From assembly GCA_029279945.1 (NCBI GenBank), contig JAJUHK010000001.1, forward strand, positions 1-64,000: a stretch of 64,000 bases of DNA, given 5' to 3'. The number at the start of each line of letters is the position of its first letter. The stretch's first letter is position 1. The DNA comes from Pseudidiomarina indica (lineage in GTDB: Bacteria; Pseudomonadota; Gammaproteobacteria; Enterobacterales; Alteromonadaceae). A program made the position numbers and the translations under genes. This document shows, piece by piece, positions 1-64,000 of this stretch. The notes below the pieces were generated by a model. It saw only the letters and a list, made by a program, of their open reading frames with translations. It ran no database searches and was not told the DNA's origin.

Positions 1-1
1 T

Positions 2-364
2 GGCTCAGGTGGTGTTTGGCTTGCAGCCCTCAGTTGTACGGGGTGTTTCCCTGCTCTCGGTTCATTAGCATCAGCATTGGGATTAGGCTTTCTCTCTCAC
101 TTTGAGGGGATTGCTGTAAATACCTTGTTACCTATATTTGCTACTCTGGCGTTGTTGGTAAATTTGTATAACTGGTATAAAAACCAAAATCATACGAGAG
201 GCACTCTTGGGGTTATTGGCCCTATAACGGTTTTGTTAACCCTCTATCCACTATGGCAATACGACTGGAGCACTTATTTGTTCTATGTAGGTATTTGTTT
301 GATGATTGTAATGTCAGCGCTTGACATAATTAAACCAGTGAAGGAGCAAACATGCAAGGTATAG
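2..364 (+). CDS. merC: MerC-type mercury transport protein, 5' end cut by window
   Basis: Inner-membrane protein that brings Hg(II) into the cell for reduction. The reading frame is open from base 2 to the stop at 362-364, so the true start lies outside the window. The visible part begins with a hydrophobic helix carrying the Cys-Thr-Gly-Cys-Phe-Pro motif (CxxC followed by FPAL), the metal-binding signature of MerC, followed by three more hydrophobic stretches. The small cysteine-rich gene downstream overlaps it by 13 bases, a pairing common for merC. No merR, merA or merT is visible, so this may be a short mer module or the end of one. Confidence 0.85.
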   Translation, partial: GSGGVWLAALSCTGCFPALGSLASALGLGFLSHFEGIAVNTLLPIFATLALLVNLYNWYKNQNHTRGTLGVIGPITVLLTLYPLWQYDWSTYLFYVGICLMIVMSALDIIKPVKEQTCKV

Positions 365-567
365 AGCTAAAATCTACTATTACTTGCCCCGAATGTGGCT
401 TCATTAAAACTGAAGAAATGTCAACCAACTCTTGCCAGTGGTATTATGAATGTGAATCTTGCAAAGTTCTTCTAAAGCCTTTGAAAGGCGATTGTTGCGT
501 ATATTGCTCTTACGGAACAGTAAAATGCCCACCAATTCAAGAAGGCCAAAGTTGTTGTAAGAGCTAA
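352..567 (+). CDS. GDCCVxC-domain small cysteine-rich protein
   Basis: A 71-residue protein with nine cysteines, including a CPEC pair near residue 12 and the diagnostic GDCCVYC motif around residues 46-52, then SYGTVKCPP. This matches the GDCCVxC (seleno)protein family, some members of which carry selenocysteine; here all positions are ordinary Cys codons. It overlaps the end of merC, so the two are probably cotranslated. Its function is not established; metal or thiol handling linked to mercury resistance is an inference from the neighbour. Confidence 0.8.
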   Translation: MQGIELKSTITCPECGFIKTEEMSTNSCQWYYECESCKVLLKPLKGDCCVYCSYGTVKCPPIQEGQSCCKS

Positions 568-876
568 GTGACTGTCTCTTAAAGACACAGATAAATTTCA
601 AGAACTAAATATTGAAATGTCAGCAATCATATCAAAGCGGTCTTGATCTAGTCACTGTATGAAGGGCTGCTTTTGGCACAAAGCAGCCCAAACGCTGCCA
701 TGCGCGTCAATTTTCGTGGCCAAGATAAAATCCTGAATTTCAACATGTGCGTTCCAAGCCGCCACAAGCTAAGATAACCACACCAAAAACATAACAAAAC
801 CAAACATGCGACACCTACCGTCGCATACAGCAGTCATTATGCTGTTTTGAGTTACTTATACGCGTAGGGATACCCA
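568..876. other. Intergenic region between mer module and hsdM remnant
   Basis: 309 bases with no credible gene. It contains one perfect 10-bp hairpin (664-689). It lies between two accessory fragments, so it is probably a junction of former mobile DNA. No transposase or clear terminal inverted repeat was seen. Confidence 0.5.
664..689. repeat. Perfect inverted repeat, 10-bp arms
   Basis: GGGCTGCTTT (664-673) is the exact reverse complement of AAAGCAGCCC (680-689), with a 6-base loop. There is no T-run on either side, so it is not a canonical intrinsic terminator. It may be a remnant of a repeated intergenic element or the end of a mobile unit. Confidence 0.7.
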
Positions 877-1083
877 ATGAATTCGCCAATTTCACTAGAT
901 ACCATCAACAAAGCGTTATGGAACGCATGTGATACGTTCCGTGGCACCGTCAGTGCCGATACCTACAAAGATTTTATCCTCACAACGCTGTTCTTAAAGT
1001 ACATCTCAGATGTCTGGCAAGACCATTACGACCAGTATCAAGCTATTAAGCGACAATTGCGGTGGCCGGTCCGGCCAAGGTAA
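877..1083 (+). pseudogene. hsdM: Truncated type I restriction-modification HsdM, N-terminal fragment
   Basis: The 68 codons encode the start of the HsdM N-terminal helical domain (LDTINKALWNACDTFRG... followed by YKDFILTTLFLKYISDVW), typical of type I DNA methyltransferase subunits. After about 60 residues the similarity stops and a stop codon follows at 1081-1083. No methyltransferase motifs (NPPY) or hsdS/hsdR follow. A full HsdM is about 500 residues, so this is a remnant left by deletion. A GC-rich palindrome (1063-1077) sits exactly where homology ends. Confidence 0.75.
1063..1077. repeat. GC-rich palindrome at the hsdM breakpoint
   Basis: TGGCCGG, one T, then CCGGCCA form a 15-base perfect palindrome around a central base. 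It lies at the point where the hsdM fragment stops resembling HsdM, so it may mark the deletion or insertion junction. Confidence 0.5.
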
Positions 1084-1108
1084 TTGACGCTAGATAGAGG
1101 GAGATATT

Positions 1109-1204
1109 ATGACGAATACGCAGGCAACATTGATGCTAATTGCTCCGTTGATAATGATTGTTGGCGGGTTGGCGATGTTTTATTGGTCGAGAAAAAATAA
1201 ATAA
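1109..1204 (+). CDS. 31-residue single-span membrane peptide
   Basis: An ATG preceded by a strong ribosome-binding site (AGAGGGAG at 1096-1103) opens 31 codons ending in TAA. The product has a short polar N-terminus, about 20 hydrophobic residues (LMLIAPLIMIVGGLAMFYW) and a basic tail (SRKNK): a small inner-membrane protein with its C-terminus predicted in the cytoplasm. The family is not recognised. The good ribosome-binding site and the positive-inside end support it being real. Confidence 0.55.
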   Translation: MTNTQATLMLIAPLIMIVGGLAMFYWSRKNK

Positions 1205-1266
1205 CATCAAGCCAACCAACACGGCTGCAAGTCAATAAAATCAAGGGATTTGGAACTTTAAGAAGA

Positions 1267-1343
1267 TGGTGCGTCCGAGTAGACTCGAACTACCGACCCC
1301 TACCATGTCAAGGTAGTGCTCTAACCAACTGAGCTACGGACGC
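1267..1343 (-). tRNA. tRNA-Val (anticodon GAC)
   Basis: Read on the minus strand, a complete cloverleaf: acceptor stem GCGTCCG/CGGACGC, D-arm with AGCTCAGTTGGTTAGAGC, anticodon stem CTACC/GGTAG with 7-base loop TTGACAT (anticodon GAC, valine), and a T-arm loop containing TTCGAGT. The terminal CCA is encoded in the DNA (1267-1269). The base-paired arms are exact. Confidence 0.95.
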
Positions 1344-1351
1344 ACTTTTTA

Positions 1352-1375
1352 GGCCGTTCATGAATCTGAACGGCC
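1352..1375. repeat. Perfect inverted repeat, 9-bp arms, between tRNA-Val and ligase operon
   Basis: GGCCGTTCA (1352-1360) pairs exactly with TGAACGGCC (1367-1375) across a 6-base loop. No T-run follows in either direction. It lies just upstream of the tRNA and downstream of the leftward ligase operon, so it could be a transcript-end or processing structure. Confidence 0.55.
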
Positions 1376-1472
1376 GCTATATTAGCCACTCTGGTGCAAC
1401 GGCGCAAGTGGTTTCTGCAGTGCCACGGTTTGATTGCATAAGTTTCAACCAATTCACTGCTCAAGCACCGGT

Positions 1473-2960
1473 TTATCGTAATTGATGCTTAAGTATTTTA
1501 CCGTTAGCGTTATGTGGGAGTTCATCACGGAACTCGTATACCCGTGGGCGTTTATAGTCTGCCAGACGGGTAGCAACAAATTCTCGCAGTTCGTCTTCCG
1601 TAGTCGGCTGTTTAAGAACTACAAATGCTTTGACGGTTTCACCCCATTGCTCATGAGGAACACCAACTACTGCTGTTTCTAATACGGCAGGGTGGCTTGC
1701 CAGAACATCTTCTACTTCGCGTGGGTAGACGTTGACGCCGCCGCAAATGATAAGATCTTTCATGCGGTCTTTGATCCAGAAAAAACCATCTGCATCACGA
1801 ACACCAATATCACCGGTCTTAATCCAACCATCAGCCGTCATTATTTCTGTAGTAGCTTGTTCGTTACGCCAGTACCCACGCATGATACCTTCACCGCAGA
1901 TCTGAATTTCACCTGGTTCATCAGCGGCAGCAATTTCTCCAGCTTTATTGACCACCCGCATTTCTGTGAATAGCGCTGCTCGCTGACCGACAGAACCGGC
2001 TTTGGTGGCATGCTCACTGGGAGTTAAGAAACTTCCAGTAGGGCCTGCTTCAGTGAGTCCATAGACACAGTAGAACTGATCGCTATTGAATGCTTTCTGT
2101 ATTTGCTGGGCATGTTCTGCTGCCATGGGGCCACCGCCGTAAATCCAGTGCGTCATGCTACTAAGATCAGCATCACAGATCTGCGGATGTTGTGCAGTCA
2201 GCAAATAGGCGACCGGTGCTCCAAAGAAATGAGTCGTTCGTTCTTGCTGCACGAGTTGTAATAGCAAGTCAGGGGTGAAAGTCGGTGCAATCACATGGGT
2301 GCTGCCAACAATACAGCCACCCACTAAAGTTAAATGTAAGGGGGCGGAATGGGTAAACGGCATGAGCGACAATAATCGACTCTCGAGGGTGTACTTCATT
2401 TCAGTGGCAAACATCATTCCAACAAACAAAATAGCTTTGTGGTCGAACAGTACCCCCTTTGGTCGTCCGGTGGTGCCTGAGGTATACAGTATGGTTGCGT
2501 TTGTATGGATGGCATCTTCGCTCAAATGATGAAACTCCCGTCCATGGCTGTGTTCGTTCGCATAACGGGGCATGTCATTCACGGCTATTGCTGGAATACT
2601 GAGCTGTTGTGCCGCAATCAATGCTTGTGAGCTAGTCATGTCACAGGTGATGATGAGTTTGGCGGCAGCATTATCAAAAATATAATGCAACTCATCCGCA
2701 GTGAGTTTGACGTTGATTGGCGCAACGATGGCGCCGAGCCGTTGGATTGCAAAATGGGCAACGATAAAAGCGTAGGTATTGGGTATTACCAAACAAACCC
2801 GGTCACCAGGTTGGATATGGTGGTCACACGCGAGGTGTTCGGCAAACTGCTCGACGTGTTCATTGAGTTGCGCCCAATTGATTCTTAGTGAGCCATCAAT
2901 GACTGCTTCGTGATCGGGATACTTGCGGGCATTACGGGCAAGATAAGCTGGAATAATCAT
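1473..2960 (-). CDS. AMP-dependent acyl-CoA synthetase/ligase
   Basis: A 495-residue class I adenylate-forming enzyme that activates a carboxylic acid with ATP and joins it to CoA. Motifs in order: the phosphate loop YTSGTTGRPKG at about 159-169; YGLTEAGPTG near the middle; GWIKTGDIG with the conserved Asp; the hinge KDLIICGGVNVYPREVE; and the catalytic lysine in NGKILK near the C-terminus. All are intact. It lies 29 bases after the acyl-CoA dehydrogenase gene and is probably its operon partner, supplying acyl-CoA. The substrate cannot be read from sequence; medium or long fatty or aromatic acids are possible. Confidence 0.9.
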   Translation of the reverse strand: MIIPAYLARNARKYPDHEAVIDGSLRINWAQLNEHVEQFAEHLACDHHIQPGDRVCLVIPNTYAFIVAHFAIQRLGAIVAPINVKLTADELHYIFDNAAAKLIITCDMTSSQALIAAQQLSIPAIAVNDMPRYANEHSHGREFHHLSEDAIHTNATILYTSGTTGRPKGVLFDHKAILFVGMMFATEMKYTLESRLLSLMPFTHSAPLHLTLVGGCIVGSTHVIAPTFTPDLLLQLVQQERTTHFFGAPVAYLLTAQHPQICDADLSSMTHWIYGGGPMAAEHAQQIQKAFNSDQFYCVYGLTEAGPTGSFLTPSEHATKAGSVGQRAALFTEMRVVNKAGEIAAADEPGEIQICGEGIMRGYWRNEQATTEIMTADGWIKTGDIGVRDADGFFWIKDRMKDLIICGGVNVYPREVEDVLASHPAVLETAVVGVPHEQWGETVKAFVVLKQPTTEDELREFVATRLADYKRPRVYEFRDELPHNANGKILKHQLR

Positions 2961-2989
2961 GGTTAAGTCCTTGTTATTCTGTTGTTATT

Positions 2990-4660
2990 TTAGTTGTTGT
3001 AGTTAAAACACCGATCAATAATCGTCCGAGCTGCAGTACCAGCTGGTAGGCACCCATAATTGGCGGCAGTATCCGCACTTAAGCGCGATGCACAGAATGC
3101 ATCAGCAACTTCTGCTGGAGCATACTGAAGCAGCAAAGCGCCTTGCATCACTTTAGCTAAGTGCTCAGCTAAATAACGGGCACTATATTGATAGTCGTCA
3201 GGTTTAATCGTACTGAATAAAGCTTTCAGGGAGTGGACGGCTTGGTCAAACCGTGCATCAGCACCCATGGCCTGTTCAACTTCAACAAAATATGCACTAA
3301 GAACCTCCGGCTCTTTGTTTAAAGCGCGAATGATGTCTAGGCATTGCACGTTACCACTGCCTTCCCAGATGGCGTTGACCGGTGCTTCACGGAATAATCG
3401 CGGCATGATTGTATTTTCCATCACACCCATGCCACCAATTACCTCCATAGCTTCATAGGCATGGTTGGGAGTCCGTTTGCAAATCCAATATTTTCCAATT
3501 GGCGTGAGAATGCGCGTGAGAAGCCGTTCATGTTCGTTATCTTGCTGATCTAACGAACGTGCTAAGCGCATGGTCATGGTCATTGCTGCTTCGCTTTCTA
3601 CAGCCAGATCAGCAAGAACGTTTTGCATGAGTGGCTGATCGACGAGCGTAGCGCCAAAGGCGCTACGATGGCGCGCATGGTAAATGGCTTGTACCGTAGC
3701 TTGGCGCATCCCAGAGCTGGAACCAATCATACAGTCATAGCGCGTTATGGCGACCATTTCTATGATCGTGCGTACGCCGCGACCTTCTTGCCCAACCAGC
3801 CAACCAAAGGCACCACGTAGTTCACATTCACTGGAGGCGTTAGCCACGTTGCCCATTTTATTTTTGAGTTGTTGAATATGTATCGCATTTTTACTGCCAT
3901 CTGGGCGCCAGCGTGGTACGAGAAAACAAGAAAGACCGCCAGGTGCTTGAGCTAAGATTAAAAATGCATCGCACATTGGTGCTGAAACAAACCATTTATG
4001 TCCGACCAATTCATAGGCCGCACCTGGGCCTTCCTGACCAATCGGAAACGCGCGCGTGCTATTGGTTCGAACATCTGAACCACCTTGTTTTTCTGTCATA
4101 GCCATGCCGATGGTAAGGCCATGTTTCATGGTGTCAGGGACGTTACGACCATCATATTGGGTTGCCATGATCTTCGGGCCAAAATGCGTGAGCAATTCTG
4201 GTTGGTGCTGTAGCGCGGGTATGGCTGCAAACGTCATCGTGATAGGGCAGCCGTGAGCTGCTTCAACCTGCGTGTGCAAATAGTATTTGGCGGCGCGGGC
4301 AACGTGTGCACCGGGTTTGGGTTCGAGCCAAGGGCTTGAATGCAACCCCTCGCTAATAGCGATATCCATGAGCGCGTGATAGCTTGGGTGAAACTCAACC
4401 ATATCGATGCGGTGACCAAAGCGGTCGTGGGTGTGTAATTGCGGGCGATTGGCATTGGCTGCAAAGCCTAACGCAATGCGTTCGGGCAAACCGCATTCGG
4501 CACCGAAACGGGCAATATCTTGTTCTGCCCAACGTGCACCTTCACGGTGAATGGCCTCTTGCAACGCGGTATCTTCAGAATAGAGATTGTAATCTTCTAG
4601 TGCAGGAGGTTGATTTTCGACTTGATGCGTTTGTGCGTAGTATTTATCAACGTTGCTCAT
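2990..4660 (-). CDS. AidB-like acyl-CoA dehydrogenase family protein
   Basis: 556 residues. The N-terminus (NQPPALEDYNLY, then EAIHREGARWAEQDI) matches the extended N-terminal domain of AidB-type flavoproteins, followed by the acyl-CoA dehydrogenase core (MAMTEKQGGSDVRTN, FAD-contact region; later the EVIGGMGVMENT segment). AidB members bind FAD and DNA in the alkylation response, but many relatives are ordinary acyl-CoA dehydrogenases. Placement with a ligase, a P450 and a TetR regulator points to catabolic use here. The start overlaps the end of the tetR-family gene by 14 bases. Confidence 0.85.
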   Translation of the reverse strand: MSNVDKYYAQTHQVENQPPALEDYNLYSEDTALQEAIHREGARWAEQDIARFGAECGLPERIALGFAANANRPQLHTHDRFGHRIDMVEFHPSYHALMDIAISEGLHSSPWLEPKPGAHVARAAKYYLHTQVEAAHGCPITMTFAAIPALQHQPELLTHFGPKIMATQYDGRNVPDTMKHGLTIGMAMTEKQGGSDVRTNSTRAFPIGQEGPGAAYELVGHKWFVSAPMCDAFLILAQAPGGLSCFLVPRWRPDGSKNAIHIQQLKNKMGNVANASSECELRGAFGWLVGQEGRGVRTIIEMVAITRYDCMIGSSSGMRQATVQAIYHARHRSAFGATLVDQPLMQNVLADLAVESEAAMTMTMRLARSLDQQDNEHERLLTRILTPIGKYWICKRTPNHAYEAMEVIGGMGVMENTIMPRLFREAPVNAIWEGSGNVQCLDIIRALNKEPEVLSAYFVEVEQAMGADARFDQAVHSLKALFSTIKPDDYQYSARYLAEHLAKVMQGALLLQYAPAEVADAFCASRLSADTAANYGCLPAGTAARTIIDRCFNYNN

Positions 4661-5300
4661 GAGATAACTCCTGTTGGGGGCATATGATGGTATAGGGTGT
4701 CGCTGTTATGGCTTGCAAACAAAATTGAACGCTGGCACTGATGGCTTGCCATGGTTGGTATTGGTTTTGTTGGGCAAGAGGGCCAATTAATGCTTCTGCG
4801 ATGGCACCTACGAGAGCATGACTGCTTAACGTACTGTTTTGTTGTGGTAGTGATCGTTCAACAATACCTTCATCAATGGCTTGGGCAAATAATGTGGCGT
4901 ATTGCTCGCGATAACGTAATCGAGCTGCTGATACTGCAGGTTCGACAGGCTCAGCAATGAGTGCCCACGCCGCTACTGGAGCTCGTAAGGCACGCTTAGC
5001 GAAGGTCATAAGGGCATCAGCGATGCGTTCTGGTACACCCTTATGCGCTTGCTGTAACTGCGCTGCAACACGATTAATTTCAATGATGGTGGCGTGTTCA
5101 AACACTGCAGTGCATAGGGCTTCTTTCGAACTGAAGTAGCGGTAGAGCGTTCCTGTCGCCAACTGGCATTGGCGAGCTAGCGTAGCCATTTGAATACCAC
5201 TAAATCCAGATTCATTTAATAGCCGTAACGCGTTCGTCAAAATGGTTTGGCGCGTTATTTGTTTACGTTCCCGAATCCGGGATGTTTCACGATATGCCAT
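4647..5300 (-). CDS. TetR/AcrR family transcriptional regulator
   Basis: About 217 residues. The N-terminal helix-turn-helix is clear: RQTILTNALRLLNESGFSGIQMATLARQCQLATGTLYRYFSSKEAL, the classical TetR signature ending in the TLYRYF recognition helix. The C-terminal half is helical ligand-binding domain. I chose the ATG at 5300; a TTG seven codons upstream is possible but has no better ribosome site and would place the start inside an inverted repeat. Gene order suggests it controls the P450 upstream and the dehydrogenase-ligase pair downstream. Confidence 0.85.
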   Translation of the reverse strand: MAYRETSRIRERKQITRQTILTNALRLLNESGFSGIQMATLARQCQLATGTLYRYFSSKEALCTAVFEHATIIEINRVAAQLQQAHKGVPERIADALMTFAKRALRAPVAAWALIAEPVEPAVSAARLRYREQYATLFAQAIDEGIVERSLPQQNSTLSSHALVGAIAEALIGPLAQQNQYQPWQAISASVQFCLQAITATPYTIICPQQELSHEQR

Positions 5301-5310
5301 GGTGTTTCTC

Positions 5311-5352
5311 AGTAAAGTCAATCTGCTTTACTAAGAAGTGAATCATGATTCA
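5311..5352. promoter_or_regulatory. Two palindromes ahead of tetR: candidate TetR-family operators
   Basis: TGAATCATGATTCA (5339-5352) is a perfect 14-bp palindrome, the TGAAT/ATTCA arrangement usual for TetR-family operators. A second inverted repeat, AGTAAAG (5311-5317) with CTTTACT (5326-5332), lies nearer the start codon. Both sit in the gap between the P450 end and the regulator start. AGTAAAG recurs at 6445-6451 in the P450 promoter region, hinting that the regulator also acts there. Confidence 0.6.
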
Positions 5353-5361
5353 GTTTTTAAA

Positions 5362-6399
5362 TCAATGGTTAAATTGTACCCATACTGATTGATATCCACC
5401 ACGTGGTGATTGCGCTCGAATAGGCGTTTTTTCTACCAGCTGAAAGTGACTGAATTGCTCGAGGATAACGCGCGTTATCTCACCCAGTTCTAGCTGCGCT
5501 AATGGCTTACCAGGACAAACATGCGGGCCTGCACCATAGAGTAAGTTAAGGCTTTGATCACGTGTTAGATCAAAGGTATAGGGTTGTTCAAACGCTTCGA
5601 TATCTGTATTCGCTGCTTGCCAGTCTAGGTGCACCGTTGATTCGGCCGGCAACTGCTGGTTAGCAATATGTACCGGGCAAGTGGTGCGCCGTCGATTGCC
5701 TAGTAGCGGGGCATCGAGCCGTAAAATTTCTTGAATCGCAGAGTCCAACTGTTGCGGTTGTTGGCGTAGTTGCGCTTGAACTAAGGGGTGTGTGGCTAAG
5801 AAAGCAATGATAGAACCGACTGCTGCAGCAATGGTTCCCAATTCACCCACGGTCCAGTTGCGGATCATGCTAACCAAATATTCATCGGGTAGCGGTTGCT
5901 GATCAATACGTAGCAGCGTGAGTTGGCGAGTGACTGTAGGCTGTCCGTAATGCTGTTCTCTGGCAATGGCTAGTTGCTCTACAACGAGGTCGGTGAATTC
6001 TTGTGCTAACTCATTTAAACGCCGCCGATCATGAACACGAGTTGCTTGGTTTTGCGCTTGCATCCATTGTGTTAGTTTTCGCGTCATCGCTGCGGGCCAT
6101 CCCATAAATGCACATTGCGCCTGTACTGCAAAGGGGTGAGCGATAGTGTCCATAATTTCAATGGGTTGGTTGGGATTAATGGTGGTAATAAGTTGCTCTA
6201 CTAAAAAACGTAAACGCGGCTGAAATGCTGCGAGCTGTGGTGCAGTAAAGAATGGTTCGATCAAACTACGATAACGGCGATGCTCGTCACCATCCATTCC
6301 ATTAGGAACATTTAAATGTTTGGAGACCCGATTGCTGAATTGCTGTGGAGCATGAAGCGCAGCCATAACATCGTGGTGGCGGCTTAGTATTGCTGTCAT
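5362..6399 (-). CDS. Cytochrome P450 (short form)
   Basis: A haem-thiolate monooxygenase of 345 residues. The haem-binding loop is LLYGAGPHVCPGKPLAQ with the axial Cys at about 295; the K-helix ExxR is present as EILR; and DEHRRYRSLIEPFF is the usual C-helix region. The I-helix reads VGELGTIAAAVGSI, lacking the acid-Thr pair of typical AGxxT oxygen-activating P450s, and the protein lacks roughly 50 N-terminal residues compared with common bacterial P450s of about 400. The ATG at 6399 has a GGGAG site seven bases upstream. First gene of the leftward set; no ferredoxin partner nearby. Confidence 0.88.
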   Translation of the reverse strand: MTAILSRHHDVMAALHAPQQFSNRVSKHLNVPNGMDGDEHRRYRSLIEPFFTAPQLAAFQPRLRFLVEQLITTINPNQPIEIMDTIAHPFAVQAQCAFMGWPAAMTRKLTQWMQAQNQATRVHDRRRLNELAQEFTDLVVEQLAIAREQHYGQPTVTRQLTLLRIDQQPLPDEYLVSMIRNWTVGELGTIAAAVGSIIAFLATHPLVQAQLRQQPQQLDSAIQEILRLDAPLLGNRRRTTCPVHIANQQLPAESTVHLDWQAANTDIEAFEQPYTFDLTRDQSLNLLYGAGPHVCPGKPLAQLELGEITRVILEQFSHFQLVEKTPIRAQSPRGGYQSVWVQFNH

Positions 6400-6431
6400 G
6401 AGTATCTCCCATCGACATAGGGGGTGGTTGC

Positions 6432-6451
6432 AGTATAACCATTGAGTAAAG
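6432..6451 (-). promoter_or_regulatory. Candidate promoter element of the P450 operon
   Basis: On the minus strand TATACT (6437-6432) resembles a -10 box, and CTTTACT (6451-6445) lies just upstream of it. The latter is identical to one arm of the inverted repeat in front of the TetR gene, so it may be a half-operator. No convincing -35 was identified. Confidence 0.35.
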
Positions 6452-6490
6452 TAAAACCTTGATATTGGTCAAACCATTTATCCAAACATG

Positions 6491-6724
6491 TTAGTGAAGT
6501 GGTCTTCCCAGTTGGTTTTGAGCAATGAGTCGAACGACGTACGCCAGTTTAAACAAGCCAGCAAATAGGATTTGTAAGAAGTGTAAAATCGCAATGAGGA
6601 GTAATGGAAGGTTGGCTTCGAGCCCCCATGCGCAATAAGCAACAACGAGAAATAGGGCGAGAAAAATCATCATGGCTATGTTAGCGCCTTTTAATAATAA
6701 ATAAGCAGATTGCGTCTCTGACAT
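6491..6724 (-). CDS. Small two-helix membrane protein, divergent from nsrR
   Basis: About 77 residues starting MSETQSAYLLLKG, chosen because TTGGAG lies nine bases upstream of this ATG; an ATG three codons earlier has too short a spacing. Two long hydrophobic stretches (residues about 12-35 and 40-65) predict two transmembrane helices. No family recognised. It is transcribed divergently from nsrR, with an FNR-type palindrome between them, so a role in oxygen-limited or nitric-oxide-related physiology is an inference. Confidence 0.65.
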   Translation of the reverse strand: MSETQSAYLLLKGANIAMMIFLALFLVVAYCAWGLEANLPLLLIAILHFLQILFAGLFKLAYVVRLIAQNQLGRPLH

Positions 6725-6774
6725 AACGTACATCTCCAATGTATGTTTAACTAAAGCGCATTATGAATGTATGT

Positions 6775-6788
6775 TTGATGTAGATCAA
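6775..6788. promoter_or_regulatory. Perfect FNR-type box between nsrR and the divergent membrane gene
   Basis: TTGATGTAGATCAA fits the FNR/DNR consensus TTGAT-N4-ATCAA exactly. Its centre is about 20 bases upstream of a TATAAT (6801-6806) directed at nsrR, which would put it over the -35 region, and about 41 bases from where the divergent transcript could start. A direct repeat AATGTATGTTT (6738-6748 and 6766-6776) flanks it on the left. Confidence 0.6.
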
Positions 6789-6836
6789 CAACTGCTGTGC
6801 TATAATGCGTGAAAAATGCACCTTTTGGACACCTTT

Positions 6837-7286
6837 ATGCAGCTCAAAAAATACACAGATTACGGCTTGCGGATTTTAATGTACTTGGCCAGTTTTGAAG
6901 CGGACGAGTCACGCTGCGAACCGAAATTGGCGACGATACGAGAAATTTGTGAGACATTTGATCTCTCTGCTAACCACGTCAATAAGGTCGTCCATCATTT
7001 AGGGCGGCTGCAGTTGATTGAAACCCGACGTGGCAAAAATGGCGGATTTTTATTGGCTCGACGGCCGCAAGAGATTTCCTTAGCCTATGTTATTCGCCAA
7101 TTAGAGGGTGATGAGCAATGGATTGAATGTGAGAATCCATACTGTGTTGCAATGCCAGCCTGTGAATTGCGGGGCATTGTGGCACGCGGGAAAGAAGTAT
7201 TCTATGACTACCTAAATCAATACACACTGGAAAGTTTAATGGTCAAGGCCCCACAGCTGAGGCAACTATTTATCGCTGCTTCATAG
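6837..7286 (+). CDS. nsrR: NsrR, nitric-oxide-sensing Rrf2-family repressor
   Basis: About 149 residues beginning MQLKKYTDYGLRILMYLAS, the conserved start of NsrR; an ATG seven codons upstream is less likely. A winged-helix DNA-binding domain (LSANHVNKVVHHLGRLQLIETRRGKNGG) occupies the first 80 residues. Three cysteines in the pattern C-x4-C-x5-C (ECENPYCVAMPACELRG) match the Fe-S ligands of E. coli NsrR. NO attack on the cluster would relieve repression of detoxification genes. A TATAAT at 6801-6806 and an FNR-type box lie upstream. Confidence 0.88.
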   Translation: MQLKKYTDYGLRILMYLASFEADESRCEPKLATIREICETFDLSANHVNKVVHHLGRLQLIETRRGKNGGFLLARRPQEISLAYVIRQLEGDEQWIECENPYCVAMPACELRGIVARGKEVFYDYLNQYTLESLMVKAPQLRQLFIAAS

Positions 7287-7311
7287 TGCTGATAGGGCCG
7301 TGATGAGGTGG

Positions 7312-7701
7312 TTACTGTGCGCCTTCGACCAATTGATTTGACGCTTCAAGATATTTTACACCATTCACTTTAACACGCTCGAAATTCATCAGTTCGGAAC
7401 CAAGGTGAACTTCTTCCAACGTATCCTTCATGGTGTCGACTTCGTCATCAATACGTTCTAACGCCACTTCAAGAGTATAAGTAAGTTGATGAATTTCTGC
7501 CATTTTTTGTGGCGTTAGCTCGCCATCGAGAATATCGCTCAATCGTTGATTGTATTCCTGTAGGTTTGCTAGAGCTTCCGCTAAGGTTGCAGACGGCTTG
7601 CCTTTAAAGTGATCAGGACGATCGCTATCATCGACTGCAAAACTCGGCATTGATACGGTCATGGTCGCTGCAAAGACAGCGGTAAGGAAGGTTGATTTCA
7701 T
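7312..7701 (-). CDS. Secreted helical protein of unknown function behind a Fur box
   Basis: 129 residues with a clean signal peptide (MKSTFLTAVFAATMTVSMPSFA, cleavage after SFA), so periplasmic. The mature part is charged and strongly helical, with repeated heptad-like Leu/Ile spacing (LAEALANLQEYNQRLSDIL, IDDEVDTMKDTLEEVH), suggesting a helical bundle. It resembles the DUF6746 type of gammaproteobacterial proteins, but I am not certain. A 16/19 match to the Fur consensus lies 33-51 bases upstream of the start, implying iron-dependent repression. No cysteines or obvious metal motifs. Confidence 0.7.
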   Translation of the reverse strand: MKSTFLTAVFAATMTVSMPSFAVDDSDRPDHFKGKPSATLAEALANLQEYNQRLSDILDGELTPQKMAEIHQLTYTLEVALERIDDEVDTMKDTLEEVHLGSELMNFERVKVNGVKYLEASNQLVEGAQ

Positions 7702-7733
7702 AAGTACTCCTTATTGATCTATGGAATTGATTC

Positions 7734-7752
7734 GCTAATGAGAATCGTTATC
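7734..7752. promoter_or_regulatory. Fur box
   Basis: The 19 bases match the consensus GATAATGATAATCATTATC at 16 positions (differences at 2, 9 and 14). It lies immediately upstream of the secreted helical protein (start 7701) and downstream-facing from the lipoprotein end at 7793, so the helical protein is the obvious target. Confidence 0.65.
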
Positions 7753-7792
7753 AATAAGCTACCACTTTTTTATGCTGCGCGCCAATGATTTA

Positions 7793-8860
7793 TCACCCAC
7801 CTGGTGCAAATCCACACGCTGCAAATAATTGTTGCCAGTACTGTACGTGTTGCTTAGTCGTCGCAGTCAAGTCTTCGTCCAACGCAATCAGTTGTGCTAA
7901 GTAGTTGTCCCACTCAGTAAATGCTGGGTAATCGTTGAGCACTGCAATAGGTGTCTGTAACTGTGTCAGGTATGGCTCCAGTTGTTGCGCTTGATAGGTG
8001 AGTTGACTGAGATGGTGTTGAACAGGGCCACTAAAACGAGCAATAAAAACCTGTCGTAATGTTTTCGCACGTTGTGGAACACCTGCTGCTTGGCAACCAG
8101 CTTGAGCACTTAAGGTGCGTGCGCGCGGTTCCATTTGTTGCAAGTAAGCGTTGTTGTCAATCAAAGCTCGCCATAGCTGACCAACGTAAGGGCTTTTTTC
8201 CAGTAGCTCGAGCGCTTTCAATAACTCATGCTCGTTGGGTAGCTCTTGCTTGGTATCGAGTGTTTTAAGTATCGGCGTTAGCGCAGACAGCAGCGGAGCT
8301 AGCAGGGCTGGATCTGGTTCAGCTAAGGGGCGGTCACCGACTCGCAATAGTTGTTGTAGACTACTGTCAGTGATAATCGCCTGCATTCGGAGTGCCGGTA
8401 GTTGTCGTTTTTTCAACTCGGCTTGCTCGAGTATACGTTCGGCCAGTTCAGCATGTTGCCCATCCATTTGATCGATACACAGGTACAATGCATCGAGCAG
8501 TTTGCGGTCATGATAGTAACGTTGTACGCCCCGCATTAGTCGCCCGAGACTACTATTTCGTTCAGCAATGAGAGCACCGGCAGAACAGGCATCTAAGCGC
8601 ATCGAATCGAGCAGTGATATTTGAATAGAAGGAAGGTCCAGACGAAATTGCCGTACGCTTGGTGGGCGTAACGGCGAGGGTGGGGTGTATATTAACGGTT
8701 CTTGCTCGACAGTATTAGATACCCGCAGTTGATAATCGTGCAACACTTCTAGACCTGCAGGTGCGGGGTTGCACGCCGCTAGTATTATGGTCAACAAAAC
8801 AAGCAAGCCGCCTCTTTTGGCATAGTCAAAACATGCTTTAATCGGTACAATCTGTAGCAT
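7793..8860 (-). CDS. DUF3080-type lipoprotein
   Basis: 355 residues. An N-terminal basic stretch and hydrophobic segment end in LAAC (Cys at about 30), a lipobox for lipid attachment. The sequence following it (GLEVLHDYQLRVSNTVE) and the helical, Leu/Gln-rich body match the DUF3080 family found in Vibrio, Alteromonas and relatives. Function unknown. It is divergent from ribE with only 24 bases between the two start codons, so their promoters must overlap or lie inside each other's genes. Confidence 0.75.
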   Translation of the reverse strand: MLQIVPIKACFDYAKRGGLLVLLTIILAACNPAPAGLEVLHDYQLRVSNTVEQEPLIYTPPSPLRPPSVRQFRLDLPSIQISLLDSMRLDACSAGALIAERNSSLGRLMRGVQRYYHDRKLLDALYLCIDQMDGQHAELAERILEQAELKKRQLPALRMQAIITDSSLQQLLRVGDRPLAEPDPALLAPLLSALTPILKTLDTKQELPNEHELLKALELLEKSPYVGQLWRALIDNNAYLQQMEPRARTLSAQAGCQAAGVPQRAKTLRQVFIARFSGPVQHHLSQLTYQAQQLEPYLTQLQTPIAVLNDYPAFTEWDNYLAQLIALDEDLTATTKQHVQYWQQLFAACGFAPGG

Positions 8861-8884
8861 TGGTCAGGCTAATCTCGAGTTATT

Positions 8885-9484
8885 ATGTTTACAGGAATTG
8901 TACAAACCCTGGGTACAGTCACCCAAATCCAAGATCGTGAATCATTCCGCCAACTTACAGTGACGGTTGCGCCTCAGCATTTGAATAAGGTTGCGCTAGG
9001 TGCAAGTATAGCGATTAATGGGTGTTGTTTAACAGTCGTTGCCTTTGATGAAACAACGGTTACCTTTGATATTATTGACGAAACTCTACGTTTAACCAAT
9101 TTAGGTGAGCTCAACGTTGGCGATTTGGTGAATTTTGAGCGCTCACTAAAGGTGGGCGACGAAATCGGCGGTCATTATGTGTCTGGGCACGTGCACTGCA
9201 CGGGTAAAATTATTGAGCGCGTGGAGAGCAGTGATAATCTAGCGCTGTGGGTCGAGTTTCCCGAGCAATATAAGCCTTATGTACTGCCAAAAGGGTTTAT
9301 TAGCGTCAATGGTGCGAGTTTAACAATTGGGCAAGTGGTGGGGAATCAATTCAGTTTACACCTGATTCCAGAAACATTGCGGCTTACCAACTTGGCGCAA
9401 GCCAATTGGGTTAATCTTGAGTTTGATCAACAAACCATCACGATTGTGGAGACCGTGGAGCGTGTGCTCGCCGCTCGTCAATAA
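8885..9484 (+). CDS. ribE: Riboflavin synthase, alpha subunit
   Basis: Catalyses dismutation of two 6,7-dimethyl-8-ribityllumazines into riboflavin. 199 residues with the invariant MFTGIVQ start and two lumazine-binding repeats (about 1-97 and 98-190), each with the GASIAINGCCLTV / GFISVNGASLTI core and a conserved GGHYVSGH segment. Slightly shorter than E. coli RibC/RibE at the C-terminus. No FMN riboswitch fits in the 24 bases upstream. The end overlaps the convergent cysteine-rich gene by 7 bases. Confidence 0.95.
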   Translation: MFTGIVQTLGTVTQIQDRESFRQLTVTVAPQHLNKVALGASIAINGCCLTVVAFDETTVTFDIIDETLRLTNLGELNVGDLVNFERSLKVGDEIGGHYVSGHVHCTGKIIERVESSDNLALWVEFPEQYKPYVLPKGFISVNGASLTIGQVVGNQFSLHLIPETLRLTNLAQANWVNLEFDQQTITIVETVERVLAARQ

Positions 9485-9687
9485 TAGTTTTCGTCATCAC
9501 TGGCAACACGGACAAAAATTTTCTCATTGACCTCATCAAGTCGAACTAATAGATGAATGTCAGCACCACAGGCGCGGCATTCATCTTGGTAGTCTTGGTC
9601 GCCACCAGACGCATCAATACTGACGTGAATATGGTGACCGCAATAAGGACAACGCAAGCTGGCATTATAGAGTTTGTCAGCGTTCAT
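9478..9687 (-). CDS. CPxCG-motif cysteine-rich zinc-ribbon protein
   Basis: 69 residues with two CxxC knuckles (CPYCG near residue 13 and CRACG near residue 37) and an acidic C-terminus, matching the CPXCG cysteine-rich family. It probably binds one zinc ion; the cellular role is unknown. Convergent with ribE. Confidence 0.85.
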   Translation of the reverse strand: MNADKLYNASLRCPYCGHHIHVSIDASGGDQDYQDECRACGADIHLLVRLDEVNEKIFVRVASDDENYY

Positions 9688-9811
9688 GAGAGCCTCCTAA
9701 AAAGTGTCACTCAACCGCTACAAGTATGGCTCAAAAATAGAATATTGCTCGGCGGCAAAGGGTTTTCATGGCAGGTGTGATGCGCTATAGTGTCGCCTTT
9801 CGTAATGACAA

Positions 9812-9832
9812 GTGACATTTGGTAGGTGTCAC
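9812..9832 (+). promoter_or_regulatory. thrS leader hairpin mimicking the tRNA-Thr anticodon arm
   Basis: GTGACA (9812-9817) pairs with TGTCAC (9827-9832). Adding one U-G wobble leaves a 7-base loop UUGGUAG with U at the position-33 equivalent and GGU, the tRNA-Thr(GGU) anticodon, at 34-36. GGU lies 36-34 bases before the thrS ATG and just ahead of its AAGGA ribosome site (9843-9847). In E. coli a hairpin with an anticodon-like CGU loop at nearly the same place lets ThrRS block its own translation. The same autoregulation is inferred here. Confidence 0.6.
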
Positions 9833-9856
9833 CACTGTATTTAAGGATATTAACTC

Positions 9857-11773
9857 ATGCCTGTTGTAACACTCCCTGACGGAAGTAAACGCTCGTACGA
9901 TAAACCAGTATCGGTATTAGATGTAGCTTTAGACATTGGCCCCGGCTTGGCAAAAGCCACCGTTGCTGGCCGTGTTAATGGTGAATTAGTCGATGCCTGT
10001 GACCTCATCACTGAAGATGCAACCCTACAAATTATCACACCAAAAGATGACGATGGTCTGCATATCATTCGTCACAGTTGTGCGCACTTGTTAGGTCACG
10101 CAATTAAACAGCTGTTTCCAGATGTGAAAATGGCCATCGGGCCTGTGATCGATAATGGCTTTTACTACGACGTTGATATGGAACACACGCTTACCGCAGA
10201 AGATCTGGAGCGGTTAGAACAGCGCATGCTTGAGTTGGCTAAAACAGAATACGACGTTGTCAAAAAGAAAGTTAGCTGGGCTGATGCTCGCGAAACCTTT
10301 GTTGCGCGTAATGAACCTTATAAAGTGCAAATTCTAGATGATGATATTAGTCGTGATGATCGACCAGGGCTTTATCATCATGAAGAATACATTGATATGT
10401 GCCGGGGGCCTCATGTCCCCAATATGCGTTTTTGCCAACACTTCAAAATTATGAAGGTTGCTGGTGCATATTGGCGCGGTGATTCCAACAACAAAATGTT
10501 GCAGCGGATTTATGGCACTGCGTGGGCGGATAAAAAGCAGTTGAATGCCTATTTACAGCGCTTAGCCGAAGCAGAAAAGCGTGATCACCGGAAGATTGGC
10601 AAGGTCCAGGATCTGTTCCATTGGCAAGAAGAAGCACCGGGTATGGTGTTCTGGCACCATAATGGTTGGACCGTTTTCCTTGAACTTGAGCGTTTTGTTC
10701 GTGAAAAATTACGCGAGTACAAGTATCAGGAAGTAAAAGGTCCATTGATGATGGATCGCGTATTGTGGGAACGTTCTGGACACTGGGATAAATTCTCTGA
10801 GCTGATGTTCACCACTGCATCGGAAAACCGCGAGTACGCAATTAAACCGATGAACTGTCCGGGCCACGTGCAAATCTTTAACCAAGGGTTGAAGTCATAT
10901 CGCGATTTACCATTGCGAATGGCTGAATTTGGTTCATGTCACCGTAACGAGCCATCGGGTGCACTGCATGGTCTAATGCGAGTTCGTGGTTTTACTCAAG
11001 ATGATGCACATATCTTCTGTACTGAAGACCAAGTTCAGGATGAAGTGAGTGGCTGTATTAAAATGGTCTACGAAATCTACAAAACCTTTGGGTTTGAAGA
11101 TATCGTTGTGAAGCTATCAACGCGTCCAGAGCAACGTCTAGGTGATGATGCAACTTGGGATCGGGCAGAACAAGCTTTGGCTGATGCACTAACCAACCAT
11201 GGCATTAAGTTTGAATATTTGCCTGGTGAAGGGGCGTTTTACGGACCCAAAATTGAATTCACCTTACATGACTGTCTTGGCCGTGCCTGGCAGTGCGGCA
11301 CAGTACAGTTAGACTTTGCGTTACCGGGGCGTTTAGGGGCAACTTATGTGGGCGAAGATAATGAACGCCATACCCCGGTCATGATCCACCGCGCTATTCT
11401 TGGGTCATTAGAACGTTTCATGGGTATTTTAATCGAAGAGTACGCTGGTTATTTCCCGACTTGGTTGGCTCCAACCCAGGTTGTGGTGATGAATATTACC
11501 GATAATCAGCGCGAATATGCCATCGAAACTGTAAAAGAATTGAATAAACTCGGTTTTAGAGCCATTGCCGACTTGAGAAATGAGAAGATAGGCTTTAAAA
11601 TCCGTGAGCACACATTAAAGCGTGTTCCATATTTATTGGTAGTCGGCGATAAAGAAGTCGAGAACCAAGCGGTTGCGGTGCGTACTCGTCGGGGTGAAGA
11701 CCAAGGAGTCAAAGGACTTCAGCAATTCATTGCTGAACTGACCGACGAAGTAAACAGTCGCAAAATTAGTTAA
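9857..11773 (+). CDS. thrS: Threonyl-tRNA synthetase
   Basis: 638 residues, as in E. coli (642). An N-terminal TGS domain ([22 protein letters not shown]), the editing domain with HxxxH-type motifs ([10 protein letters not shown]) and a class II catalytic core with the zinc-ligand Cys in MNCPGH and motif 2 [19 protein letters not shown]; a C-terminal anticodon-binding domain follows. First gene of the thrS-infC-rpmI-rplT block. AAGGA sits nine bases before the ATG, next to the hairpin operator. Confidence 0.97.
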
Positions 11774-11792
11774 TTGATTGGAGGAATGACCC

Positions 11793-12335
11793 ATTAAAGG
11801 CGGAAAAAGAACTCAGAAAGCTGGTGACAAAAATCGTATCAATGAAGATATTCGCGTCAATGAAGTGCGACTCATTGGTGTCGAAGGTGAACAGATTGGC
11901 GTCGTAAGTATTCAAGAAGCTCTTACTGCAGCTGAAGAGGCTGGTGTTGATCTGGTAGAAATTAGCCCTAATGCTGAGCCCCCAGTTTGTCGTCTGATGG
12001 ATTATGGCAAGTTCCTCTACGAGAAAGCTAAGAACGCAAAAGAGCAGAAAAAGAACCAGAAACAGATCCAGGTGAAGGAAGTTAAATTCCGTCCTGGAAC
12101 TGATGAAGGCGATTATCAGGTAAAACTGCGCAACCTGAGTCGTTTTCTGGAGGGAGGTGACAAAGCGAAAGTCACCGTCCGTTTCCGTGGCCGGGAAATG
12201 GCACACCAAGAGTTGGGAATTGAATTGCTAGAGCGCATTCAAAAAGATCTAGCCGATATCTCAACTGTGGAATCGTTCCCAAAACGTGCTGAGGGTCGCC
12301 AGATGATTATGGTGCTGGCCCCTGCTAAGAAGTAA
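11793..12335 (+). CDS. infC: Translation initiation factor IF-3, ATT start
   Basis: 180 residues if started at the ATT at 11793, which restores the conserved N-terminus ([26 protein letters not shown]) and the exact E. coli length. GGAGG at 11780-11784 is well placed. The rare AUU start is the known basis of IF-3 autoregulation, since the factor rejects non-canonical codons. The N-domain, lysine-rich linker ([16 protein letters not shown]) and C-domain ([11 protein letters not shown]) are all intact. The gap to thrS is 19 bases. Confidence 0.96.
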
Positions 12336-12350
12336 CTGTGGTTTTCAAGT

Positions 12351-12379
12351 AGGGCGGTACTCGCTACCAAACTCACCCT
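12351..12379 (+). promoter_or_regulatory. Nested hairpin before rpmI, possible L20 control site
   Basis: GGTA/TACC (12356-12359 and 12365-12368) is enclosed by AGGG/CCCT (12351-12354 and 12376-12379) in the infC-rpmI gap. In E. coli, L20 binds structures in this same gap that imitate its 23S rRNA site and represses rpmI-rplT. The position fits; the fold was judged by eye only. Confidence 0.35.
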
Positions 12380-12413
12380 GTTACACTTTTAATTGACAAT
12401 GCGGAGTAATTTC

Positions 12414-12611
12414 ATGGCTAAAATGAAATCCAAAAAAGGCGCGTCAAAGCGTTTTAAGAAAACCGCTTCAGGCGGCTTTAAATGTAAACAGTCTCATTTG
12501 CGTCACATCCTGACCAAAAAGAGTTCAAAGCGGAAGCGTCACTTACGTGCAAAAAGCATGGTTGCCGCCTCTGATGTTGGCTTAGTTCAGCGTATGTTAC
12601 CGTTCGCTTAA
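12414..12611 (+). CDS. rpmI: Ribosomal protein bL35
   Basis: 65 residues, [17 protein letters not shown]...[26 protein letters not shown], the standard very basic L35. The ATG at 12414 has CGGAG nine bases upstream; an in-frame ATG seven codons earlier is not used by the family. Sixteen bases before rplT. Confidence 0.97.
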
Positions 12612-12627
12612 GGAAAGGAGATAGCAA

Positions 12628-12981
12628 ATGGCACGAGTAAAACGTGGTGTGATTGCGCGCGCGCGTCACAAGAAAGTCCTGAAGCAGGCGAAAGGTTATT
12701 ATGGTGCTCGTTCACGCGTATTTCGCGTAGCGAAGCAAGCTGTTATCAAAGCTGGTCAATACGCATATCGTGACCGTCGTGCGAAGAAACGTCAATTCCG
12801 TCAATTATGGATTGTTCGTATCAACGCTGCAGCGCGTCAAAACGGTTTGTCGTACAGCCGCTTTATCAATGGTTTGAAAAAAGCATCTGTAGAAATCGAT
12901 CGTAAGATTCTTGCCGATATCGCAGTTCACGACCAATCTGGTTTCGCTGCGCTAGTAGAGAAAGCTAAAGGCGCTCTGTAA
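12628..12981 (+). CDS. rplT: Ribosomal protein bL20
   Basis: 117 residues with the usual basic N-terminal extension ([39 protein letters not shown]) and globular C-domain. It assembles early on 23S rRNA and represses its own operon in enterobacteria. AAGGAAAGGAG precedes the ATG. A strong terminator follows. Confidence 0.97.
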
Positions 12982-12997
12982 GCAAGTTGAATCACTT

Positions 12998-13027
12998 AAA
13001 AAGGGAGCCTAATCGCTCCCTTTTTTT
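12998..13027 (+). terminator. Intrinsic terminator after rplT
   Basis: GGGAGC (13003-13008) and GCTCCC (13015-13020) form a 6-bp stem extended by A-T pairs, followed by seven T. It separates the thrS-rplT operon from pheST. Confidence 0.9.
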
Positions 13028-13060
13028 ATGCTTTTTCGGTATCATTGAAGCCTTTGTTAA

Positions 13061-14089
<1,029 letters not shown>

Positions 14090-14104
14090 TAACCGGGTAA
14101 GCAG

Positions 14105-16492
14105 ATGAAATTTAGTGAACAATGGTTACGTACCTGGGTAAATCCTGAATTAGATAGCTTAGCGTTATCAGAACAACTCAGCATGGCCGGGTTAGAAGTC
14201 GACAGTATTGAGCCAGTTGCTCCGGCGTTTTCAGGAGTGGTTGTCGGTGAAGTGGTGAAGTGTTGGCAACATCCTGATGCGGATAAACTGCAGGTAACTG
14301 AAGTTAATATTGGTGCAAATGAGCCCGTCACCATCGTTTGTGGTGCACCCAACTGCCGGACAGGATTGAAGGTAGCAGTGGCTACAGTTGGCGCTGTGTT
14401 ACCTGGTGACTTCAAAATTAAGAAAGCGAAGTTACGAGGGCAACCGTCACACGGCATGTTATGTTCTAATTCTGAACTAGGCCTTAACGATGATCACGAC
14501 GGTATTATTGAGTTGCCAGCCGATGCGCCAGTTGGCATGGATTATCGTGACTATTTACAGCTTAATGACGTGATCTTGGATGTCGATTTAACACCGAACC
14601 GTGCTGATTGCTTAGGAATGCGCGGTATAGCGCGTGAAGTAGGTGTATTGAATCGTCTAGCAGTGCAAGCACCAGCGATTGAAGCCGTACCTGCACAACA
14701 CGATGAGCAGCGTGACATTGTATTAGATGCACCAGCAGCGTGCCCACGCTACTTAGGACGGGTGATTCGTCATATTAACCTGAATGCCGACACGCCATTA
14801 TGGATGCAAGAACGGTTACGCCGTAGCGGTATTCGTAGCATTGACCCTGTGGTCGATGTGACGAACTACGTGTTGCTGGAATTAGGGCATCCAATGCATG
14901 CATTTGATTTAGACCAGTTACAGGGTTCTATTCATGTGCGGATGGCAGCTGCAGAAGAAAAGCTGACGTTACTTGATGGGCAAGAAGTTACGTTAACGAA
15001 CGATGTGTTAGTTATTGCGGATGAAGTTAAGCCGCTGGCTATGGCCGGAATTTTCGGTGGTCAAGGTAGTGGAGTAACCGCGAACACACGGCACATTTTC
15101 TTAGAAAGCGCATTCTTCGCTCCATCAGCCATTGCGGGGCGCGCACGTCGTTATGGTTTACACACCGATGCATCACATCGCTATGAGCGCGGCGTTGATC
15201 CAGAATTACAACGTACAGCCATGGAGCGGGCGACGGCACTGCTACTCGAAATTTGTGGTGGTGAGCCAGGGCCGATTGTAGAAGCAAAAAGTGACGAGCA
15301 TTTACCGAAAGCAGCACAAGTTTCGCTGCGGGCGGAGCGACTTGCAAAGGTACTTGGTATTCATATCGAAGCCGCTGAAGTTACCGAAATTTTGCAGCGT
15401 TTAGATTTTGTTGTCACTGCTACCGAGCAAGGCTGGGATGTCATCGTACCAAGTTTCCGCTTCGATATCCGTATTGAAGAAGATTTAATAGAGGAAGTTG
15501 CGCGGATTTACGGTTATCACCGCATTCAGGCAGCAGCACCAGCAGCACAGCTACGGATGATTCCACGGCGTGAAGGAAACTTGACGACCGATCAATTAAA
15601 ACGTGTACTGATTGATCGAGGTTATCAAGAAGCAATCACCTATAGCTTTGTTGATCCAAAGCATCAAGCGATGTTATTCGATGAAGTTGCAGCACTGACA
15701 TTGCCGTTCCCAATTTCAGTCGAGATGTCGTCAATGCGGGTTAGCTTGTGGCCCGGTTTAATCGGTGCAGTGGCTCATAATCAAAAGCGTCAACAGCAAT
15801 GTCTGGCGTTTTGTGAAACTGGTTTACGGTTTATTCCAGATGCGAATGCTGAAAATGGGGTAGTGCAGCAACCGATGATTGGTGGTATTCGTGCAGGTAA
15901 AGCGTACCCAGAACATTGGCAAGAAGGTGAGCGTCATGTTGATTTCTATGATATCAAAGGTGATGTGGAAGCATTATTGGCGCTGACGGGGAAGGCTGAT
16001 GAATTTCGCTTTGTTGCTGACCAGCATTCAGCGTTGCATCCTGGCCAAAGTGCCGCGATTTTCAAAGGTGATAAGCTTGTAGGTTATATTGGTGCTATTC
16101 ATCCGCAGTATGAGAAAGCCCTTGGTTTGAGCGGTCGCACCTTTGTATTTGAGCTGGAATTAGCTGCAGTTACTGAGCGTTCAATTCCAGTTGCACAAGC
16201 AGTTTCCAAGTACCCTTCGATACAAAGAGATTTAGCAATTGTTGTAAAAGCAACAATTCCAGCGGGTGAAATTTTCACGGCGATTGAAAATATTGGCGTA
16301 AATCACTTAGTTGACCTACACTTATTCGATGTATATCAAGGGGCTGGCGTTGCAGAAGGTTATCGTAGTTTAGCCTTATCATTGACCTTACAACATCCAG
16401 AGCGCACTCTTGAAGACAATGAAATTAATGCAGCCGTGAAAACGGTTGTTGAAATGTTAACCTCTGAATTTGGGGCAACCCTAAGGGAGTAA
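14105..16492 (+). CDS. pheT: Phenylalanyl-tRNA synthetase beta subunit
   Basis: 795 residues, same as E. coli. An N-terminal EMAP/OB-fold tRNA-binding domain (about 40-148), B3/B4 editing region, B5 domain, inactive class II-like core, and a C-terminal ferredoxin-fold anticodon-binding domain ([14 protein letters not shown]...). Follows pheS directly and precedes ihfA by four bases, the classical pheST-ihfA operon. Confidence 0.96.
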
Positions 16493-16496
16493 AGCT

Positions 16497-16787
16497 ATGG
16501 CGCTGACCAAAGCAGAAATAGCAGAGCACTTATTTGTCAAAGTAGGACTGAATAAACGCGATGCAAAACACCTGGTCGAAAACTTCTTTGAGGAAATTAG
16601 ACGTGCGCTTGAAAGTGGTGAAGAAGTAAAGTTATCCGGTTTCGGTAATTTTGAATTGCGCACCAAAAAAGAGCGTCCGGGACGAAACCCTAAAACGGGT
16701 GAAGATATTCCAATTTCCGCACGACGAGTGGTAACGTTCCGACCAGGGCAAAAACTAAAACAGCGGGTCAGTAACGCAAAAATATAA
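16497..16787 (+). CDS. ihfA: Integration host factor alpha subunit
   Basis: 96 residues, [35 protein letters not shown] then the beta-arm with [25 protein letters not shown] including the intercalating Pro. It bends DNA as a heterodimer with IhfB. IHF is also needed by many lambda-type integrases, such as the one in this window. Followed by a strong terminator. Confidence 0.97.
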
Positions 16788-16804
16788 CCACATCACCATT
16801 ATTT

Positions 16805-16830
16805 AAAAAGCCGCGTTTCGCGGCTTTTTT
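16805..16830 (+). terminator. Intrinsic terminator after ihfA
   Basis: AAAAAGCCGCG, loop TTT, CGCGGCTTTTTT: an 11-bp stem including the A/T tracts, with six T at the end. Ends the pheST-ihfA transcript. Confidence 0.93.
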
Positions 16831-16852
16831 GTACTGTAAGGAGTGAATTGTT

Positions 16853-17662
16853 GTGCCCATTTTGGTTGGCATTAGCGGGTGCTTGTTGGGGGAGAGGGTT
16901 CGTTATGATGGTGATCATAAACGTTCACGTTATTGTACCGATGAATTAAGTCGCTATGTGCAATATATTAAAATCTGTCCTGAAGTAGCGGCTGGCATGT
17001 CAGTACCACGGCCTACCATTCGGTTAGAACGACACGCTAATGAAATTCGTGCAGTGATTCCCACAACTGGCGCAGATGTTACTGCGGCATTAACGCATGT
17101 TGCTGATCGGCAGTATCACCAGCTTGGCCAACTAAGTGGCTATGTGTTGTGCACCAAATCGCCGAGCTGTGGCATAGAAAACGTGAAGCTATTTAACCCG
17201 ACCACCGGTGAATTTCAACGTGTCGCACAAGGGCTTTTTGCTCGTCGTCTGCAGGAGCTATTTCCTGCTTTACCTATTACCGAAGATGTACATTTGGAGC
17301 AGGTTTCGTTACGAGAAAATTTCATTTTGCGGTTGTACGTTTATGCAGTCTGGCAACAACTCAGATTATCCTTGAATCATAGCCAGTTAGCATTGTTTCA
17401 CGAGAGTGTACGTGGGTTACTAACACTACAACAACCAGCCTATCAGCGATTAACTAATATGCTGGCTGCCGATACTGATGAGTTCGAGGAGCTTGGACAT
17501 GCTTATAGTGTGGGTTTAATGCAGGCGCTTGCTAAACCATCATTAGTGAAACACTCACGGACAGCATTGCTCCCGCTGCAAACCTATATCGAACAACAAT
17601 TACCGCACTCAACGGTTGCACTTCTTACGCAACTTGCTCTGGCGTTTCTGCCGGAGGCGTGA
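16853..17662 (+). CDS. DUF523/DUF1722 protein, TudS-like
   Basis: 269 residues starting at GTG (AAGGAG eight bases upstream). Residues 1-150 are a DUF523 domain with three conserved cysteines: SGCLLG (about 10), KICPE (about 43) and SPSCG (about 103), which in thiouracil desulfidase TudS hold an Fe-S cluster. The C-terminal part (LFHESVRGLLTLQQPAYQRL) is a DUF1722 (YbgA-like) domain. The combination is common in proteobacteria. Desulfidation of thio-bases is possible but unproven. Its 3' end overlaps the convergent sulP gene by 38 bases. Confidence 0.8.
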   Translation: MPILVGISGCLLGERVRYDGDHKRSRYCTDELSRYVQYIKICPEVAAGMSVPRPTIRLERHANEIRAVIPTTGADVTAALTHVADRQYHQLGQLSGYVLCTKSPSCGIENVKLFNPTTGEFQRVAQGLFARRLQELFPALPITEDVHLEQVSLRENFILRLYVYAVWQQLRLSLNHSQLALFHESVRGLLTLQQPAYQRLTNMLAADTDEFEELGHAYSVGLMQALAKPSLVKHSRTALLPLQTYIEQQLPHSTVALLTQLALAFLPEA

Positions 17663-19391
17663 TCCAACGCAACGCGACATCGCGTGCGTGCGACAGATTG
17701 CGACAATACATGAGTTTCCCAGTTTGTTTTTTGATTCCAGCACGGCTCAGTTTCACCATGAGACGAGCTGGTAAACCAACCATAATCAAGCCTACGTTAT
17801 CGTGCTGCAGTTTATTCACCAATGACTGCAATGCGACAATGGCTGTTGCGTCAATAGTGGGGACGTCTTGCATATCGAGAATGACGGTTTTAACTTGTTG
17901 ATCGATTCCTTGAATCGTGGTGATGGCTTTCTCAGCAACACCAAAAAAGAGCGGGCCATTTACATCGTAGACCATGACTGAACTTGGTAGACCTTGGGTG
18001 GCTGGATGTGCTTCGTTATTACGCGATTGCGAATTGGTGATCGCCGCCATACGTTGAATGAACAACGCAGCGGCTAAGCCGATACCAACAGCGACGGCAA
18101 CCACCATGTCAAATAACACGGTGAGACCGAAACACACAATTAAGATGGCCGCATCACCACCTGGCGCATTACGCACGACACGAATAACATGACGCGCTTC
18201 ACTCATATTCCAGGCAATAATGAAGAGCAGAGCGGCTAAGGCAGCCATCGGAACCATGCCTAATAATCCAGCTAACGCCAATACTGCCACTAGCACCACC
18301 AAAGAATGTACGATGGCAGCTACTGGTGAACGTGCACCACTGCGGATATTGGTTGCAGTACGAGCTAAGGCTGCAGTAGCAGTGATGCCGCCAAAGAAGG
18401 GGGCAATAATATTGCCTAACCCTTGCCCAACCAATTCAGCATTTGGGTCATGTTTTGTTTTGGTTAAGCCATCGGCGATCACGGCACAGAGTAATGATTC
18501 AATAGCACCGAGCATCGCGATCGCAAACGCGGGGCCGGCTAAATCAACGATTAAGCTGAAGTTCACGACCAATGGCTCACCATTTGGGCCTGGTAATGTC
18601 CATGGTGTAGTAAACGTTGGTGGAATGGGTGGGATCCCGTAACCTGTTTCGCCGTCAATAGTCCATGTGAAGCGAGAAGCAATGGTATCAACCAGTTGAC
18701 CATCGGTGATGGTGCTATTGAGCAAGTACCCCAAAATAGCAGCAATAATTAAGCCAATAAGCGGTGCTGGAATTGGTATATTGAGCCGCGGCCAAATGAT
18801 CAGTAGTGTCAATGTTATTGCGCCAATACCTAATTCATAATAATCAAGTGATGGGAGCGCCGTAAACATGTGTACGAGGTTAGCTAAAAAGTGATTACCC
18901 GTTTCTACTATGGTTAACCCTAAAAAGTCGGGAATCTGCATAGTGGCAATGACGACAGCGATCCCTGCGGTAAAACCTAGTACAACTGGATAGGGAACAA
19001 ATTGAATGAGGCGTCCCATGCGCGCAATCCCGAGTGCTACTAGGATAAATCCAGCCATAATAGTAGCAATAAGTAGCCCGCCCAAGCCATATTGCTGAAC
19101 AATCGGAAATAGGATTACGACAAAAGCCGCGGTAGGCCCTGAAACGTTAAACCGTGATCCACCCGTGATAGCGATAATTGCACCAGCAACAATCGCAGTA
19201 TACAGACCATGTTGCGGCGGTACCCCTGTGGCAATGGCAAGTGCCATTGATAATGGTAATGCCACTGTGCCTATGGTCAGCCCGGCGAGGATGTCGTGGC
19301 GTAAATCGGCCAGGGTGTAACCGCTTTGCCATGTTGCTCGAAAACCACTAAATATAGGAATATAAAAATTCGAACGACGTCGCTTTGCCAT
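17625..19391 (-). CDS. dauA: SulP-family carrier, DauA-like dicarboxylate transporter
   Basis: 588 residues: a membrane domain of 10-14 helices and a C-terminal STAS domain (about 460-575, DMQDVPTIDATAIVALQSLV). Strongly resembles E. coli DauA (YchM): LTIGTVALPLSMALAIATG, GGSRFNVSGPTAAFVVIL, AMLGAIESLLCAVI and ELVGQGLGNIIAPFFGGI. DauA carries succinate and other C4-dicarboxylates aerobically; sulfate or bicarbonate are alternatives in the family. Monocistronic, on the minus strand. Confidence 0.85.
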   Translation of the reverse strand: MAKRRRSNFYIPIFSGFRATWQSGYTLADLRHDILAGLTIGTVALPLSMALAIATGVPPQHGLYTAIVAGAIIAITGGSRFNVSGPTAAFVVILFPIVQQYGLGGLLIATIMAGFILVALGIARMGRLIQFVPYPVVLGFTAGIAVVIATMQIPDFLGLTIVETGNHFLANLVHMFTALPSLDYYELGIGAITLTLLIIWPRLNIPIPAPLIGLIIAAILGYLLNSTITDGQLVDTIASRFTWTIDGETGYGIPPIPPTFTTPWTLPGPNGEPLVVNFSLIVDLAGPAFAIAMLGAIESLLCAVIADGLTKTKHDPNAELVGQGLGNIIAPFFGGITATAALARTATNIRSGARSPVAAIVHSLVVLVAVLALAGLLGMVPMAALAALLFIIAWNMSEARHVIRVVRNAPGGDAAILIVCFGLTVLFDMVVAVAVGIGLAAALFIQRMAAITNSQSRNNEAHPATQGLPSSVMVYDVNGPLFFGVAEKAITTIQGIDQQVKTVILDMQDVPTIDATAIVALQSLVNKLQHDNVGLIMVGLPARLMVKLSRAGIKKQTGKLMYCRNLSHARDVALRWITPPAETPEQVA

Positions 19392-19491
19392 AGGGCGTTA
19401 CTTCCTGTACCAAATGAACGAAAAAGTGAATGAGATTGGAGTTTAATTATACCTGAACTTAAGAATTCTGGATCAAGGTAGCTTTCAGCAC

Positions 19492-19520
19492 AAAAAAAGC
19501 CGATCGAGTGCGATCGGCTA
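19492..19520 (-). terminator. Intrinsic terminator, minus strand
   Basis: Read leftward: AGCCGATCG, loop CACT, CGATCGGCT, then seven T. It ends the transcript of the Lys/Ala-rich gene at 19550-19945 and separates it from dauA. Confidence 0.9.
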
Positions 19521-19549
19521 CAAAGAAAACGCACACGCAATTTTACGAA

Positions 19550-19945
19550 TTACGCATCGTAGCCGCGCGGTAAACGAGACAAGGTAGGATGCTCTTCCAG
19601 CCGTTTCCGCCAAAGTTCTTTAGCGGATAACCCACCTTTATTGCTGCTTACAACTTTCACTGGAGCTGCAACAGTTGCCGCTGGTTTATTCGTTGCTTTT
19701 TTCGACGTCGATTTTGTGGCAGCGGCTTTTTTAGCAGTAGGCTTAGATGTTGTATTACTGGTACCCTTAGGATCAGATGCAGCTAAAGCTTTTGCTTCTT
19801 CAGCTAATTGCGCCAAGCGCATATTTTTGCCACCATTGACGCTATACCATCCGGAACTTGCTTCGATGGTTGGCGTAGTGCCATGACGTTGTTGATACGC
19901 TGCCGTATAATCAGCAATTACTTGGTCCTTATCAAGTTTGCTCAT
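19550..19945 (-). CDS. Lys/Ala-rich two-domain protein, unknown function
   Basis: 131 residues in three parts: an N-terminal segment (about 1-57, DQVIADYTAAYQQRHGTTPTIEASSGWYSVNGG), a low-complexity linker of Lys, Ala, Thr and Ser resembling a histone H1 tail (about 58-100, TAKKAAATKSTSKKATNKPA), and a conserved-looking C-terminal tail (LSAKELWRKRLEEHPTLSRL). The basic linker suggests nucleic-acid contact. No family identified. Single gene with its own terminator. Confidence 0.75.
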   Translation of the reverse strand: MSKLDKDQVIADYTAAYQQRHGTTPTIEASSGWYSVNGGKNMRLAQLAEEAKALAASDPKGTSNTTSKPTAKKAAATKSTSKKATNKPAATVAAPVKVVSSNKGGLSAKELWRKRLEEHPTLSRLPRGYDA

Positions 19946-20089
19946 GGAATTTATCCTATCGCTTAGTCTGAATGAATGTGTATCTTTTTTATACCGTGTT
20001 TTGAATGAATTGTCTAATTTACCCGTTAATTGAAGGGGAATGTTCGCGAAAAGATGGCATTTATCACGAATTTAATGGAAGAGGTGAAG

Positions 20090-20845
20090 GTGTTACGTTC
20101 TGAATTACAGGAATATATTAACGAACTGCTCAATGTTGAACAGATCCGTGACTATTGCCCCAATGGCCTACAAGTCGAAGGTCGGGAACAGATCCAAACC
20201 ATTGTGACCGGAGTGACCGCGAGCCAAGCTTTGCTTGATCGAGCTGTTAAGTTACAAGCGGATGCAATCCTCGTACATCATGGCTATTTTTGGAAAAGCG
20301 AACCAGACGTGATTGTTGGCATGAAGCAACGCCGAATAAAAACGTTACTACAGGCAGACATCAACCTGTTCGCATATCATTTGCCGCTCGATGTACACAG
20401 TGATCTTGGTAACAATGCACAGTTGGCTAAGTTATTTGGTTGGGGTACCCCACAACCTCTTCATACGGTTGAGCCACTAGGAATAGTCATGGGATGCACG
20501 TTAGCTGAGCCGATGGATTCGGTTGCCTTGGGTCAACATATTGAACGCTGCCTGCAACGCCCATTAACCGTACGGCTCGATTGTCCCCAAGAAATTCGCA
20601 GGATTGCCTGGTGTACTGGAGGTGGGCAGAATTACATCGACCATGCCGCTGCTGCAGGTTTTGATGCATTTCTAAGTGGTGAGATATCGGAGCAAACCAC
20701 ACACAGTGCTCGTGAGCAGGAGCTAGCTTATTTCGCTGCTGGACATCATGCGACCGAACGTTATGGGATCAAGGCGTTAGGTGAGCATTTGGCTGAACGA
20801 TTTGGGCTCACACACCATTTTATTGATATTGAGAACCCGGCATAA
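20090..20845 (+). CDS. Nif3-like dinuclear metal-centre protein (YbgI family)
   Basis: About 251 residues. Aligns closely with E. coli YbgI: LRSELQEYINELLNVEQIRDYCPNGLQVEG, then VTGVTASQALLDRAV and the metal-binding VHHGYFWKSE; further ligands in YHLPLDVHSDLGNNAQL and near the end (AAGHHATERYG). I chose the GTG at 20090 because it gives the same N-terminal length as YbgI and has GAGG five bases upstream; an ATG at 20054 or 20075 is possible. A toroidal hexamer with a GTP-cyclohydrolase-like fold; activity uncertain. One-base overlap with cmoM. Confidence 0.88.
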   Translation: MLRSELQEYINELLNVEQIRDYCPNGLQVEGREQIQTIVTGVTASQALLDRAVKLQADAILVHHGYFWKSEPDVIVGMKQRRIKTLLQADINLFAYHLPLDVHSDLGNNAQLAKLFGWGTPQPLHTVEPLGIVMGCTLAEPMDSVALGQHIERCLQRPLTVRLDCPQEIRRIAWCTGGGQNYIDHAAAAGFDAFLSGEISEQTTHSAREQELAYFAAGHHATERYGIKALGEHLAERFGLTHHFIDIENPA

Positions 20846-21618
20846 TGAGTCAGCGTGATCAAAGCTTCGACGGTATTACCCGAAAGTTTTCCCGCAATAT
20901 ATATAATACCAATAAAGGGCGTTTGCGTTTAGCAATTCTAAGTCGTGATTTAACGCCATGGGTACCTGACGAACATACCACCATATTGCCCAACGTACTC
21001 GACGTTGGAGGTGGTCTTGGTCAGTTATCAATGCTTTTTGCCCGCGCCGGTTGTCAGGTGATGCATACCGATATCTCCGCAGAAATCGTCGCACAGGCAC
21101 AACAGCTACATAAACACGAACAACTCAGTAGCCACTATCAATACCACGTGGCGCCGCTACAAGAGTTACCAGAGCGCTTAAATCAACAGTACGATATTGT
21201 TTTGTGTCATGCGGTGCTGGAATGGTTGGCCGATCCACGAGCTGCGATTGCCACATTAAAACAATTGTTGGCTCCACAAGGGCGGCTGTCATTAATGTTT
21301 TATAACCGCGATGCAAAAATCCTCGCAAATATCATTTTTGGCAATTTTGATTATGTCAAAGCTGGGCTGTCGGTAAAAAAGACAGTCCGGATGAGTCCAC
21401 AGCAGCCGATTGCTCCGGCGATTATGAGTGATTGGTTGCACGAACAGAATCTACGCGTCGTGCAAAAAACAGGGGTACGCTGTTTTCATGATTATTTGCG
21501 AAATCAGGGGGATCAGAAACGTTTTAACGAGTTGCTCGAGCTTGAATTGCGCTATAACCAGCAGTCACCGTTTGTTGATATAGGCCGTTATTTACATTGG
21601 CAGATTGAACATGCCTAA
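20845..21618 (+). CDS. cmoM: tRNA 5-carboxymethoxyuridine methyltransferase CmoM
   Basis: 257 residues. Same frame of features as E. coli CmoM: FDGITRKFSRNIYNTNKGRLR at the N-terminus, SAM-binding LDVGGGLGQLS, CHAVLEWLADP, LSLMFYNRDAK and GVRCFHDYLR. It methylates cmo5U34 to mcmo5U in wobble positions using SAM. Formerly called SmtA. Starts on TAATG with the upstream stop and overlaps the next gene by eight bases. Confidence 0.9.
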   Translation: MSQRDQSFDGITRKFSRNIYNTNKGRLRLAILSRDLTPWVPDEHTTILPNVLDVGGGLGQLSMLFARAGCQVMHTDISAEIVAQAQQLHKHEQLSSHYQYHVAPLQELPERLNQQYDIVLCHAVLEWLADPRAAIATLKQLLAPQGRLSLMFYNRDAKILANIIFGNFDYVKAGLSVKKTVRMSPQQPIAPAIMSDWLHEQNLRVVQKTGVRCFHDYLRNQGDQKRFNELLELELRYNQQSPFVDIGRYLHWQIEHA

Positions 21619-22489
21619 TCCAGCAGTAGTCATTTATGTTAATCAATTAAACGCAAAAGCACGACGGTATGCACAAAGCTACCAGCAGTTTTTTGCAAGG
21701 CGAGGTGAATCGATAGTTGTTATCGAGAGTAGCGTTAATCGCGATGCCGATCATCAAGGTTTACTCGCTGCGTTAGCTGATGCTCAGGAGTGCGTCGTCA
21801 TTGGTGGGGATGGCAGCGTTAATATTGCAGTAAATGCACTTATTGCCAGCCACCGTACCCATATTGTGCCGTTATCTGTGGTGGGTGTGGGGACTGGCAA
21901 TGATTTTGCTCGTGATCATGACTTACACGATTGGCGCTGGCGCATGCAAGGGCAGCCTAAATCCCATTGGGAGGCAGTCGGCTGCGTGTATATCCACGAT
22001 CAGACACGCTACTTTGTAAACCATGTGGGTACTGGGCTAAGCGTTGATGTGATGGGGTTACAGCCGAAATGGCTGAAGTATCAGTTTGGCGGTCTGAGTT
22101 ATTTCATTGCGCTGTTGCGCTACTTGTTTAGTCCGCAAGATCAGCGTCGTTACATTCAGCGTTGTGGCCGTCCAGATTTAGGACAATTTGTAGCCCTTGG
22201 ACGTTACATTGGTGGCGGATTTAAAGTATTTCCAAGTGCTGATCGAAAGCGAGCCCAATTCTGTGGCATTTATATTCCAAAATTATCCCGTTGGCAGCAA
22301 CTCATAGCGTTAGCGCGGGTGCTACAAGGGCGTTTGAATAAGGCGCCACAGGTGGAAGTTCAGTACGGTGAAACTATGACAATTGGAGGCGCCGAACAGC
22401 CACTGGAATTAGATGGTGATATTTATTTCTGCGGACCAGCTCAGGTAGCGGTCATACACGCAGCGATACAGGTGAATCAAGTTAATTAA
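21611..22489 (+). CDS. YegS-like lipid (diacylglycerol) kinase family protein
   Basis: 292 residues. The diacylglycerol-kinase catalytic fold is shown by VVIGGDGSVNIAVNAL (GGDG nucleotide site) and VVGVGTGNDFARD. The C-terminal beta-sandwich includes LELDGDIYFCGPAQVAV. It would phosphorylate a lipid hydroxyl at the membrane; the substrate is unknown. ATG at 21611 preferred to the TTG two codons upstream. Translationally coupled to cmoM. Confidence 0.85.
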   Translation: MPNPAVVIYVNQLNAKARRYAQSYQQFFARRGESIVVIESSVNRDADHQGLLAALADAQECVVIGGDGSVNIAVNALIASHRTHIVPLSVVGVGTGNDFARDHDLHDWRWRMQGQPKSHWEAVGCVYIHDQTRYFVNHVGTGLSVDVMGLQPKWLKYQFGGLSYFIALLRYLFSPQDQRRYIQRCGRPDLGQFVALGRYIGGGFKVFPSADRKRAQFCGIYIPKLSRWQQLIALARVLQGRLNKAPQVEVQYGETMTIGGAEQPLELDGDIYFCGPAQVAVIHAAIQVNQVN

Positions 22490-22501
22490 AGGAGAGTGTT
22501 A

Positions 22502-23371
22502 ATGGCGAGAACGTGTGCTTTTATTGGGCTTGGTGTAATGGGTTACCCGATGGCTGGACACCTCCAACAGAATGGGTTTAACACCACAGTTTACAATCGT
22601 ACAACGGCGAAAGCTGAGCAGTGGGTGCAGGAATATGGCGGGCAATCCGCATTGACACCTGCGGCTGCGGCGTCGGGAAAAGCTATCGTGATGCTATGTG
22701 TTGGTAACGATGATGATGTCCGCAGCGTGGTATACGGCGACAACGGTGTACTCGGAAGTATGGCGCCAGGTAGTATATTAATTGACCATACTACCGCATC
22801 TGCTGAGTTAGCTCGTGAGTTAAGCACTGCGGCTGAAAAACGAGGGATTTTGTTCCTCGATGCGCCAGTTTCCGGTGGCCAGCAGGGGGCTATAAACGGC
22901 GTGCTTACTGCTATGGTTGGTGGCCACCAAACTGCATTTGAGCAGGTAGGTGAAGCGCTTGCCAGTTATGCGAAAACCATTGAGTATATGGGAGCAGCAG
23001 GTAGTGGGCAGCTTGCTAAAATGGTGAACCAAGTGTGTATTGCTGGGGTAGTGCAAGGGTTGGCCGAAGGGCTGCAGTTGGCACGCAAAGTCGGCCTCGA
23101 CCCCGATACATTAATACGTGCCATTAGCCAAGGAGCAGCAGGCTCATGGCAAATGGTGAATCGCTACAAAACTATGTGGGAAGGCCATTACGAGCACGGT
23201 TTTGCGGTGGATTGGATGCGCAAAGATTTGAAAATTGTATTAGAAGAGGCAGCACGCCAACGTATCAGTATGCCACTTACCGCCTTGGTGGATCAGTTCT
23301 ATGGAGACGTACAAAAAATGGGTGGTTCGCGTTGGGATACATCGAGCTTGCTAGCCCGTTTGGAAAAATAA
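22502..23371 (+). CDS. Beta-hydroxyacid dehydrogenase family oxidoreductase
   Basis: 289 residues. N-terminal Rossmann domain FIGLGVMGYPMAGHL; substrate motif DAPVSGGQQGA; catalytic lysine in KMVNQVCIAG; helical C-domain. Family includes 3-hydroxyisobutyrate dehydrogenase, tartronate semialdehyde reductase and succinic-semialdehyde reductases, so the exact substrate cannot be assigned. Strong AAAGGAGAG site before the ATG. Last gene of the nif3-like-cmoM-kinase run, ended by a good terminator. Confidence 0.85.
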   Translation: MARTCAFIGLGVMGYPMAGHLQQNGFNTTVYNRTTAKAEQWVQEYGGQSALTPAAAASGKAIVMLCVGNDDDVRSVVYGDNGVLGSMAPGSILIDHTTASAELARELSTAAEKRGILFLDAPVSGGQQGAINGVLTAMVGGHQTAFEQVGEALASYAKTIEYMGAAGSGQLAKMVNQVCIAGVVQGLAEGLQLARKVGLDPDTLIRAISQGAAGSWQMVNRYKTMWEGHYEHGFAVDWMRKDLKIVLEEAARQRISMPLTALVDQFYGDVQKMGGSRWDTSSLLARLEK

Positions 23372-23373
23372 AT

Positions 23374-23403
23374 AAAAAAACCCCAGCCACAGCTGGGGTT
23401 TTT
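23374..23403. terminator. Bidirectional intrinsic terminator
   Basis: CCCCAGC (23381-23387), loop CACA, GCTGGGG (23392-23398), preceded by seven A and followed by five T. It can stop both the rightward dehydrogenase transcript and the leftward DUF1329 transcript. Confidence 0.93.
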
Positions 23404-23425
23404 GTTTTCATCATCTTGGTGATGA

Positions 23426-24781
23426 TTAACGGATACCCATCCGGCGCAATGCACCAGTTGAGAAATCACCACGTACTGGGCTGATATTGAAGTTCATGTA
23501 TTCACGTTCTTCGTTAGCTAAGCCAAGTACAATGTAACGACCTGAGTTCAAATCATACAATGCTTCTGCAGCCATCCACGGCGTATCGTGGTAGTAGAAC
23601 TGCATGTTGTATGCTTCCGCTACGCGCCATAATTCACCACGGCCATCGTAATGATCGATAACTGAAGCGGTCCAAGTATCTTCGTCAATAAACATGTGAC
23701 GCGTTGCATAGATATGACGCTCACCGTCCTTTAACGTACCTTTCACTTCCCAAACTCGGTGTTTTTCATAACGCACGTAGTCTTGGTTTAAGTGGCCAGG
23801 TTGGATGATGTCTGAGTACTTGAGATTAGTATCAAGCAGCTTGAAGTTGTTGTATGGAATCAACATTTCACGCTTACCGACTAACTCCCAGTTATACTTG
23901 TCAGGTGCACCGTTAAACATATCTAAACCGTCAGATGTACGAAGGCCGTCAGATGCTGTACCTGGACCGTCATACGCAACTGATGGTGCTTTCCGAACAC
24001 GGCGTTGGCCTGCGTTGTATAACCATGCGCGACGTGCTTCTTTTACTTGGTCGATAGTTTCGTGAACTAATAACACTGTACCAGTCATTCGAGCTGGTGC
24101 TAACACTTCTTGCAAGAAGTAGAACAGTACGTTGTCGTCCTCTGCTTCGCGACCAGTCCGTAAGTACTCAGGGAATGCGAGTGTTTCACGTAAGAGTACT
24201 GGTACAAATGAACCATTTTCCAGTACCGGGAACTGGTTAACGAGACGTTGTACCGCACCACCGCGATAGCGAGTGATGTGGTTCCAAATCACCTCTAGAC
24301 CATTTTGTGGGATTGGGAATGGCACGTGTTTTTCGAAATTCGATAAACCGTTACCACCAGAAACCAATTCAGCATTAACAGCGTTTTTGGCGATAACGTC
24401 ATAAACGTGTTGTGGGTATGCTGCCGTACGGTGTGTAGGGTAGACGTTCATTTTGTAATCAGGATACTTTTTGAACATCGCGACCTGCCCGGCGGAAAGC
24501 AAGTCTTTGTATTGGTCCACATTAGCTGCGGTAATGGTGTATAGCGGCTTTTCATCGGCAAAAGGATCAGCAGGACGTGATGGAATTTCACCATCTGCTT
24601 GCATACTTAATCCTCCTGTCCACGCAGGGATGGAACCATCTGCGTTGCCGGCACGCTCGGCACCTACTGGAGTTAAATCAGTTCCCAAACGCGCAGCTTC
24701 TTCTGGGCTAACTTTTGCCATGACCGTAGCGGACACAACTGATAGCGCAAAAATACCGGCTTTTAGCATCATTTTCTTCAT
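23426..24781 (-). CDS. DUF1329 periplasmic/outer-membrane-associated protein
   Basis: 451 residues with a signal peptide (MKKMMLKAGIFALSVVSATVMA). The mature sequence starts KVSPEEAARLGTDLTPVGAERAGNADGSIPAWTGG, the hallmark of DUF1329, a LolB-like-fold family. Usually encoded with DUF1302, a YCF48-like protein and an RND exporter; the latter two are divergent here and no DUF1302 gene is present. Likely a carrier for hydrophobic molecules across the envelope, an inference from genomic association. Confidence 0.85.
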   Translation of the reverse strand: MKKMMLKAGIFALSVVSATVMAKVSPEEAARLGTDLTPVGAERAGNADGSIPAWTGGLSMQADGEIPSRPADPFADEKPLYTITAANVDQYKDLLSAGQVAMFKKYPDYKMNVYPTHRTAAYPQHVYDVIAKNAVNAELVSGGNGLSNFEKHVPFPIPQNGLEVIWNHITRYRGGAVQRLVNQFPVLENGSFVPVLLRETLAFPEYLRTGREAEDDNVLFYFLQEVLAPARMTGTVLLVHETIDQVKEARRAWLYNAGQRRVRKAPSVAYDGPGTASDGLRTSDGLDMFNGAPDKYNWELVGKREMLIPYNNFKLLDTNLKYSDIIQPGHLNQDYVRYEKHRVWEVKGTLKDGERHIYATRHMFIDEDTWTASVIDHYDGRGELWRVAEAYNMQFYYHDTPWMAAEALYDLNSGRYIVLGLANEEREYMNFNISPVRGDFSTGALRRMGIR

Positions 24782-24908
24782 TGTGCTTTTCCTTGTTATT
24801 CTGGATATGCTGGCAATACCACAATAAAACTACAATAAAACGAATCAAATTAAAATGGTAAACAGATACTAGCGTTAAATCAGCGTTCGTTGTAAGGTAT
24901 CAGCTGGT

Positions 24909-24936
24909 TTGACCTCTAGTGATTTTCCCATAGCAT
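24909..24936 (+). promoter_or_regulatory. Candidate promoter for the YCF48-RND operon
   Basis: TTGACC (24909-24914) and TAGCAT (24931-24936) are separated by 16 bases, about 65 bases ahead of the ATG at 25002. A tandem ACAATAAAAC repeat (24821-24841) lies on the DUF1329 side of the same divergent gap. Confidence 0.4.
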
Positions 24937-25001
24937 GTATCGCGAATAGGAATTTTGCAACTATTACGACACTTAAAATTCAGATTTGTTACGAGGGACT
25001 C

Positions 25002-26159
25002 ATGAATAAAGCGGCAGCTCATGTTAGCGCAGCAGCACTAACAGCCATGCTTAGTACTTCGGCATTAGCCGATATAACTATTAATAATAATTACGAAGTT
25101 ATGCATGAGCCGGCAATGCAAGCGAATAAAGCACATCAGGCGGTGCTGACCGAAATCATCCGCACCAATTCGCGAACAATCGCAGTGGGTGATTATGGGC
25201 TGATTATTTACCGCAATTCAGCGTCGCAGCCATGGCAACAAGCAGAAGTACCGACGAGCGTGTTTTTTTCCGCGGTTGATTTTGCTAACGATAACTTAGG
25301 CTGGGCAGTAGGACATCATGGCGTTGTTACTGCAACAATAGATGGTGGGCAGACTTGGCAACGACAACTGGATGGTTTTCAGTACGTTGAACTCCAAGTG
25401 CAACACTTTACCAAACTGGTGGCTGAATTCGAAGAGCAGCTTGAGCAGTTTGATGGTTCCGCTGACGAAGAAGAACTGTTGCTTGCTGAACTCGATAATG
25501 CAGTGTTCCTATTGGAAAACGCCGAACAAGCCTTGGAAGAGGGACCAACAAAGCCTTTCCTCGATGTCCATGCGGTTTCGACTAACGTGGTATTTGTGGC
25601 AGGCGCTTATGGGAGCTTACTACGGACGCAAGATGGCGGTAGCACTTGGCAAATTCTAGATGAACGCATTGATAACCTTGACGGTTATCATTTGAATGCT
25701 GTGGCGAATGATGCCAAATATGTGTACGTCGCTGGGGAGGCGGGACAAATTTTCCGTAGCAGTGATCTCGGCGACTCATGGGAGCTTATGGACTCGCCTT
25801 ATAATGGTTCACTGTTTGCCATGCATGTTGATCAGCAACAACAACTGTGGGTAGTTGGCTTACGTGGCAATATTTTTGTGAGCAGCGACCAAGGGGAGAG
25901 TTTCGAACGCATTCAATTGGAAGATAATGTCAACATTAATGCGATCGTTGATGCACCACAAGGTGGTGTTTACTTAGTCGGTAATGCCGGTGTTGTTGGT
26001 TGGGTTGATAGCGAGCGTAATGTGACGCAAATGACCCATAGTTCAGGAGCCGCGTTATCTGACATCGTCACTGATACGGACGGCCGACTGATTGCCGTTG
26101 GTCAGCGCGGTATTATTGAAATTGCTGATTTCCAACGTGCAGTTACAGCACAAGAATAA
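25002..26159 (+). CDS. YCF48-like beta-propeller protein, exported
   Basis: 385 residues with a signal peptide (NKAAAHVSAAALTAMLSTSALA). Repeated BNR/YCF48 blades: GWAVGHHGVVTATIDGGQTW, VFVAGAYGSLLRTQDGGSTW, VYVAGEAGQIFRSSDLGDSW, LWVVGLRGNIFVSSDQGESF. Between blades two and three is a coiled-coil insertion rich in Glu/Leu (about 130-180). In gammaproteobacteria such proteins accompany MMPL-type RND exporters, as here, 18 bases before the exporter. The GAGGG site supports the ATG at 25002. Confidence 0.8.
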   Translation: MNKAAAHVSAAALTAMLSTSALADITINNNYEVMHEPAMQANKAHQAVLTEIIRTNSRTIAVGDYGLIIYRNSASQPWQQAEVPTSVFFSAVDFANDNLGWAVGHHGVVTATIDGGQTWQRQLDGFQYVELQVQHFTKLVAEFEEQLEQFDGSADEEELLLAELDNAVFLLENAEQALEEGPTKPFLDVHAVSTNVVFVAGAYGSLLRTQDGGSTWQILDERIDNLDGYHLNAVANDAKYVYVAGEAGQIFRSSDLGDSWELMDSPYNGSLFAMHVDQQQQLWVVGLRGNIFVSSDQGESFERIQLEDNVNINAIVDAPQGGVYLVGNAGVVGWVDSERNVTQMTHSSGAALSDIVTDTDGRLIAVGQRGIIEIADFQRAVTAQE

Positions 26160-26177
26160 CAAAGGAATACTAGTTAT

Positions 26178-28514
26178 ATGTCGAAGCCATCTATCGATAG
26201 CCAAAGCGTGTTGTTAGAACGCGTGTTGTTTAGTGCTCGACCGCTTTGGTTAATTATTTTTGCCCTGTTAACGGTTTTTCTTGGTTGGCAAGCATCGCAA
26301 GTACGGCCGGAAGCAAGTTTTACCAAGATGATCCCAACGGAGCATGAATTCATTCAGAATTACTTTAAGTATCAGAATGACCTTGCAAGTTTAGGAAATG
26401 TGGTACGAATAGCAGTTGAAACCACAGAAGGTGATATCTTTACAGCGAAATTTCAGGAAACTTTGCAACAAATTACAGACGAAGTATTTTTTATTCCTGG
26501 AGTTGATCGAAGTGGTTTAAAAAGTATCTGGACGCCGAATGTTCGTTGGAGTGAGGTTACTGAAGAGGGATTCGTTGGTGGACCTGTCATTCCAGACAAT
26601 TGGGATGCGTCTGAAGAGTCATTAGTACAGCTAAGAACTAACGTATTACGTTCAGGTGAAGTTGGTAACTTAGTTGCTAATAATTTTAAGTCTGCTTTGA
26701 TTATCGTACCTCTGAATGAGATTAACCCAGATACGGGCGAAGCGCTGAACTACCAGCAGTTTTCGCAACAACTAGAAGAACGGATTCGGAATAAATACCA
26801 AGACGATACGATAAAAATACATATCACGGGCTTTGCAAAAGTTATCGGTGACTTGATCGATGGTGCGAACCAAGTCGGCATGTTCTTTGTGATTGCGATC
26901 GTGATCACCTTCATTATGTTGTTTTGGTACAGTCGCTGTTGGCGGAGTTCGTTTGCTGTTTTGATTTGCTCATTTATCGCAGTAATTTGGCAGCTCGGTA
27001 TCATCAAACTTATAGGCTCTGGTATTAATCCGTACTCGATGCTGGTGCCGTTTTTGGTCTTTGCCATTGGGGTGAGCCATGGTGTCCAAATTATCAACGC
27101 GATAAGTAACAACAGTGTTGATGGCGCCAGCAAGATTGATGCTGCACGCCTTGCTTTTCGTTCACTGTACATTGCTGGCTTGACGGCATTGATTTCAGAT
27201 GCCATTGGTTTTACCACTCTTATGGTCATCAACATTGAGGTGATCCAAGAACTTGCAATTGCTGCTAGTATCGGTGTTGCTGTGGTAGTACTGACCAATT
27301 TAGGTTTACTCCCAATTGCAATGTCTTATATCGGTGTTTCCAAGCAAGGAACCGACTATACCCAACGAGCGCGCACTAAAAACCATCGCTTACTTGGATT
27401 TTTTGAGAACTTTACGAAGCCTAAATGGGCTTACACTGCGATCGTTATTGGTTTGGTGGGCTTAAGCTGGGGTTTGTATTACGGCCAACAAATGAAAATT
27501 GGTGACCTAGATGCTGGAGCACCTGAGTTACGTCCCGACAGTCGTTACAATCTCGATAACCAGTTTATAGTCGACAATTACAGTTCCAGTACTGATATTT
27601 TCGTCGTCATGGCGGAAACGGCACCGAGCCAATGTATAGCTTACGATAACTTGGAGTTGCTGGATCGATTTAGCTGGCATATGGAAAACACGCCAGGCGT
27701 TCAGGACGTAAAATCTGTCGTGTATGTGGCTAAAATGGGCTCATTCGGTTTGAATGAGGGGAACTTAAAATGGTTCAGCTTAAACCGCAACCAATACGTA
27801 TTGAATGCAAATACTGCGCGTACACCACCTGGCTTGGTAAATGCTGATTGTTCAATGGCACCGATCATCATTTACTTGAATGATCACAAAGCCGAGACGT
27901 TGCAAACTGTTGTAGCTGCAGTTGAAGCGTTTAATCAACAGTATCAGCAAGATGGTTTAGAACTTCTGATGGCAGCAGGTAACTCGGGGATAGAAGCGGC
28001 GACTAACTCGGTCATTGCGGCAGCACAAACCAAGATGACTATCTGGGTCTATAGTGTTGTGATTGCCTTGTGTTTATTGAGTTTCCGTAGTATCCGGACC
28101 GTAACCTGTATCATTTTGCCGTTGATGTTAACCACTATCATGAGTCAAGGGTTAATGGCTGTATTGGATATCGGTATTAAGGTTGCAACCCTACCTGTTA
28201 TCGCTTTAGGGGTTGGGATTGGTGTTGACTACGGTATCTATATCTATGCAAAACTGAAGGAAGGTTTAGAGCAAGGTATGAACTTGGATGAGGGTTACCG
28301 ATTTGCTTTGGCAAATACTGGTAAAGCCGTTGGGTTCACCGGATTGACATTGGCTATTGGTGTCGCTACCTGGATTTTCTCACCGATTAAATTCCAAGCC
28401 GATATGGGGATTTTGTTGACCTTCATGTTCTTGTGGAACATGTTAGGTGCCATGATCTTGATACCATCCTTGGCACGTTTATTTGCGAATTTTAGTCGCA
28501 AGCGTAACGTATAA
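26178..28514 (+). CDS. RND-superfamily (MMPL-type) exporter
   Basis: 778 residues in two halves, each with one helix, a large periplasmic loop and five helices (12 in total). Typical motifs: FLVFAIGVSHGVQIINAI in the first half and VIALGVGIGVDYGIYIYAKLKEG in the second, the latter with the proton-relay-type Asp. Related to HpnN and mycobacterial MMPL lipid exporters rather than AcrB. With the YCF48-like and DUF1329 proteins it probably moves lipids or other hydrophobic compounds to the outer membrane. Ends two bases from the convergent GMC oxidoreductase gene. Confidence 0.85.
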   Translation: MSKPSIDSQSVLLERVLFSARPLWLIIFALLTVFLGWQASQVRPEASFTKMIPTEHEFIQNYFKYQNDLASLGNVVRIAVETTEGDIFTAKFQETLQQITDEVFFIPGVDRSGLKSIWTPNVRWSEVTEEGFVGGPVIPDNWDASEESLVQLRTNVLRSGEVGNLVANNFKSALIIVPLNEINPDTGEALNYQQFSQQLEERIRNKYQDDTIKIHITGFAKVIGDLIDGANQVGMFFVIAIVITFIMLFWYSRCWRSSFAVLICSFIAVIWQLGIIKLIGSGINPYSMLVPFLVFAIGVSHGVQIINAISNNSVDGASKIDAARLAFRSLYIAGLTALISDAIGFTTLMVINIEVIQELAIAASIGVAVVVLTNLGLLPIAMSYIGVSKQGTDYTQRARTKNHRLLGFFENFTKPKWAYTAIVIGLVGLSWGLYYGQQMKIGDLDAGAPELRPDSRYNLDNQFIVDNYSSSTDIFVVMAETAPSQCIAYDNLELLDRFSWHMENTPGVQDVKSVVYVAKMGSFGLNEGNLKWFSLNRNQYVLNANTARTPPGLVNADCSMAPIIIYLNDHKAETLQTVVAAVEAFNQQYQQDGLELLMAAGNSGIEAATNSVIAAAQTKMTIWVYSVVIALCLLSFRSIRTVTCIILPLMLTTIMSQGLMAVLDIGIKVATLPVIALGVGIGVDYGIYIYAKLKEGLEQGMNLDEGYRFALANTGKAVGFTGLTLAIGVATWIFSPIKFQADMGILLTFMFLWNMLGAMILIPSLARLFANFSRKRNV

Positions 28515-28516
28515 CC

Positions 28517-30163
28517 TTACTGATTGGCGTCGGCTAGAACAAAGTCGGCGCCAATATCAGCTATCACCATGGTAGGTGCATTGGTGTTACCACTCACCAC
28601 CGTTGGCATAATCGAAGCATCAATCACGCGCAGATTTCTTACTCCATTCACTCGTAATTGTGGGTCAACCACTGCATGGACATCATTACCCATTCGGCAC
28701 GTGCTGGTAGGGTGGTAAATCAGACCAACTTGCTCTTGAATGCGCTGCCAAAGTTCCTCATTGTTCTTTGTTGGGCCAGGCCAAACTTCACCCCCGTTGT
28801 GTTGCTGTAACGGTTCTTGTTGCATAATGGTTCGAACCAAATGAATACCACGTAATAGAGTTTCCCGATCGGCGTCATTCGTTAAAAAGTTATACGTTAT
28901 TTGTGGTGGAGTACGTGGATCAGCATTTTTAAGTGTAATTTTGCCTCTTGCCTGAGGACGCAATACACAAACGTGGCATGCATAACCATGATGAAATGCT
29001 GGACGTAAATCCCAGCCGCTGTCATTAAAGCGGCAGGCCACAAAATGCAGTTGTAAATCAGGTTCAGCTAATGCGGGGCTACTTTTAATAAAACCGCCAG
29101 TTTCTGCCGGTGGTACTGCCAGTGGACCGCGACGCTGGCGTATGTAGTGAAGTAATCCCGTTCCCATTTGATACAAGCCACGCGGCGTTAGGCTGATGCC
29201 ATCTTTTAGCTTATTATGATAGTGCACCATTACGTCTACGTGTTCTTGCAAGTTTTTCCCGACTTCCGCACGGTCGACGACAGTTGGAATATTAAGTTTA
29301 GCAAGTTCGTGCGCTGGACCCACGCCGGATAGAAGCAGGAGTTGCGGCGAATGAATGGCGCCACAAGCAAGGATGACCTCACGCTTGGCTGTGACAATGT
29401 GAGAACGGCCGTGCTGGCGAAACTGAACGCCAATAGCCCGTGGTGGCGTTACCTCGTCAGCGAACAGAACACGTTCGGCTTGGCAACCAGTGAATACTGT
29501 TAAATTAGCTCGCTTAAGAGCCGGTTCTAAAAATGCCTTGCGTGCACTCCAACGCTGATTATCTTTGATTGTGAACTGGTAGGGGCCAACCCCTTCTAAT
29601 TGCGCTCCATTGAAATCATTGTTGTATGGAATACCAGCGGCAATGGCAGCATCGACAAAGCGCTTAGCGACGTTAAAGTGAGTTGGGACATCACTCACAT
29701 AGAGTGGACCAGCAGCACCATGATATTCTGAGGCGCCGCGTTGATTGTTCTCCAACCGTATGAAACGGGGTAACACCTGTTGCCATGCCCAAGCATCAGA
29801 ACTAACGTCGGCCCAATGATCATAATCACTGGGTAGGCCACGGGTATAAATCATGGCGTTAATTAAGCTACTACCACCAAGCCCTTTGCCACGAGGAGTA
29901 TAAAAACCTTTGCCTGAACGTAGTGGAGCGGGGTCATTACTGCGTAATAACCAATTAAATTTACGGCTATGCATAAAGCGAATGACGCCACCTGGCATCG
30001 TGCTGAAGAAAGATTTGCCAGAGCCACCCGCTTCAAGAAGTAGCACCTGAAAGCGGCCGCAGGCGCTGAGTCGCTCCGCAAGAACACAGCCGGCGGTGCC
30101 GCCGCCGACGATGATGAAATCATAATTTTTCCTACAGTTCTTGAACGTAGCGGTAGAGATCAT
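28517..30163 (-). CDS. GMC-family FAD oxidoreductase (choline/alcohol dehydrogenase type)
   Basis: 548 residues. N-terminal FAD site YDFIIVGGGTAGCVLAERLS, GMC signature GKGLGGSSLINAMIYTRG, second signature ACGAIHSPQLLLLSGVGPA, and a C-terminal catalytic His region (YHPTSTCRMG; STVVSGNTNAPTMVIAD). Oxidises an alcohol to an aldehyde or acid; the substrate may be choline, a long-chain alcohol or a terpenoid. Starts 32 bases inside the end of sbcB and has no good ribosome site, suggesting translational coupling. Confidence 0.88.
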   Translation of the reverse strand: MISTATFKNCRKNYDFIIVGGGTAGCVLAERLSACGRFQVLLLEAGGSGKSFFSTMPGGVIRFMHSRKFNWLLRSNDPAPLRSGKGFYTPRGKGLGGSSLINAMIYTRGLPSDYDHWADVSSDAWAWQQVLPRFIRLENNQRGASEYHGAAGPLYVSDVPTHFNVAKRFVDAAIAAGIPYNNDFNGAQLEGVGPYQFTIKDNQRWSARKAFLEPALKRANLTVFTGCQAERVLFADEVTPPRAIGVQFRQHGRSHIVTAKREVILACGAIHSPQLLLLSGVGPAHELAKLNIPTVVDRAEVGKNLQEHVDVMVHYHNKLKDGISLTPRGLYQMGTGLLHYIRQRRGPLAVPPAETGGFIKSSPALAEPDLQLHFVACRFNDSGWDLRPAFHHGYACHVCVLRPQARGKITLKNADPRTPPQITYNFLTNDADRETLLRGIHLVRTIMQQEPLQQHNGGEVWPGPTKNNEELWQRIQEQVGLIYHPTSTCRMGNDVHAVVDPQLRVNGVRNLRVIDASIMPTVVSGNTNAPTMVIADIGADFVLADANQ

Positions 30164-31598
30164 GAAGTAACCGTTGTGCGTTAACGTTGTCTGTATGGTC
30201 TTGCAAGGCCGACTCCAGCTCTTGCATAAAACGCTCGGCGCTGAGCATTCGACCTGGTGGATGGAGCATTCGCTGCTGGCAAAACTCTCGCCAGCGCATA
30301 AGTTCGCTATCGGTCAGTGTAGCTGGATAATTACGCGCACGATAGCGGAATAACATTTCGGGTAAACGCGGATCCTCAAAACTCAAATCAAGGCCGGCAA
30401 GTTGTTGCGGCGTTGCGGTACGAATGATTGCCATATTGGATTTATCTTGCTCACTAAAGAAATCACCGCTGTACAACATAAAATCAGGGTCTTGAAGTGA
30501 TTCATAATCGGGTTTGTAGCTCGCTGCTTGAATAATCCGTTCACGGAGATCCGAACGGCTCAGTAATAATTGGCGATATCGTTCGCATTGTTGTAGATCA
30601 ATTTGCCAGCGTTGTTGATTGTTGGCATCGAGTACATTTAATGGTGCAATGAAGGGGCATTTATTCAGCTGAAATTGCCCACCAGCAAAGGGTGCTATAC
30701 CTTGTTCAGCCAATTCAGAACGGCGCGTAAAACGGCGTTCAATCAATGCCTCTTCAGTCATCGCTTCAATGTCAGCAGGGTTATAACGTAGATCCCAGTA
30801 AATCACTGTGTTGGGCTGCTCAGGGTGGTAACCCAGTGGCATGATGATGCTGAGGTAACCGTTCACCGCACCGTAATACGAGCTTATATGAACGAGTGGT
30901 GTAAATTGCACGAAATTTAGCTGGGCGGCGGCAGCTTGTTTACGACGTAAATTTAACGAGTATTGGAATAGTCGTGGTTGCGCTGCTTTAATCTTTTTGG
31001 CTAACTCGACGGTTGCATGCACATCAGCCAAGGCATCGTGTGCGTTGCCATGATCAATCTGGTTGGCTCGCGATAGATCTTCTAAGCGTAAGCTCACGCG
31101 ACCATCGTCATGATAAGGCCACTCAATACCTTCTGGCCGGAGCGCATAGCAAGCACGGACAAGATCGATTAAATCCCAACGGCTGGTCTGATTTTGCCAA
31201 GTATGAGCATAAGGATCGATAAAGTTTCGATAGAACAGATGGCGGGTGACTTCATCATCAAAATTGATGTTGTTATAGCCCACCGAAATCGTGTCTGGGG
31301 CCTGCATTTCAGCGGCAATTTTCTCAGCGAAAGCAGCTTCGCACATCCCTTGTAACGAGGCGTGTTGCGGGGTAATCCCGGTCACGAGGACTGCGCGCGG
31401 GTGCGGAAGAAAATCAGGGGTTGGCTGAGCATAAATGTTGAGCGGTCGTCCAACAGGTTCAAAATCAAGGGTGGTACGTAACCCAGCGAATTGTGCCGGC
31501 CGATCAAAAAGAGGGTTTGCACCCCAGGTTTCATAATCATGCCAGTAGAAGGTTTCTTGATTCTTTTGCTGTCTATTGTTGTCTGAATATGGCTGCAT
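30132..31598 (-). CDS. sbcB: Exonuclease I
   Basis: 488 residues, about E. coli length (475). DEDDh exonuclease motifs: FYWHDYETWGANP (first Asp and Glu), SVGYNNINFDDEV, and HDALADVHATVELAKKI (His and Asp). SH3-like and C-terminal helical domains follow. Degrades single-stranded DNA 3' to 5' in recombination and mismatch repair. It is the last host gene before the prophage; the integrase lies about 140 bases upstream of its start. Confidence 0.93.
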   Translation of the reverse strand: MQPYSDNNRQQKNQETFYWHDYETWGANPLFDRPAQFAGLRTTLDFEPVGRPLNIYAQPTPDFLPHPRAVLVTGITPQHASLQGMCEAAFAEKIAAEMQAPDTISVGYNNINFDDEVTRHLFYRNFIDPYAHTWQNQTSRWDLIDLVRACYALRPEGIEWPYHDDGRVSLRLEDLSRANQIDHGNAHDALADVHATVELAKKIKAAQPRLFQYSLNLRRKQAAAAQLNFVQFTPLVHISSYYGAVNGYLSIIMPLGYHPEQPNTVIYWDLRYNPADIEAMTEEALIERRFTRRSELAEQGIAPFAGGQFQLNKCPFIAPLNVLDANNQQRWQIDLQQCERYRQLLLSRSDLRERIIQAASYKPDYESLQDPDFMLYSGDFFSEQDKSNMAIIRTATPQQLAGLDLSFEDPRLPEMLFRYRARNYPATLTDSELMRWREFCQQRMLHPPGRMLSAERFMQELESALQDHTDNVNAQRLLHDLYRYVQEL

Positions 31599-31687
31599 GT
31601 CTTATACCGCGCGGCTTTAGTTGTGTTTATCTGTGTCGCTAGTTATTTCTTTTTGTCTAGTGTTTTCTTTGTAAGTAAAGTTCTATA

Positions 31688-31725
31688 TGCTACTGGCGTG
31701 CTATAAATTGATGCCTGCGTGCTAT
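31688..31725. repeat. Direct repeats ahead of integrase
   Basis: GCGTGCTAT occurs at 31696-31704 and 31717-31725, exactly 21 bp apart (two helical turns), with a related TGCTAC at 31688-31693. Such phased repeats next to an integrase gene are typical of arm-type integrase sites or of an autoregulatory operator. Confidence 0.5.
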
Positions 31726-31736
31726 TTTGGATATTT

Positions 31737-32951
31737 ATGCTTACAGACAGACAACTTAAAAGCTGGACCAAGACCCCTCCGGAGAAAACACAAGAAATCT
31801 CAATTGGCAATCGACTGTACGCCAGAGTGACGGATAAGGGCGCGATTTCTTTTCAGTTTCGCTACCGTATTGGTGGCCGCAATACCCGAATTACGCTTGG
31901 CTCATATCCGTTGCTGACGCTCAAATCAGCTCGAGATGAGGCTACACGATTGTCCGTGGTGCTGCAAGAAGGAGGCGATCCCAAAGTCGCTGCTCGTTCT
32001 CGATACTCGGGTGGTGAGTGGACGCTCGACAAGTGCCTGGATGAGTGGCTTAACAAACATGTAGCACGTCAGCTGAAAAATAGCACGAAGGTAAATTACA
32101 CCAGTATTGCTGAGACGCATCTCAAAGGGCGCTATTCGGTCCCAGTTGAACGGATCCGGATGGATGAATGGTTAACACTGTTCGACAGTATAGCTGAGAA
32201 GACATCCTCCTATAATGCCGGTGTTGTGCTGAAGGTAACCAAAAGGGCGCTTGGCTGGTGTATGCGCCGCGAGTTGATTAACCCGCCATCGGTGATGAAT
32301 CTGGAAGTAAGCACGATTGGTACCAGCAAAAGCCAGCGAGACCGGGTTCTTGAGTTGCATGAGGTTGGTTTGATTTGGATGGCCGTTGAAAATACCAAGC
32401 TGTCGTTGGCCGTTCGCAACTGTATAAAGCTCATTATGCTCACCGGTGCCAGAAACTCGGAGGTCAGGGAAGCAAAGTGGAAAGAATTCGACTTCGATAA
32501 TCGAATCTGGACAGTTCCCAAGGAGCGAAGTAAAACAGGCGTTGCTATCCGTCGACCACTGACAGATGAAATGCTTCAGCTCGTGAACACGATGAAGTCA
32601 GCGCCCAGCCCAAACTACGTGTTTGGCTCAATGGATAATGATTTCAAAAAGCCGATCACAACGCACGCAATTCAGCGCGCAGTCAGACGTTTAAGAGCGA
32701 AGCTTAATATGGACGACTGGCGTGCTCATGACTTCAGGAGAACGTTAGCGACTCGGTTATCGGAGCAAGGTATACAGCCGCACGTAGTTGAAAAAATGCT
32801 GGGGCACAGTCTTGGCGGTGTATTAGCTGTATACAACCGCCATGACTGGATTAACGAGCAAAAAGAGGCTTATGACACTTGGTACCAGTTAGTCATTGAT
32901 GCTGCGGAGACAGCAGCCAGACGACTTACTGAAGGCCAGCAAACTTTCTGA
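31737..32951 (+). CDS. int: Tyrosine-type phage integrase, DUF4102 N-terminal arm domain
   Basis: 404 residues from the ATG at 31737 (MLTDRQLKSW). The N-terminal DUF4102 arm-binding domain (RLYARVTDKGAISFQFRYRIGGRNTRITLGSYPLLTLKSAR) is followed by a core-binding domain and the catalytic domain with Arg (TGARNSEV), Lys (ERSKTG), His-x-x-Arg (HDFRRTLAT), His (LGHSLGG) and Tyr (VYNRHDW): complete. P4-type integrase. It converges on the AlpA gene with a 26-base overlap. Confidence 0.95.
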   Translation: MLTDRQLKSWTKTPPEKTQEISIGNRLYARVTDKGAISFQFRYRIGGRNTRITLGSYPLLTLKSARDEATRLSVVLQEGGDPKVAARSRYSGGEWTLDKCLDEWLNKHVARQLKNSTKVNYTSIAETHLKGRYSVPVERIRMDEWLTLFDSIAEKTSSYNAGVVLKVTKRALGWCMRRELINPPSVMNLEVSTIGTSKSQRDRVLELHEVGLIWMAVENTKLSLAVRNCIKLIMLTGARNSEVREAKWKEFDFDNRIWTVPKERSKTGVAIRRPLTDEMLQLVNTMKSAPSPNYVFGSMDNDFKKPITTHAIQRAVRRLRAKLNMDDWRAHDFRRTLATRLSEQGIQPHVVEKMLGHSLGGVLAVYNRHDWINEQKEAYDTWYQLVIDAAETAARRLTEGQQTF

Positions 32952-33126
32952 CCTCTTTAGCAGGGTAAAGAAACCGAGCGCCGGTTCCCGGGATGGGCTT
33001 CGGGAATTGCTCATGCTTTTGTGTCACCCGGCAGAATGTGCTGCGTGAAATGCGAAGCAGTTTACAAACTTCTTTCACGGTCATAACCTCGATATTGCGG
33101 TTGTCTTGTACTGTTTGTTGCATCAT
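32926..33126 (-). CDS. AlpA-like DNA-binding protein, probable excisionase or regulator
   Basis: 66 residues from the ATG at 33126 (GAGGT just upstream). MTVKEVCKLLRISRSTFCRVTQKHEQFPKPIPGTGARFLYPAKEVRKF is the AlpA/MerR-type winged helix. In P4-like elements AlpA activates integrase or acts as directionality factor; adjacency to int supports that. It is last in the leftward early operon. Confidence 0.8.
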   Translation of the reverse strand: MMQQTVQDNRNIEVMTVKEVCKLLRISRSTFCRVTQKHEQFPKPIPGTGARFLYPAKEVRKFAGLQ

Positions 33127-33137
33127 ATTCACCTCAT

Positions 33138-33632
33138 TCAAAACGGAATGTCGTCGTCAAAGCCATCATCTGGCATTGGCGCACCAAGCCCACTTCGCTG
33201 CGGTTGCTGCTGATTGCCGCCGTAACCTTGAGATGCATAACCCTGCTGGCCAGTGGTTTGTGGCTGGCCAGTGGTTTGTGGTTGGCCACCTTGCTGGCGC
33301 CCATCAAGCATTTGCAGGTCATTCACTACAATCTCGGTGGTGTAGCGCTCTACACCGTCTTGGCCTTGCCATTTCCGCGTCTGCAGGCGGCCTTCGATAT
33401 ACACCTTGGAACCTTTCTTCAGGTATTCACCGGCAATCTCAGCTAAACGGCGATAAGCAACGCATCGATGCCATTCGGTCTGCTCTTTTGGTTCACCAGT
33501 GGCTTTATCTTTCCATGTCTCGCTCGTAGCAATAGAGAGCGTTGCGATGGCTGTATTGCTCTGGGTATAACGCACCTCGGGGTCAGCGCCTAGGTTGCCA
33601 ATTAAAATTACTTTGTTGATTCCCTTGCTCAT
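33138..33632 (-). CDS. ssb: Phage single-stranded DNA-binding protein
   Basis: 164 residues from [23 protein letters not shown] (GAGG upstream). An OB-fold over about 110 residues, then a Gln/Gly-rich linker, and an acidic tip DDDIPF for partner docking. The linker contains a duplicated QPQTTG unit encoded by a tandem 18-bp repeat. It works with the RecT and YqaJ proteins of the same operon. Overlaps the upstream gene by four bases (ATGA). Confidence 0.93.
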
Positions 33633-33841
33633 AACAAACCTCGCTTCTTTAGCTTTTCCCAGTCGTCGCGGCATTCCGCATTGCACCAGCGCTGACCAGA
33701 TTTCTCTATTTCTCGATCACATAACAAGCAGTAGCCTGTCGCCACGGCATCCAGCCGCTTCGCAGCTTGGCGCACCTTGCTGATTTGTAGCTCATCAAAG
33801 TACGCCTGCGTTGCATTTGCATCGTCAACGGCATCACTCAT
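33629..33841 (-). CDS. Small zinc-finger phage protein
   Basis: 70 residues. Four cysteines in CLLC and CNAEC (pattern C-x2-C-x11-C-x3-C), with [13 protein letters not shown] at the end, form one zinc site of the kind seen in DksA/TraR-like and other small phage zinc fingers. Start at 33841 on a TGATG overlap with the upstream stop. Role unknown. Confidence 0.7.
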
Positions 33842-34017
33842 CACTCACCATCCTTAACAACAGTAGCTTGGTTGTTGATTGTCACCAGTGATTTATTGCT
33901 ACCGAATAGCGCGATTGAAAATGCGATTGCTGCAAACACGGTTGGCCCATACGTACCACCGCTAACTTCTAAATAAGCGGCTGCAATAGCCCATAGTCCT
34001 GAACCGATGTATTTCAT
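33841..34017 (-). CDS. 58-residue phage membrane protein
   Basis: Starts at the ATG at 34017 with GGAGGTGAG just upstream and ends on TGA at 33841, overlapping neighbours on both sides. Two hydrophobic stretches (GSGLWAIAAAYLEVSG and TVFAAIAFSIALFG) are followed by a polar tail. The overlapping start and stop, the strong ribosome site and the operon position support a real gene. No family recognised. Confidence 0.65.
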   Translation of the reverse strand: MKYIGSGLWAIAAAYLEVSGGTYGPTVFAAIAFSIALFGSNKSLVTINNQATVVKDGE

Positions 34018-34316
34018 TACTCACCTCCCGCTTTGTCTAGTTCGGCTAGGAGGGCGTCTGCAATCACCACTGCTTGCTCTACCACAAACACTTTCAGTGA
34101 TTTATTCGCGGCATGACTCAATTTATCTGTCTCCAGCGGAGAGGATAAAATACCCTGCATAGCCGCCATAGCGAATTGCTCGCGTTTGGTTAGGCCGCCG
34201 AAAGTTGAAATATAGCTGTCCAGCGCGCTATCACTTTCACAGGTTGAAATCATTTCTATTAACTTATTGGTAGCCTGCATTGGCACCGCTGGCTTATCGC
34301 CATTACGTATTGTCAT
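34017..34316 (-). CDS. Conserved-type phage protein, unknown function
   Basis: 99 residues, mostly helical, with GGLTKREQFAMAAMQGILSS, a segment I recognise as recurrent in prophage early genes but with no assigned role. Start and stop overlap the neighbours (ATGA and TAATG), so it is translationally coupled within the leftward operon. Confidence 0.7.
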   Translation of the reverse strand: MTIRNGDKPAVPMQATNKLIEMISTCESDSALDSYISTFGGLTKREQFAMAAMQGILSSPLETDKLSHAANKSLKVFVVEQAVVIADALLAELDKAGGE

Positions 34317-34726
34317 ACATCACCAACCTTAAGCAGGTGCTCGCCTGCTTTTGTAATTGCGGAGCGGATTTGACCAAGCTTGCGTGATGCTTCAACGCGC
34401 TGGCGCTTCAACTCTCGAATGCGAACACAGCCGGGGCAGATGTTGCCGCCGGCTAGCTCTTCATCCCAAACCTCAGCGAATTTCACCTGGGTATCGTATG
34501 GCGTATCGTATGGCGCATCCGCCTTCATGTCAGAAACCAAGCGATACACAAATTCAATGCAGTTTTCTCGTCTGCTCGGCATGAGAAACGACGATAAATC
34601 CTCGGTGCTTTGACGCTTGCATTCGATTTGACGCTTGCATTCGATTTGGCCAGCTTCCTTTTGGGTCTCACGCTTCACGCGAGACCACCGGGCATGCTCC
34701 ATTGCTAAACGTTGTAAATCAGCCAT
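34313..34726 (-). CDS. Phage early protein with duplicated segments
   Basis: About 137 residues from MADLQRLAMEHARW (34726). A CxxC pair (NICPGCVRIREL) lies near residue 97. Two in-frame tandem duplications occur: QIECKR twice (18-bp unit) and PYDT twice (12-bp unit). The overlap with the upstream gene is eight bases. An upstream ATG (34735) is also possible. Function unknown. Confidence 0.6.
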   Translation of the reverse strand: MADLQRLAMEHARWSRVKRETQKEAGQIECKRQIECKRQSTEDLSSFLMPSRRENCIEFVYRLVSDMKADAPYDTPYDTQVKFAEVWDEELAGGNICPGCVRIRELKRQRVEASRKLGQIRSAITKAGEHLLKVGDV

Positions 34727-34895
34727 GGTTGCCATCCTTAACCGCATTGGTGATGTACGACTTGCCCATAAAGTGGTGAATCGTTACGGTGAAGTTCATA
34801 TCGCGTGCCACCGTTTTGCGGCCAAAAATCTTCGCTAGCAAAATGGTGATGCGACCAGCGGTCATGGTGTTGTGCCATTCTTTGAATAAAACCAT
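34719..34895 (-). CDS. 58-residue phage protein, unknown function
   Basis: ATG at 34895 has GAGGAGG a few bases upstream and overlaps the preceding TAA (TAATG); the stop overlaps the next start by eight bases. The product is basic with a hydrophobic middle (AGRITILLAKIFG), then FTVTIHHFMGKSYI. Not recognised; the coupled arrangement argues that it is translated. Confidence 0.6.
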   Translation of the reverse strand: MVLFKEWHNTMTAGRITILLAKIFGRKTVARDMNFTVTIHHFMGKSYITNAVKDGNHG

Positions 34896-35245
34896 TACGA
34901 AACCTCCTCAATGCTTTTCAGCCGGTCGAACTCTTTTTTGTCGTGGTAATCGCGGGCAATCTTCATCATTTCCTCGAAGGTATCCCACGCAGCGATTTGG
35001 CCGTTCTTGTGCCAACCGGCCACGCCTGCGGTTTCAGTGCTAAGGGCAATCAGGTCACCACAAAGCAGGCGAAGGGTTGCGCTGAGCTTCGAGCGGCTAG
35101 CCTGTAGCGCCTGCACCTGGTCACGCAGCTCGGCGGCTTCGTTTTTATAAGCCTCAAGCGCCTCCTCGGTGCTACGAAGCTTCTCTTGTAGCTGGCGGAT
35201 GCGCCGATTCGCATCATTCAAAAGGTCATTCATTGAAGTTGCCAT
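34895..35245 (-). CDS. Coiled-coil phage protein
   Basis: 116 residues. Residues 5-55 are a clear coiled coil (NDANRRIRQLQEKLRSTEEALEAYKNEAAELRDQVQALQ in overlapping heptads). The C-terminal part contains AAWDTFEEMMKIARDYHDK. Family not assigned. Eleven bases after the YqaJ gene. Confidence 0.65.
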   Translation of the reverse strand: MATSMNDLLNDANRRIRQLQEKLRSTEEALEAYKNEAAELRDQVQALQASRSKLSATLRLLCGDLIALSTETAGVAGWHKNGQIAAWDTFEEMMKIARDYHDKKEFDRLKSIEEVS

Positions 35246-35256
35246 GATGCGCGCTC

Positions 35257-37005
35257 CTATACCCGAAACTCGAATTGCTTGCGACGGTACTGCGCCTGTA
35301 AAACGGCATCGTCGATGTCATCAATGTCGCCGGTATGTTTGGCGTGCTGAATATCCTTGCCAACGGCGAGTAGGTCTTCCTTAGATTTGGCTTCGACAAT
35401 TCGCTCGACCATAGCAACGGCGGTTTTGCCAATTCGGCCACCGCCATTCTTAAACCCGCGAATGCTGTCAGCGGTCTCGCAGATGATGCTGCTGGCCATA
35501 TCACGGTCGCAGTTGAAGGCATCAGCTACAGCCAAAATAACTAGTTCTTTGGGTGGTTTGATACCATCAAATGCTTTAACCTGTTCAGCTGGCGCCTTGG
35601 CTACTTCAGGTTCAACCGCTGGCGCTTCTGGCTCAGCAGGGCGTTTTACTTCAGCATCAGCCTTAGCTTTCGCCAAGGCTTCTTGCTCTTGCTGGCGCTG
35701 CTTCAATTCAAGCTGCAGCGCTTTGTAATCCGTGATGCGCTCTTTCACGGTTGCACGGAAATCATCAGCGCGCTTGAGTACTAATTGCTTCACGTCATTG
35801 AATAAAATGCGGTGCTCTTCACCTACCAGCTCCGCGTAAGTTAGTAGGTTTTCGGCGATCACCTCAGCGCGCTCAGTCACATCAATTTTGGCTGCAGCAA
35901 GGGCGTCATCAACTGCTGACTTCAAGCTATCGACCGTCTTCTTACCTTTCATAGCTGCGCCAAAGTCTGGCAACACGCTATCAAGAGTGATGTAAGCATC
36001 GCCAAGAGTTTCTTTGTTCACGCGCTCAACATGCGCCTTGAGCGCATCGGTCGCATCAACACGCAATTGCGCGCGAATCTCGTCTTTACGAGATTTAACC
36101 AACTTGTCCAAAGTGAGACGCTTATCGCGTAACTGGTCTTTCAAGTGGTCAATGGTTTTAAATAGCTCGTCAATGCTCTGTGTTTGCGCTAGGGCATGTT
36201 TCTTGGCCTGCTCAAGTTCATCTTCAGCGCGCTTGCAGAACTTCACCATCACTTCGGCATCAGCAAAATCCTTGTCCGTTTGCAGGTCGGTATTGATAGA
36301 GCTAATGAAGTTGATGGCAGTTTGTTTAAACGTGGCCAGGTTGGTTTCTTTCACCTGACCCTCAACTTTAATCAGCAGCGCCGGCAAATCTTCTGGCGAC
36401 TCACCAACAACCGGCTCAGCCTTAGCCGGTGGCTCAAAGTTGCTTAGGTCATCACGGAACTGCTGCCAGCCTTTCACCAGCTTAGCGCGACGGCCCCGAA
36501 CCGGGGTGTACCACATGTACACCATGTTTTCGCGAGTACCATCAGACACCACGAAAATAGCCTTTTCCGCTTCGGAAACCATTAGTTGGTGTTCTAGCTG
36601 CCAGTAGTATTCAGGGTCCAGCTTTTCATCACGCACGCTTTGTGCAAGACTCTCGCTCCACATTTTGTGCTCAAACACGATGTCGCCCATCATGGTTAAG
36701 CCGTCAAACGATGCAAGGTATTCACCGCACTCGCTCACGCCAACAGCGGGGTACAGCTCCTCGCCGATAAGCTCTTCAACGATTGGGCGAGCTAGAGCTT
36801 CCATTTCGTGGCCTTTGTCGAACAAGAACTTCTGCACGTAGTCGCTGATTTCCTTTTCGGTGCCCAGCGCTTTCATTTCAAGAAGCTCGTTGCGCTTCAT
36901 CTTGCTTGATGCGGCCATCATCACGGGCGCTTCAGATGCCGTGAAATGTTTAGCGCGCGCCGCATGCCACTCTGGTGTACCTTGTTGTAGTTTTAAAATA
37001 CGCAT
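35257..37005 (-). CDS. YqaJ-type exonuclease with long helical C-terminal extension
   Basis: 582 residues from MRILKLQQGTPEWHAARAKHFTASEAP (GAGGA upstream). Residues 1-200 are a YqaJ/lambda-Exo nuclease: ASEAP, the active-site Asp in YLASFDGL and the E-x-K in IVFEHKMW. These enzymes chew one strand to feed RecT. The remaining 380 residues are charged and helical with an Ala/Pro/Glu linker (about 475-505) and a C-terminal domain (PKELVILAVADAFNCDRDMA). Common YqaJ proteins are 200-350 residues, so the extension is unusual. Confidence 0.85.
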   Translation of the reverse strand: MRILKLQQGTPEWHAARAKHFTASEAPVMMAASSKMKRNELLEMKALGTEKEISDYVQKFLFDKGHEMEALARPIVEELIGEELYPAVGVSECGEYLASFDGLTMMGDIVFEHKMWSESLAQSVRDEKLDPEYYWQLEHQLMVSEAEKAIFVVSDGTRENMVYMWYTPVRGRRAKLVKGWQQFRDDLSNFEPPAKAEPVVGESPEDLPALLIKVEGQVKETNLATFKQTAINFISSINTDLQTDKDFADAEVMVKFCKRAEDELEQAKKHALAQTQSIDELFKTIDHLKDQLRDKRLTLDKLVKSRKDEIRAQLRVDATDALKAHVERVNKETLGDAYITLDSVLPDFGAAMKGKKTVDSLKSAVDDALAAAKIDVTERAEVIAENLLTYAELVGEEHRILFNDVKQLVLKRADDFRATVKERITDYKALQLELKQRQQEQEALAKAKADAEVKRPAEPEAPAVEPEVAKAPAEQVKAFDGIKPPKELVILAVADAFNCDRDMASSIICETADSIRGFKNGGGRIGKTAVAMVERIVEAKSKEDLLAVGKDIQHAKHTGDIDDIDDAVLQAQYRRKQFEFRV

Positions 37006-37009
37006 GGTC

Positions 37010-37924
37010 TTATTCCTCGTCCGCTGATTGGTATTCGCCATCGATGGGCGCTTGTTGCTCAATGGCGAGCAGGGTGTCAATCTGGCCATTACTCAGTTGA
37101 TACTTAGCGCTAACCATATCGATGACCTCTTGGGCGCTACGCTGACCGCTATGAATCATCTTGGTCCACTTCGGCAGGAACTCTTTGAACTTATCCTGTG
37201 GATAGGGCTCAAGCTCTGGCACACGTTCAGCAGCACCGCTTGCGCGAGGGTTCAACTCTTTCTCTGGCAAATCATCGAGCTCATCGGCGGAGTACACACC
37301 CAAAATCACATCAGGAGCGTACAGGCGAGCCCAACGCTTCACGGCAAGGTAAGCAAGCTGCTGTTTCGGGTCAGACGCCCATAGGGTAGAGTTGCGAACC
37401 TGCGCTTGGCTCAGAAGCAATTCGAGCACGCGCGGCTCACTTTCGCCTTTAAGGGTTGCCCAAACGCGAACGCCAAGGCCTTTTTCGTCTGCTGGAGTCC
37501 AGTTTGGCGCCTGGTACTGATTGCCTTTATGTGACGTCTTAGTCACGAAGTTGCCAATCACGCGAGACCAGTCACCAAACCACTCGTAGTGAAATGAGTC
37601 TTTCACTTTGGTTGATGAGCACACCACGGCGTTCACCAGCTGCGCTTCATAACCGAGCGTGCCGCTCACGACGTGCGTTTTCTGCGCGACCGCAAACGGA
37701 TTCATGCGCCACTGCGCTGCTTGCATAATGACAGCCATACAGTCAGCAGGGTTACCTTGCAGGTGCATAGGCACCGTGGCACGACCGTTGGCCATCATTT
37801 CAGCTAAGCGACTCATCTGCTCCATGGCCTTGTAATCAAGAACAAGGTCAGTCGTGTTTGAAAATTGATTTGCTGGCGCTTGGTATTGCTCAGCGACTTG
37901 GGTATTTTGATTTTGGTTGCTCAT
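37010..37924 (-). CDS. recT: RecT-family single-strand annealing protein
   Basis: 304 residues. Core motifs QAAQWRMNPFAVAQKTHVVSGTLGYEAQLVNAVV and QLAYLAVKRWARLYAPDVILGVY define RecT. Anneals complementary DNA after the partner exonuclease resects it; part of phage recombination with YqaJ and SSB. GGAGGT lies five bases before the ATG; ATGA overlap with the upstream gene. Confidence 0.93.
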   Translation of the reverse strand: MSNQNQNTQVAEQYQAPANQFSNTTDLVLDYKAMEQMSRLAEMMANGRATVPMHLQGNPADCMAVIMQAAQWRMNPFAVAQKTHVVSGTLGYEAQLVNAVVCSSTKVKDSFHYEWFGDWSRVIGNFVTKTSHKGNQYQAPNWTPADEKGLGVRVWATLKGESEPRVLELLLSQAQVRNSTLWASDPKQQLAYLAVKRWARLYAPDVILGVYSADELDDLPEKELNPRASGAAERVPELEPYPQDKFKEFLPKWTKMIHSGQRSAQEVIDMVSAKYQLSNGQIDTLLAIEQQAPIDGEYQSADEE

Positions 37925-38217
37925 GCAACACCTCCAGTGTTTTCGGTGGTTTCAAATGCACTTGATGCCGGCATGATTTCTTGCATCGTGGTAATGACGC
38001 CGCGCAGGCGCTGCAGAATGAACTTGTCGTTCAGGTCGAATTTGCGGGTTAACAGCACCGCATCATCTTCATCAACAACAAGCTCGATATGGTCGCCGCT
38101 AACTTTCATGTGGCCGCTAAACTGGCGGCAACGCATAAGTGCGGCATGGTGAGTTGCGACTTGGTCAATCAGATCGTTCAGATTTAGTTCGTACAACGCT
38201 TGAGAAGCCTGAGTCAT
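37921..38217 (-). CDS. Small phage protein, first gene of leftward operon
   Basis: 98 residues from MTQASQALYELNLNDLIDQVATHHAAL (GGGAG ten bases upstream). Mixed composition, with FSGHMKVSGDHIELVVDEDDAVLL in the middle. Not recognised. It overlaps recT by four bases and is preceded by an untranslated leader of nearly 300 bases. Confidence 0.65.
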   Translation of the reverse strand: MTQASQALYELNLNDLIDQVATHHAALMRCRQFSGHMKVSGDHIELVVDEDDAVLLTRKFDLNDKFILQRLRGVITTMQEIMPASSAFETTENTGGVA

Positions 38218-38242
38218 TTGGCTATACTCCCTGTTGGTTGAA

Positions 38243-38302
38243 GGGTGATTGCTCACCCGGTTTGCCTGAGCCCAGTTGGATTGCCGTCCGCTGGGCTTTT
38301 TT
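38243..38302 (+). terminator. Two hairpins and U-tract on the plus strand
   Basis: GGGTGA/TCACCC (38243-38248, 38253-38258, loop TTGC) is followed by AGCCCAG (38269-38275) pairing with CTGGGCT (38291-38297), then six T. This is a strong rightward terminator, antisense to the leader of the leftward operon. It may stop rightward read-through from int, or be the end of a short antisense RNA. No plus-strand gene precedes it closely. Confidence 0.65.
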
Positions 38303-38499
38303 CATTTCTGCGAATCACACTCCGCATTGCCAAGCGCTCTCAGTTCGTGTGGATTCTTAGAGGGCTGGGATAAGAAGCCCGAACCAAGAACGCTTGAAAA
38401 TGCGCCGCCTCCCGGCGGTGTCAGCTTCATTACAAAGCCAATTGCATTTCGCTCCCTCCATTCGCTGTTTAAATGCGATGAAGTTGCCTTGCGTTATCT

Positions 38500-38528
38500 A
38501 AGTTAGGAAAACAGAACCTTTTTGTCAA
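38500..38528 (-). promoter_or_regulatory. PL: promoter of the leftward early operon
   Basis: Read leftward: TTGACA (38528-38523), a spacer of 17 bases, and TAACTT (38505-38500). The -35 is perfect and the -10 weak. Repressor-type sites overlap the spacer and lie just upstream, as expected for a lytic promoter silenced by CI. It drives the genes from 38217 to 32926. Confidence 0.7.
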
Positions 38529-38551
38529 TAACAAAATTCGTAAAACAGAAC
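38502..38551. promoter_or_regulatory. OL: two CI-type operators around PL
   Basis: GTTAGG-AAAA-CAGAAC (38502-38517) and ATTCGT-AAAA-CAGAAC (38536-38551) share a perfect CAGAAC half and spacing with the palindrome GTTCTG-TTAT-CAGAAC between cI and cro. One overlaps the PL spacer and the other lies upstream of its -35. The left halves are degenerate (4/6 and 3/6). Confidence 0.6.
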
Positions 38552-38632
38552 ATTTATTTTATGGCTTTGTTTTTGTGCTTGGTTAGGGCATGATTAAAAC
38601 GCCGATATTTAAAGGCGTTAAAGGGAGATTTG

Positions 38633-39304
38633 ATGATGAGATTATTTGGAATTATTTTTTTAGCTTTGGCCGTATCGGGGTGTGCGCAGCAGAAGTTTAA
38701 CTACACGCCAAAATACGAAAACTTAAGCTATCCACCCACTGGTGAAGTCGTAACAGCACACTTGGGTGAGCGGATGTTGATTCAGGGGCTTCGCATCGAT
38801 ACAGAAGCGGTTCGAGTTAAAAACACAGACACTTTTGGCCTCGCATATACAGTTACGCCAGGCACGTTCTTAAAGCATGGCGAAGATGAACGACGAATCT
38901 ATTACCACGCTCATACAGGGGAAGGAGCTGGCATTGTTACTTCAGCAGCACTGGCAGATCCATTTTCTGGGGTAATGGTCGATAAAAAATCAAACGAATT
39001 CTGCATAGTATCGGTGTATGGAACATACTCATGTAGCGATGACACCGAATTTGAGCTGGTAGAAATCCCTGTAATTCGTAGTGACAACATGCAACAGACG
39101 CTAATTTACAGCGGCCGAGTAGGTAACAAGATCAACGTTGTTTATCGTGAGTTTCAGGGTGACACCATTCGCCAGGCGTTCACCAATGCTGTCGAGTATG
39201 ACTTATCTGAGTCAGACGTTATTGGTTACAAAGGGGCAAGAATAAAGGTTATAGAAGCAACAAATCAGCAAATCACTTACGAGGTGATTAGCAATTTTAA
39301 TTAA
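38633..39304 (+). CDS. Prophage lipoprotein (moron candidate)
   Basis: About 223 residues with a lipoprotein signal (LAVSGC, Cys about 17-18), GGGAG upstream. The mature region is beta-rich, with a paired Cys (FCIVSVYGTYSCSDD). Transcribed opposite to the flanking phage genes and isolated between PL and a hairpin, the usual setting of a moron expressed in the lysogen. Family unknown; an envelope role such as receptor masking is speculative. Confidence 0.7.
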   Translation: MMRLFGIIFLALAVSGCAQQKFNYTPKYENLSYPPTGEVVTAHLGERMLIQGLRIDTEAVRVKNTDTFGLAYTVTPGTFLKHGEDERRIYYHAHTGEGAGIVTSAALADPFSGVMVDKKSNEFCIVSVYGTYSCSDDTEFELVEIPVIRSDNMQQTLIYSGRVGNKINVVYREFQGDTIRQAFTNAVEYDLSESDVIGYKGARIKVIEATNQQITYEVISNFN

Positions 39305-39323
39305 GGCCTGCTAGCGCAGGCCT
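39304..39323. terminator. Hairpin between convergent lipoprotein genes
   Basis: AGGCCTGC, loop TAGC, GCAGGCCT: a perfect 8-bp stem between the two convergent genes. T-runs are weak on both sides, so termination may be partial. Confidence 0.55.
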
Positions 39324-39328
39324 ACTGC

Positions 39329-39658
39329 TTACATTGAGATATCTTCTAAGTACCACTTCTTATCATACTTAGAGTGGCGCAACGTTAGGCTGTAGTTTGT
39401 TCTAGTCATTGCGCCAAAACCATTCTGCGCATCGACATAGCCACGAACGTGAAACTTGCAGTCATCCATGATTGATACATAAACACCCTTATCCGACATC
39501 CATGGAAAATCAGCTGTTGATGGTGCTCGAAGTCGCTGCTCCACAAATTTTTTACCCATAACGTACGCCATAGATTTATCTTGGCATGGGTCTTTCGGTT
39601 TGCTCTCTGAACACCCAACAAGCGACAAGGCAATTGCGATTGGTAATAGTACTTTCAC
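39329..39658 (-). CDS. Small prophage lipoprotein
   Basis: 109 residues; signal ends in LVGC (lipobox). Mature part has three further Cys and the stretch KKFVEQRLRAPSTADFPW, a pattern I have seen repeatedly in small phage or plasmid lipoproteins, then YSLTLRHSKYDKKWYLEDI at the end. Convergent with the preceding lipoprotein. Function unknown. Confidence 0.7.
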   Translation of the reverse strand: MKVLLPIAIALSLVGCSESKPKDPCQDKSMAYVMGKKFVEQRLRAPSTADFPWMSDKGVYVSIMDDCKFHVRGYVDAQNGFGAMTRTNYSLTLRHSKYDKKWYLEDISM

Positions 39659-39732
39659 TGGTACTCTCCATGTTTTATGACGATGAAATAATAAGTTAAC
39701 ATAAATGCAACTGCCATGTCGCTATTCAGACA

Positions 39733-39918
39733 TTACATAAAGTTCCACTCCGGCTGGCGCGTGCTGATGGTGATTTCACCTGCAGCTGAAGCAACGTGCT
39801 GGCGCAGTTCGTCACCAGTGGAAGCGTCAAGCTGCAGCTGATGATTTACCGTTACCAATTCACCGCTTTTGGTTAACACCTGGTAACTCACATACACCGC
39901 GCAAATATCGTTATTCAT
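39733..39918 (-). CDS. Small phage protein, unknown function
   Basis: About 61 residues from MNNDICAVYVSYQVLTKSGELVTVNHQLQL; GAGG lies nine bases upstream of this ATG. The open frame continues upstream to 40062, but that extension has no good start signal and looks non-coding. No family recognised. Confidence 0.45.
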   Translation of the reverse strand: MNNDICAVYVSYQVLTKSGELVTVNHQLQLDASTGDELRQHVASAAGEITISTRQPEWNFM

Positions 39919-40239
39919 TTTCCAGTTCCTCATTTGGTTGATGAAGACCTGAACCCATGGATTCATACCTGAGGCGGCCACTCCCCAGGGTGGTCGATTG
40001 ATTGACCAGTCAAGTTGGAGTGTATATTGCCACGTTTTTATTTTTGCTCTACAAAATCGCAACAGTTTGAATTTAATAGGCTTTACTGGTTAACGCGAGG
40101 GTGAAACGACGGGTTTAATAGAAGTAAGGCGCCAGCTGCAGTGGCTAGTGATTGGGTAGGGCGGCGACAACGGTCACCAAAAAGAGAGGGCGCATACCAC
40201 AATTTGCGATATATGCTACTCAATACTCATCGATGATAT
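39919..40239. other. Non-coding stretch downstream of the Rex-like pair
   Basis: About 320 bases with no supported gene. It contains TTGACCAGTCAA (40002-40013), a 12-base near-palindrome whose minus-strand TTGACT could be a -35 for the small gene at 39733. No clear terminator for the upstream cI operon was found. Confidence 0.4.
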
Positions 40240-40899
40240 TTAGGGTTTATTCTCAGTTTCACTGTTATCCTTATCAGCATCATCCATTCGATTGCTGACT
40301 ATTGCACGCTCAATATTACCAACGAGCTCAATAAGTTTAGCAGTTTCACTGTTATCCTTATCAGCATCATCCATTCGATGGCTTACTATCGATCGGCCTA
40401 AATTACCAACCAACTCGATAATTTCAATTACCAAAATAAAGCAATAAAACATTGCAGTGCCGAAGATAAAATTGAACAACAAGCCAGGCTCACTGGGCTT
40501 GAATATAGAGTTCAAAAGCAATACCACAACGATTAGCGACAATGGGTAACCAAAATTGAAAGGTAGCGATTTCAGCAACGACTCATTTTCTTTAAAAACG
40601 TGATCGGGAATAGAGTAGGGCAACAAAAATGTTAAAGCATAAGCCCCTAGCGCAAAACCAACAAAATCAGGGAAAACATCTGATATCACTGAAGATGGAG
40701 AAAAGTTAAAACCTATAACAGCTGTTAAGATCATTGCAGCCAGTGACATTAATGCGGCGTAAAAGACATCTTTAAAGATACATTCAAGCCATAGTGTATT
40801 TGGAGCGATTCTTGTAATGTATTCTGGCTTGCCATCTAAAACATATGCGTTAGCAAATTTTATTAGCAAGCCGAGTATCGGAATATTGTAACGCTTCAC
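40240..40899 (-). CDS. Four-helix membrane protein behind cI (RexB-like position)
   Basis: 219 residues. Four hydrophobic segments at about 45-66, 74-96, 115-135 and 141-163 predict four transmembrane helices; the last 55 residues are a soluble tail made of two near-identical 29-residue repeats ending RMDDADKDNSET. Third gene of a tight leftward unit cI - 303-residue protein - this gene (gaps 17 and 27 bases). Lambda rexB, also a 4-TM protein, holds the same place. Likely made in the lysogen. No sequence family recognised. Confidence 0.75.
   Translation of the reverse strand: MKRYNIPILGLLIKFANAYVLDGKPEYITRIAPNTLWLECIFKDVFYAALMSLAAMILTAVIGFNFSPSSVISDVFPDFVGFALGAYALTFLLPYSIPDHVFKENESLLKSLPFNFGYPLSLIVVVLLLNSIFKPSEPGLLFNFIFGTAMFYCFILVIEIIELVGNLGRSIVSHRMDDADKDNSETAKLIELVGNIERAIVSNRMDDADKDNSETENKP
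40254..40379. repeat. 39-bp direct repeat in the membrane-protein tail
   Basis: An identical 39-base segment occurs at 40254-40292 and 40341-40379, period 87 bases (29 codons). Adjacent bases are similar but diverged, so only part of the duplicated unit is kept identical. Confidence 0.85.
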
Positions 40900-40926
40900 A
40901 AGTATACACCTCCATGCCCCAAAATT

Positions 40927-41838
40927 TTAAACATCTTTGTTAGAGGCTCTATTCCACGCTGAGGTAATAGTCTGCTTTATCTTACTGATTATGTCACCTT
41001 CTTTCATATTTTTAGTTATTCGTATTGATCGCTCCTCAACTGGGTGGTCTTTAGAAAAATATGACTTTAACTTTGATGTTGCTGGATCAATATATCGCGC
41101 TTTTGCATGCCCCCACCGAGATGCTAGTTCTATGTATGCTTTGGTAAAGTCGCTTAATCCATCAATATAACCTTCTTCACCACCGGATTCTTTGTATTCC
41201 ATTGAGTGAACGCCGCGGCTCTGCAGTTCTTTCTCAATTTTCCTTGCGCTACCTTTAAGCGCGTTATTGGGATTAGAGAATGTGAGTTTAACCTCAACTC
41301 TTTTAATGCTTTTAGCGACGAATAACTCGCTGTAAGAGTTCGCCTCTGTGAGAACATGGCAGTTAAAACTGTGCGTTTTAAAGGTATTGTGAAGCGGCTG
41401 TTGAAAGATGTTCGTTAACGCGTCTTCCAACGCAAGTACGCTGGGAAAGCCTGATCCTTGGATGGCCATCACGTGTTTATTGAAATCGAATACGAACATA
41501 AATTTTCTTTTCGATGAGACCCCTGCCTTGCCATCGCTTTCACTAAAAAGCTCTTCCCCAGTGTAAAAATCGTCAACCTGTCTAACCTTGTTGTATCTGA
41601 CGAGCGTTCCAAACGCTAAATCTGGTTGAACTTTTACAGAGTCAAAAACAAGATAATATTCAGAGCGCTTCAAGCGATGCCCAAGTTCGTGAAGTTTCTT
41701 TTCTTCTCTGGCCTTATCTACCAATCTTGAAAGCTCAGTAAAAAGCTTTTTGTAACCCTCTTGGCCAATAAAGCCAGGCCCTCCCTGTCTCTTTGTTTTC
41801 AAAGGTAAGACTTGCATATTGACGTACATGATAGGCAT
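40927..41838 (-). CDS. 303-residue soluble protein behind cI (RexA-like position)
   Basis: 303 residues, no signal or transmembrane segment; AAGGAA eight bases before the ATG. Starts 17 bases after the cI stop, so probably cotranscribed with it. Mixed alpha/beta with KRKFMFVFDFNKHVMAIQ near the middle and KRVEVKLTF at about 180-190. The size, place and pattern of a beta-strand VKVEAKL-like segment recall lambda RexA, the soluble sensor of the Rex system; DUF4747-type proteins are another faint resemblance. No confident family assignment. Confidence 0.72.
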   Translation of the reverse strand: MPIMYVNMQVLPLKTKRQGGPGFIGQEGYKKLFTELSRLVDKAREEKKLHELGHRLKRSEYYLVFDSVKVQPDLAFGTLVRYNKVRQVDDFYTGEELFSESDGKAGVSSKRKFMFVFDFNKHVMAIQGSGFPSVLALEDALTNIFQQPLHNTFKTHSFNCHVLTEANSYSELFVAKSIKRVEVKLTFSNPNNALKGSARKIEKELQSRGVHSMEYKESGGEEGYIDGLSDFTKAYIELASRWGHAKARYIDPATSKLKSYFSKDHPVEERSIRITKNMKEGDIISKIKQTITSAWNRASNKDV

Positions 41839-41855
41839 GACTAGTTTCCTTATTG

Positions 41856-42467
41856 TTATAACTCACCAATCCGCAGTACGACGCGGCCAACCACTTCAAT
41901 GGCATCCTGCTTGTTTGGTGGTAGGGTTTCATCAGGAACTGCAGCGGTGTTATCTGAGCGCAGCAGTAGTCCGTTGATACGTTTAAATAAACGCTTGATG
42001 ATGAGCGCATCGGCATAGCGCACGATGTAAACCTTGCCATCTTTCACTTCACGGTCGTGTGTATCGACCACCAAAACGTCACCCTCGCGAATGCTTGGCG
42101 ACATCGAGTCATCTGGGGCAGGCATCCAATACAGCGATTCTAGATCGAGGTTTTGGGTTTCGAGCATTTCCTTTTGGAACGGCTTGTCGGGCCCACCGGT
42201 CATTAAGCTCGGAATTGGGTAAGAGTCAGATAGATGAATTGAATCTGGATCAAGAGGTATCAATTCACCGCCATCCAAAAGCCAATTAGGAGTAACCTTC
42301 AGCGCATCCGCTAGCGCAAGTAAATTTTTACCTTTGGGTACGGTGTATCCGTTGAGCCAACCATGGACGGTGCTCTTAGATGCACCGGTTGCTCTGACCA
42401 AGTCAACCTGCTTTAACTTCAGGTCTTTTACTCTGAGTTTTATTCTATCGCTTATCATAGAATTCAT
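41856..42467 (-). CDS. cI: CI-type repressor (XRE helix-turn-helix plus S24 peptidase)
   Basis: About 203 residues. N-terminal helix-turn-helix KLKQVDLVRATGASKSTVHGWLNGY; C-terminal LexA-like domain with catalytic Ser in DDSMSPSIREGDVLVVD and Lys in YADALIIKRLF. It maintains lysogeny and would be inactivated through RecA. The usual Ala-Gly cleavage pair is not obvious; the linker has MTGGP. Divergent from cro, with palindromic operators between. Start may be 42467 or 42458. Confidence 0.9.
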   Translation of the reverse strand: MNSMISDRIKLRVKDLKLKQVDLVRATGASKSTVHGWLNGYTVPKGKNLLALADALKVTPNWLLDGGELIPLDPDSIHLSDSYPIPSLMTGGPDKPFQKEMLETQNLDLESLYWMPAPDDSMSPSIREGDVLVVDTHDREVKDGKVYIVRYADALIIKRLFKRINGLLLRSDNTAAVPDETLPPNKQDAIEVVGRVVLRIGEL

Positions 42468-42477
42468 CTTATCCGAA

Positions 42478-42552
42478 CTTCTGGTTCTGAAACTCAATCA
42501 TTTTGGTTCTTGACCAACTCAAATTTTGCGTATAGAGTTCTGTTATCAGAAC
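42478..42552. promoter_or_regulatory. OR/PR region between cI and cro
   Basis: Perfect palindrome GTTCTGTTATCAGAAC (42537-42552); a second palindrome TTGGTTCTTGACCAA (42503-42517); and a weaker CTTCTG-GTTC-TGAAAC (42478-42493). PR for cro: TTGACC (42510-42515) with TATAGA (42531-42536) or TAGAGT (42533-42538). The first site lies directly downstream of the -10 and the second covers the -35: a lambda-like three-site operator. Confidence 0.65.
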
Positions 42553-42569
42553 ATTTGAGCGAGGTAAAA

Positions 42570-42785
42570 ATGACCAAAACAGAAGCTATTGAGTTTTTAG
42601 GCTCACAAGCAGCGTTAGGCCGTCTATTGAACCGCGCCAAATCTACCGTATCGGATTGGCCTGAAAAGCTACCCCGCGGTGTGCAATTTGAGCTCCACGT
42701 AAAGACAGGCGGCAAACTGTCAGTGGATGCGGAGTTTATTAACCAACCCTTCGACCAAAGGATAGAGAACAATGCGACAGCCTGA
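42570..42785 (+). CDS. cro: Cro/YdaS-type regulator
   Basis: 71 residues from MTKTEAIEFLGSQAALGRLLNRAKSTVSDW, a YdaS/Cro helix-turn-helix with LPRGVQFELHVKTGGKL after it. GAGGT five bases before the ATG. First gene of the rightward operon; should turn off CI synthesis during lytic growth. Overlaps the next gene by 14 bases. Confidence 0.85.
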   Translation: MTKTEAIEFLGSQAALGRLLNRAKSTVSDWPEKLPRGVQFELHVKTGGKLSVDAEFINQPFDQRIENNATA

Positions 42786-43371
42786 AACGTCAGCGTTCGT
42801 ACAGAAAATAAGCAGACCACAAGTGATCCGTAATTATGTGGCCAAGGCGCTCAATCGACGCGGAATATTATTTAAAGTCTACGTTGAGCGTGCTATCACG
42901 CATTACACAAAAAGCGTTCCTGAAGACCTACGAGAGCTTAAGCCGTTTGATACAGATACAGTCAACGGCCTAGTGGCCGCTGAAAAACGCATATCACGTC
43001 TTGTTCACACGCCCATCAATGACAAACCGCAATCAATACCTAGCGAGCTTGAAGAAGCACTGGTTGAGGCCTTGCCTGAGCCGGAGCGCTCGGAAGCTCG
43101 TGCAGCTCTTTGTGAGCGTTACGGCGTTATTCCGGTGCGCCAATCAGAATTAAGTTGCAAAAATGCTGAGCTTGCTGACCTTGGCTCCTTCGCCCGTGAA
43201 AGCGGGGAGGCGATTCATCAGTTAAGCAAGGTGCTCACGCAAGCCGGCATCGAGAATATGCCGGTGAAAGATGTGATGCTGGCGCGTAAAGAGTTGATGG
43301 ACGTTGTTGAAGCGGCCATGTGCATCAAGCGTCAGATTGATGTCGTGCTCGAAAGTGGTCGTGAGCAATGA
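42772..43371 (+). CDS. Phage early protein in the CII position
   Basis: 199 residues, basic N-terminus (SRPQVIRNYVAKALNRRGILFKVYVERAI) and an acidic helical middle (IPSELEEALVEALPEPERSEARAALCERYG). It sits between cro and the replication gene, where CII- or YdaT-like regulators are found, but no such domain can be shown. ATGA overlap with the following gene. Confidence 0.6.
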   Translation: MRQPETSAFVQKISRPQVIRNYVAKALNRRGILFKVYVERAITHYTKSVPEDLRELKPFDTDTVNGLVAAEKRISRLVHTPINDKPQSIPSELEEALVEALPEPERSEARAALCERYGVIPVRQSELSCKNAELADLGSFARESGEAIHQLSKVLTQAGIENMPVKDVMLARKELMDVVEAAMCIKRQIDVVLESGREQ

Positions 43372-44243
43372 ATAGAGCAGAGTATTCGGCATTGTTTGAA
43401 GACAGACATATCAGTGATCGCGAAAGGTCGCTGTATCTGTACTTGCGATGGCACATGGACTATGACACGGGCATCGTGGGCGCTGTACGCAAGATATCGT
43501 ATCAGGCGATACGAGAGAATCTTGAGCACAAGCCTGAACGAGGCTCTAAAGAGCCGCATACTTACTTGACTAAAGACCAAGTGAAACGGCTTTTGCGAAA
43601 GCTTGAGCGCTATGGCTGGATCGAGCCACTGCACTCAAAAAAACCAGGGGAGTGCATGGTTTTTCGGCTTGTTTTGGCTAGCGCAGGATTAGTCCGTCCA
43701 AATGAGGAGCGCCACATGAGCGCCACAGAGGGAGCGCCACAGCAAAACCCAGTAAAATCAACGGCTGAACTAAACATGAGCGCCACAAGAGCGCCACAGC
43801 ATGAGCGCCATACATCCGATACATCCGATATAAAACCCTCTCTCTCTAACGCGCGTGCGCGCGAAACGAGCGAAAATCCAAATTTTTTGACAGGTCAAGA
43901 ACTCAACTTCAACGACCAATTTAAACAAACCGCAAAACTCACTGGGCTAACTCTTACTGAAGAGCAGCTGAGTGGATTATTTGACGCATTCCGTTTTCAC
44001 AACAAGCACCGCAGCACAATGCGCTCACCGGCTGATTGGCTCGCTGAATGGCGCGTTTGGTGCGGCAGGGAGAAATCGTATGGCAGACCAAAGAACCAAA
44101 AGCATTCACGACCTGGCGGCAACCAGCATGCAGAAAATCCGACAGCGCGATTACTCAGAGAGTCTAAAGAATCAGCGGCAGAACTTGCACGAGCTGGATA
44201 TTACGACCAGAGAGAACAATCTGATGATGATCTTGAATTCTGA
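43368..44243 (+). CDS. O-like replication initiator
   Basis: 291 residues. N-terminal winged helix (SDRERSLYLYLRWHMDYDTG... DQVKRLLRKLERYGWIEPL) as in phage O proteins; a low-complexity middle (ERHMSATEGAPQQ..., about 115-150) encoded by iterons; and a C-terminal DnaT-like segment (LFDAFRFHNKHRSTMRSPADWLAEWRVWCGRE). It should bind the origin inside its own gene and recruit the P-like helicase loader. The 3' end overlaps the P-like gene by up to 164 bases in another frame. Confidence 0.8.
   Translation: MNRAEYSALFEDRHISDRERSLYLYLRWHMDYDTGIVGAVRKISYQAIRENLEHKPERGSKEPHTYLTKDQVKRLLRKLERYGWIEPLHSKKPGECMVFRLVLASAGLVRPNEERHMSATEGAPQQNPVKSTAELNMSATRAPQHERHTSDTSDIKPSLSNARARETSENPNFLTGQELNFNDQFKQTAKLTGLTLTEEQLSGLFDAFRFHNKHRSTMRSPADWLAEWRVWCGREKSYGRPKNQKHSRPGGNQHAENPTARLLRESKESAAELARAGYYDQREQSDDDLEF
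43707..43812 (+). other. Candidate phage replication origin: six iterons in two matched triplets
   Basis: GAGCGCCACA occurs at 43707, 43718, 43732, 43778 and 43789, with a one-mismatch copy GAGCGCCATA at 43803. Spacings are 11 and 14 in each triplet and the triplets are 71 bases apart. An A/T-richer stretch with ATCCGATAC repeats follows. Lambda likewise keeps its iterons inside gene O. Confidence 0.75.
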
Positions 44244-44931
44244 GTTGAAACCAATACTCAGCATCTACTGCGTCGATTACGCAGCGCGGTTTGGTGAGCA
44301 TTCAGATGATGTGATGCGTGAGTATGCAAGGCTGCTTATCCATCACAAGATTGGCCGCAAGGGGCTGCAACGCGGAATTAACCGCTTACGCCTGCGCGCA
44401 GCAGAAAACAAGTTCACGCCGAACCCAGCTGAATTTGCTGAACTGTGCAAGCCTACCATCGAAGAGCTTGGCATTCCCGATTTAGAGACAGCCACGTACG
44501 AAGTTCGTGAAGCTCGCACTGCATGGCGGCACAAGAAAGCGCCATACCCGTTCAGTCACGATGTATGCCGTTTTATCAACCTCCGTGTAGGTTATGACAT
44601 TCATCAAACGTCGGATGCCGAATGGCGCCAGCGCGTGAGTCGTGAGTACCACTATCTGGTCAAGCAAGCCATTGCAGGGCAGTTGCCAAGCTTTCGCAAC
44701 GCACTGCCGCACAAAGAGCCAGAAGACGATCGACCCACGTATGAGCAATGGGGCTACAAAACGCTTTCGCGCGAAGAGGCTCGCGCTGTGATCGACTCAC
44801 TACTAAAGCGTAACCGAACAGATAACACCGACAGGGGCCGCGTGGGCACGTCGCGGCGAGGCCCCGGGATTGCAGGTAGCAGCAACGCTAACACTTCGGC
44901 GGAGCAAATGACCGGGAGTAAGCCTGAGTAA
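44080..44931 (+). CDS. P-like replication protein (helicase loader)
   Basis: About 283 residues from MADQRTKSIHDLAATSM (GGGAG upstream). The core LSIYCVDYAARFGEHSDDVMREYARLL, then LRLRAAENKFTPNPAEFAELC, is that of phage P-like proteins that deliver the DnaB helicase. If this start is used, 164 bases are read in two frames with the O-like gene; an ATG at 44221 would shorten the overlap to 23 bases but has a weaker ribosome site. Confidence 0.75.
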   Translation: MADQRTKSIHDLAATSMQKIRQRDYSESLKNQRQNLHELDITTRENNLMMILNSELKPILSIYCVDYAARFGEHSDDVMREYARLLIHHKIGRKGLQRGINRLRLRAAENKFTPNPAEFAELCKPTIEELGIPDLETATYEVREARTAWRHKKAPYPFSHDVCRFINLRVGYDIHQTSDAEWRQRVSREYHYLVKQAIAGQLPSFRNALPHKEPEDDRPTYEQWGYKTLSREEARAVIDSLLKRNRTDNTDRGRVGTSRRGPGIAGSSNANTSAEQMTGSKPE

Positions 44932-45023
44932 CGTGCAAGCGCAAGTGGTCATGTTGTGGCAGTAGCCCTCGCTGTCAAAGCGCGAAATGAGGGCAAATAA
45001 CTATAACAACAAGGAGCTTTACC

Positions 45024-45209
45024 ATGCTGTATTTAACAAGAAAGCCAGGACAAAGCATCAATATTGGCAACGATATCGTGGTCACCGTATTGGCCATCAA
45101 AGGTGACCAAGTTCGCTTGGGGATAACGGCGCCAAGGGAGACGGGCGTTTTTCGCGAAGAAATTTACCTGCGCATGCAAAACGAAAGCGAGGTAGAGCAC
45201 GTTGATTAA
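45024..45209 (+). CDS. csrA: Phage-borne CsrA, RNA-binding regulator
   Basis: 61 residues, [51 protein letters not shown]: the complete CsrA strand order, with Arg in LTRKPG and the VFREEIY RNA-binding strand (Arg44-type residue) intact. CsrA dimers bind GGA motifs in leaders and change translation or stability. AAGGAG lies before its own start. Between the P-like and rusA genes, overlapping rusA by eight bases. CsrA is uncommon in phage replication modules. Confidence 0.93.
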
Positions 45210-45570
45210 CATCACGCTACCGTTTCCACCAAGCACGAATACCTACTATCGCAACGTTCGCGTGGGCAATAAGCAGTTCACTAAAATCAGTGAGCGCGGC
45301 CGTAAGTACAAAACAGAGTGCTTCTGGCTGCTCAAACAGCAAAAAGCTTGTAAGCGCCTCAGTCACAGCTTACGAGTCACAATTACGCTATTCCCACCTG
45401 ACGCCAAGCGGCGTGATTTGGATAACTTCAACAAGGCCCTATTGGATGTAATGACCCATGCCGGCGTCTACTTAGACGATTCCCAGATTGATCACCTAAC
45501 GATAGTTCGCGCTCAGGTGCAAAAGCCTGGTTGCGTGAAAGTTGAGATTGAGCCACTTGAGGAGCAGTAG
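45202..45570 (+). CDS. rusA: RusA-family Holliday junction resolvase, TTG start
   Basis: 122 residues. [12 protein letters not shown] at the N-terminus and [28 protein letters not shown] with the catalytic aspartates identify RusA. Cuts Holliday junctions before packaging. The TTG at 45202 is the only start that keeps the conserved N-terminus, with GAGGT eight bases upstream inside csrA. Confidence 0.93.
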
Positions 45571-45572
45571 CG

Positions 45573-45932
45573 ATGGGTTACGTCACGAATAGCGTGTGGG
45601 AGCAGGAGTTGATTGAGCTTGTTGGCGAAGATGGATTGCTGGCGCTTGAAGAGCGCTGGGGCGGCACGTACTTCACGGTTCACGTTGATGCACACACGCA
45701 ACCAGAGTTGATTGATGCAATTGGGGATAAGTCCGCTGAGCGGCTGAGCGCTGTTTACGGAGGATTCTCAATCTACATACCTACGAAGCTCAAGCGCATA
45801 CGGCGCAACTTGCAAATTCAGCGTGATGGAAAAAACACGGGTGTAACACTCGAAGAGCTCGCCGCAAAATACCGCCTAACCACTAGGCGAATCAAAGATA
45901 TTTTGCGCGAGGAGCATAACTACAATGCCTGA
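45573..45932 (+). CDS. Mor-type transcription activator
   Basis: 119 residues. ELIELVGEDGLLALEERWGGTYFTV, LIDAIGDKSAERLSAVYGGFSIYIPT and a C-terminal helix-turn-helix TLEELAAKYRLTTRRIKDILRE follow the plan of Mu Mor/C activators. Mor turns on middle or late promoters in Mu. Here it stands at the end of the early operon and just before lysis and head genes, so it probably switches on the late region. Eight-base overlap with the next gene. Confidence 0.87.
   Translation: MGYVTNSVWEQELIELVGEDGLLALEERWGGTYFTVHVDAHTQPELIDAIGDKSAERLSAVYGGFSIYIPTKLKRIRRNLQIQRDGKNTGVTLEELAAKYRLTTRRIKDILREEHNYNA
45828..45843 (+). repeat. 16-bp dispersed phage repeat, copy 1
   Basis: GGAAAAAACACGGGTG, inside the end of the Mor-type gene, 97 bases before the start of the next gene at 45925. 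Identical copies at 52109 and 60781. Confidence 0.85.
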
Positions 45933-46608
45933 TTTTCAAGCCGTGGCAGATATCGCCACACAGTACGGATGGCCAACGGCCTTGGGATTTGTTCTGGCCG
46001 TTGTGAGCCATCAAGTACTGGGGCGAGTGATTGACCGTTTTCTGCCGCCGCGCGATGGCGTTGAGAACACCGAAATGCATTTCATTAAGTCGGAGCGACC
46101 ATTAACTGAGCACCGGCTTTTCAGCGTCTCCAGCTACTGGCTTAACCTTGGTATTGACCAGATGCCATTCCCGAGTCGCTACCCAGTACGCACGCAAATG
46201 TACCGTGACATGCTCAAGATATTGGTGCGAACTCTGAGCGGAGAACTCGAAGCTCACTTGAAAGACCTTAGCGCCAAATCATCAAATGCTGAATGGCAGC
46301 GCCATGCCACTCTGGTTCTCTCCATGGCCGTCACCGAGTACGAGCAAAGATTCAAAGAGCAGGGCATTCCTGGCATCGTTATTGAGCGATTTAGAGACTG
46401 GAATCGCGCCAGCTTGAGCTACATCACGCACACCATTGCCACGCTGCAAGATTCAGAGATTGCCGACTCCAACGCGAAAAAGACAAGCTTCCTGCTTAGC
46501 GCTGTGCTTGCGGCCATGAAAACCGCATTCATTGACGCTGAGCGCACCCTTATCGGCCTCAATGGCCAGCTAACCGGTAAGCTTTATCGGGGGAAGGAGA
46601 TTGAATGA
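45925..46608 (+). CDS. Phage protein with N-terminal membrane segment
   Basis: 227 residues. One hydrophobic helix near the N-terminus (about 17-34, PTALGFVLAVVSHQVLG), then a long soluble helical part. It lies directly before the endolysin, where holins or spanin-like proteins occur, but a single anchored helix with a 190-residue cytoplasmic domain is not a standard holin. No family recognised. ATGA overlap with the endolysin. Confidence 0.6.
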   Translation: MPDFQAVADIATQYGWPTALGFVLAVVSHQVLGRVIDRFLPPRDGVENTEMHFIKSERPLTEHRLFSVSSYWLNLGIDQMPFPSRYPVRTQMYRDMLKILVRTLSGELEAHLKDLSAKSSNAEWQRHATLVLSMAVTEYEQRFKEQGIPGIVIERFRDWNRASLSYITHTIATLQDSEIADSNAKKTSFLLSAVLAAMKTAFIDAERTLIGLNGQLTGKLYRGKEIE

Positions 46609-47147
46609 TGCAATACAGCGCCAGCTTTAAGCGAGCATTGCAGTTTGTTGCGTATTGGGAGGGTGGTGAGGTTGACCACCCTAATGACCCGGGTGGGCAT
46701 ACTAATCTTGGCGTGACGCAACTAACCCTGAATGGCGCGCGGCGCAAGTTTCCAAAAGCCGGCCTACCTGAAAGCGTGAGCGACCTAGAACCCAAGCACG
46801 TTGAGTTCATCTTCTACCACATGTTCTGGCTACCCATTAAGTGCGACCAGATGAGCGACAGCGTTGCGCTGATGGTGTTCGATGGATGCATCAATCAAGG
46901 GCTTGGCGCTATGGGCAGGCACCTGCAGCGCGCTGTGGGCGCATACGTTGACGGCATCGTTGGTAGCAAGACGATTGCCGCTCTGGTCGCGTATCAGCAG
47001 CGCAATGGTGGAGAAAGAACCATCCAAGCGATTGCCGCAGAGCGCGCGCTTGGTTATGCCCGAACTGGAGGGTTGCTAGAACACTTTGGCCGCGGTTGGT
47101 ATCGCCGCCTATTTTCTTGTTATAGCACTGCATTAAGCGATGAGTGA
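46605..47147 (+). CDS. Endolysin, GH108 family with peptidoglycan-binding domain
   Basis: 180 residues. The signature EGGEVDHPNDPGGHTNLGVT (catalytic Glu in EGG) defines GH108 lysozyme-like muramidases; a C-terminal peptidoglycan-binding region follows (QRAVGAYVDGIVGSKTIAAL). Breaks the cell wall at lysis. No signal peptide, so it needs a holin, encoded next. Confidence 0.9.
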   Translation: MMQYSASFKRALQFVAYWEGGEVDHPNDPGGHTNLGVTQLTLNGARRKFPKAGLPESVSDLEPKHVEFIFYHMFWLPIKCDQMSDSVALMVFDGCINQGLGAMGRHLQRAVGAYVDGIVGSKTIAALVAYQQRNGGERTIQAIAAERALGYARTGGLLEHFGRGWYRRLFSCYSTALSDE

Positions 47148-47155
47148 GGTGACGT

Positions 47156-47728
47156 ATGAGCTGGGAAAAAGTTAAAGATGCAATCGGCGGTGCTGCGCCT
47201 GTGATTGGTTCGCTGCTTGGCGGTCCTGCCGGCGGTGTTGTTGGTGGCTTAGTTGCCAGTTGGCTCGGCGTTGAAGCTGATGCTGATGCGGTGATGCGAA
47301 AGCTCCAAGCTGACCCTGAGTCATTGGTCAAGCTGCAGCAAATGGAAATCGAAGAGCGCATGCAGTTGCGCCAGCTGCAGTTCGAGCAGGCAAAACTACA
47401 GCTGACCGATAAGCAGCATCAACACGAGCAGCAGCAGGAAACCATCCGCAGTGGCGACAACGCAGAAGATGAGTACGTGCGTCGCACTCGCCCTAAGATT
47501 GCGCGCCACTCATTCGTTGCTGGCGCTGCGTATGTGCTTATGTTCGAGCTCATTGCGGCATTCACTAGTGCTGACGGTGCTGATATGGCGCTTGCTGGTG
47601 CGATATTCTCGCCTGCGCTTGCTTACATGGGTTTTCGCACGCTTGATGCTTTCAGCAAGCACAAAGGACCCAGTATGGGTGGCGGTGCTGTGAAAGGCTT
47701 GGTTGATAAGGTTCGCAGGCATGGCTAA
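47156..47728 (+). CDS. Three-TM phage holin family protein
   Basis: 190 residues. N-terminal Gly/Ala-rich amphipathic segment (APVIGSLLGGPAGGVVGGLVASWLG), a charged coiled-coil middle (about 55-105, Gln/Glu/Leu), then RRTRPKIARHSFVAGAAYVLMFELIAAF and a second hydrophobic stretch. This is the plan of the gene-transfer-agent/Mu-like 3-TM holin family. Follows the endolysin by eight bases. Confidence 0.82.
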   Translation: MSWEKVKDAIGGAAPVIGSLLGGPAGGVVGGLVASWLGVEADADAVMRKLQADPESLVKLQQMEIEERMQLRQLQFEQAKLQLTDKQHQHEQQQETIRSGDNAEDEYVRRTRPKIARHSFVAGAAYVLMFELIAAFTSADGADMALAGAIFSPALAYMGFRTLDAFSKHKGPSMGGGAVKGLVDKVRRHG

Positions 47729-48302
47729 ACCACGTCGTACGCCTGACCAAGTTATCAAAGACCAGGCGGTTGTTGCTGAGATGTACCTGAAAGGCTTCAC
47801 GATGGCGGCCATTGCGACCGCCTTAGAAGCTGAAAATGGCATCAAGTATAGCGTCAACATGGTCAACTACGACCTGAGAGAGGTGCGCAAGCGCTGGCGC
47901 TCTTCAGCTGTGCGTGACTTTGATGCGCATCGTGAAGAGCAACTGGCGCGACTGGATCTACTTGAAGCGAAAGCATGGCGTGAGTTTGAGCGCTCGTGCG
48001 AGGACTACCATAAGCGCATTGAACAGGGTGAAAAGCTAGTCACGCCAGAGGTAAGCGAAGACGATGAGCCGCTGGACGCGCCCACTAAGCTCGTGCGCAC
48101 GGAGACTGGCGGCCAGACCGGTGACCCTCGCTACATGAACGTCATCCTGAACATCGTAGAGCGCCGCTGCAAACTACTTGGTCTCGATGCGCCAACCAAG
48201 GTGGCACCAACCAATCCTGAAGGTGATAAGCCTTACCAGTCCATGTCTGAAAGTGAGATGGATAACCGAATCGCAGAGCTTCTACAAAAACTGGAAAAAT
48301 GA
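47721..48302 (+). CDS. Terminase small subunit-like protein
   Basis: 193 residues. N-terminal helix-turn-helix (DQVIKDQAVVAEMYLKGFTMAAIATALE), helical centre (LARLDLLEAKAWREFERS) and ERRCKLLGLDAP near the end, as in small terminase subunits of Mu-like siphoviruses. It recognises phage DNA for packaging. Overlaps the holin end and the large subunit start. Confidence 0.8.
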   Translation: MAKPRRTPDQVIKDQAVVAEMYLKGFTMAAIATALEAENGIKYSVNMVNYDLREVRKRWRSSAVRDFDAHREEQLARLDLLEAKAWREFERSCEDYHKRIEQGEKLVTPEVSEDDEPLDAPTKLVRTETGGQTGDPRYMNVILNIVERRCKLLGLDAPTKVAPTNPEGDKPYQSMSESEMDNRIAELLQKLEK

Positions 48303-49888
48303 CATTGCAGGCAAAGCGTGAGCTCTTGGAGCTGCTCGAACAGAAGTTGAGAGAGAGGGCGCGCAATGATTTAAATGCCTTTGTGCGCTATATCGACGTG
48401 CCTGGCGTTCCTGTCAATGAAGATGATGAGGATTGCGAAGAGTTCTACCCTGATTCGGTGACGCCTGCAAAACACCATGAGCTAATCAATAACGCCATGA
48501 TGAAGCTGGAATCTGGCGAAGAGCGCCGGGTTTTGGTGTTGATGCCACCAGGATCCGCTAAGTCCACCTACGGCACGGTAACATTCCCTCCATGGTTTAT
48601 GGGGCGAAATCCAAATAAAAGCGTCATCAGTACTAGCTACGGCTCGTCTCTATCACAGAAGTTCTCACGCAAGGTTCGCTCGATAGTCAAATCAGAAAAG
48701 TACAACGAGGTTTTTAAAACCAACCTAGTTGCTGATAACCGAGCGCTCGATTTTTGGTCGCTTGAAAACGGGGCGGCCTACATGTCTGGCGGCATTCTCT
48801 CGGGTATTACCGGTAACCGCGCTGACTTACTGGTGATTGACGACCCTGTCAAAGGCCGTGAAGACGCAGACAGCCCAAAGATACGTGACAAAACGTGGGA
48901 CGCCTATAACGCTGACTTGCGAACTCGGCTTAAGCCCGGCGGCCGAATCCTTATTATTCAAACGCGCTGGCATGAAGATGACCTAGCCGGCCGTATTCTG
49001 CCCGATACTTGGGATGGTGAAAGCGGTCATGTTATCGCAAAGGATGGCGAGCGGTGGCTTGTTATCTGCCTGCAAGCTCAATGTGAGCGTGATGACGACC
49101 CGCTAGGTCGCAAGCCGGGCGAATACCTATGGACCGACTGGTTCAGTGTGGCGCACTGGGAGCAAGAGAAGCGCTCACAAGGCTCACGCAACTGGGAATC
49201 ACTCTACCAACAACGTCCTAAGCCGGCAGAAGGCTCCATCATTAAGCGCGCTTGGCCACAGCGCTACCGTCAGTTGCCGGAAATTTCTCGGGTGGTCTTC
49301 AGTTTGGATACGGCGTACAAACCAGAGCAACACAATGATCCGAGCGTGTTGAGCGTGTGGGGTGAGAACAATCAACTTGGCCACTTCCTGATTCATGTGT
49401 GGCGTGACCGGGTGGAATACCCAGAGTTGAAGCGCATTCTCGCGAACTACTACATGCAGTACCGCCCGCACGCTGTGCTCATTGAAGACAAGGCCTCAGG
49501 TCAGTCATTGATACAAGAATTAAGGAAAGGCGTTGAGCTCCCTGATTTACCCAAAAAGGTGCTCATGCCGGTAGTGGCCATCGAGCCAGAGGGTAGCAAG
49601 CTCACGCGAGCCATACGTATTAGTCCGCAGTTTGAGTCTGGTCGGGTCTGGCTTCCTGAGTACGCCGATTGGTTAATTGCCTACGAGTCAGAGCTGTTTG
49701 GCTTCCCGCTAAGCACCAACGACGACCAGGTGGATAGTACATCGCAGTACCTCGACTGGGCGCACAATCACTCAATCGAGATTAGCAGCGCCAGCACAGG
49801 GCGCCGAGCATCCGTTGATGCAGATAATACAGGCTCAGGTGGCGAGCGCCGCCGAGGGCGAAGAAATAGATTCGGAGGTTATACCTGA
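48299..49888 (+). CDS. Terminase large subunit
   Basis: 529 residues. ATPase Walker A VLMPPGSAKSTYGTV, Walker B DLLVIDDPVKGREDA, and a C-terminal RNase H-like nuclease (VVFSLDTAYKPE, HAVLIEDKASGQ, NDDQVDSTSQYL with the late acidic residues). Motor and nuclease that package DNA into heads. ATGA overlap at the start and one-base overlap with the portal. Confidence 0.94.
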   Translation: MTLQAKRELLELLEQKLRERARNDLNAFVRYIDVPGVPVNEDDEDCEEFYPDSVTPAKHHELINNAMMKLESGEERRVLVLMPPGSAKSTYGTVTFPPWFMGRNPNKSVISTSYGSSLSQKFSRKVRSIVKSEKYNEVFKTNLVADNRALDFWSLENGAAYMSGGILSGITGNRADLLVIDDPVKGREDADSPKIRDKTWDAYNADLRTRLKPGGRILIIQTRWHEDDLAGRILPDTWDGESGHVIAKDGERWLVICLQAQCERDDDPLGRKPGEYLWTDWFSVAHWEQEKRSQGSRNWESLYQQRPKPAEGSIIKRAWPQRYRQLPEISRVVFSLDTAYKPEQHNDPSVLSVWGENNQLGHFLIHVWRDRVEYPELKRILANYYMQYRPHAVLIEDKASGQSLIQELRKGVELPDLPKKVLMPVVAIEPEGSKLTRAIRISPQFESGRVWLPEYADWLIAYESELFGFPLSTNDDQVDSTSQYLDWAHNHSIEISSASTGRRASVDADNTGSGGERRRGRRNRFGGYT

Positions 49889-51384
49889 TGCCAAATACCA
49901 AAAAGCCTATTCAGACTGAATTGTCAAAAGCTGACCACGGTCGAGCGCTCGCTAGTGCGCTTATCCAAGTGATGATTGATAACCCTGATAACGTATTACG
50001 CACCAAAGGGCATGGGCAATTCAATGTCTATAAAGAGCTGCTGCGTGATGATCAAGTGCGAAGCGCTTTTCAGCAACGCCGCACGGCCGTTGTGCAGGCT
50101 GAAATCGACATCGTTCCGGGCGGCGAAAGCGCAGCTGATATCGCTGCAGCCGAGTACATCAAAACTGTTCTCGATGATGTTGGCTTTGACCAGGTCACTG
50201 ACAAGATGCTTTTTGCGCTGCACTACGGTTATAGCGTGGCGGAGCTTATGCCGGTGTTTCGTGATGGCCTGTGGTACCTCGATTCAATTCGAGTTCGTGA
50301 CCGCGGCCGCTTTCGGTTTGGTATCAATAACGAATTGTTCCTACTCAAGAAGGGCGCTGAAAAGGTGCTCATGCCGCGCGAGAAATTCTGGGTGTTTAGC
50401 GTTGGTCAAGAGCATGACGATAACCCATACGGTGAAGGCTTAGCTCACGCGTTGTACTGGCCTGTGTTCTTCAAGCGCAACTGCATCAAGTTCTGGCTGA
50501 TATACCTCGAGAAGTTTGGTATGCCTACGGTGGCCACCAAGCTATCACAGGCGGCGATTAAAGACCCAGAGCAAAAAGCCATGGCGCTTGATGTGCTCGA
50601 TGCGATTCAAGCCGATAGCGGCGTGGTTATCCCAGAGGACTTTGTGGTTGAGCTTATCGAAGCAAGTCGTACCGGTACTGTCGATTACAAGTCGCTTGAA
50701 GATGCGATGAACCGAGCAATCTCGAAAATCATCTTAAGCCAAACCATGACAACTGATGAGGGTAGTAGCTACAGTCAAGCCAAGGTACATGGCAGCGTGA
50801 AAGCGGACGTCATCAAGTCAGATGCCGACCTGATTTGCGACAGCTTCAACCGGCAAGTGGTTGATTACCTGGTTGCGCTTAACTTCGATGGGGCAAAGCC
50901 GCCGCGCGTTTGGCGTAAGACAGAGGAAAAAGACGACCTTAATAAAATCGCTGAGCGTGATAGGAAGATTTTCGAAATGGGCTACGAGCCCACCGAGGAG
51001 TACATCAGAGCGACATACGGTGACGGCTGGCGCAAGCGCAACATGAGTGCATTTAATCTACCGTTTGGTAATCAGGTGCCGCCGATGGGGATGGAATTCG
51101 CTGAGGTTTCGCCACTGACACAGAAGCGAGTCCAGCACCGCCGTGATATGCGCGACCTAGTTGATGCCGGCGAATACTTAGCACAAGACCCAGAGAGCGC
51201 AATTGGTGGTCTTGTGCGTAAGGTGCTTGAATTTGCCCAAAGCGCCAGCAACGAGCAGGAGTTTATCAAGCGCCTTGATGAGCTTGCAGAGCAGGACCCT
51301 GACAGTAAGGTTATTGAGCGCATTCGTAATGCCAACGTCATGGCTCGCATGCGTGGCTACCTGAAGAACGGTGGGGCTCAATAG
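49888..51384 (+). CDS. DUF935 portal protein (Mu gp29-like)
   Basis: 498 residues. LRDDQVRSAFQQRRTAVVQAEIDIVPGG, ALHYGYSVAELMPVF and the GTVDYKSLEDAMNRAISKIILSQTMTTDEGSSYSQAKVH core are those of DUF935 portals. Forms the dodecameric ring for DNA entry. First of the Mu-type head genes. Confidence 0.92.
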   Translation: MPNTKKPIQTELSKADHGRALASALIQVMIDNPDNVLRTKGHGQFNVYKELLRDDQVRSAFQQRRTAVVQAEIDIVPGGESAADIAAAEYIKTVLDDVGFDQVTDKMLFALHYGYSVAELMPVFRDGLWYLDSIRVRDRGRFRFGINNELFLLKKGAEKVLMPREKFWVFSVGQEHDDNPYGEGLAHALYWPVFFKRNCIKFWLIYLEKFGMPTVATKLSQAAIKDPEQKAMALDVLDAIQADSGVVIPEDFVVELIEASRTGTVDYKSLEDAMNRAISKIILSQTMTTDEGSSYSQAKVHGSVKADVIKSDADLICDSFNRQVVDYLVALNFDGAKPPRVWRKTEEKDDLNKIAERDRKIFEMGYEPTEEYIRATYGDGWRKRNMSAFNLPFGNQVPPMGMEFAEVSPLTQKRVQHRRDMRDLVDAGEYLAQDPESAIGGLVRKVLEFAQSASNEQEFIKRLDELAEQDPDSKVIERIRNANVMARMRGYLKNGGAQ

Positions 51385-51386
51385 CG

Positions 51387-52103
51387 ATGAATATCCATCA
51401 CATCGTGAATTACTACGAGGCGGCAGCGCAATTCGAAATAACGCCAGAGGAGGCGCTTGAATTCTTTCTGGCAGAAGGGCTATCTCGCTCGTTTCGATGG
51501 GATGACATGGTTAGCCAAGAGCATGATATTGCGTTCACAGTGGCAAAGTTAATGAATCAAGACTTGCTTGATTTCGTTAAGCAGGAGCTCGACCGAGTGA
51601 TCGCTAATGGTGACACCTTTGCTGACTTTGCTGAGCAAATCATGCCTGCGCTGCAGCGTCGTGGTTGGTGGGGCAAACGCGATGTTATTGACCCCCTGAC
51701 AGGAAGGGTGATTGAGGCGCGCTTAGGTAGTGCCAGTCGCCTCGAAACTATCTTCAGAACGAATCTACAGAGTGCCTATGCGAAGGGTCAGTGGGAAAAC
51801 ATCCAAGACACCAAAGATACATTCCCCTATCTGATGTACGACGCAGTTGATGATTCCCGCACACGTCCAGAACATGCGGCATGGGATGGCATTGTGCTAC
51901 CGGCTGACCATCCGTTCTGGCAGACCCATTACCCTCCGAACGGCTACAACTGCCGCTGCGGCGTCATCCAGTTGACGTGGGATGACATTGCCGAATATGG
52001 GTTGCGCATATCCGGGCAGCCAAACGTTAAATGGCGCATTCATGAGACCGCTGACGGGCGTCAAATAGCACACCCAGAAGGCGTTGACCCAACGTTTATT
52101 TGA
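51387..52103 (+). CDS. Mu gpF-like minor head protein
   Basis: 238 residues. DSRTRPEHAAWDGIVLPADHPFW and HYPPNGYNCRCGV (Cys motif) define the phage head-morphogenesis (gpF/SPP1 gp7) domain. Shorter than Mu gp30 (about 420), carrying the conserved core without a long extension. Follows the portal by two bases. Confidence 0.9.
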   Translation: MNIHHIVNYYEAAAQFEITPEEALEFFLAEGLSRSFRWDDMVSQEHDIAFTVAKLMNQDLLDFVKQELDRVIANGDTFADFAEQIMPALQRRGWWGKRDVIDPLTGRVIEARLGSASRLETIFRTNLQSAYAKGQWENIQDTKDTFPYLMYDAVDDSRTRPEHAAWDGIVLPADHPFWQTHYPPNGYNCRCGVIQLTWDDIAEYGLRISGQPNVKWRIHETADGRQIAHPEGVDPTFI

Positions 52104-52108
52104 TGCTT

Positions 52109-52124
52109 GGAAAAAACACGGGTG
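52109..52124 (+). repeat. 16-bp dispersed phage repeat, copy 2
   Basis: GGAAAAAACACGGGTG in the 76-base gap before the protease gene; begins 71 bases before the ATG at 52180. Agrees with copy 3 for 18 bases. Confidence 0.85.
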
Positions 52125-52179
52125 GTGGAGCTAAGAACACATGCGCAAAATAGCGACAATTAAAGAGGACTGACGTGAT

Positions 52180-53340
52180 ATGAAACGTATCAACATATTC
52201 AAACCAGGTAAGCATACCGACTCGCATGGCCACACATTGGACTTCAGCGAGGACAAGCTTTCAGCTGCAGCGTCAGCCTATGACCCACAGCTGCATGAAG
52301 CGCCAATTGTTATCGGCCACCCTAAAGATAATCATCCTGCCTATGGCTGGGTGGCATCGTTGGAGTTCGCCGAAGGCGCACTTGATGCTATCCCTCACCA
52401 GCTAAATGCGGACTTTGAAGAAATGGTCGCAAGCGGTGCATTCAAGAAAGTCAGTGCAAGCTTCTACCTTCCAGACGCACCAAACAACCCCAAGCCGGGC
52501 ACGCTGTATTTGCGGCATGTTGGCTTTTTAGGTGCACAACCGCCTGCCATCAAAGGCTTGAAAGCGGTCGAGTTCAGCGAGGCAGAAGAGGGCGTGATTG
52601 AGTTCGAGGAGCAATGGCAGCGCGGCTGGATGTTCAAGAGCGTTGGCGATGTATTCAAGAACCTACGTGAATTCATCATCGATAAGTTCAGCAAGGACGA
52701 AGCCGATAAGGCTATCCCCAATTACGTTATCGATGATTTAACCAGGTCAGCGGAATCGCTCATGAAGGAGCCTGAAAAGGACTCTTCTAGCAGCACTCCG
52801 GTGACTGATTTTAGCGAAACCCGCGACAAACCAGAGCCGGAGACATTCGATATGAACGAGCTAGAAAAAGCACAGGCACAAGTGGCAGCACTTGAAGCCG
52901 AAAAAACCAAGCTTGAAAGCGATAAAGCCGCCTTGCAAGCCAGGGTGGCTGAGTTTGAAGAGCAAGAAAACAAGCGCAAGCATGCTGCACTCGTATCTCG
53001 CGTAGATGCGTTAGTGGCAAGCGGCAAGGTGAAGCCGGCTGACAAAGCCCGTGTTTTAGCCTTTGCTGAGCGCCTCGGTAACCAAACCGTTGATTTCGGT
53101 GAAGGTGAAGACGAGAAAGGCCTTGATGCACAAGATGCTTACTTGAAGCAGTTCGAGGACGGCAAGGTCATTATCAACTTTGAAGAGCAGTCTGGCGATG
53201 ATAACGAGCAAAAGCCAGAGCCTGTGACAGCAAAATCCATTTCAGTGAAAGCGGTCGAGTACCAAGAGGAGCAGCGCAAAGCTGGTCGCACGGTTTCGAT
53301 TACTGAAGCTGTGAACCATGTAATCAAAGAAGCGGAGTAA
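52180..53340 (+). CDS. Phage capsid protease/scaffold (Mu gpI-like)
   Basis: 386 residues. N-terminal protease half with EAPIVIGHPKDNHPAYGWV, MVASGAFKKVSASFYLP and LRHVGFLGAQPPAIKGL, as in Mu-type head proteases. From about 225 the protein is a coiled-coil scaffold (LEKAQAQVAALEAEKTKLESDKAAL), with a charged C-terminus. An internal ATG at 52852 with its own GGAG site could give the scaffold alone. Confidence 0.88.
   Translation: MKRINIFKPGKHTDSHGHTLDFSEDKLSAAASAYDPQLHEAPIVIGHPKDNHPAYGWVASLEFAEGALDAIPHQLNADFEEMVASGAFKKVSASFYLPDAPNNPKPGTLYLRHVGFLGAQPPAIKGLKAVEFSEAEEGVIEFEEQWQRGWMFKSVGDVFKNLREFIIDKFSKDEADKAIPNYVIDDLTRSAESLMKEPEKDSSSSTPVTDFSETRDKPEPETFDMNELEKAQAQVAALEAEKTKLESDKAALQARVAEFEEQENKRKHAALVSRVDALVASGKVKPADKARVLAFAERLGNQTVDFGEGEDEKGLDAQDAYLKQFEDGKVIINFEEQSGDDNEQKPEPVTAKSISVKAVEYQEEQRKAGRTVSITEAVNHVIKEAE
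52852..53340 (+). CDS. Possible nested scaffold protein
   Basis: In-frame internal start within the protease gene: ATG at 52852 (codon 225) with GGAG (52839-52842) nine bases upstream. It would make a 162-residue scaffold without the protease domain, as Mu gene Z and lambda Nu3 do. Inference from position and ribosome site. Confidence 0.45.
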   Translation: MNELEKAQAQVAALEAEKTKLESDKAALQARVAEFEEQENKRKHAALVSRVDALVASGKVKPADKARVLAFAERLGNQTVDFGEGEDEKGLDAQDAYLKQFEDGKVIINFEEQSGDDNEQKPEPVTAKSISVKAVEYQEEQRKAGRTVSITEAVNHVIKEAE

Positions 53341-53345
53341 ACGCC

Positions 53346-53705
53346 ATGAAGAGCCCAGGTTTAATCAAAACGTTTATCGCCGCCACTGACATCCCTCCGC
53401 ATCGCGTTGTTGCCTTAGCAGCAGGTGATAACGAGGTTGCATTGGCGACCGATGTAGCGGACCCATTGTTAGGTACATCTGCTGAGCCACGCAAAGTGGC
53501 TGCAGGCGGTCGTATCGACGTAACTTTTAACGGCATTGAAGAGGTTGAGGCAGGCGCTGCAATCGCTAAAGGTGCCAAGTTGACGGTTGATGCGCAAGGT
53601 CGCGTTGTGACATCCGCAGCTGATACCGACAACCTTATTGGCCGCGCGTTAACCGCTGCCAGCGCCGCTGGTGACATCATCAGCATCGAAATCGACAAAG
53701 AGTAA
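53346..53705 (+). CDS. DUF2190-type head decoration protein
   Basis: 119 residues, beta-rich and Ala/Val/Gly-rich (HRVVALAAGDNEVALATDVADPLLGTS; GAAIAKGAKLTVDAQGRVV), a DUF2190 pattern found between protease and capsid in Mu-like phages. Likely trimers on the capsid surface. Confidence 0.82.
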   Translation: MKSPGLIKTFIAATDIPPHRVVALAAGDNEVALATDVADPLLGTSAEPRKVAAGGRIDVTFNGIEEVEAGAAIAKGAKLTVDAQGRVVTSAADTDNLIGRALTAASAAGDIISIEIDKE

Positions 53706-53719
53706 GAAGGGGTAGCATC

Positions 53720-54640
53720 ATGCCAGCACCATTCGTAGAACAACAGCGCCTGACGGCTATCGCCTTAGGTTTTAAGAATGCGCAGTTCATTGCCGACCAG
53801 GTAATGCCGCGCGTGCCAGTTGGCGCAGCGAACTTTAAGTGGACCGAGTTCGACGCCAAAGACACCTTCACCATTCCAAATAGTTTGGTTGGTCGCAAAT
53901 CGCGTCCGAACGAAGTGGAATTTGGTGCAACTGAGCACACCAGCTCAGTCGTTGACTTCGGTTTGGAAGACGCTATCCCGAATAGCGATATCGAAGAAGC
54001 GAAAAACAACCCAGCGATTGATCCTGAAGGTCGCGCAGCTATGAAGCTTACTGAGCTTATCTTGCTTGGACGCGAAAAGCGCGTGGCTGACATTGTCATG
54101 AACGTCAACAACTACAACCACTCGGAAACGCTATCGGGTACCGACAAGTGGAACGATGCAGGCTCTAACCTGATTGAGCAAATCAGTGATGCACTAGACA
54201 CGCCATTGGTGCGTCCGAACACGTTAGTGCTAGGTCGTGCTGAAGCCACTGCAATGCGTCGCAACGCCAGCCTGGTGAAAGCTTTTAACGGCTCAACGGG
54301 CGATACCGGCATGGTGCCATGGGAGTTCATTCGCGAAATGTTTGAACTGCAAAATATTATCGTTGGCGCAGGTCGCTACAACACCGCGAATAAAGGCCAA
54401 GACATGAGCATTGCACGCTTGTGGTCTGGCGGTGCAGCGCTGCTGTATATCAACCCAGTGGCTGCACTTCGTGATGACGTTACATTTGGCTTGACTGCAG
54501 AGCATGGTGAGCGTGTTGCGTCTACTCGCGAAGACGGTGACATTGGTCTTCGTGGCGGTATCCGTGTGCGCGTTGGTGAGTCAGTGAAAGAAGTGTTGAT
54601 CTCAAAAGAGGCCGGCTTCTTCTTCAATGCGGTGCTGTAA
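53720..54640 (+). CDS. Major capsid protein
   Basis: 306 residues. ADQVMPRVPVGAANFKWTEFDAKDTFTIP near the start, IDPEGRAAMKLTELILLGREKRVA, and FGLTAEHGERVASTREDGDIGLRGGIRVRVGE near the end are typical of HK97-fold coat proteins of Mu-head siphoviruses. Stands after the decoration protein in the usual order. Confidence 0.9.
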   Translation: MPAPFVEQQRLTAIALGFKNAQFIADQVMPRVPVGAANFKWTEFDAKDTFTIPNSLVGRKSRPNEVEFGATEHTSSVVDFGLEDAIPNSDIEEAKNNPAIDPEGRAAMKLTELILLGREKRVADIVMNVNNYNHSETLSGTDKWNDAGSNLIEQISDALDTPLVRPNTLVLGRAEATAMRRNASLVKAFNGSTGDTGMVPWEFIREMFELQNIIVGAGRYNTANKGQDMSIARLWSGGAALLYINPVAALRDDVTFGLTAEHGERVASTREDGDIGLRGGIRVRVGESVKEVLISKEAGFFFNAVL

Positions 54641-54680
54641 AGCGCCGCTTCACTACTGCTAATGGTATAGGAGAACACTC

Positions 54681-54971
54681 ATGCCAACAGTAAACGTAAC
54701 ACTCGCATTTCCAGCGCGCATCAATGGCAAAAAGCACGCCGTGACTGGTAAGCCAATCGAAGTTGATGTCGAAATTGCTGAGCAGCTCGCTAAGGCGAAT
54801 GCTCTTGCGGCCAATTCGAAGTCTGATGACGGCAACGAAGACCCAGCGCTTAGCAAGTTGAAGAAAGATGAGCTTATCGCGATTGCGAAGCAATTGGGCG
54901 TTGAGGTGAGCGATGAGCACACCAAAGCCAACTTGATTGAGCTTATCGAGCAGGCACGCGAGCAGAAGTAA
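54681..54971 (+). CDS. Head-region protein with HeH/SAP-like domain
   Basis: 96 residues. N-terminal part is beta-rich; residues 58-92 (LSKLKKDELIAIAKQLGVEVSDEHTKANLIELIEQ) fit a helix-extended-helix (Rho-N/SAP) fold, often found in proteins just after phage capsid genes. Role unknown. Confidence 0.72.
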   Translation: MPTVNVTLAFPARINGKKHAVTGKPIEVDVEIAEQLAKANALAANSKSDDGNEDPALSKLKKDELIAIAKQLGVEVSDEHTKANLIELIEQAREQK

Positions 54972-54980
54972 GAGGTAGCG

Positions 54981-55403
54981 ATGTACGCAGCTATTGAAGA
55001 TTTAGAAACGCGCTTTGGGGTTGATGAGCTTGAGCATCTTGCACCAGCCGAGAACGACAATGAATCGTATGACAGCGCAAAGCTAACCGCTGCCCTGGGC
55101 GAAGCTAGCGCTGAAATGAACACGTTCATTGCGGTGGTGTATGCACTGCCATTGCCATCAACCCCTGCGTTCCTGAAAACTGTATGCTGCGACATCGCAC
55201 GTTATCGCCTTTGGGATAACAGCGCCACCGAAGAGGTGCGCAATCGCTATGTCGATGCGGTTGCATGGCTTAAACGCTTAGCCAAAGGTGAAGCCACACT
55301 TGGCCTTTCTCGCGAAGAGCAGGGAAGCGCGCGCGTTAGCGTTGCTGTAAAGCGTACAGCGCACGACCGTAACTTTACACGAGAATCGCTAAAGGAGTTC
55401 TAA
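54981..55403 (+). CDS. DUF1320 (Mu gp36-like) head-tail protein
   Basis: 140 residues. MYAAIEDLETRFGVDELEHLA start, FLKTVCCDIARYRLWDNSATEEVRNRYVDAVAWLKRLAKGEATLGL centre, as in DUF1320 proteins, the head-completion or connector subunit of Mu-type heads. Confidence 0.88.
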   Translation: MYAAIEDLETRFGVDELEHLAPAENDNESYDSAKLTAALGEASAEMNTFIAVVYALPLPSTPAFLKTVCCDIARYRLWDNSATEEVRNRYVDAVAWLKRLAKGEATLGLSREEQGSARVSVAVKRTAHDRNFTRESLKEF

Positions 55404-55404
55404 C

Positions 55405-55935
55405 ATGGTGATGACCGTAAGCCTCAACGAGCAAGAGTTTGAGCGCATTCGCCGCGCGCTCGATGAGGTTGGAAGTGATCGCCGAAAAGAGTTTTTTAAG
55501 CGTGTTGGTCAAGGCTTGCGCGCTGATTACCAGATGGGCTTTCGGCGCAGCACTGCACCCGATGGCTCCAAATGGAAGCCGGTTCAACGGGGCGGCCAGC
55601 CCTTACGTGATACTCGACGCCTGCAAGAGAGCATACGCGCACGGTTTTCCCACCTAAGAGCCGAGGTGGGAACCAATGTTAAGTATGGCCCAGCGCATCA
55701 ATACGGCGTAAATAAGTCCGTAAAAATCCGCACCCATACGCGCGTCATCAACAAGGCTTTTGGCCGCCCGTTGCGTTTTCCAGTGGCGCAGACCGTAGGG
55801 GCGCATAATCGCAAGATGAGTATCGAAAAGCGCGAGTTCCTTGGCATCTACGCGCCGCAAGAGCGCAAGATTGTGCAGATATTCGACCGTTACATGAGCA
55901 GCATCGATGGAGTTGAGCGCAGTGGACTTGCTTGA
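55405..55935 (+). CDS. gpG/gpS-like virion morphogenesis protein
   Basis: 176 residues. RRKEFFKRVGQGLRADYQMGF, then APDGSKWKPV and LRDTRRLQESIRAR, the phage virion morphogenesis (tail completion) domain. It probably connects head and tail. Overlaps the next gene by 29 bases. Confidence 0.85.
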   Translation: MVMTVSLNEQEFERIRRALDEVGSDRRKEFFKRVGQGLRADYQMGFRRSTAPDGSKWKPVQRGGQPLRDTRRLQESIRARFSHLRAEVGTNVKYGPAHQYGVNKSVKIRTHTRVINKAFGRPLRFPVAQTVGAHNRKMSIEKREFLGIYAPQERKIVQIFDRYMSSIDGVERSGLA

Positions 55936-56365
55936 TGTGATTGAGCAGCGCCTAGCGGCGATAGAAGTGGGCGGCAATAAGCTGTTTCGCAATATCGAAC
56001 AGGCGGTTGATGCGTCCACCATTTTGGACAACACCCAAGTCAAAGCTGATGGCGCGTTCGTGGTTCCCATCGATGACGGCGCTCAATCGAACGAGCGCAC
56101 CACGGGGCGCTACTCACAGCTTATACGCGAGCGCTTTGGCGTGCTGATTGCGTGCCGCAGCATCAACGACCCGCTTGGCTCGAACGTCAATCGCCGTTTG
56201 GCCGCTATGAAAAAACAGGTTCGTGCCGCGTTAGCAGGTTTCGAGCCGGGCGGTAGTTACGAATCCATCCAGTTTGAGCAGGGTAGTTTATTTGAATTCC
56301 GCAAAGGCGGTGTGCTTTGGATTGAAGAGTACAGCGTCGAGTACATCTACGAGGGTGAATCATGA
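55907..56365 (+). CDS. Tail terminator-like protein (Mu gp37 type)
   Basis: 152 residues. LLDVIEQRLAAIE start, VPIDDGAQSNERTTGRYSQLIRERFGVLIACRSIND, GFEPGGSYESIQFEQGSLF: the pattern of tail-terminator proteins in Mu-headed phages. ATG at 55907; a later GTG is possible. Confidence 0.75.
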   Translation: MELSAVDLLDVIEQRLAAIEVGGNKLFRNIEQAVDASTILDNTQVKADGAFVVPIDDGAQSNERTTGRYSQLIRERFGVLIACRSINDPLGSNVNRRLAAMKKQVRAALAGFEPGGSYESIQFEQGSLFEFRKGGVLWIEEYSVEYIYEGES

Positions 56366-56544
56366 TGATTATCACAGCAAGTGAAGCGTGCCGGCGCGCT
56401 GGTATTGACTTCAAAAAAGGTGAAAACAAGTTTAAGCCGGGTGAGCTAAGCGCTGCGCAGCTTGCCCAAATCGAAGCTGACCCACGCCTGAGTGTTCAGG
56501 TCGTGAGCGAACAGAAGAAAGGTGGCCAAGATGCGTCGAACTAA
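56362..56544 (+). CDS. HI1506-like small phage protein
   Basis: 60 residues. ACRRAGIDFKKGENKFKPGELSAAQLAQIEADPRLSVQ matches the HI1506-type short protein of FluMu, in the same place between gp37 and the tail sheath/tube gene. ATGA overlap with the previous gene. Confidence 0.78.
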   Translation: MMIITASEACRRAGIDFKKGENKFKPGELSAAQLAQIEADPRLSVQVVSEQKKGGQDASN

Positions 56545-57451
56545 GAAAAAACTACTATTGGCCGCTATCAACAGCGGTGCTGAAGCTTACGGGATTGATT
56601 TAATCGCCGCTAATGGCCCTGGTATCGCTATTCAAACCAACGGCCTTGAAATCACCCCGCTTGAGGGTGAAGAGCTTGAGCGTGAGCTTGATGATGGCAA
56701 GAACGGCAACAAGCAGATGATGATGGTGGGCATGCACGTCAAAATGACGGGCAATGTTGAGCTAACTGGCTCTGGCGCTGCAGCCACGCCTGTACCATTT
56801 GCGCCAATCATGCAGGTGGCCGGATTCAGCGCAACACCTGACGTGGCCGAAGTCGCTTATAACCGCTTAACTGATAACAGCGAGCCTGATGGCACGTTCT
56901 ATTTTCACCAAGATGGTGCGATTCACAAGCTTCTTGGTGCGCGCGGCACGATTGGTACGTCGCTCAAGGTGGGTGAGATTCCACGCATGAGCTTCGAGAT
57001 TACCGGCCTTTACGGCGGCGTGGTTGAGGGTGCTATTCCTGCGGCTGACTTCAGTGCCTGGCAAACCCCTGAAAAAGTCGGTCACGACAAGACCACGTTC
57101 AAGCTCGATGGCGTTGAACACAAGATGTATGAGTTCGAGCACAACGAGAATAACGAAGTGGCGTATGACGAAAACACCGTTGAAGAGCGCATCTACCTGA
57201 CCGACTGGAAGCCTGATGGTCAAGTGGTGATTGAGGCGCCGGACGTGAGCGAGTTCGATCCGTTCCCGATTGCACGCTCTAACACGCTGCTATCCATGGA
57301 AGTTATTCACGGTACCACTGCCGGCAAAATCTTTGAGCTATCGACCGCCAAGATTCAGCTAGGCAAGCCAACCTACACCGACCGCGAAGGCAAAGTGTGT
57401 TACACGCTGCCGTTCCGGGTTATTCAAGATGTGGCCATGGTCAGTAAATAA
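56531..57451 (+). CDS. Tail tube protein
   Basis: 306 residues from MRRTKKKLLLAAI (AGGTGG upstream). Beta-rich tube fold: ALPLEGEELER-type start, HVKMTGNVELTGSG, GTSLKVGEIPRMSFEITGLYGG. No contractile sheath gene follows, so the phage has a siphovirus tail. Confidence 0.82.
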   Translation: MRRTKKKLLLAAINSGAEAYGIDLIAANGPGIAIQTNGLEITPLEGEELERELDDGKNGNKQMMMVGMHVKMTGNVELTGSGAAATPVPFAPIMQVAGFSATPDVAEVAYNRLTDNSEPDGTFYFHQDGAIHKLLGARGTIGTSLKVGEIPRMSFEITGLYGGVVEGAIPAADFSAWQTPEKVGHDKTTFKLDGVEHKMYEFEHNENNEVAYDENTVEERIYLTDWKPDGQVVIEAPDVSEFDPFPIARSNTLLSMEVIHGTTAGKIFELSTAKIQLGKPTYTDREGKVCYTLPFRVIQDVAMVSK

Positions 57452-57463
57452 GGAGCGAAACCG

Positions 57464-57787
57464 ATGGGATTTAAGTTACAGACAGGTCCAATGACTGCCG
57501 AAGCGACCGTTAAAGTGCACCACCCAGTGGACGGTGAAACATCGTTCAAAGCTCAGTTTTTGATACTCAAGCACAGCGAATACCAAAAGCTGATTGAGAG
57601 CAAAAAGGACGATGTTGAGGTCATTCAGAAGATTGTCACAGGCTGGTCAGAGGTCGTGAACGATGATGGCAACGAGGTGCCATTTAGTAAGGATACGCTG
57701 CGCCAGTTATGTGAGTACGTGTTCGTGCGCACAGCAATCATGCGTGCTTACACCGACCTGCACGTTGGGTTCGCAGCAAAAAACTAG
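57464..57787 (+). CDS. Tail assembly chaperone, G-like
   Basis: 107 residues. AEATVKVHHPVDGETSFKAQFLILK, then a helical C-terminus VRTAIMRAYTDLHVGFAA. Upstream product of a G/GT pair: it ends on a slippery sequence before TAG. Chaperones keep the tape measure soluble during tail assembly. Confidence 0.8.
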   Translation: MGFKLQTGPMTAEATVKVHHPVDGETSFKAQFLILKHSEYQKLIESKKDDVEVIQKIVTGWSEVVNDDGNEVPFSKDTLRQLCEYVFVRTAIMRAYTDLHVGFAAKN

Positions 57788-58152
57788 AAGAGGCTGCTCG
57801 GTATTGGGTGCACGGGCCAGCCGAAGATAGCCAAGAGCGCCAGCAACTGGCTGATGAGATGCGCATCTTTGGGGCGAGTGATGAAGATATCGCTGCTGCC
57901 CTAAAGGCGCGCAAAGACCTCAACGAGGACTTCTTTGTTCTTGATGAGAACTGGGAGGCCTTGAAGTGGTTTCTCGAAGTCAGTGACCAATTCAACTACA
58001 CCCAAGGCGTTTGTGTCGGCGCAAACTTAGTGGGCGTGAAAGCCGATGCTGAAATGAGCGGCCGCCAATACACGCCAGAGCAGTACGACAAGCTGCGCAA
58101 ACTCATGCGCTTTGCAGTTCGCGAGCTTAACGCTCGAATGGAGAGCAAGTAA
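57464..58152 (+). CDS. GT tail chaperone made by -1 frameshift
   Basis: Translational fusion: reading the G-like frame to the slippery site at 57778-57784 and shifting -1 continues as KLEEAARYWVHGPAEDSQERQQL to 58152, giving about 229 residues. The downstream frame has no good independent start (GTG at 57808). Lambda G/GT uses the same scheme. The T half binds the tape measure. Confidence 0.78.
57778..57784 (+). promoter_or_regulatory. -1 frameshift slippery heptamer A AAA AAC
   Basis: The zero frame reads GCA AAA AAC TAG, a canonical X XXY YYZ heptamer directly before the stop. The -1 frame (CTA GAA GAG) stays open to the next gene. Confidence 0.82.
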
Positions 58153-58153
58153 C

Positions 58154-60775
58154 ATGGCATTAAAGCTATCCGTTATCTTCGATGGTAAAAACCAGAAGCT
58201 TAAACAAGCCACCAAAGACAGTGAAGCAGTACTTCAGGGTCTGCAGTCTACTGCTTTGCGCGTGACAGGCGTTATTGCCGCTGCCTACAGCACAGCTACA
58301 TCAGCCCGTGCCCTGCTCGACAACCAGAAAATGGTTGACCGTTGGAATGCGCAGATGCGCGTTGCCGCCGGTGGCACTGAAGAAGCCCGCGTTAAGATGG
58401 ACGAGCTCAACCAGATGGCTGATGAGACGGGTGCCAGAATAGACGAGCTGGTGCTTGGCTTCACTCGCTTAAGCAACCTTGGCTTGAAGCCATCTGAGGA
58501 AGCGCTACTGTCGTATATGAACACAGCACAGGCCATGGGTAAAAGTCTGGAGCAGTTTATCGAGGCTGTCGCTGATGCGTCTGTGGCCGAGTTCGAGCGA
58601 CTCAAAGAGTTCGGTATTAAAGCTCGCAACGAGGGTGAGACCATTAAGTTTACCTTCCAAGGAGTTACTACCGAGGTTGCTAATAGCGCAAGCGCCATCC
58701 AAGACTATTTGATTGGTATTGGTGAGAACCAGTTTGCCGGCATCGTAGATAGCCAAGCAGACCAAGTAGAAGCCGCTCTCAACCGCATGGAAAACCAATG
58801 GATTAAAACCCTTCAGGCAATCAACGAGGGTGGTATCGGGGATGCGATGAAGGCAACCATCGAAGCCGGAACTGAAGCTCTTGGCGGCTTCACCGAGTTC
58901 ATCCAGGAAGAGGGTGATACCATCATTGATGTAGGGAAAGCTATTGCGGCTGTGTTCCTTGCTCGAATACTTGGTGCCACTGCTGCAGCGACACGTGGCT
59001 TTATGCTACACCAAATTGCTCAAGCACGCGTTATCGCTCGCTATGCCGCCATGAATGGAATTACTCGCAGTGCAGCCACGGGCTTGGTTGCTGTTGGTAC
59101 CGCAGCGCGGTTTGCTAGCGCAGGCATGGCGATGCTAGGTGGTCCGGTCGGCGTTATCGCGCTTGCGGCCTACGCGCTTTATGAGTGGAATAGCACAGCC
59201 AGCGACTCGACCGAGCCAACAAAGTCACTCAAAGAGCAGGTTGCTGAACTCGCTGACAACTTCGAGAGAATGACAGAGGCGCAACGCGAAAGCGCCCGAC
59301 TAAAAATTACTGCGCGAATTGCTGAGATTGAAAAAGAAATTGTTGCTCTGGAGCAACTACGCAAAATTCGAAGTGATTTGGCAAAGAACGATAATGAGCG
59401 CGCTTCTCTTGAGAGCTTCTTGGGTATCGACAAAGGCGGTTTAAGCGAAGTTGGTAATGCAGCAACACACGCCCAAGCGAGCATCGACGAGCTGCGAGAT
59501 GAGATTGCACGCCTTCAGGAAAAACTGGTTGATTTAGCCAAGCCAGCGAAGGATGTGAGCGATGATATTGATGACATTTCAGAAGCTTCAAAAAAAGCTG
59601 CTGAACAGTTCGCCAAAGTTACCGACAAGCTCGCTATGCAGATGGTTGAGCTTTCGCTCTCCGAGGAGCAGTGGGAGCGGTACCAGATACTGCAGGAAGC
59701 AGGGACCAACCTAACAGAAGACCAAATCGCCACTCTCGATAGGCTTATTGCGAGAATTCGTGAGCTGCGACAAGCCAAAGAAGATGAGCTACGTGTTGAG
59801 CGTGAGCGCCAAGCCGTGACCAGCAATATCGGTTCGCTTAGCAATCAACTAATGCCACAGCAATCTGAAATATGGCAGCATCAGATGAATATGAGCCACA
59901 TCGACCAAGCGATTCAAGACCCAAGCTTGGCCGAAACCATGCCTGGCGAATCTGAGGTTGAAAAGCTAGCACGGCTTAACGCACTTAAAGAGCTTGAGAT
60001 GCAACGCCACAGTGAGGCGATGGCACAAATCAACGGCGATATGACCACGCAGATTGATGCAATGTGGTCTGAGACCTTCGACCGCTTCGCTGCCGGTATT
60101 GGCGACGCTGTTGCGACATCAATTATGGAAGGCCAGAACTTTGGCGAGATGATGCAAAACCTCGCACGAAGCGTTCTTAAAACAGTTATTTCCGGCCTCG
60201 TTGAAATCGGAGTGAAGAGACTACTGCTTGCTGGCATCGAGCAGTCAGCAGCGGCAACGACCGCTGCAGCTAACATAGCGGCAGGAACAACCACCGCGGT
60301 GACACTTGCGTCTGCATGGGCGCCTGCTGCAACCATGGTGTCATTGGCCACAATGGGCGGCAACTCAGCTGGCGCCATAGCTGGCATGACAGCAGCTATG
60401 ACAACCGCGCAGGGCTTGTCGATCGTTGGCATGGCCCACGACGGTATTGGCCGCGTGCCAGCCAGCCACGAAGGCACATGGATGTTGCGCAAAGACGAGA
60501 TGGTTTTGAACCCAGTGCAACGAGAGAATTTTGAATTCCTAGTTGATCACATTAAACGACAAAATCAGCAGGGAAGCAGTGTTGCCTTAGGTGGCGGTGG
60601 CGGAACAAGGATTGAGATATTCAATGAATTCAAATTCGAGGGCGGAGCCGGCAGCAACCGCGAGGAAGTCGAGCAAGCTGTAATTGCAGCAAATGAGCGC
60701 TTTAAAGCCGAATTGATTGATGACTTCTCATCTGGCGGCCGTATCTATCAAACATTGAAAGCCAAGGGCGGGTAA
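58154..60775 (+). CDS. Tail tape measure protein
   Basis: 873 residues from MALKLSVIFDGKNQKLKQATKDSEAV. Long helical protein; tape-measure N-domain (NAQMRVAAGGTEEARVKMDELNQMADETG), a hydrophobic central region (GATAAATRGFMLHQIAQ; AMLGGPVGVIALAAYALYEW), coiled coils, and a Gly-rich C-terminus with GMAHDGIGRVPASHEGTWMLRKDEMVL. It sets tail length, here moderate, and is probably delivered into the host envelope. Confidence 0.92.
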   Translation: MALKLSVIFDGKNQKLKQATKDSEAVLQGLQSTALRVTGVIAAAYSTATSARALLDNQKMVDRWNAQMRVAAGGTEEARVKMDELNQMADETGARIDELVLGFTRLSNLGLKPSEEALLSYMNTAQAMGKSLEQFIEAVADASVAEFERLKEFGIKARNEGETIKFTFQGVTTEVANSASAIQDYLIGIGENQFAGIVDSQADQVEAALNRMENQWIKTLQAINEGGIGDAMKATIEAGTEALGGFTEFIQEEGDTIIDVGKAIAAVFLARILGATAAATRGFMLHQIAQARVIARYAAMNGITRSAATGLVAVGTAARFASAGMAMLGGPVGVIALAAYALYEWNSTASDSTEPTKSLKEQVAELADNFERMTEAQRESARLKITARIAEIEKEIVALEQLRKIRSDLAKNDNERASLESFLGIDKGGLSEVGNAATHAQASIDELRDEIARLQEKLVDLAKPAKDVSDDIDDISEASKKAAEQFAKVTDKLAMQMVELSLSEEQWERYQILQEAGTNLTEDQIATLDRLIARIRELRQAKEDELRVERERQAVTSNIGSLSNQLMPQQSEIWQHQMNMSHIDQAIQDPSLAETMPGESEVEKLARLNALKELEMQRHSEAMAQINGDMTTQIDAMWSETFDRFAAGIGDAVATSIMEGQNFGEMMQNLARSVLKTVISGLVEIGVKRLLLAGIEQSAAATTAAANIAAGTTTAVTLASAWAPAATMVSLATMGGNSAGAIAGMTAAMTTAQGLSIVGMAHDGIGRVPASHEGTWMLRKDEMVLNPVQRENFEFLVDHIKRQNQQGSSVALGGGGGTRIEIFNEFKFEGGAGSNREEVEQAVIAANERFKAELIDDFSSGGRIYQTLKAKGG

Positions 60776-60780
60776 GCATC

Positions 60781-60796
60781 GGAAAAAACACGGGTG
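60781..60796 (+). repeat. 16-bp dispersed phage repeat, copy 3
   Basis: GGAAAAAACACGGGTG five bases after the tape-measure stop and 70 bases before the ATG at 60851. Its CACGGG also pairs with a nearby CCCGTG to form a possible hairpin. Confidence 0.85.
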
Positions 60797-60850
60797 GTTG
60801 ATTCTGCCCGTGCCATAGACAATCCCCATACATGATGTTGAGGGATGCCA

Positions 60851-61450
60851 ATGATTACCCAGTTTCCTGAATTGCCGGTGTCTCGTTCCGGCTTCCAAAT
60901 AATGACTGCGACCGAGCTACTCTTTTCGCCTTACAACAAGGTTGAAGAAGTATGGGAAGAGCCCGGCGATAAGTGGCGCTGCACGCTAGCATTCAACTTT
61001 CTCACGCGCGAAGAGTTTCGCGTTCTTGATGCTTACTTAGCATCACTACGCGGCCACGTTGGTGTCACTATGATTCGTGACACCGCGCACGAAAACGCGC
61101 TGCTCAACTCATCAAGCCTTGCGTGCGACCAGGACGGCGCTTACGGCAACACATTGCCCATCAATGGCGCACCAGCTAATGCGCTATTCGCTAAGGCGGG
61201 CGACCGCTTTCAGATTGGCAACCAACTTTTAAAGCTCACCGAGGATGCCACCGCGGACGCCACTGGCCGTGCAACCTTGCGTGTGCAACCAGAAATCAGA
61301 AGACCCATTGATTTTGGTGAACCGCTCATCACAACGAACCCGCGCGGCGCCTTTCGCATTGAGAACCCAAATAGCCTGCCCACATGGGCGGGTAACAAGA
61401 AGATTGTGCGCGGTATTCAGCTTGAATTCATTGAGGCCTTGAACGTATGA
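60851..61450 (+). CDS. Distal tail-like protein
   Basis: About 199 residues; GAGGG six bases before the ATG at 60851 (an ATG at 60845 abuts the site). FPELPVSRSGFQIMTATELLFSPYNKVEEVW, then RCTLAFNFLTREEFRVLDAYLASLRG, resembles proteins following tape measure genes in lambda-like tails. Exact role uncertain. Confidence 0.7.
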   Translation: MITQFPELPVSRSGFQIMTATELLFSPYNKVEEVWEEPGDKWRCTLAFNFLTREEFRVLDAYLASLRGHVGVTMIRDTAHENALLNSSSLACDQDGAYGNTLPINGAPANALFAKAGDRFQIGNQLLKLTEDATADATGRATLRVQPEIRRPIDFGEPLITTNPRGAFRIENPNSLPTWAGNKKIVRGIQLEFIEALNV

Positions 61451-62061
61451 GATTTGAAGACCCAAGCATCAGTGAACTAATCGAGACCACACCAGAGAAG
61501 CGCTTGCTGCTGTTTGGTGAGCTCGAATACCCAAGCGGGTGGGTGCGGGCGCATACGGGCGTGGGCGACAGAATCTACAACGGTCAAACCTACAAGGGTA
61601 TTGGTGAGCTTGCGCAAATCGGTCGCTTCAAAGAAAACGCCTCGCGCGGCGCGAATACGCTCGATTTAACCATGCGAATCGACGATATCACGTTGTTTGC
61701 TGATGTGGTGCACGAGGACCCAATAGGCGGTGATGCCAGAATTCACCTGGTGGCTCTTGACGAAGACCGTCGCATTGCCGGCGGTGCGCTCCTGTTTGAT
61801 GGCCTCATCGCTAACGCCCACGTCATGAAGGGCAAGCCGTTCACGGTCAATTTACGCCTGTCTGACTGGTGGGAGCGGTGGAGTCAACCTGTTCAGAACG
61901 CCCGAATGACGGATGAAGCGCAGCAATCCCTATACCCGGGCGACAAGTTTTTTAACCAAGTCGAAATCATCGCCAAAGGCATTGATAGCGAAGTGCCAGG
62001 CGGCAAGGTTGGTGGCGGCGGAGATAAACCAGTCCCGCCCGATACAAGGAAAATGAGATAG
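61447..62061 (+). CDS. DUF2163-type tail tip protein
   Basis: 204 residues. SGWVRAHTGVGDRIYNGQTYKGIGELAQIGRFKE and LFDGLIANAHVMKG... LSDWWERW fit the DUF2163-like proteins of phage and gene-transfer-agent tail tips. ATGA overlap with the preceding gene; directly before a peptidase gene. Confidence 0.75.
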   Translation: MRFEDPSISELIETTPEKRLLLFGELEYPSGWVRAHTGVGDRIYNGQTYKGIGELAQIGRFKENASRGANTLDLTMRIDDITLFADVVHEDPIGGDARIHLVALDEDRRIAGGALLFDGLIANAHVMKGKPFTVNLRLSDWWERWSQPVQNARMTDEAQQSLYPGDKFFNQVEIIAKGIDSEVPGGKVGGGGDKPVPPDTRKMR

Positions 62062-62469
62062 ATGATGCGAGTACGCGATTGGTCAACACGCTTAATTAGC
62101 TTACTGCAAGAGCGGCGACTCATGCCGTTCGAGTGGGGTAAGCACGATTGCTGTTTATTTGCAGCAGATGCCTATATAGCGCTTTGTGATAAAGATTTAG
62201 CGAGCGAGTTTCGCGGGCGTTACAAAACTGAGCTTGGCGCTTACCGAGCTTTAAAGCGCTTTGGCTACGAAAGTGTTGATGATGTGCTTAGCGCAAAGCT
62301 AGGAGAACCAAAAGCGACCACGCTGCCTGAGCGTGGTGACATCCTATTGATTGACTACGAAGGCCAACTAACCGCAGGCGTTCATTTTAACGCCGCTTGG
62401 GTGGTCGGTGAGAATGGGCTAGTGCAGGCACCACCATCGTGGATAGTGAAAGCATGGAGTACTAAATAA
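62062..62469 (+). CDS. DUF6950 / NlpC-P60-like tail peptidase
   Basis: 135 residues. PFEWGKHDCCLFAADAYIALC (Cys of the catalytic pair) and GVHFNAAWVVGENG (probable His), as in DUF6950 and lambda K-like cell-wall peptidases of tail tips. May open peptidoglycan on infection. Confidence 0.82.
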   Translation: MMRVRDWSTRLISLLQERRLMPFEWGKHDCCLFAADAYIALCDKDLASEFRGRYKTELGAYRALKRFGYESVDDVLSAKLGEPKATTLPERGDILLIDYEGQLTAGVHFNAAWVVGENGLVQAPPSWIVKAWSTK

Positions 62470-64000
62470 TGCCAGTAGCGATTGCGGCGGTCGCCGTTGG
62501 TGTTGCAGCGGGTGTAGTTTATGGCGTAACAGTCGGTGTCATCGTTGGCATCGGCATGCTGGCGCTGCAGAATGCAATCAAGCCGGAATTGCCTAGCGTC
62601 GAAGAAAATATCACCGCAGCGCAAACCATGACTACGCAACCGCTGCAGCCAAGACGCGGCGTCTACGGTGAGCAGGTGGTGTCTGGCTCGCTCGTCGGCT
62701 ATGGTCGAATAAAGCAATTTATCGATGGTGAGTCAAGAGAAGTTCATGTGTGCGTCATTACTCTTGCGGGTCACGTTATAGAGTCAGCGTCGCTATATGA
62801 AATAAACGGAAATAAGCCGCATGCCGGCTGTGTCGCTCATATCTACGACGGCACGCAAACCACAGCGTCATCACACGCCAAACAGCATTGCGAGGGCTGG
62901 ACAGACGACCATGTTGGCCATGGTGTTGCCTATGCTGTTGTGTATATCCCCATTGACCCTGACGCCATGTCTGGTGGTCTGCAAAACGTCACATTCAAGG
63001 TAAAGGGCGCAAAAGTTTACGACCCACGCAAAGACACTACTGTTGGAGGCGCTGGTTCGCATCGAGCCGATGACCCATCAACGTGGGAGTGGAGCGACAA
63101 CAGCATTCTATGCGCACTCGATTATGTGCGCTTTAAGGGCTTTCAAAAGTTATCGCTGAACAAATTTGACTTAGCTCACATTGTTGAGCAAGCGAATATC
63201 TGTGATGAAGAGGTGGAATACAAAGATGCAGACGGCGTCTCGCATTACGAGAAACGCTTCACCGCCAACGGCACGTGGATGTATGACGAAAGTCCACCAA
63301 GCGTGCTGCAGCGATTGCTTACGTCCTGCGGAGGTAAGCCGTACCGTCGTGGCGGTAAAATCTATTTGCAAACAGCGAGCTATCACGGCATGGCCACACT
63401 CACGCTCACTGAAAATGATGCCGCTGACATCATCAAAATCTCGCCACACCGTGAGTTGCGCGATCGTGTGAACTTAGTGCGCGCTAGCTTCGTTGACCCT
63501 AAAAAGGGGTATCAACCGACTGACGCGCCGGTGCACAAGAATGCTACTTACATTGCATCAGACGGCATGGAGCTCGAAGACGACCTGCAGTTGAGCTTCA
63601 CTAACTCAAGCACGATGGCGCAGCGCCTCATGAAATACCACATGGAGCGTAACCGCGCCGGCATGCGCATTGAGTTTCCGTGCAAAGGGAAAGGGTTGTC
63701 AGCGCTTGCGGGCAAAACGGTGCGCATCAACTTGCCAAATGAGGGTATCGATAAAGAATTTATCGTTGCTGAGTGGGATTTTGACCGCCGCAAGAAAATA
63801 ACGAACTTGCTGCTTGAAGAAGAGTCGCCATTACTCTATTCAGATAGCACGGTACCCAATGAAGGTGATATCACACCAAACACAAACCTGCCTGATTTTA
63901 ACGTGCCAGAGCCGCCAGAATCGGTTGTTTTTACGCTTGATGCGGTGAGTGTGCACCGCCAAGGTTTTGTTGAATGGTCGCACCCAGTGCCACGCGCAGT
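62469..64000 (+). CDS. Tail tip / host-specificity protein, 3' end outside window
   Basis: At least 510 residues; begins on TAATG. An N-terminal hydrophobic Gly/Val-rich segment (about 3-33), then MTTQPLQPRRGVYGEQVVSGSLVGYG and PSVLQRLLTSCGGKPYRRGGKIYL, as in lambda J-type central tail proteins. The reading frame is open to the window end; receptor binding would lie beyond it. Confidence 0.82.
   Translation, partial: MPVAIAAVAVGVAAGVVYGVTVGVIVGIGMLALQNAIKPELPSVEENITAAQTMTTQPLQPRRGVYGEQVVSGSLVGYGRIKQFIDGESREVHVCVITLAGHVIESASLYEINGNKPHAGCVAHIYDGTQTTASSHAKQHCEGWTDDHVGHGVAYAVVYIPIDPDAMSGGLQNVTFKVKGAKVYDPRKDTTVGGAGSHRADDPSTWEWSDNSILCALDYVRFKGFQKLSLNKFDLAHIVEQANICDEEVEYKDADGVSHYEKRFTANGTWMYDESPPSVLQRLLTSCGGKPYRRGGKIYLQTASYHGMATLTLTENDAADIIKISPHRELRDRVNLVRASFVDPKKGYQPTDAPVHKNATYIASDGMELEDDLQLSFTNSSTMAQRLMKYHMERNRAGMRIEFPCKGKGLSALAGKTVRINLPNEGIDKEFIVAEWDFDRRKKITNLLLEEESPLLYSDSTVPNEGDITPNTNLPDFNVPEPPESVVFTLDAVSVHRQGFVEWSHPVPRA

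What the first reader, a model, noticed from the sequence alone, without database searches (positions are those of the whole stretch)
40240..42467. Rex-like exclusion module: cI followed by a soluble protein and a 4-TM membrane protein
Seen: cI, a 303-residue soluble protein and a 219-residue four-helix membrane protein lie in tandem with 17- and 27-base gaps on one strand. Known: lambda cI-rexA-rexB has the same order, with RexA soluble (about 280 residues) and RexB a 4-TM protein, expressed in the lysogen and excluding other phages. Neither product here has a recognisable family, and the membrane protein has a repeated cytoplasmic tail absent from RexB. Inference: a divergent or new two-component superinfection-exclusion or defence system. 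The Kiwa pair (KwaA 4-TM, KwaB about 315 residues) is a second architectural relative, though in opposite order.
Basis: partly seen in the sequence, partly recalled or inferred. Interest (0 to 1): 0.78.

Follow-up and report, generated by a model that had tools for sequence, protein, structure and literature searches.

The report
Prophage Rex-like phage-exclusion gene pair
A dormant virus in this bacterium carries, right after its own repressor gene, a pair of genes that look like a distant version of the classic lambda Rex system, which is thought to make an infected cell shut down so that rival viruses cannot multiply; the kind is known, this member is new and untested.

Summary
The anatomy is real: cI (41856-42467), a 303-aa soluble protein (40927-41838) and a 219-aa four-helix membrane protein (40240-40899) lie in tandem on the minus strand of a prophage, with 17- and 27-nt gaps. 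One statement is wrong: the soluble protein has a family, DUF4747 (60.8 bits, cut-off 27). Its AlphaFold2 model (pLDDT 80, pTM 0.82) has lambda RexA as its two best hits in the PDB, the only ones at E<=0.001, followed by RdgC, RexA's published structural relative; whole-chain TM is only about 0.3. Profile comparisons do not reach RexA, RexB or the CarolAnn proteins. In 17 of 17 distinct relative loci a multi-helix membrane gene follows on the same strand. Kiwa is not supported. Most likely a RexAB-type abortive-infection module, a kind already labelled 'DUF4747/CarolAnn prophage system' in print. PADLOC models detect lambda RexAB but not this pair. The repeated tail is an 84-nt tandem duplication absent from the nearest relative. 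No function was tested.

The parts
41856..42467 (-). cI-like repressor, HTH + S24 peptidase domain, 203 aa; first gene of the putative operon
   Evidence: PF01381 and PF00717, phrog_4 transcriptional repressor
40927..41838 (-). RexA-like soluble protein, 303 aa, DUF4747 family; putative infection sensor
   Evidence: PF15931 E 1.8e-16; phrog_10040 E 3.6e-25; AF2 model; best PDB hits are lambda RexA 8TWQ
40240..40899 (-). RexB-like four-helix membrane protein, 219 aa, GTG start; putative channel/effector
   Evidence: phrog_27113 E 2.1e-16; helices; invariant residues FP...GF..G..AL.F and YPL in its 11-sequence subfamily; profile match to partners of core DUF4747 proteins 94.6% over 102 columns
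40254..40424 (-). tandem duplication of 84 nt (two copies) encoding the repeated C-terminal tail
   Evidence: the relative L003/L021 has one copy
42468..42569 (.). cI-cro intergenic region, presumed operators and promoters
   Evidence: divergent cI and cro-like genes; short imperfect repeats only; operators inferred
42570..42785 (+). Cro-like repressor (P22_Cro)
   Evidence: PF14549 E 3.3e-10; start codon chosen by reading the sequence
41839..41855 (-). 17-nt gap between cI and the RexA-like gene; no terminator-like site
40900..40926 (-). 27-nt gap with a GGAGGTG ribosome-binding sequence before the membrane-protein gene; no terminator-like site; one promoter-like match (9 of 12, chance level) overlaps it
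   Evidence: the ribosome-binding motif is read directly from the sequence

Best explanation
It is a prophage-encoded RexAB-type abortive-infection module of the DUF4747 branch. The soluble protein (RexA fold, probably a dimer) is made together with cI in the lysogen and senses something produced by an infecting phage. It then opens the four-helix membrane protein in the inner membrane. Leakage of ions stops growth and macromolecular synthesis, so the infection aborts. Shown here: gene order, family, fold match, conserved partnership, purifying selection. Inferred from the tested relatives (lambda RexAB, CarolAnn 44/43, Sbash 30/31, P. putida RexABpp): co-expression, dimerisation, triggering, channel opening, phage exclusion.
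For: DUF4747 membership and profile match to seven core DUF4747 proteins, 98.5% over 257 columns. Foldseek: lambda RexA chains ranks 1 and 2, RdgC 3 and 4; the RexA paper found RdgC as RexA's structural relative. Order repressor, RexA-like, membrane protein as in lambda-type phages and CarolAnn, seen again in another DUF4747 lineage with a Phage_CI_repr/S24 repressor upstream (L015). Multi-helix partner downstream in 17 of 17 distinct loci. Low dN/dS. Three relatives have other defence-type genes upstream: a type I specificity subunit (L005), a PLD/SNF2 helicase (L022) and an RT-Toprim gene (L020); these three were scanned because they looked so, and the other neighbours were not scanned against PADLOC. 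In print: RexA overexpression triggers RexB-dependent growth arrest and membrane damage in P. putida; the CarolAnn and Sbash pairs exclude phages.
Against: Profile-profile comparison of this subfamily finds no match to RexA, RexB, CarolAnn/Sbash/Sejanus RexA-like proteins or their partners, and the core DUF4747 pair finds no match to RexA, RexB or the CarolAnn-group soluble proteins either. The Foldseek hit has a whole-chain TM-score of only 0.29-0.31 and rmsd about 14 A; I read this as two domains in a different orientation, but no domain-wise superposition was run. Positions that an insignificant alignment puts on RexA's DNA-binding R219/K221 are not conserved in the subfamily. The membrane model matches nothing in the PDB at E<=0.001. 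In the other 15 of 17 relative loci I recognised no repressor directly upstream (by reading ORFs; some flanks are about 1.5 kb). No phage was tested.
Confidence: 0.72

Rival explanations
1. Butters-like arrangement: the soluble protein is the antiviral effector itself and the membrane protein holds it inactive until infection.
For: In phage Butters gp30 alone abolishes infection by two phages and gp31 may affect its localisation; the architecture is alike.
Against: Butters is described as the exception among five systems; in CarolAnn, Sbash and P. putida, as in lambda, both proteins are needed and the membrane protein is the effector.
Confidence: 0.12
2. Regulatory module of the prophage: the RexA-like protein mainly biases the cI/Cro switch or induction, and phage exclusion is secondary or absent.
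For: Lambda RexA binds DNA and can bias the switch toward lysis independently of RexB (abstract); the pair sits in the immunity operon.
Against: In 15 of 17 relative loci no repressor was recognised directly upstream (reading only), three have other defence-type genes upstream, and the membrane partner is kept in 17 of 17.
Confidence: 0.07
3. Kiwa-like system: a membrane protein senses attachment and the soluble protein acts on DNA (mechanism recalled).
Against: No match to Pfam KwaB, no profile match to KwaB or KwaA (only two sequences in each Kiwa alignment), opposite gene order, and the fold hit is RexA.
Confidence: 0.03
4. Other lysogenic-conversion pair without a role in phage exclusion, e.g. 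stress or membrane physiology of the lysogen.
For: No function was tested; in the passages that I saw of the five papers holding the word DUF4747, none tests a PF15931 protein.
Against: RexA fold, partner conservation, defence-gene neighbours in three loci.
Confidence: 0.06

Closest known systems
Lambda RexA/RexB (Pfam PF15969/PF15968)
   Same: Order repressor-rexA-rexB on one strand (clearest in the annotated Klebsiella and Hafnia phages; the lambda record's own labels are faulty), soluble protein then membrane protein; predicted fold of the soluble protein hits RexA 8TWQ first.
   Different: No detectable profile similarity; neither protein matches the RexA/RexB HMMs of Pfam (these do hit lambda) or PADLOC. 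The membrane protein is longer (219 against 144 aa) and has a repeated tail.
Gordonia phage CarolAnn gp44/gp43 and mycobacteriophage Sbash gp30/gp31
   Same: Prophage pair of a RexA-like and a 4-TM protein; in CarolAnn downstream of the repressor; reported weak HHpred match to DUF4747.
   Different: Soluble proteins of 370-372 aa against 303; no profile match to this pair; CarolAnn gp44 and Sbash gp30 do not match PF15931 by HMMER at E<=1.
DUF4747 (PF15931) gene pairs, e.g. L005, L006, L014-L018; 'DUF4747/CarolAnn prophage system' of the CapKS paper
   Same: Same family of soluble protein and a matching membrane partner.
   Different: This member is divergent: 60.8 bits, against 156-231 for seven of the eight other genome hits and 65.1 for L019; it lies in the immunity operon of a prophage.
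P. putida RexABpp (PP_5643/PP_5644)
   Same: Prophage RexA-like DNA-binding protein and 4-TM effector downstream of a CI-like repressor.
   Different: Its sequences were not compared here; two genes lie between cI and the pair there.
Kiwa KwaA/KwaB
   Same: A roughly 200-aa protein next to a roughly 300-aa soluble protein.
   Different: No sequence or profile match; opposite order.

Membership tests
DUF4747 (PF15931) | Pfam HMM score above the curated cut-off | tested here: met
   60.8 bits against 27; profile comparison with core members 98.5%
DUF4747 (PF15931) | multi-helix membrane partner encoded directly downstream (working criterion from the loci read here) | tested here: met
   window and 17 of 17 other distinct loci; partner profiles match at 94.6% over 102 columns
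RexAB-type exclusion system | RexA two-domain fold in the soluble protein | tested here: met
   8TWQ ranks 1-2, E 2.1e-8 and 9.7e-6, prob 1.00; whole-chain TM only 0.29-0.31, domains not superposed apart
RexAB-type exclusion system | four-helix membrane partner | tested here: met
RexAB-type exclusion system | genes follow the prophage repressor on the same strand (lambda, CarolAnn; not required, Sbash differs) | tested here: met
RexAB-type exclusion system | RexA dimerises and binds DNA without sequence specificity | not testable with these tools
   needs purified protein; positions put on RexA's DNA-binding residues are not conserved
RexAB-type exclusion system | excludes heterotypic phages; membrane damage on activation | not testable with these tools
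   needs plating and membrane assays
RexA/RexB Pfam families (PF15969/PF15968) | HMM match | tested here: not met
   no match at E<=10 while lambda proteins match
CarolAnn/Sbash sequence families | sequence or profile homology | tested here: not met
   hhalign probability 0.1-0.2%; three sequences in each CarolAnn alignment
Kiwa | KwaA and KwaB homology | tested here: not met
   no Pfam KwaB match; hhalign 0.1-0.2% with two-sequence Kiwa alignments

The most novel reading that the evidence does not exclude
The DUF4747 pairs are a separate branch of Rex systems spread over Pseudomonadota, without detectable sequence similarity to lambda RexAB, missed by PADLOC in the two pairs tested and untested in the papers found. 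In the window's subfamily the membrane partner carries its own signature (FP...GF..G..AL...YPL). The branch may share only the RexA/RdgC-fold DNA clamp with lambda and have recruited a different four-helix effector, so that 'Rex' would be a sensor fold combined with interchangeable membrane effectors.
Probability: 0.3. Interest if true: 0.6.

Novelty: new member of a known kind. Interest (0 to 1): 0.42.

Why it matters
How T4 rII infection activates lambda Rex is still unknown 70 years after the discovery, and only five RexAB-like systems are described according to the P. putida paper. A conserved, sequence-divergent branch that keeps the RexA fold gives independent material for finding what is essential in sensor and channel. 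It also shows a gap in defence annotation: PADLOC-DB 2.0.0 detects lambda RexA/RexB but neither this pair nor the one core DUF4747 pair tested, L014.

Tried and rejected
Kiwa relationship: tested by HMM, profile comparison and fold search, not supported. Direct tblastn of both proteins in 50,697 phage records: nothing at 1e-5; at E<=10 only two records of one Microbacterium phage at E 6. PDB by sequence: six unrelated matches at E 0.6-1.1. Fold search of the membrane protein: no match at E<=0.001. Promoter and terminator scan 39900-42900: no excess over shuffles (5 against 5.8; 3 against 2.7); one promoter-like match lies over the gap before the membrane gene and terminator-like matches lie inside cI and inside the membrane gene, so the scan neither shows nor excludes a single transcript. 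phrog_10040 and phrog_27113 in 369 genomes of the class: 1 of 369 (the window's own) and 2 of 369 (own plus one weak hit not followed, L010); in the 14 control genomes each rang once, in Haloferax volcanii and in Sulfolobus acidocaldarius, not looked into. PF15931 rang in 0 of 14 controls. A hydropathy count with cut-off 1.6 found only 2 or 3 helices in the eight partners read; with cut-off 1.5 it finds 4 in ten and 3 in one (L027) of the eleven partners read. P. putida PP_5643/PP_5644 sequences were not fetched. Core membrane partners were not compared with CarolAnn gp43.

Not in print, as far as searched: (listings) showed no paper on this prophage pair; of the five papers holding 'DUF4747' I saw passages only. 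Only open-access papers are held.

Full report
Observation. cI is 41856-42467, the soluble protein 40927-41838 (303 aa) and the membrane protein 40240-40899 (219 aa, GTG start), all on the minus strand, with gaps of 17 and 27 nt. No terminator-like site lies in either gap; one promoter-like match at chance level overlaps the second. A P22_Cro-type gene (42570-42785) diverges from cI, so this is a lambda-like immunity region. The surroundings are a prophage: tyrosine integrase at 31719-32951, RecT and a YqaJ-type recombinase, then ORFs on the plus strand that I read as terminase, portal, head and tail genes (reading only). A relative at 95% protein identity is in Idiomarina loihiensis SN11 and in an IMG/VR contig.

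Family. There is one: DUF4747, PF15931, 60.8 bits against a cut-off of 27, and phrog_10040 at E 3.6e-25; the membrane protein matches phrog_27113 at E 2.1e-16. NCBIfam and PADLOC give nothing for either, although PADLOC holds RexA and RexB models that hit lambda. In Pfam, RexA and RexB are separate families; they hit lambda and not the window's proteins or CarolAnn's.

Fold. An AlphaFold2 model of the soluble protein from 11 sequences reached mean pLDDT 80.2 and pTM 0.82. Foldseek against 350,542 PDB chains gave exactly two hits at E<=0.001: chains B and A of lambda RexA, 8TWQ (E 2.1e-8 and 9.7e-6, probability 1.00). Next came E. coli RdgC, 2OWL (E 1.0e-3 and 3.8e-3). The RexA structure paper (PMC11077077: abstract, passages and sections 18 and 23 read) reports RdgC as RexA's structural relative, so both hits tell one story. 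By my reading the order of elements fits RexA: a mixed N-terminal domain up to about residue 150, then four strands with helices (156-250), and a C-terminal helix (280-299) that could return to the first domain as RexA's last helix does. Against this, the whole-chain TM-score is only 0.29-0.31. The paper argues that RexA moves its domains, and I take different domain orientation as the reason, but I did not superpose domain by domain. In a library of viral models eight hits reach E<=0.001: five uncharacterised phage proteins, one exonuclease and two RdgC-type proteins.

Sequence profiles. The window's subfamily (11 sequences, A3) matches seven core DUF4747 proteins at 98.5% over 257 columns, and the membrane partners match at 94.6% over 102 columns. 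The same comparisons with RexA, RexB, the CarolAnn/Sbash/Sejanus RexA-like proteins and their partners fail (0.1-0.3%). RexA and the CarolAnn group do not find each other either. This control shows that these small alignments cannot bridge the known Rex systems, so failure says little. The published link of DUF4747 to RexA, CarolAnn, Sbash and Butters rests on HHpred matches, described as weak for CarolAnn, Sbash and Butters (PMC7542560, PMC6426606, PMC6426596: passages read). The fold result here is firmer evidence for the same link.

Partnership. I gathered related loci from whole genomes (3 of 295 genomes of the order and 7 of 398 of the phylum, the window's own counted in each), one Proteus record, GTDB contigs and viral contigs. 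After merging identical or near-identical records there are 17 distinct loci besides the window: nine with a PF15931 match, the Idiomarina relative, and seven found by tblastn with the subfamily alignment. Of those seven only L031 was scanned against Pfam, and it gave no match. In 17 of 17 a multi-helix membrane gene follows on the same strand; in the merged pair L029/L030, L030 ends before the partner. In the window's subfamily the partners share invariant residues FP...GF..G..AL.F (second helix) and YPL (start of the third), either side of the middle cytoplasmic loop. The core partners have a similar but looser motif. The Sbash paper reports invariant residues and inactivating substitutions in the middle loop of gp31. 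dN/dS is 0.06 and 0.21 in the window against L021, and 0.05 and 0.07 between L024 and L025.

Context. A Phage_CI_repr/S24 repressor precedes the pair in L015, another lineage, and cI precedes it in the Idiomarina relative, as in CarolAnn and in annotated rexA phages. In the other 15 loci I recognised no repressor directly upstream, by reading; some flanks are only about 1.5 kb. In L025 an S24 repressor gene lies about 0.6 kb beyond the membrane gene on the other strand. Three loci have defence-type genes upstream: a type I specificity subunit (L005), a PLD/SNF2 helicase (L022) and, about 850 nt away, an RT-Toprim reverse transcriptase (L020). I picked these three for scanning because they looked so, hence this is no rate. 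The CapKS paper (PMC13373217, passages read) lists 17 'DUF4747/CarolAnn prophage system' operons among the immune operons that follow capK and capS. A Salmonella genome paper lists a DUF4747 gene of 894 bp and, with the next locus tag, a 606-bp hypothetical gene (PMC11181664, passages read).

What is special here. The repeated tail is an 84-nt tandem duplication, 85% identical. The Idiomarina relative has one copy and a different end, so the repeat is a local feature and probably not part of the family's mechanism. DNA homology to that relative covers 40363-42164, stops, and resumes at 42663 (other breaks lie at 38664-39611 and 40221-40275). The cI DNA-binding half, the operator region and the start of cro have been exchanged while the cI C-terminal half and the pair were kept: the immunity was swapped and the exclusion genes were not.

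Mechanism. The best-supported reading is a RexAB-type abortive-infection pair. In P. putida the RexA-like protein, when overexpressed, triggers membrane damage and growth arrest that depend on RexB (PMC12894663: abstract and sections 8 and 12 read). In Gordonia and mycobacteria the pairs exclude phages and respond to phage proteins. None of this was tested for the window's pair, and I saw no test of a PF15931 protein in the passages read.

Verdict. It is a new member of a known kind, in a branch that PADLOC did not annotate in the two pairs tested.

Noticed in passing
window 42165-42662 against L003/L021: DNA homology with the Idiomarina loihiensis SN11 prophage breaks here and resumes on both sides: the cI DNA-binding half, operator region and start of cro are exchanged while the exclusion pair is kept.
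   Followed up: partly
window 40254-40424: 84-nt tandem duplication inside the membrane-protein gene, 85% identical, single in the nearest relative.
   Followed up: yes
L020 1299-3140 (also L024): An RT-Toprim type reverse transcriptase gene (PADLOC RT-Toprim_I-C, E 1.5e-223) lies about 850 nt upstream of a DUF4747 pair in a Proteus record.
   Followed up: partly
L020 (NZ_OL790812.1): A 4.09-Mb Proteus mirabilis record is filed as a plasmid in PLSDB; its size suggests a mislabelled chromosome.
   Followed up: no
L022 1064-4843 and L005 206-1450: A PLD/SNF2 helicase and a type I restriction specificity subunit stand directly upstream of DUF4747 pairs.
   Followed up: partly
window 38630-39304 (+) and 39329-39658 (-): Two small lipoprotein-like ORFs without Pfam match near the pair; the region differs in the relative prophage.
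   Followed up: no
L010: Weak phrog_27113 match (E 7e-4) in another genome of the class, possibly a distant membrane partner.
   Followed up: no
control genomes: phrog_10040 rang in Haloferax volcanii and phrog_27113 in Sulfolobus acidocaldarius; chance or archaeal relatives, not looked into.
   Followed up: no
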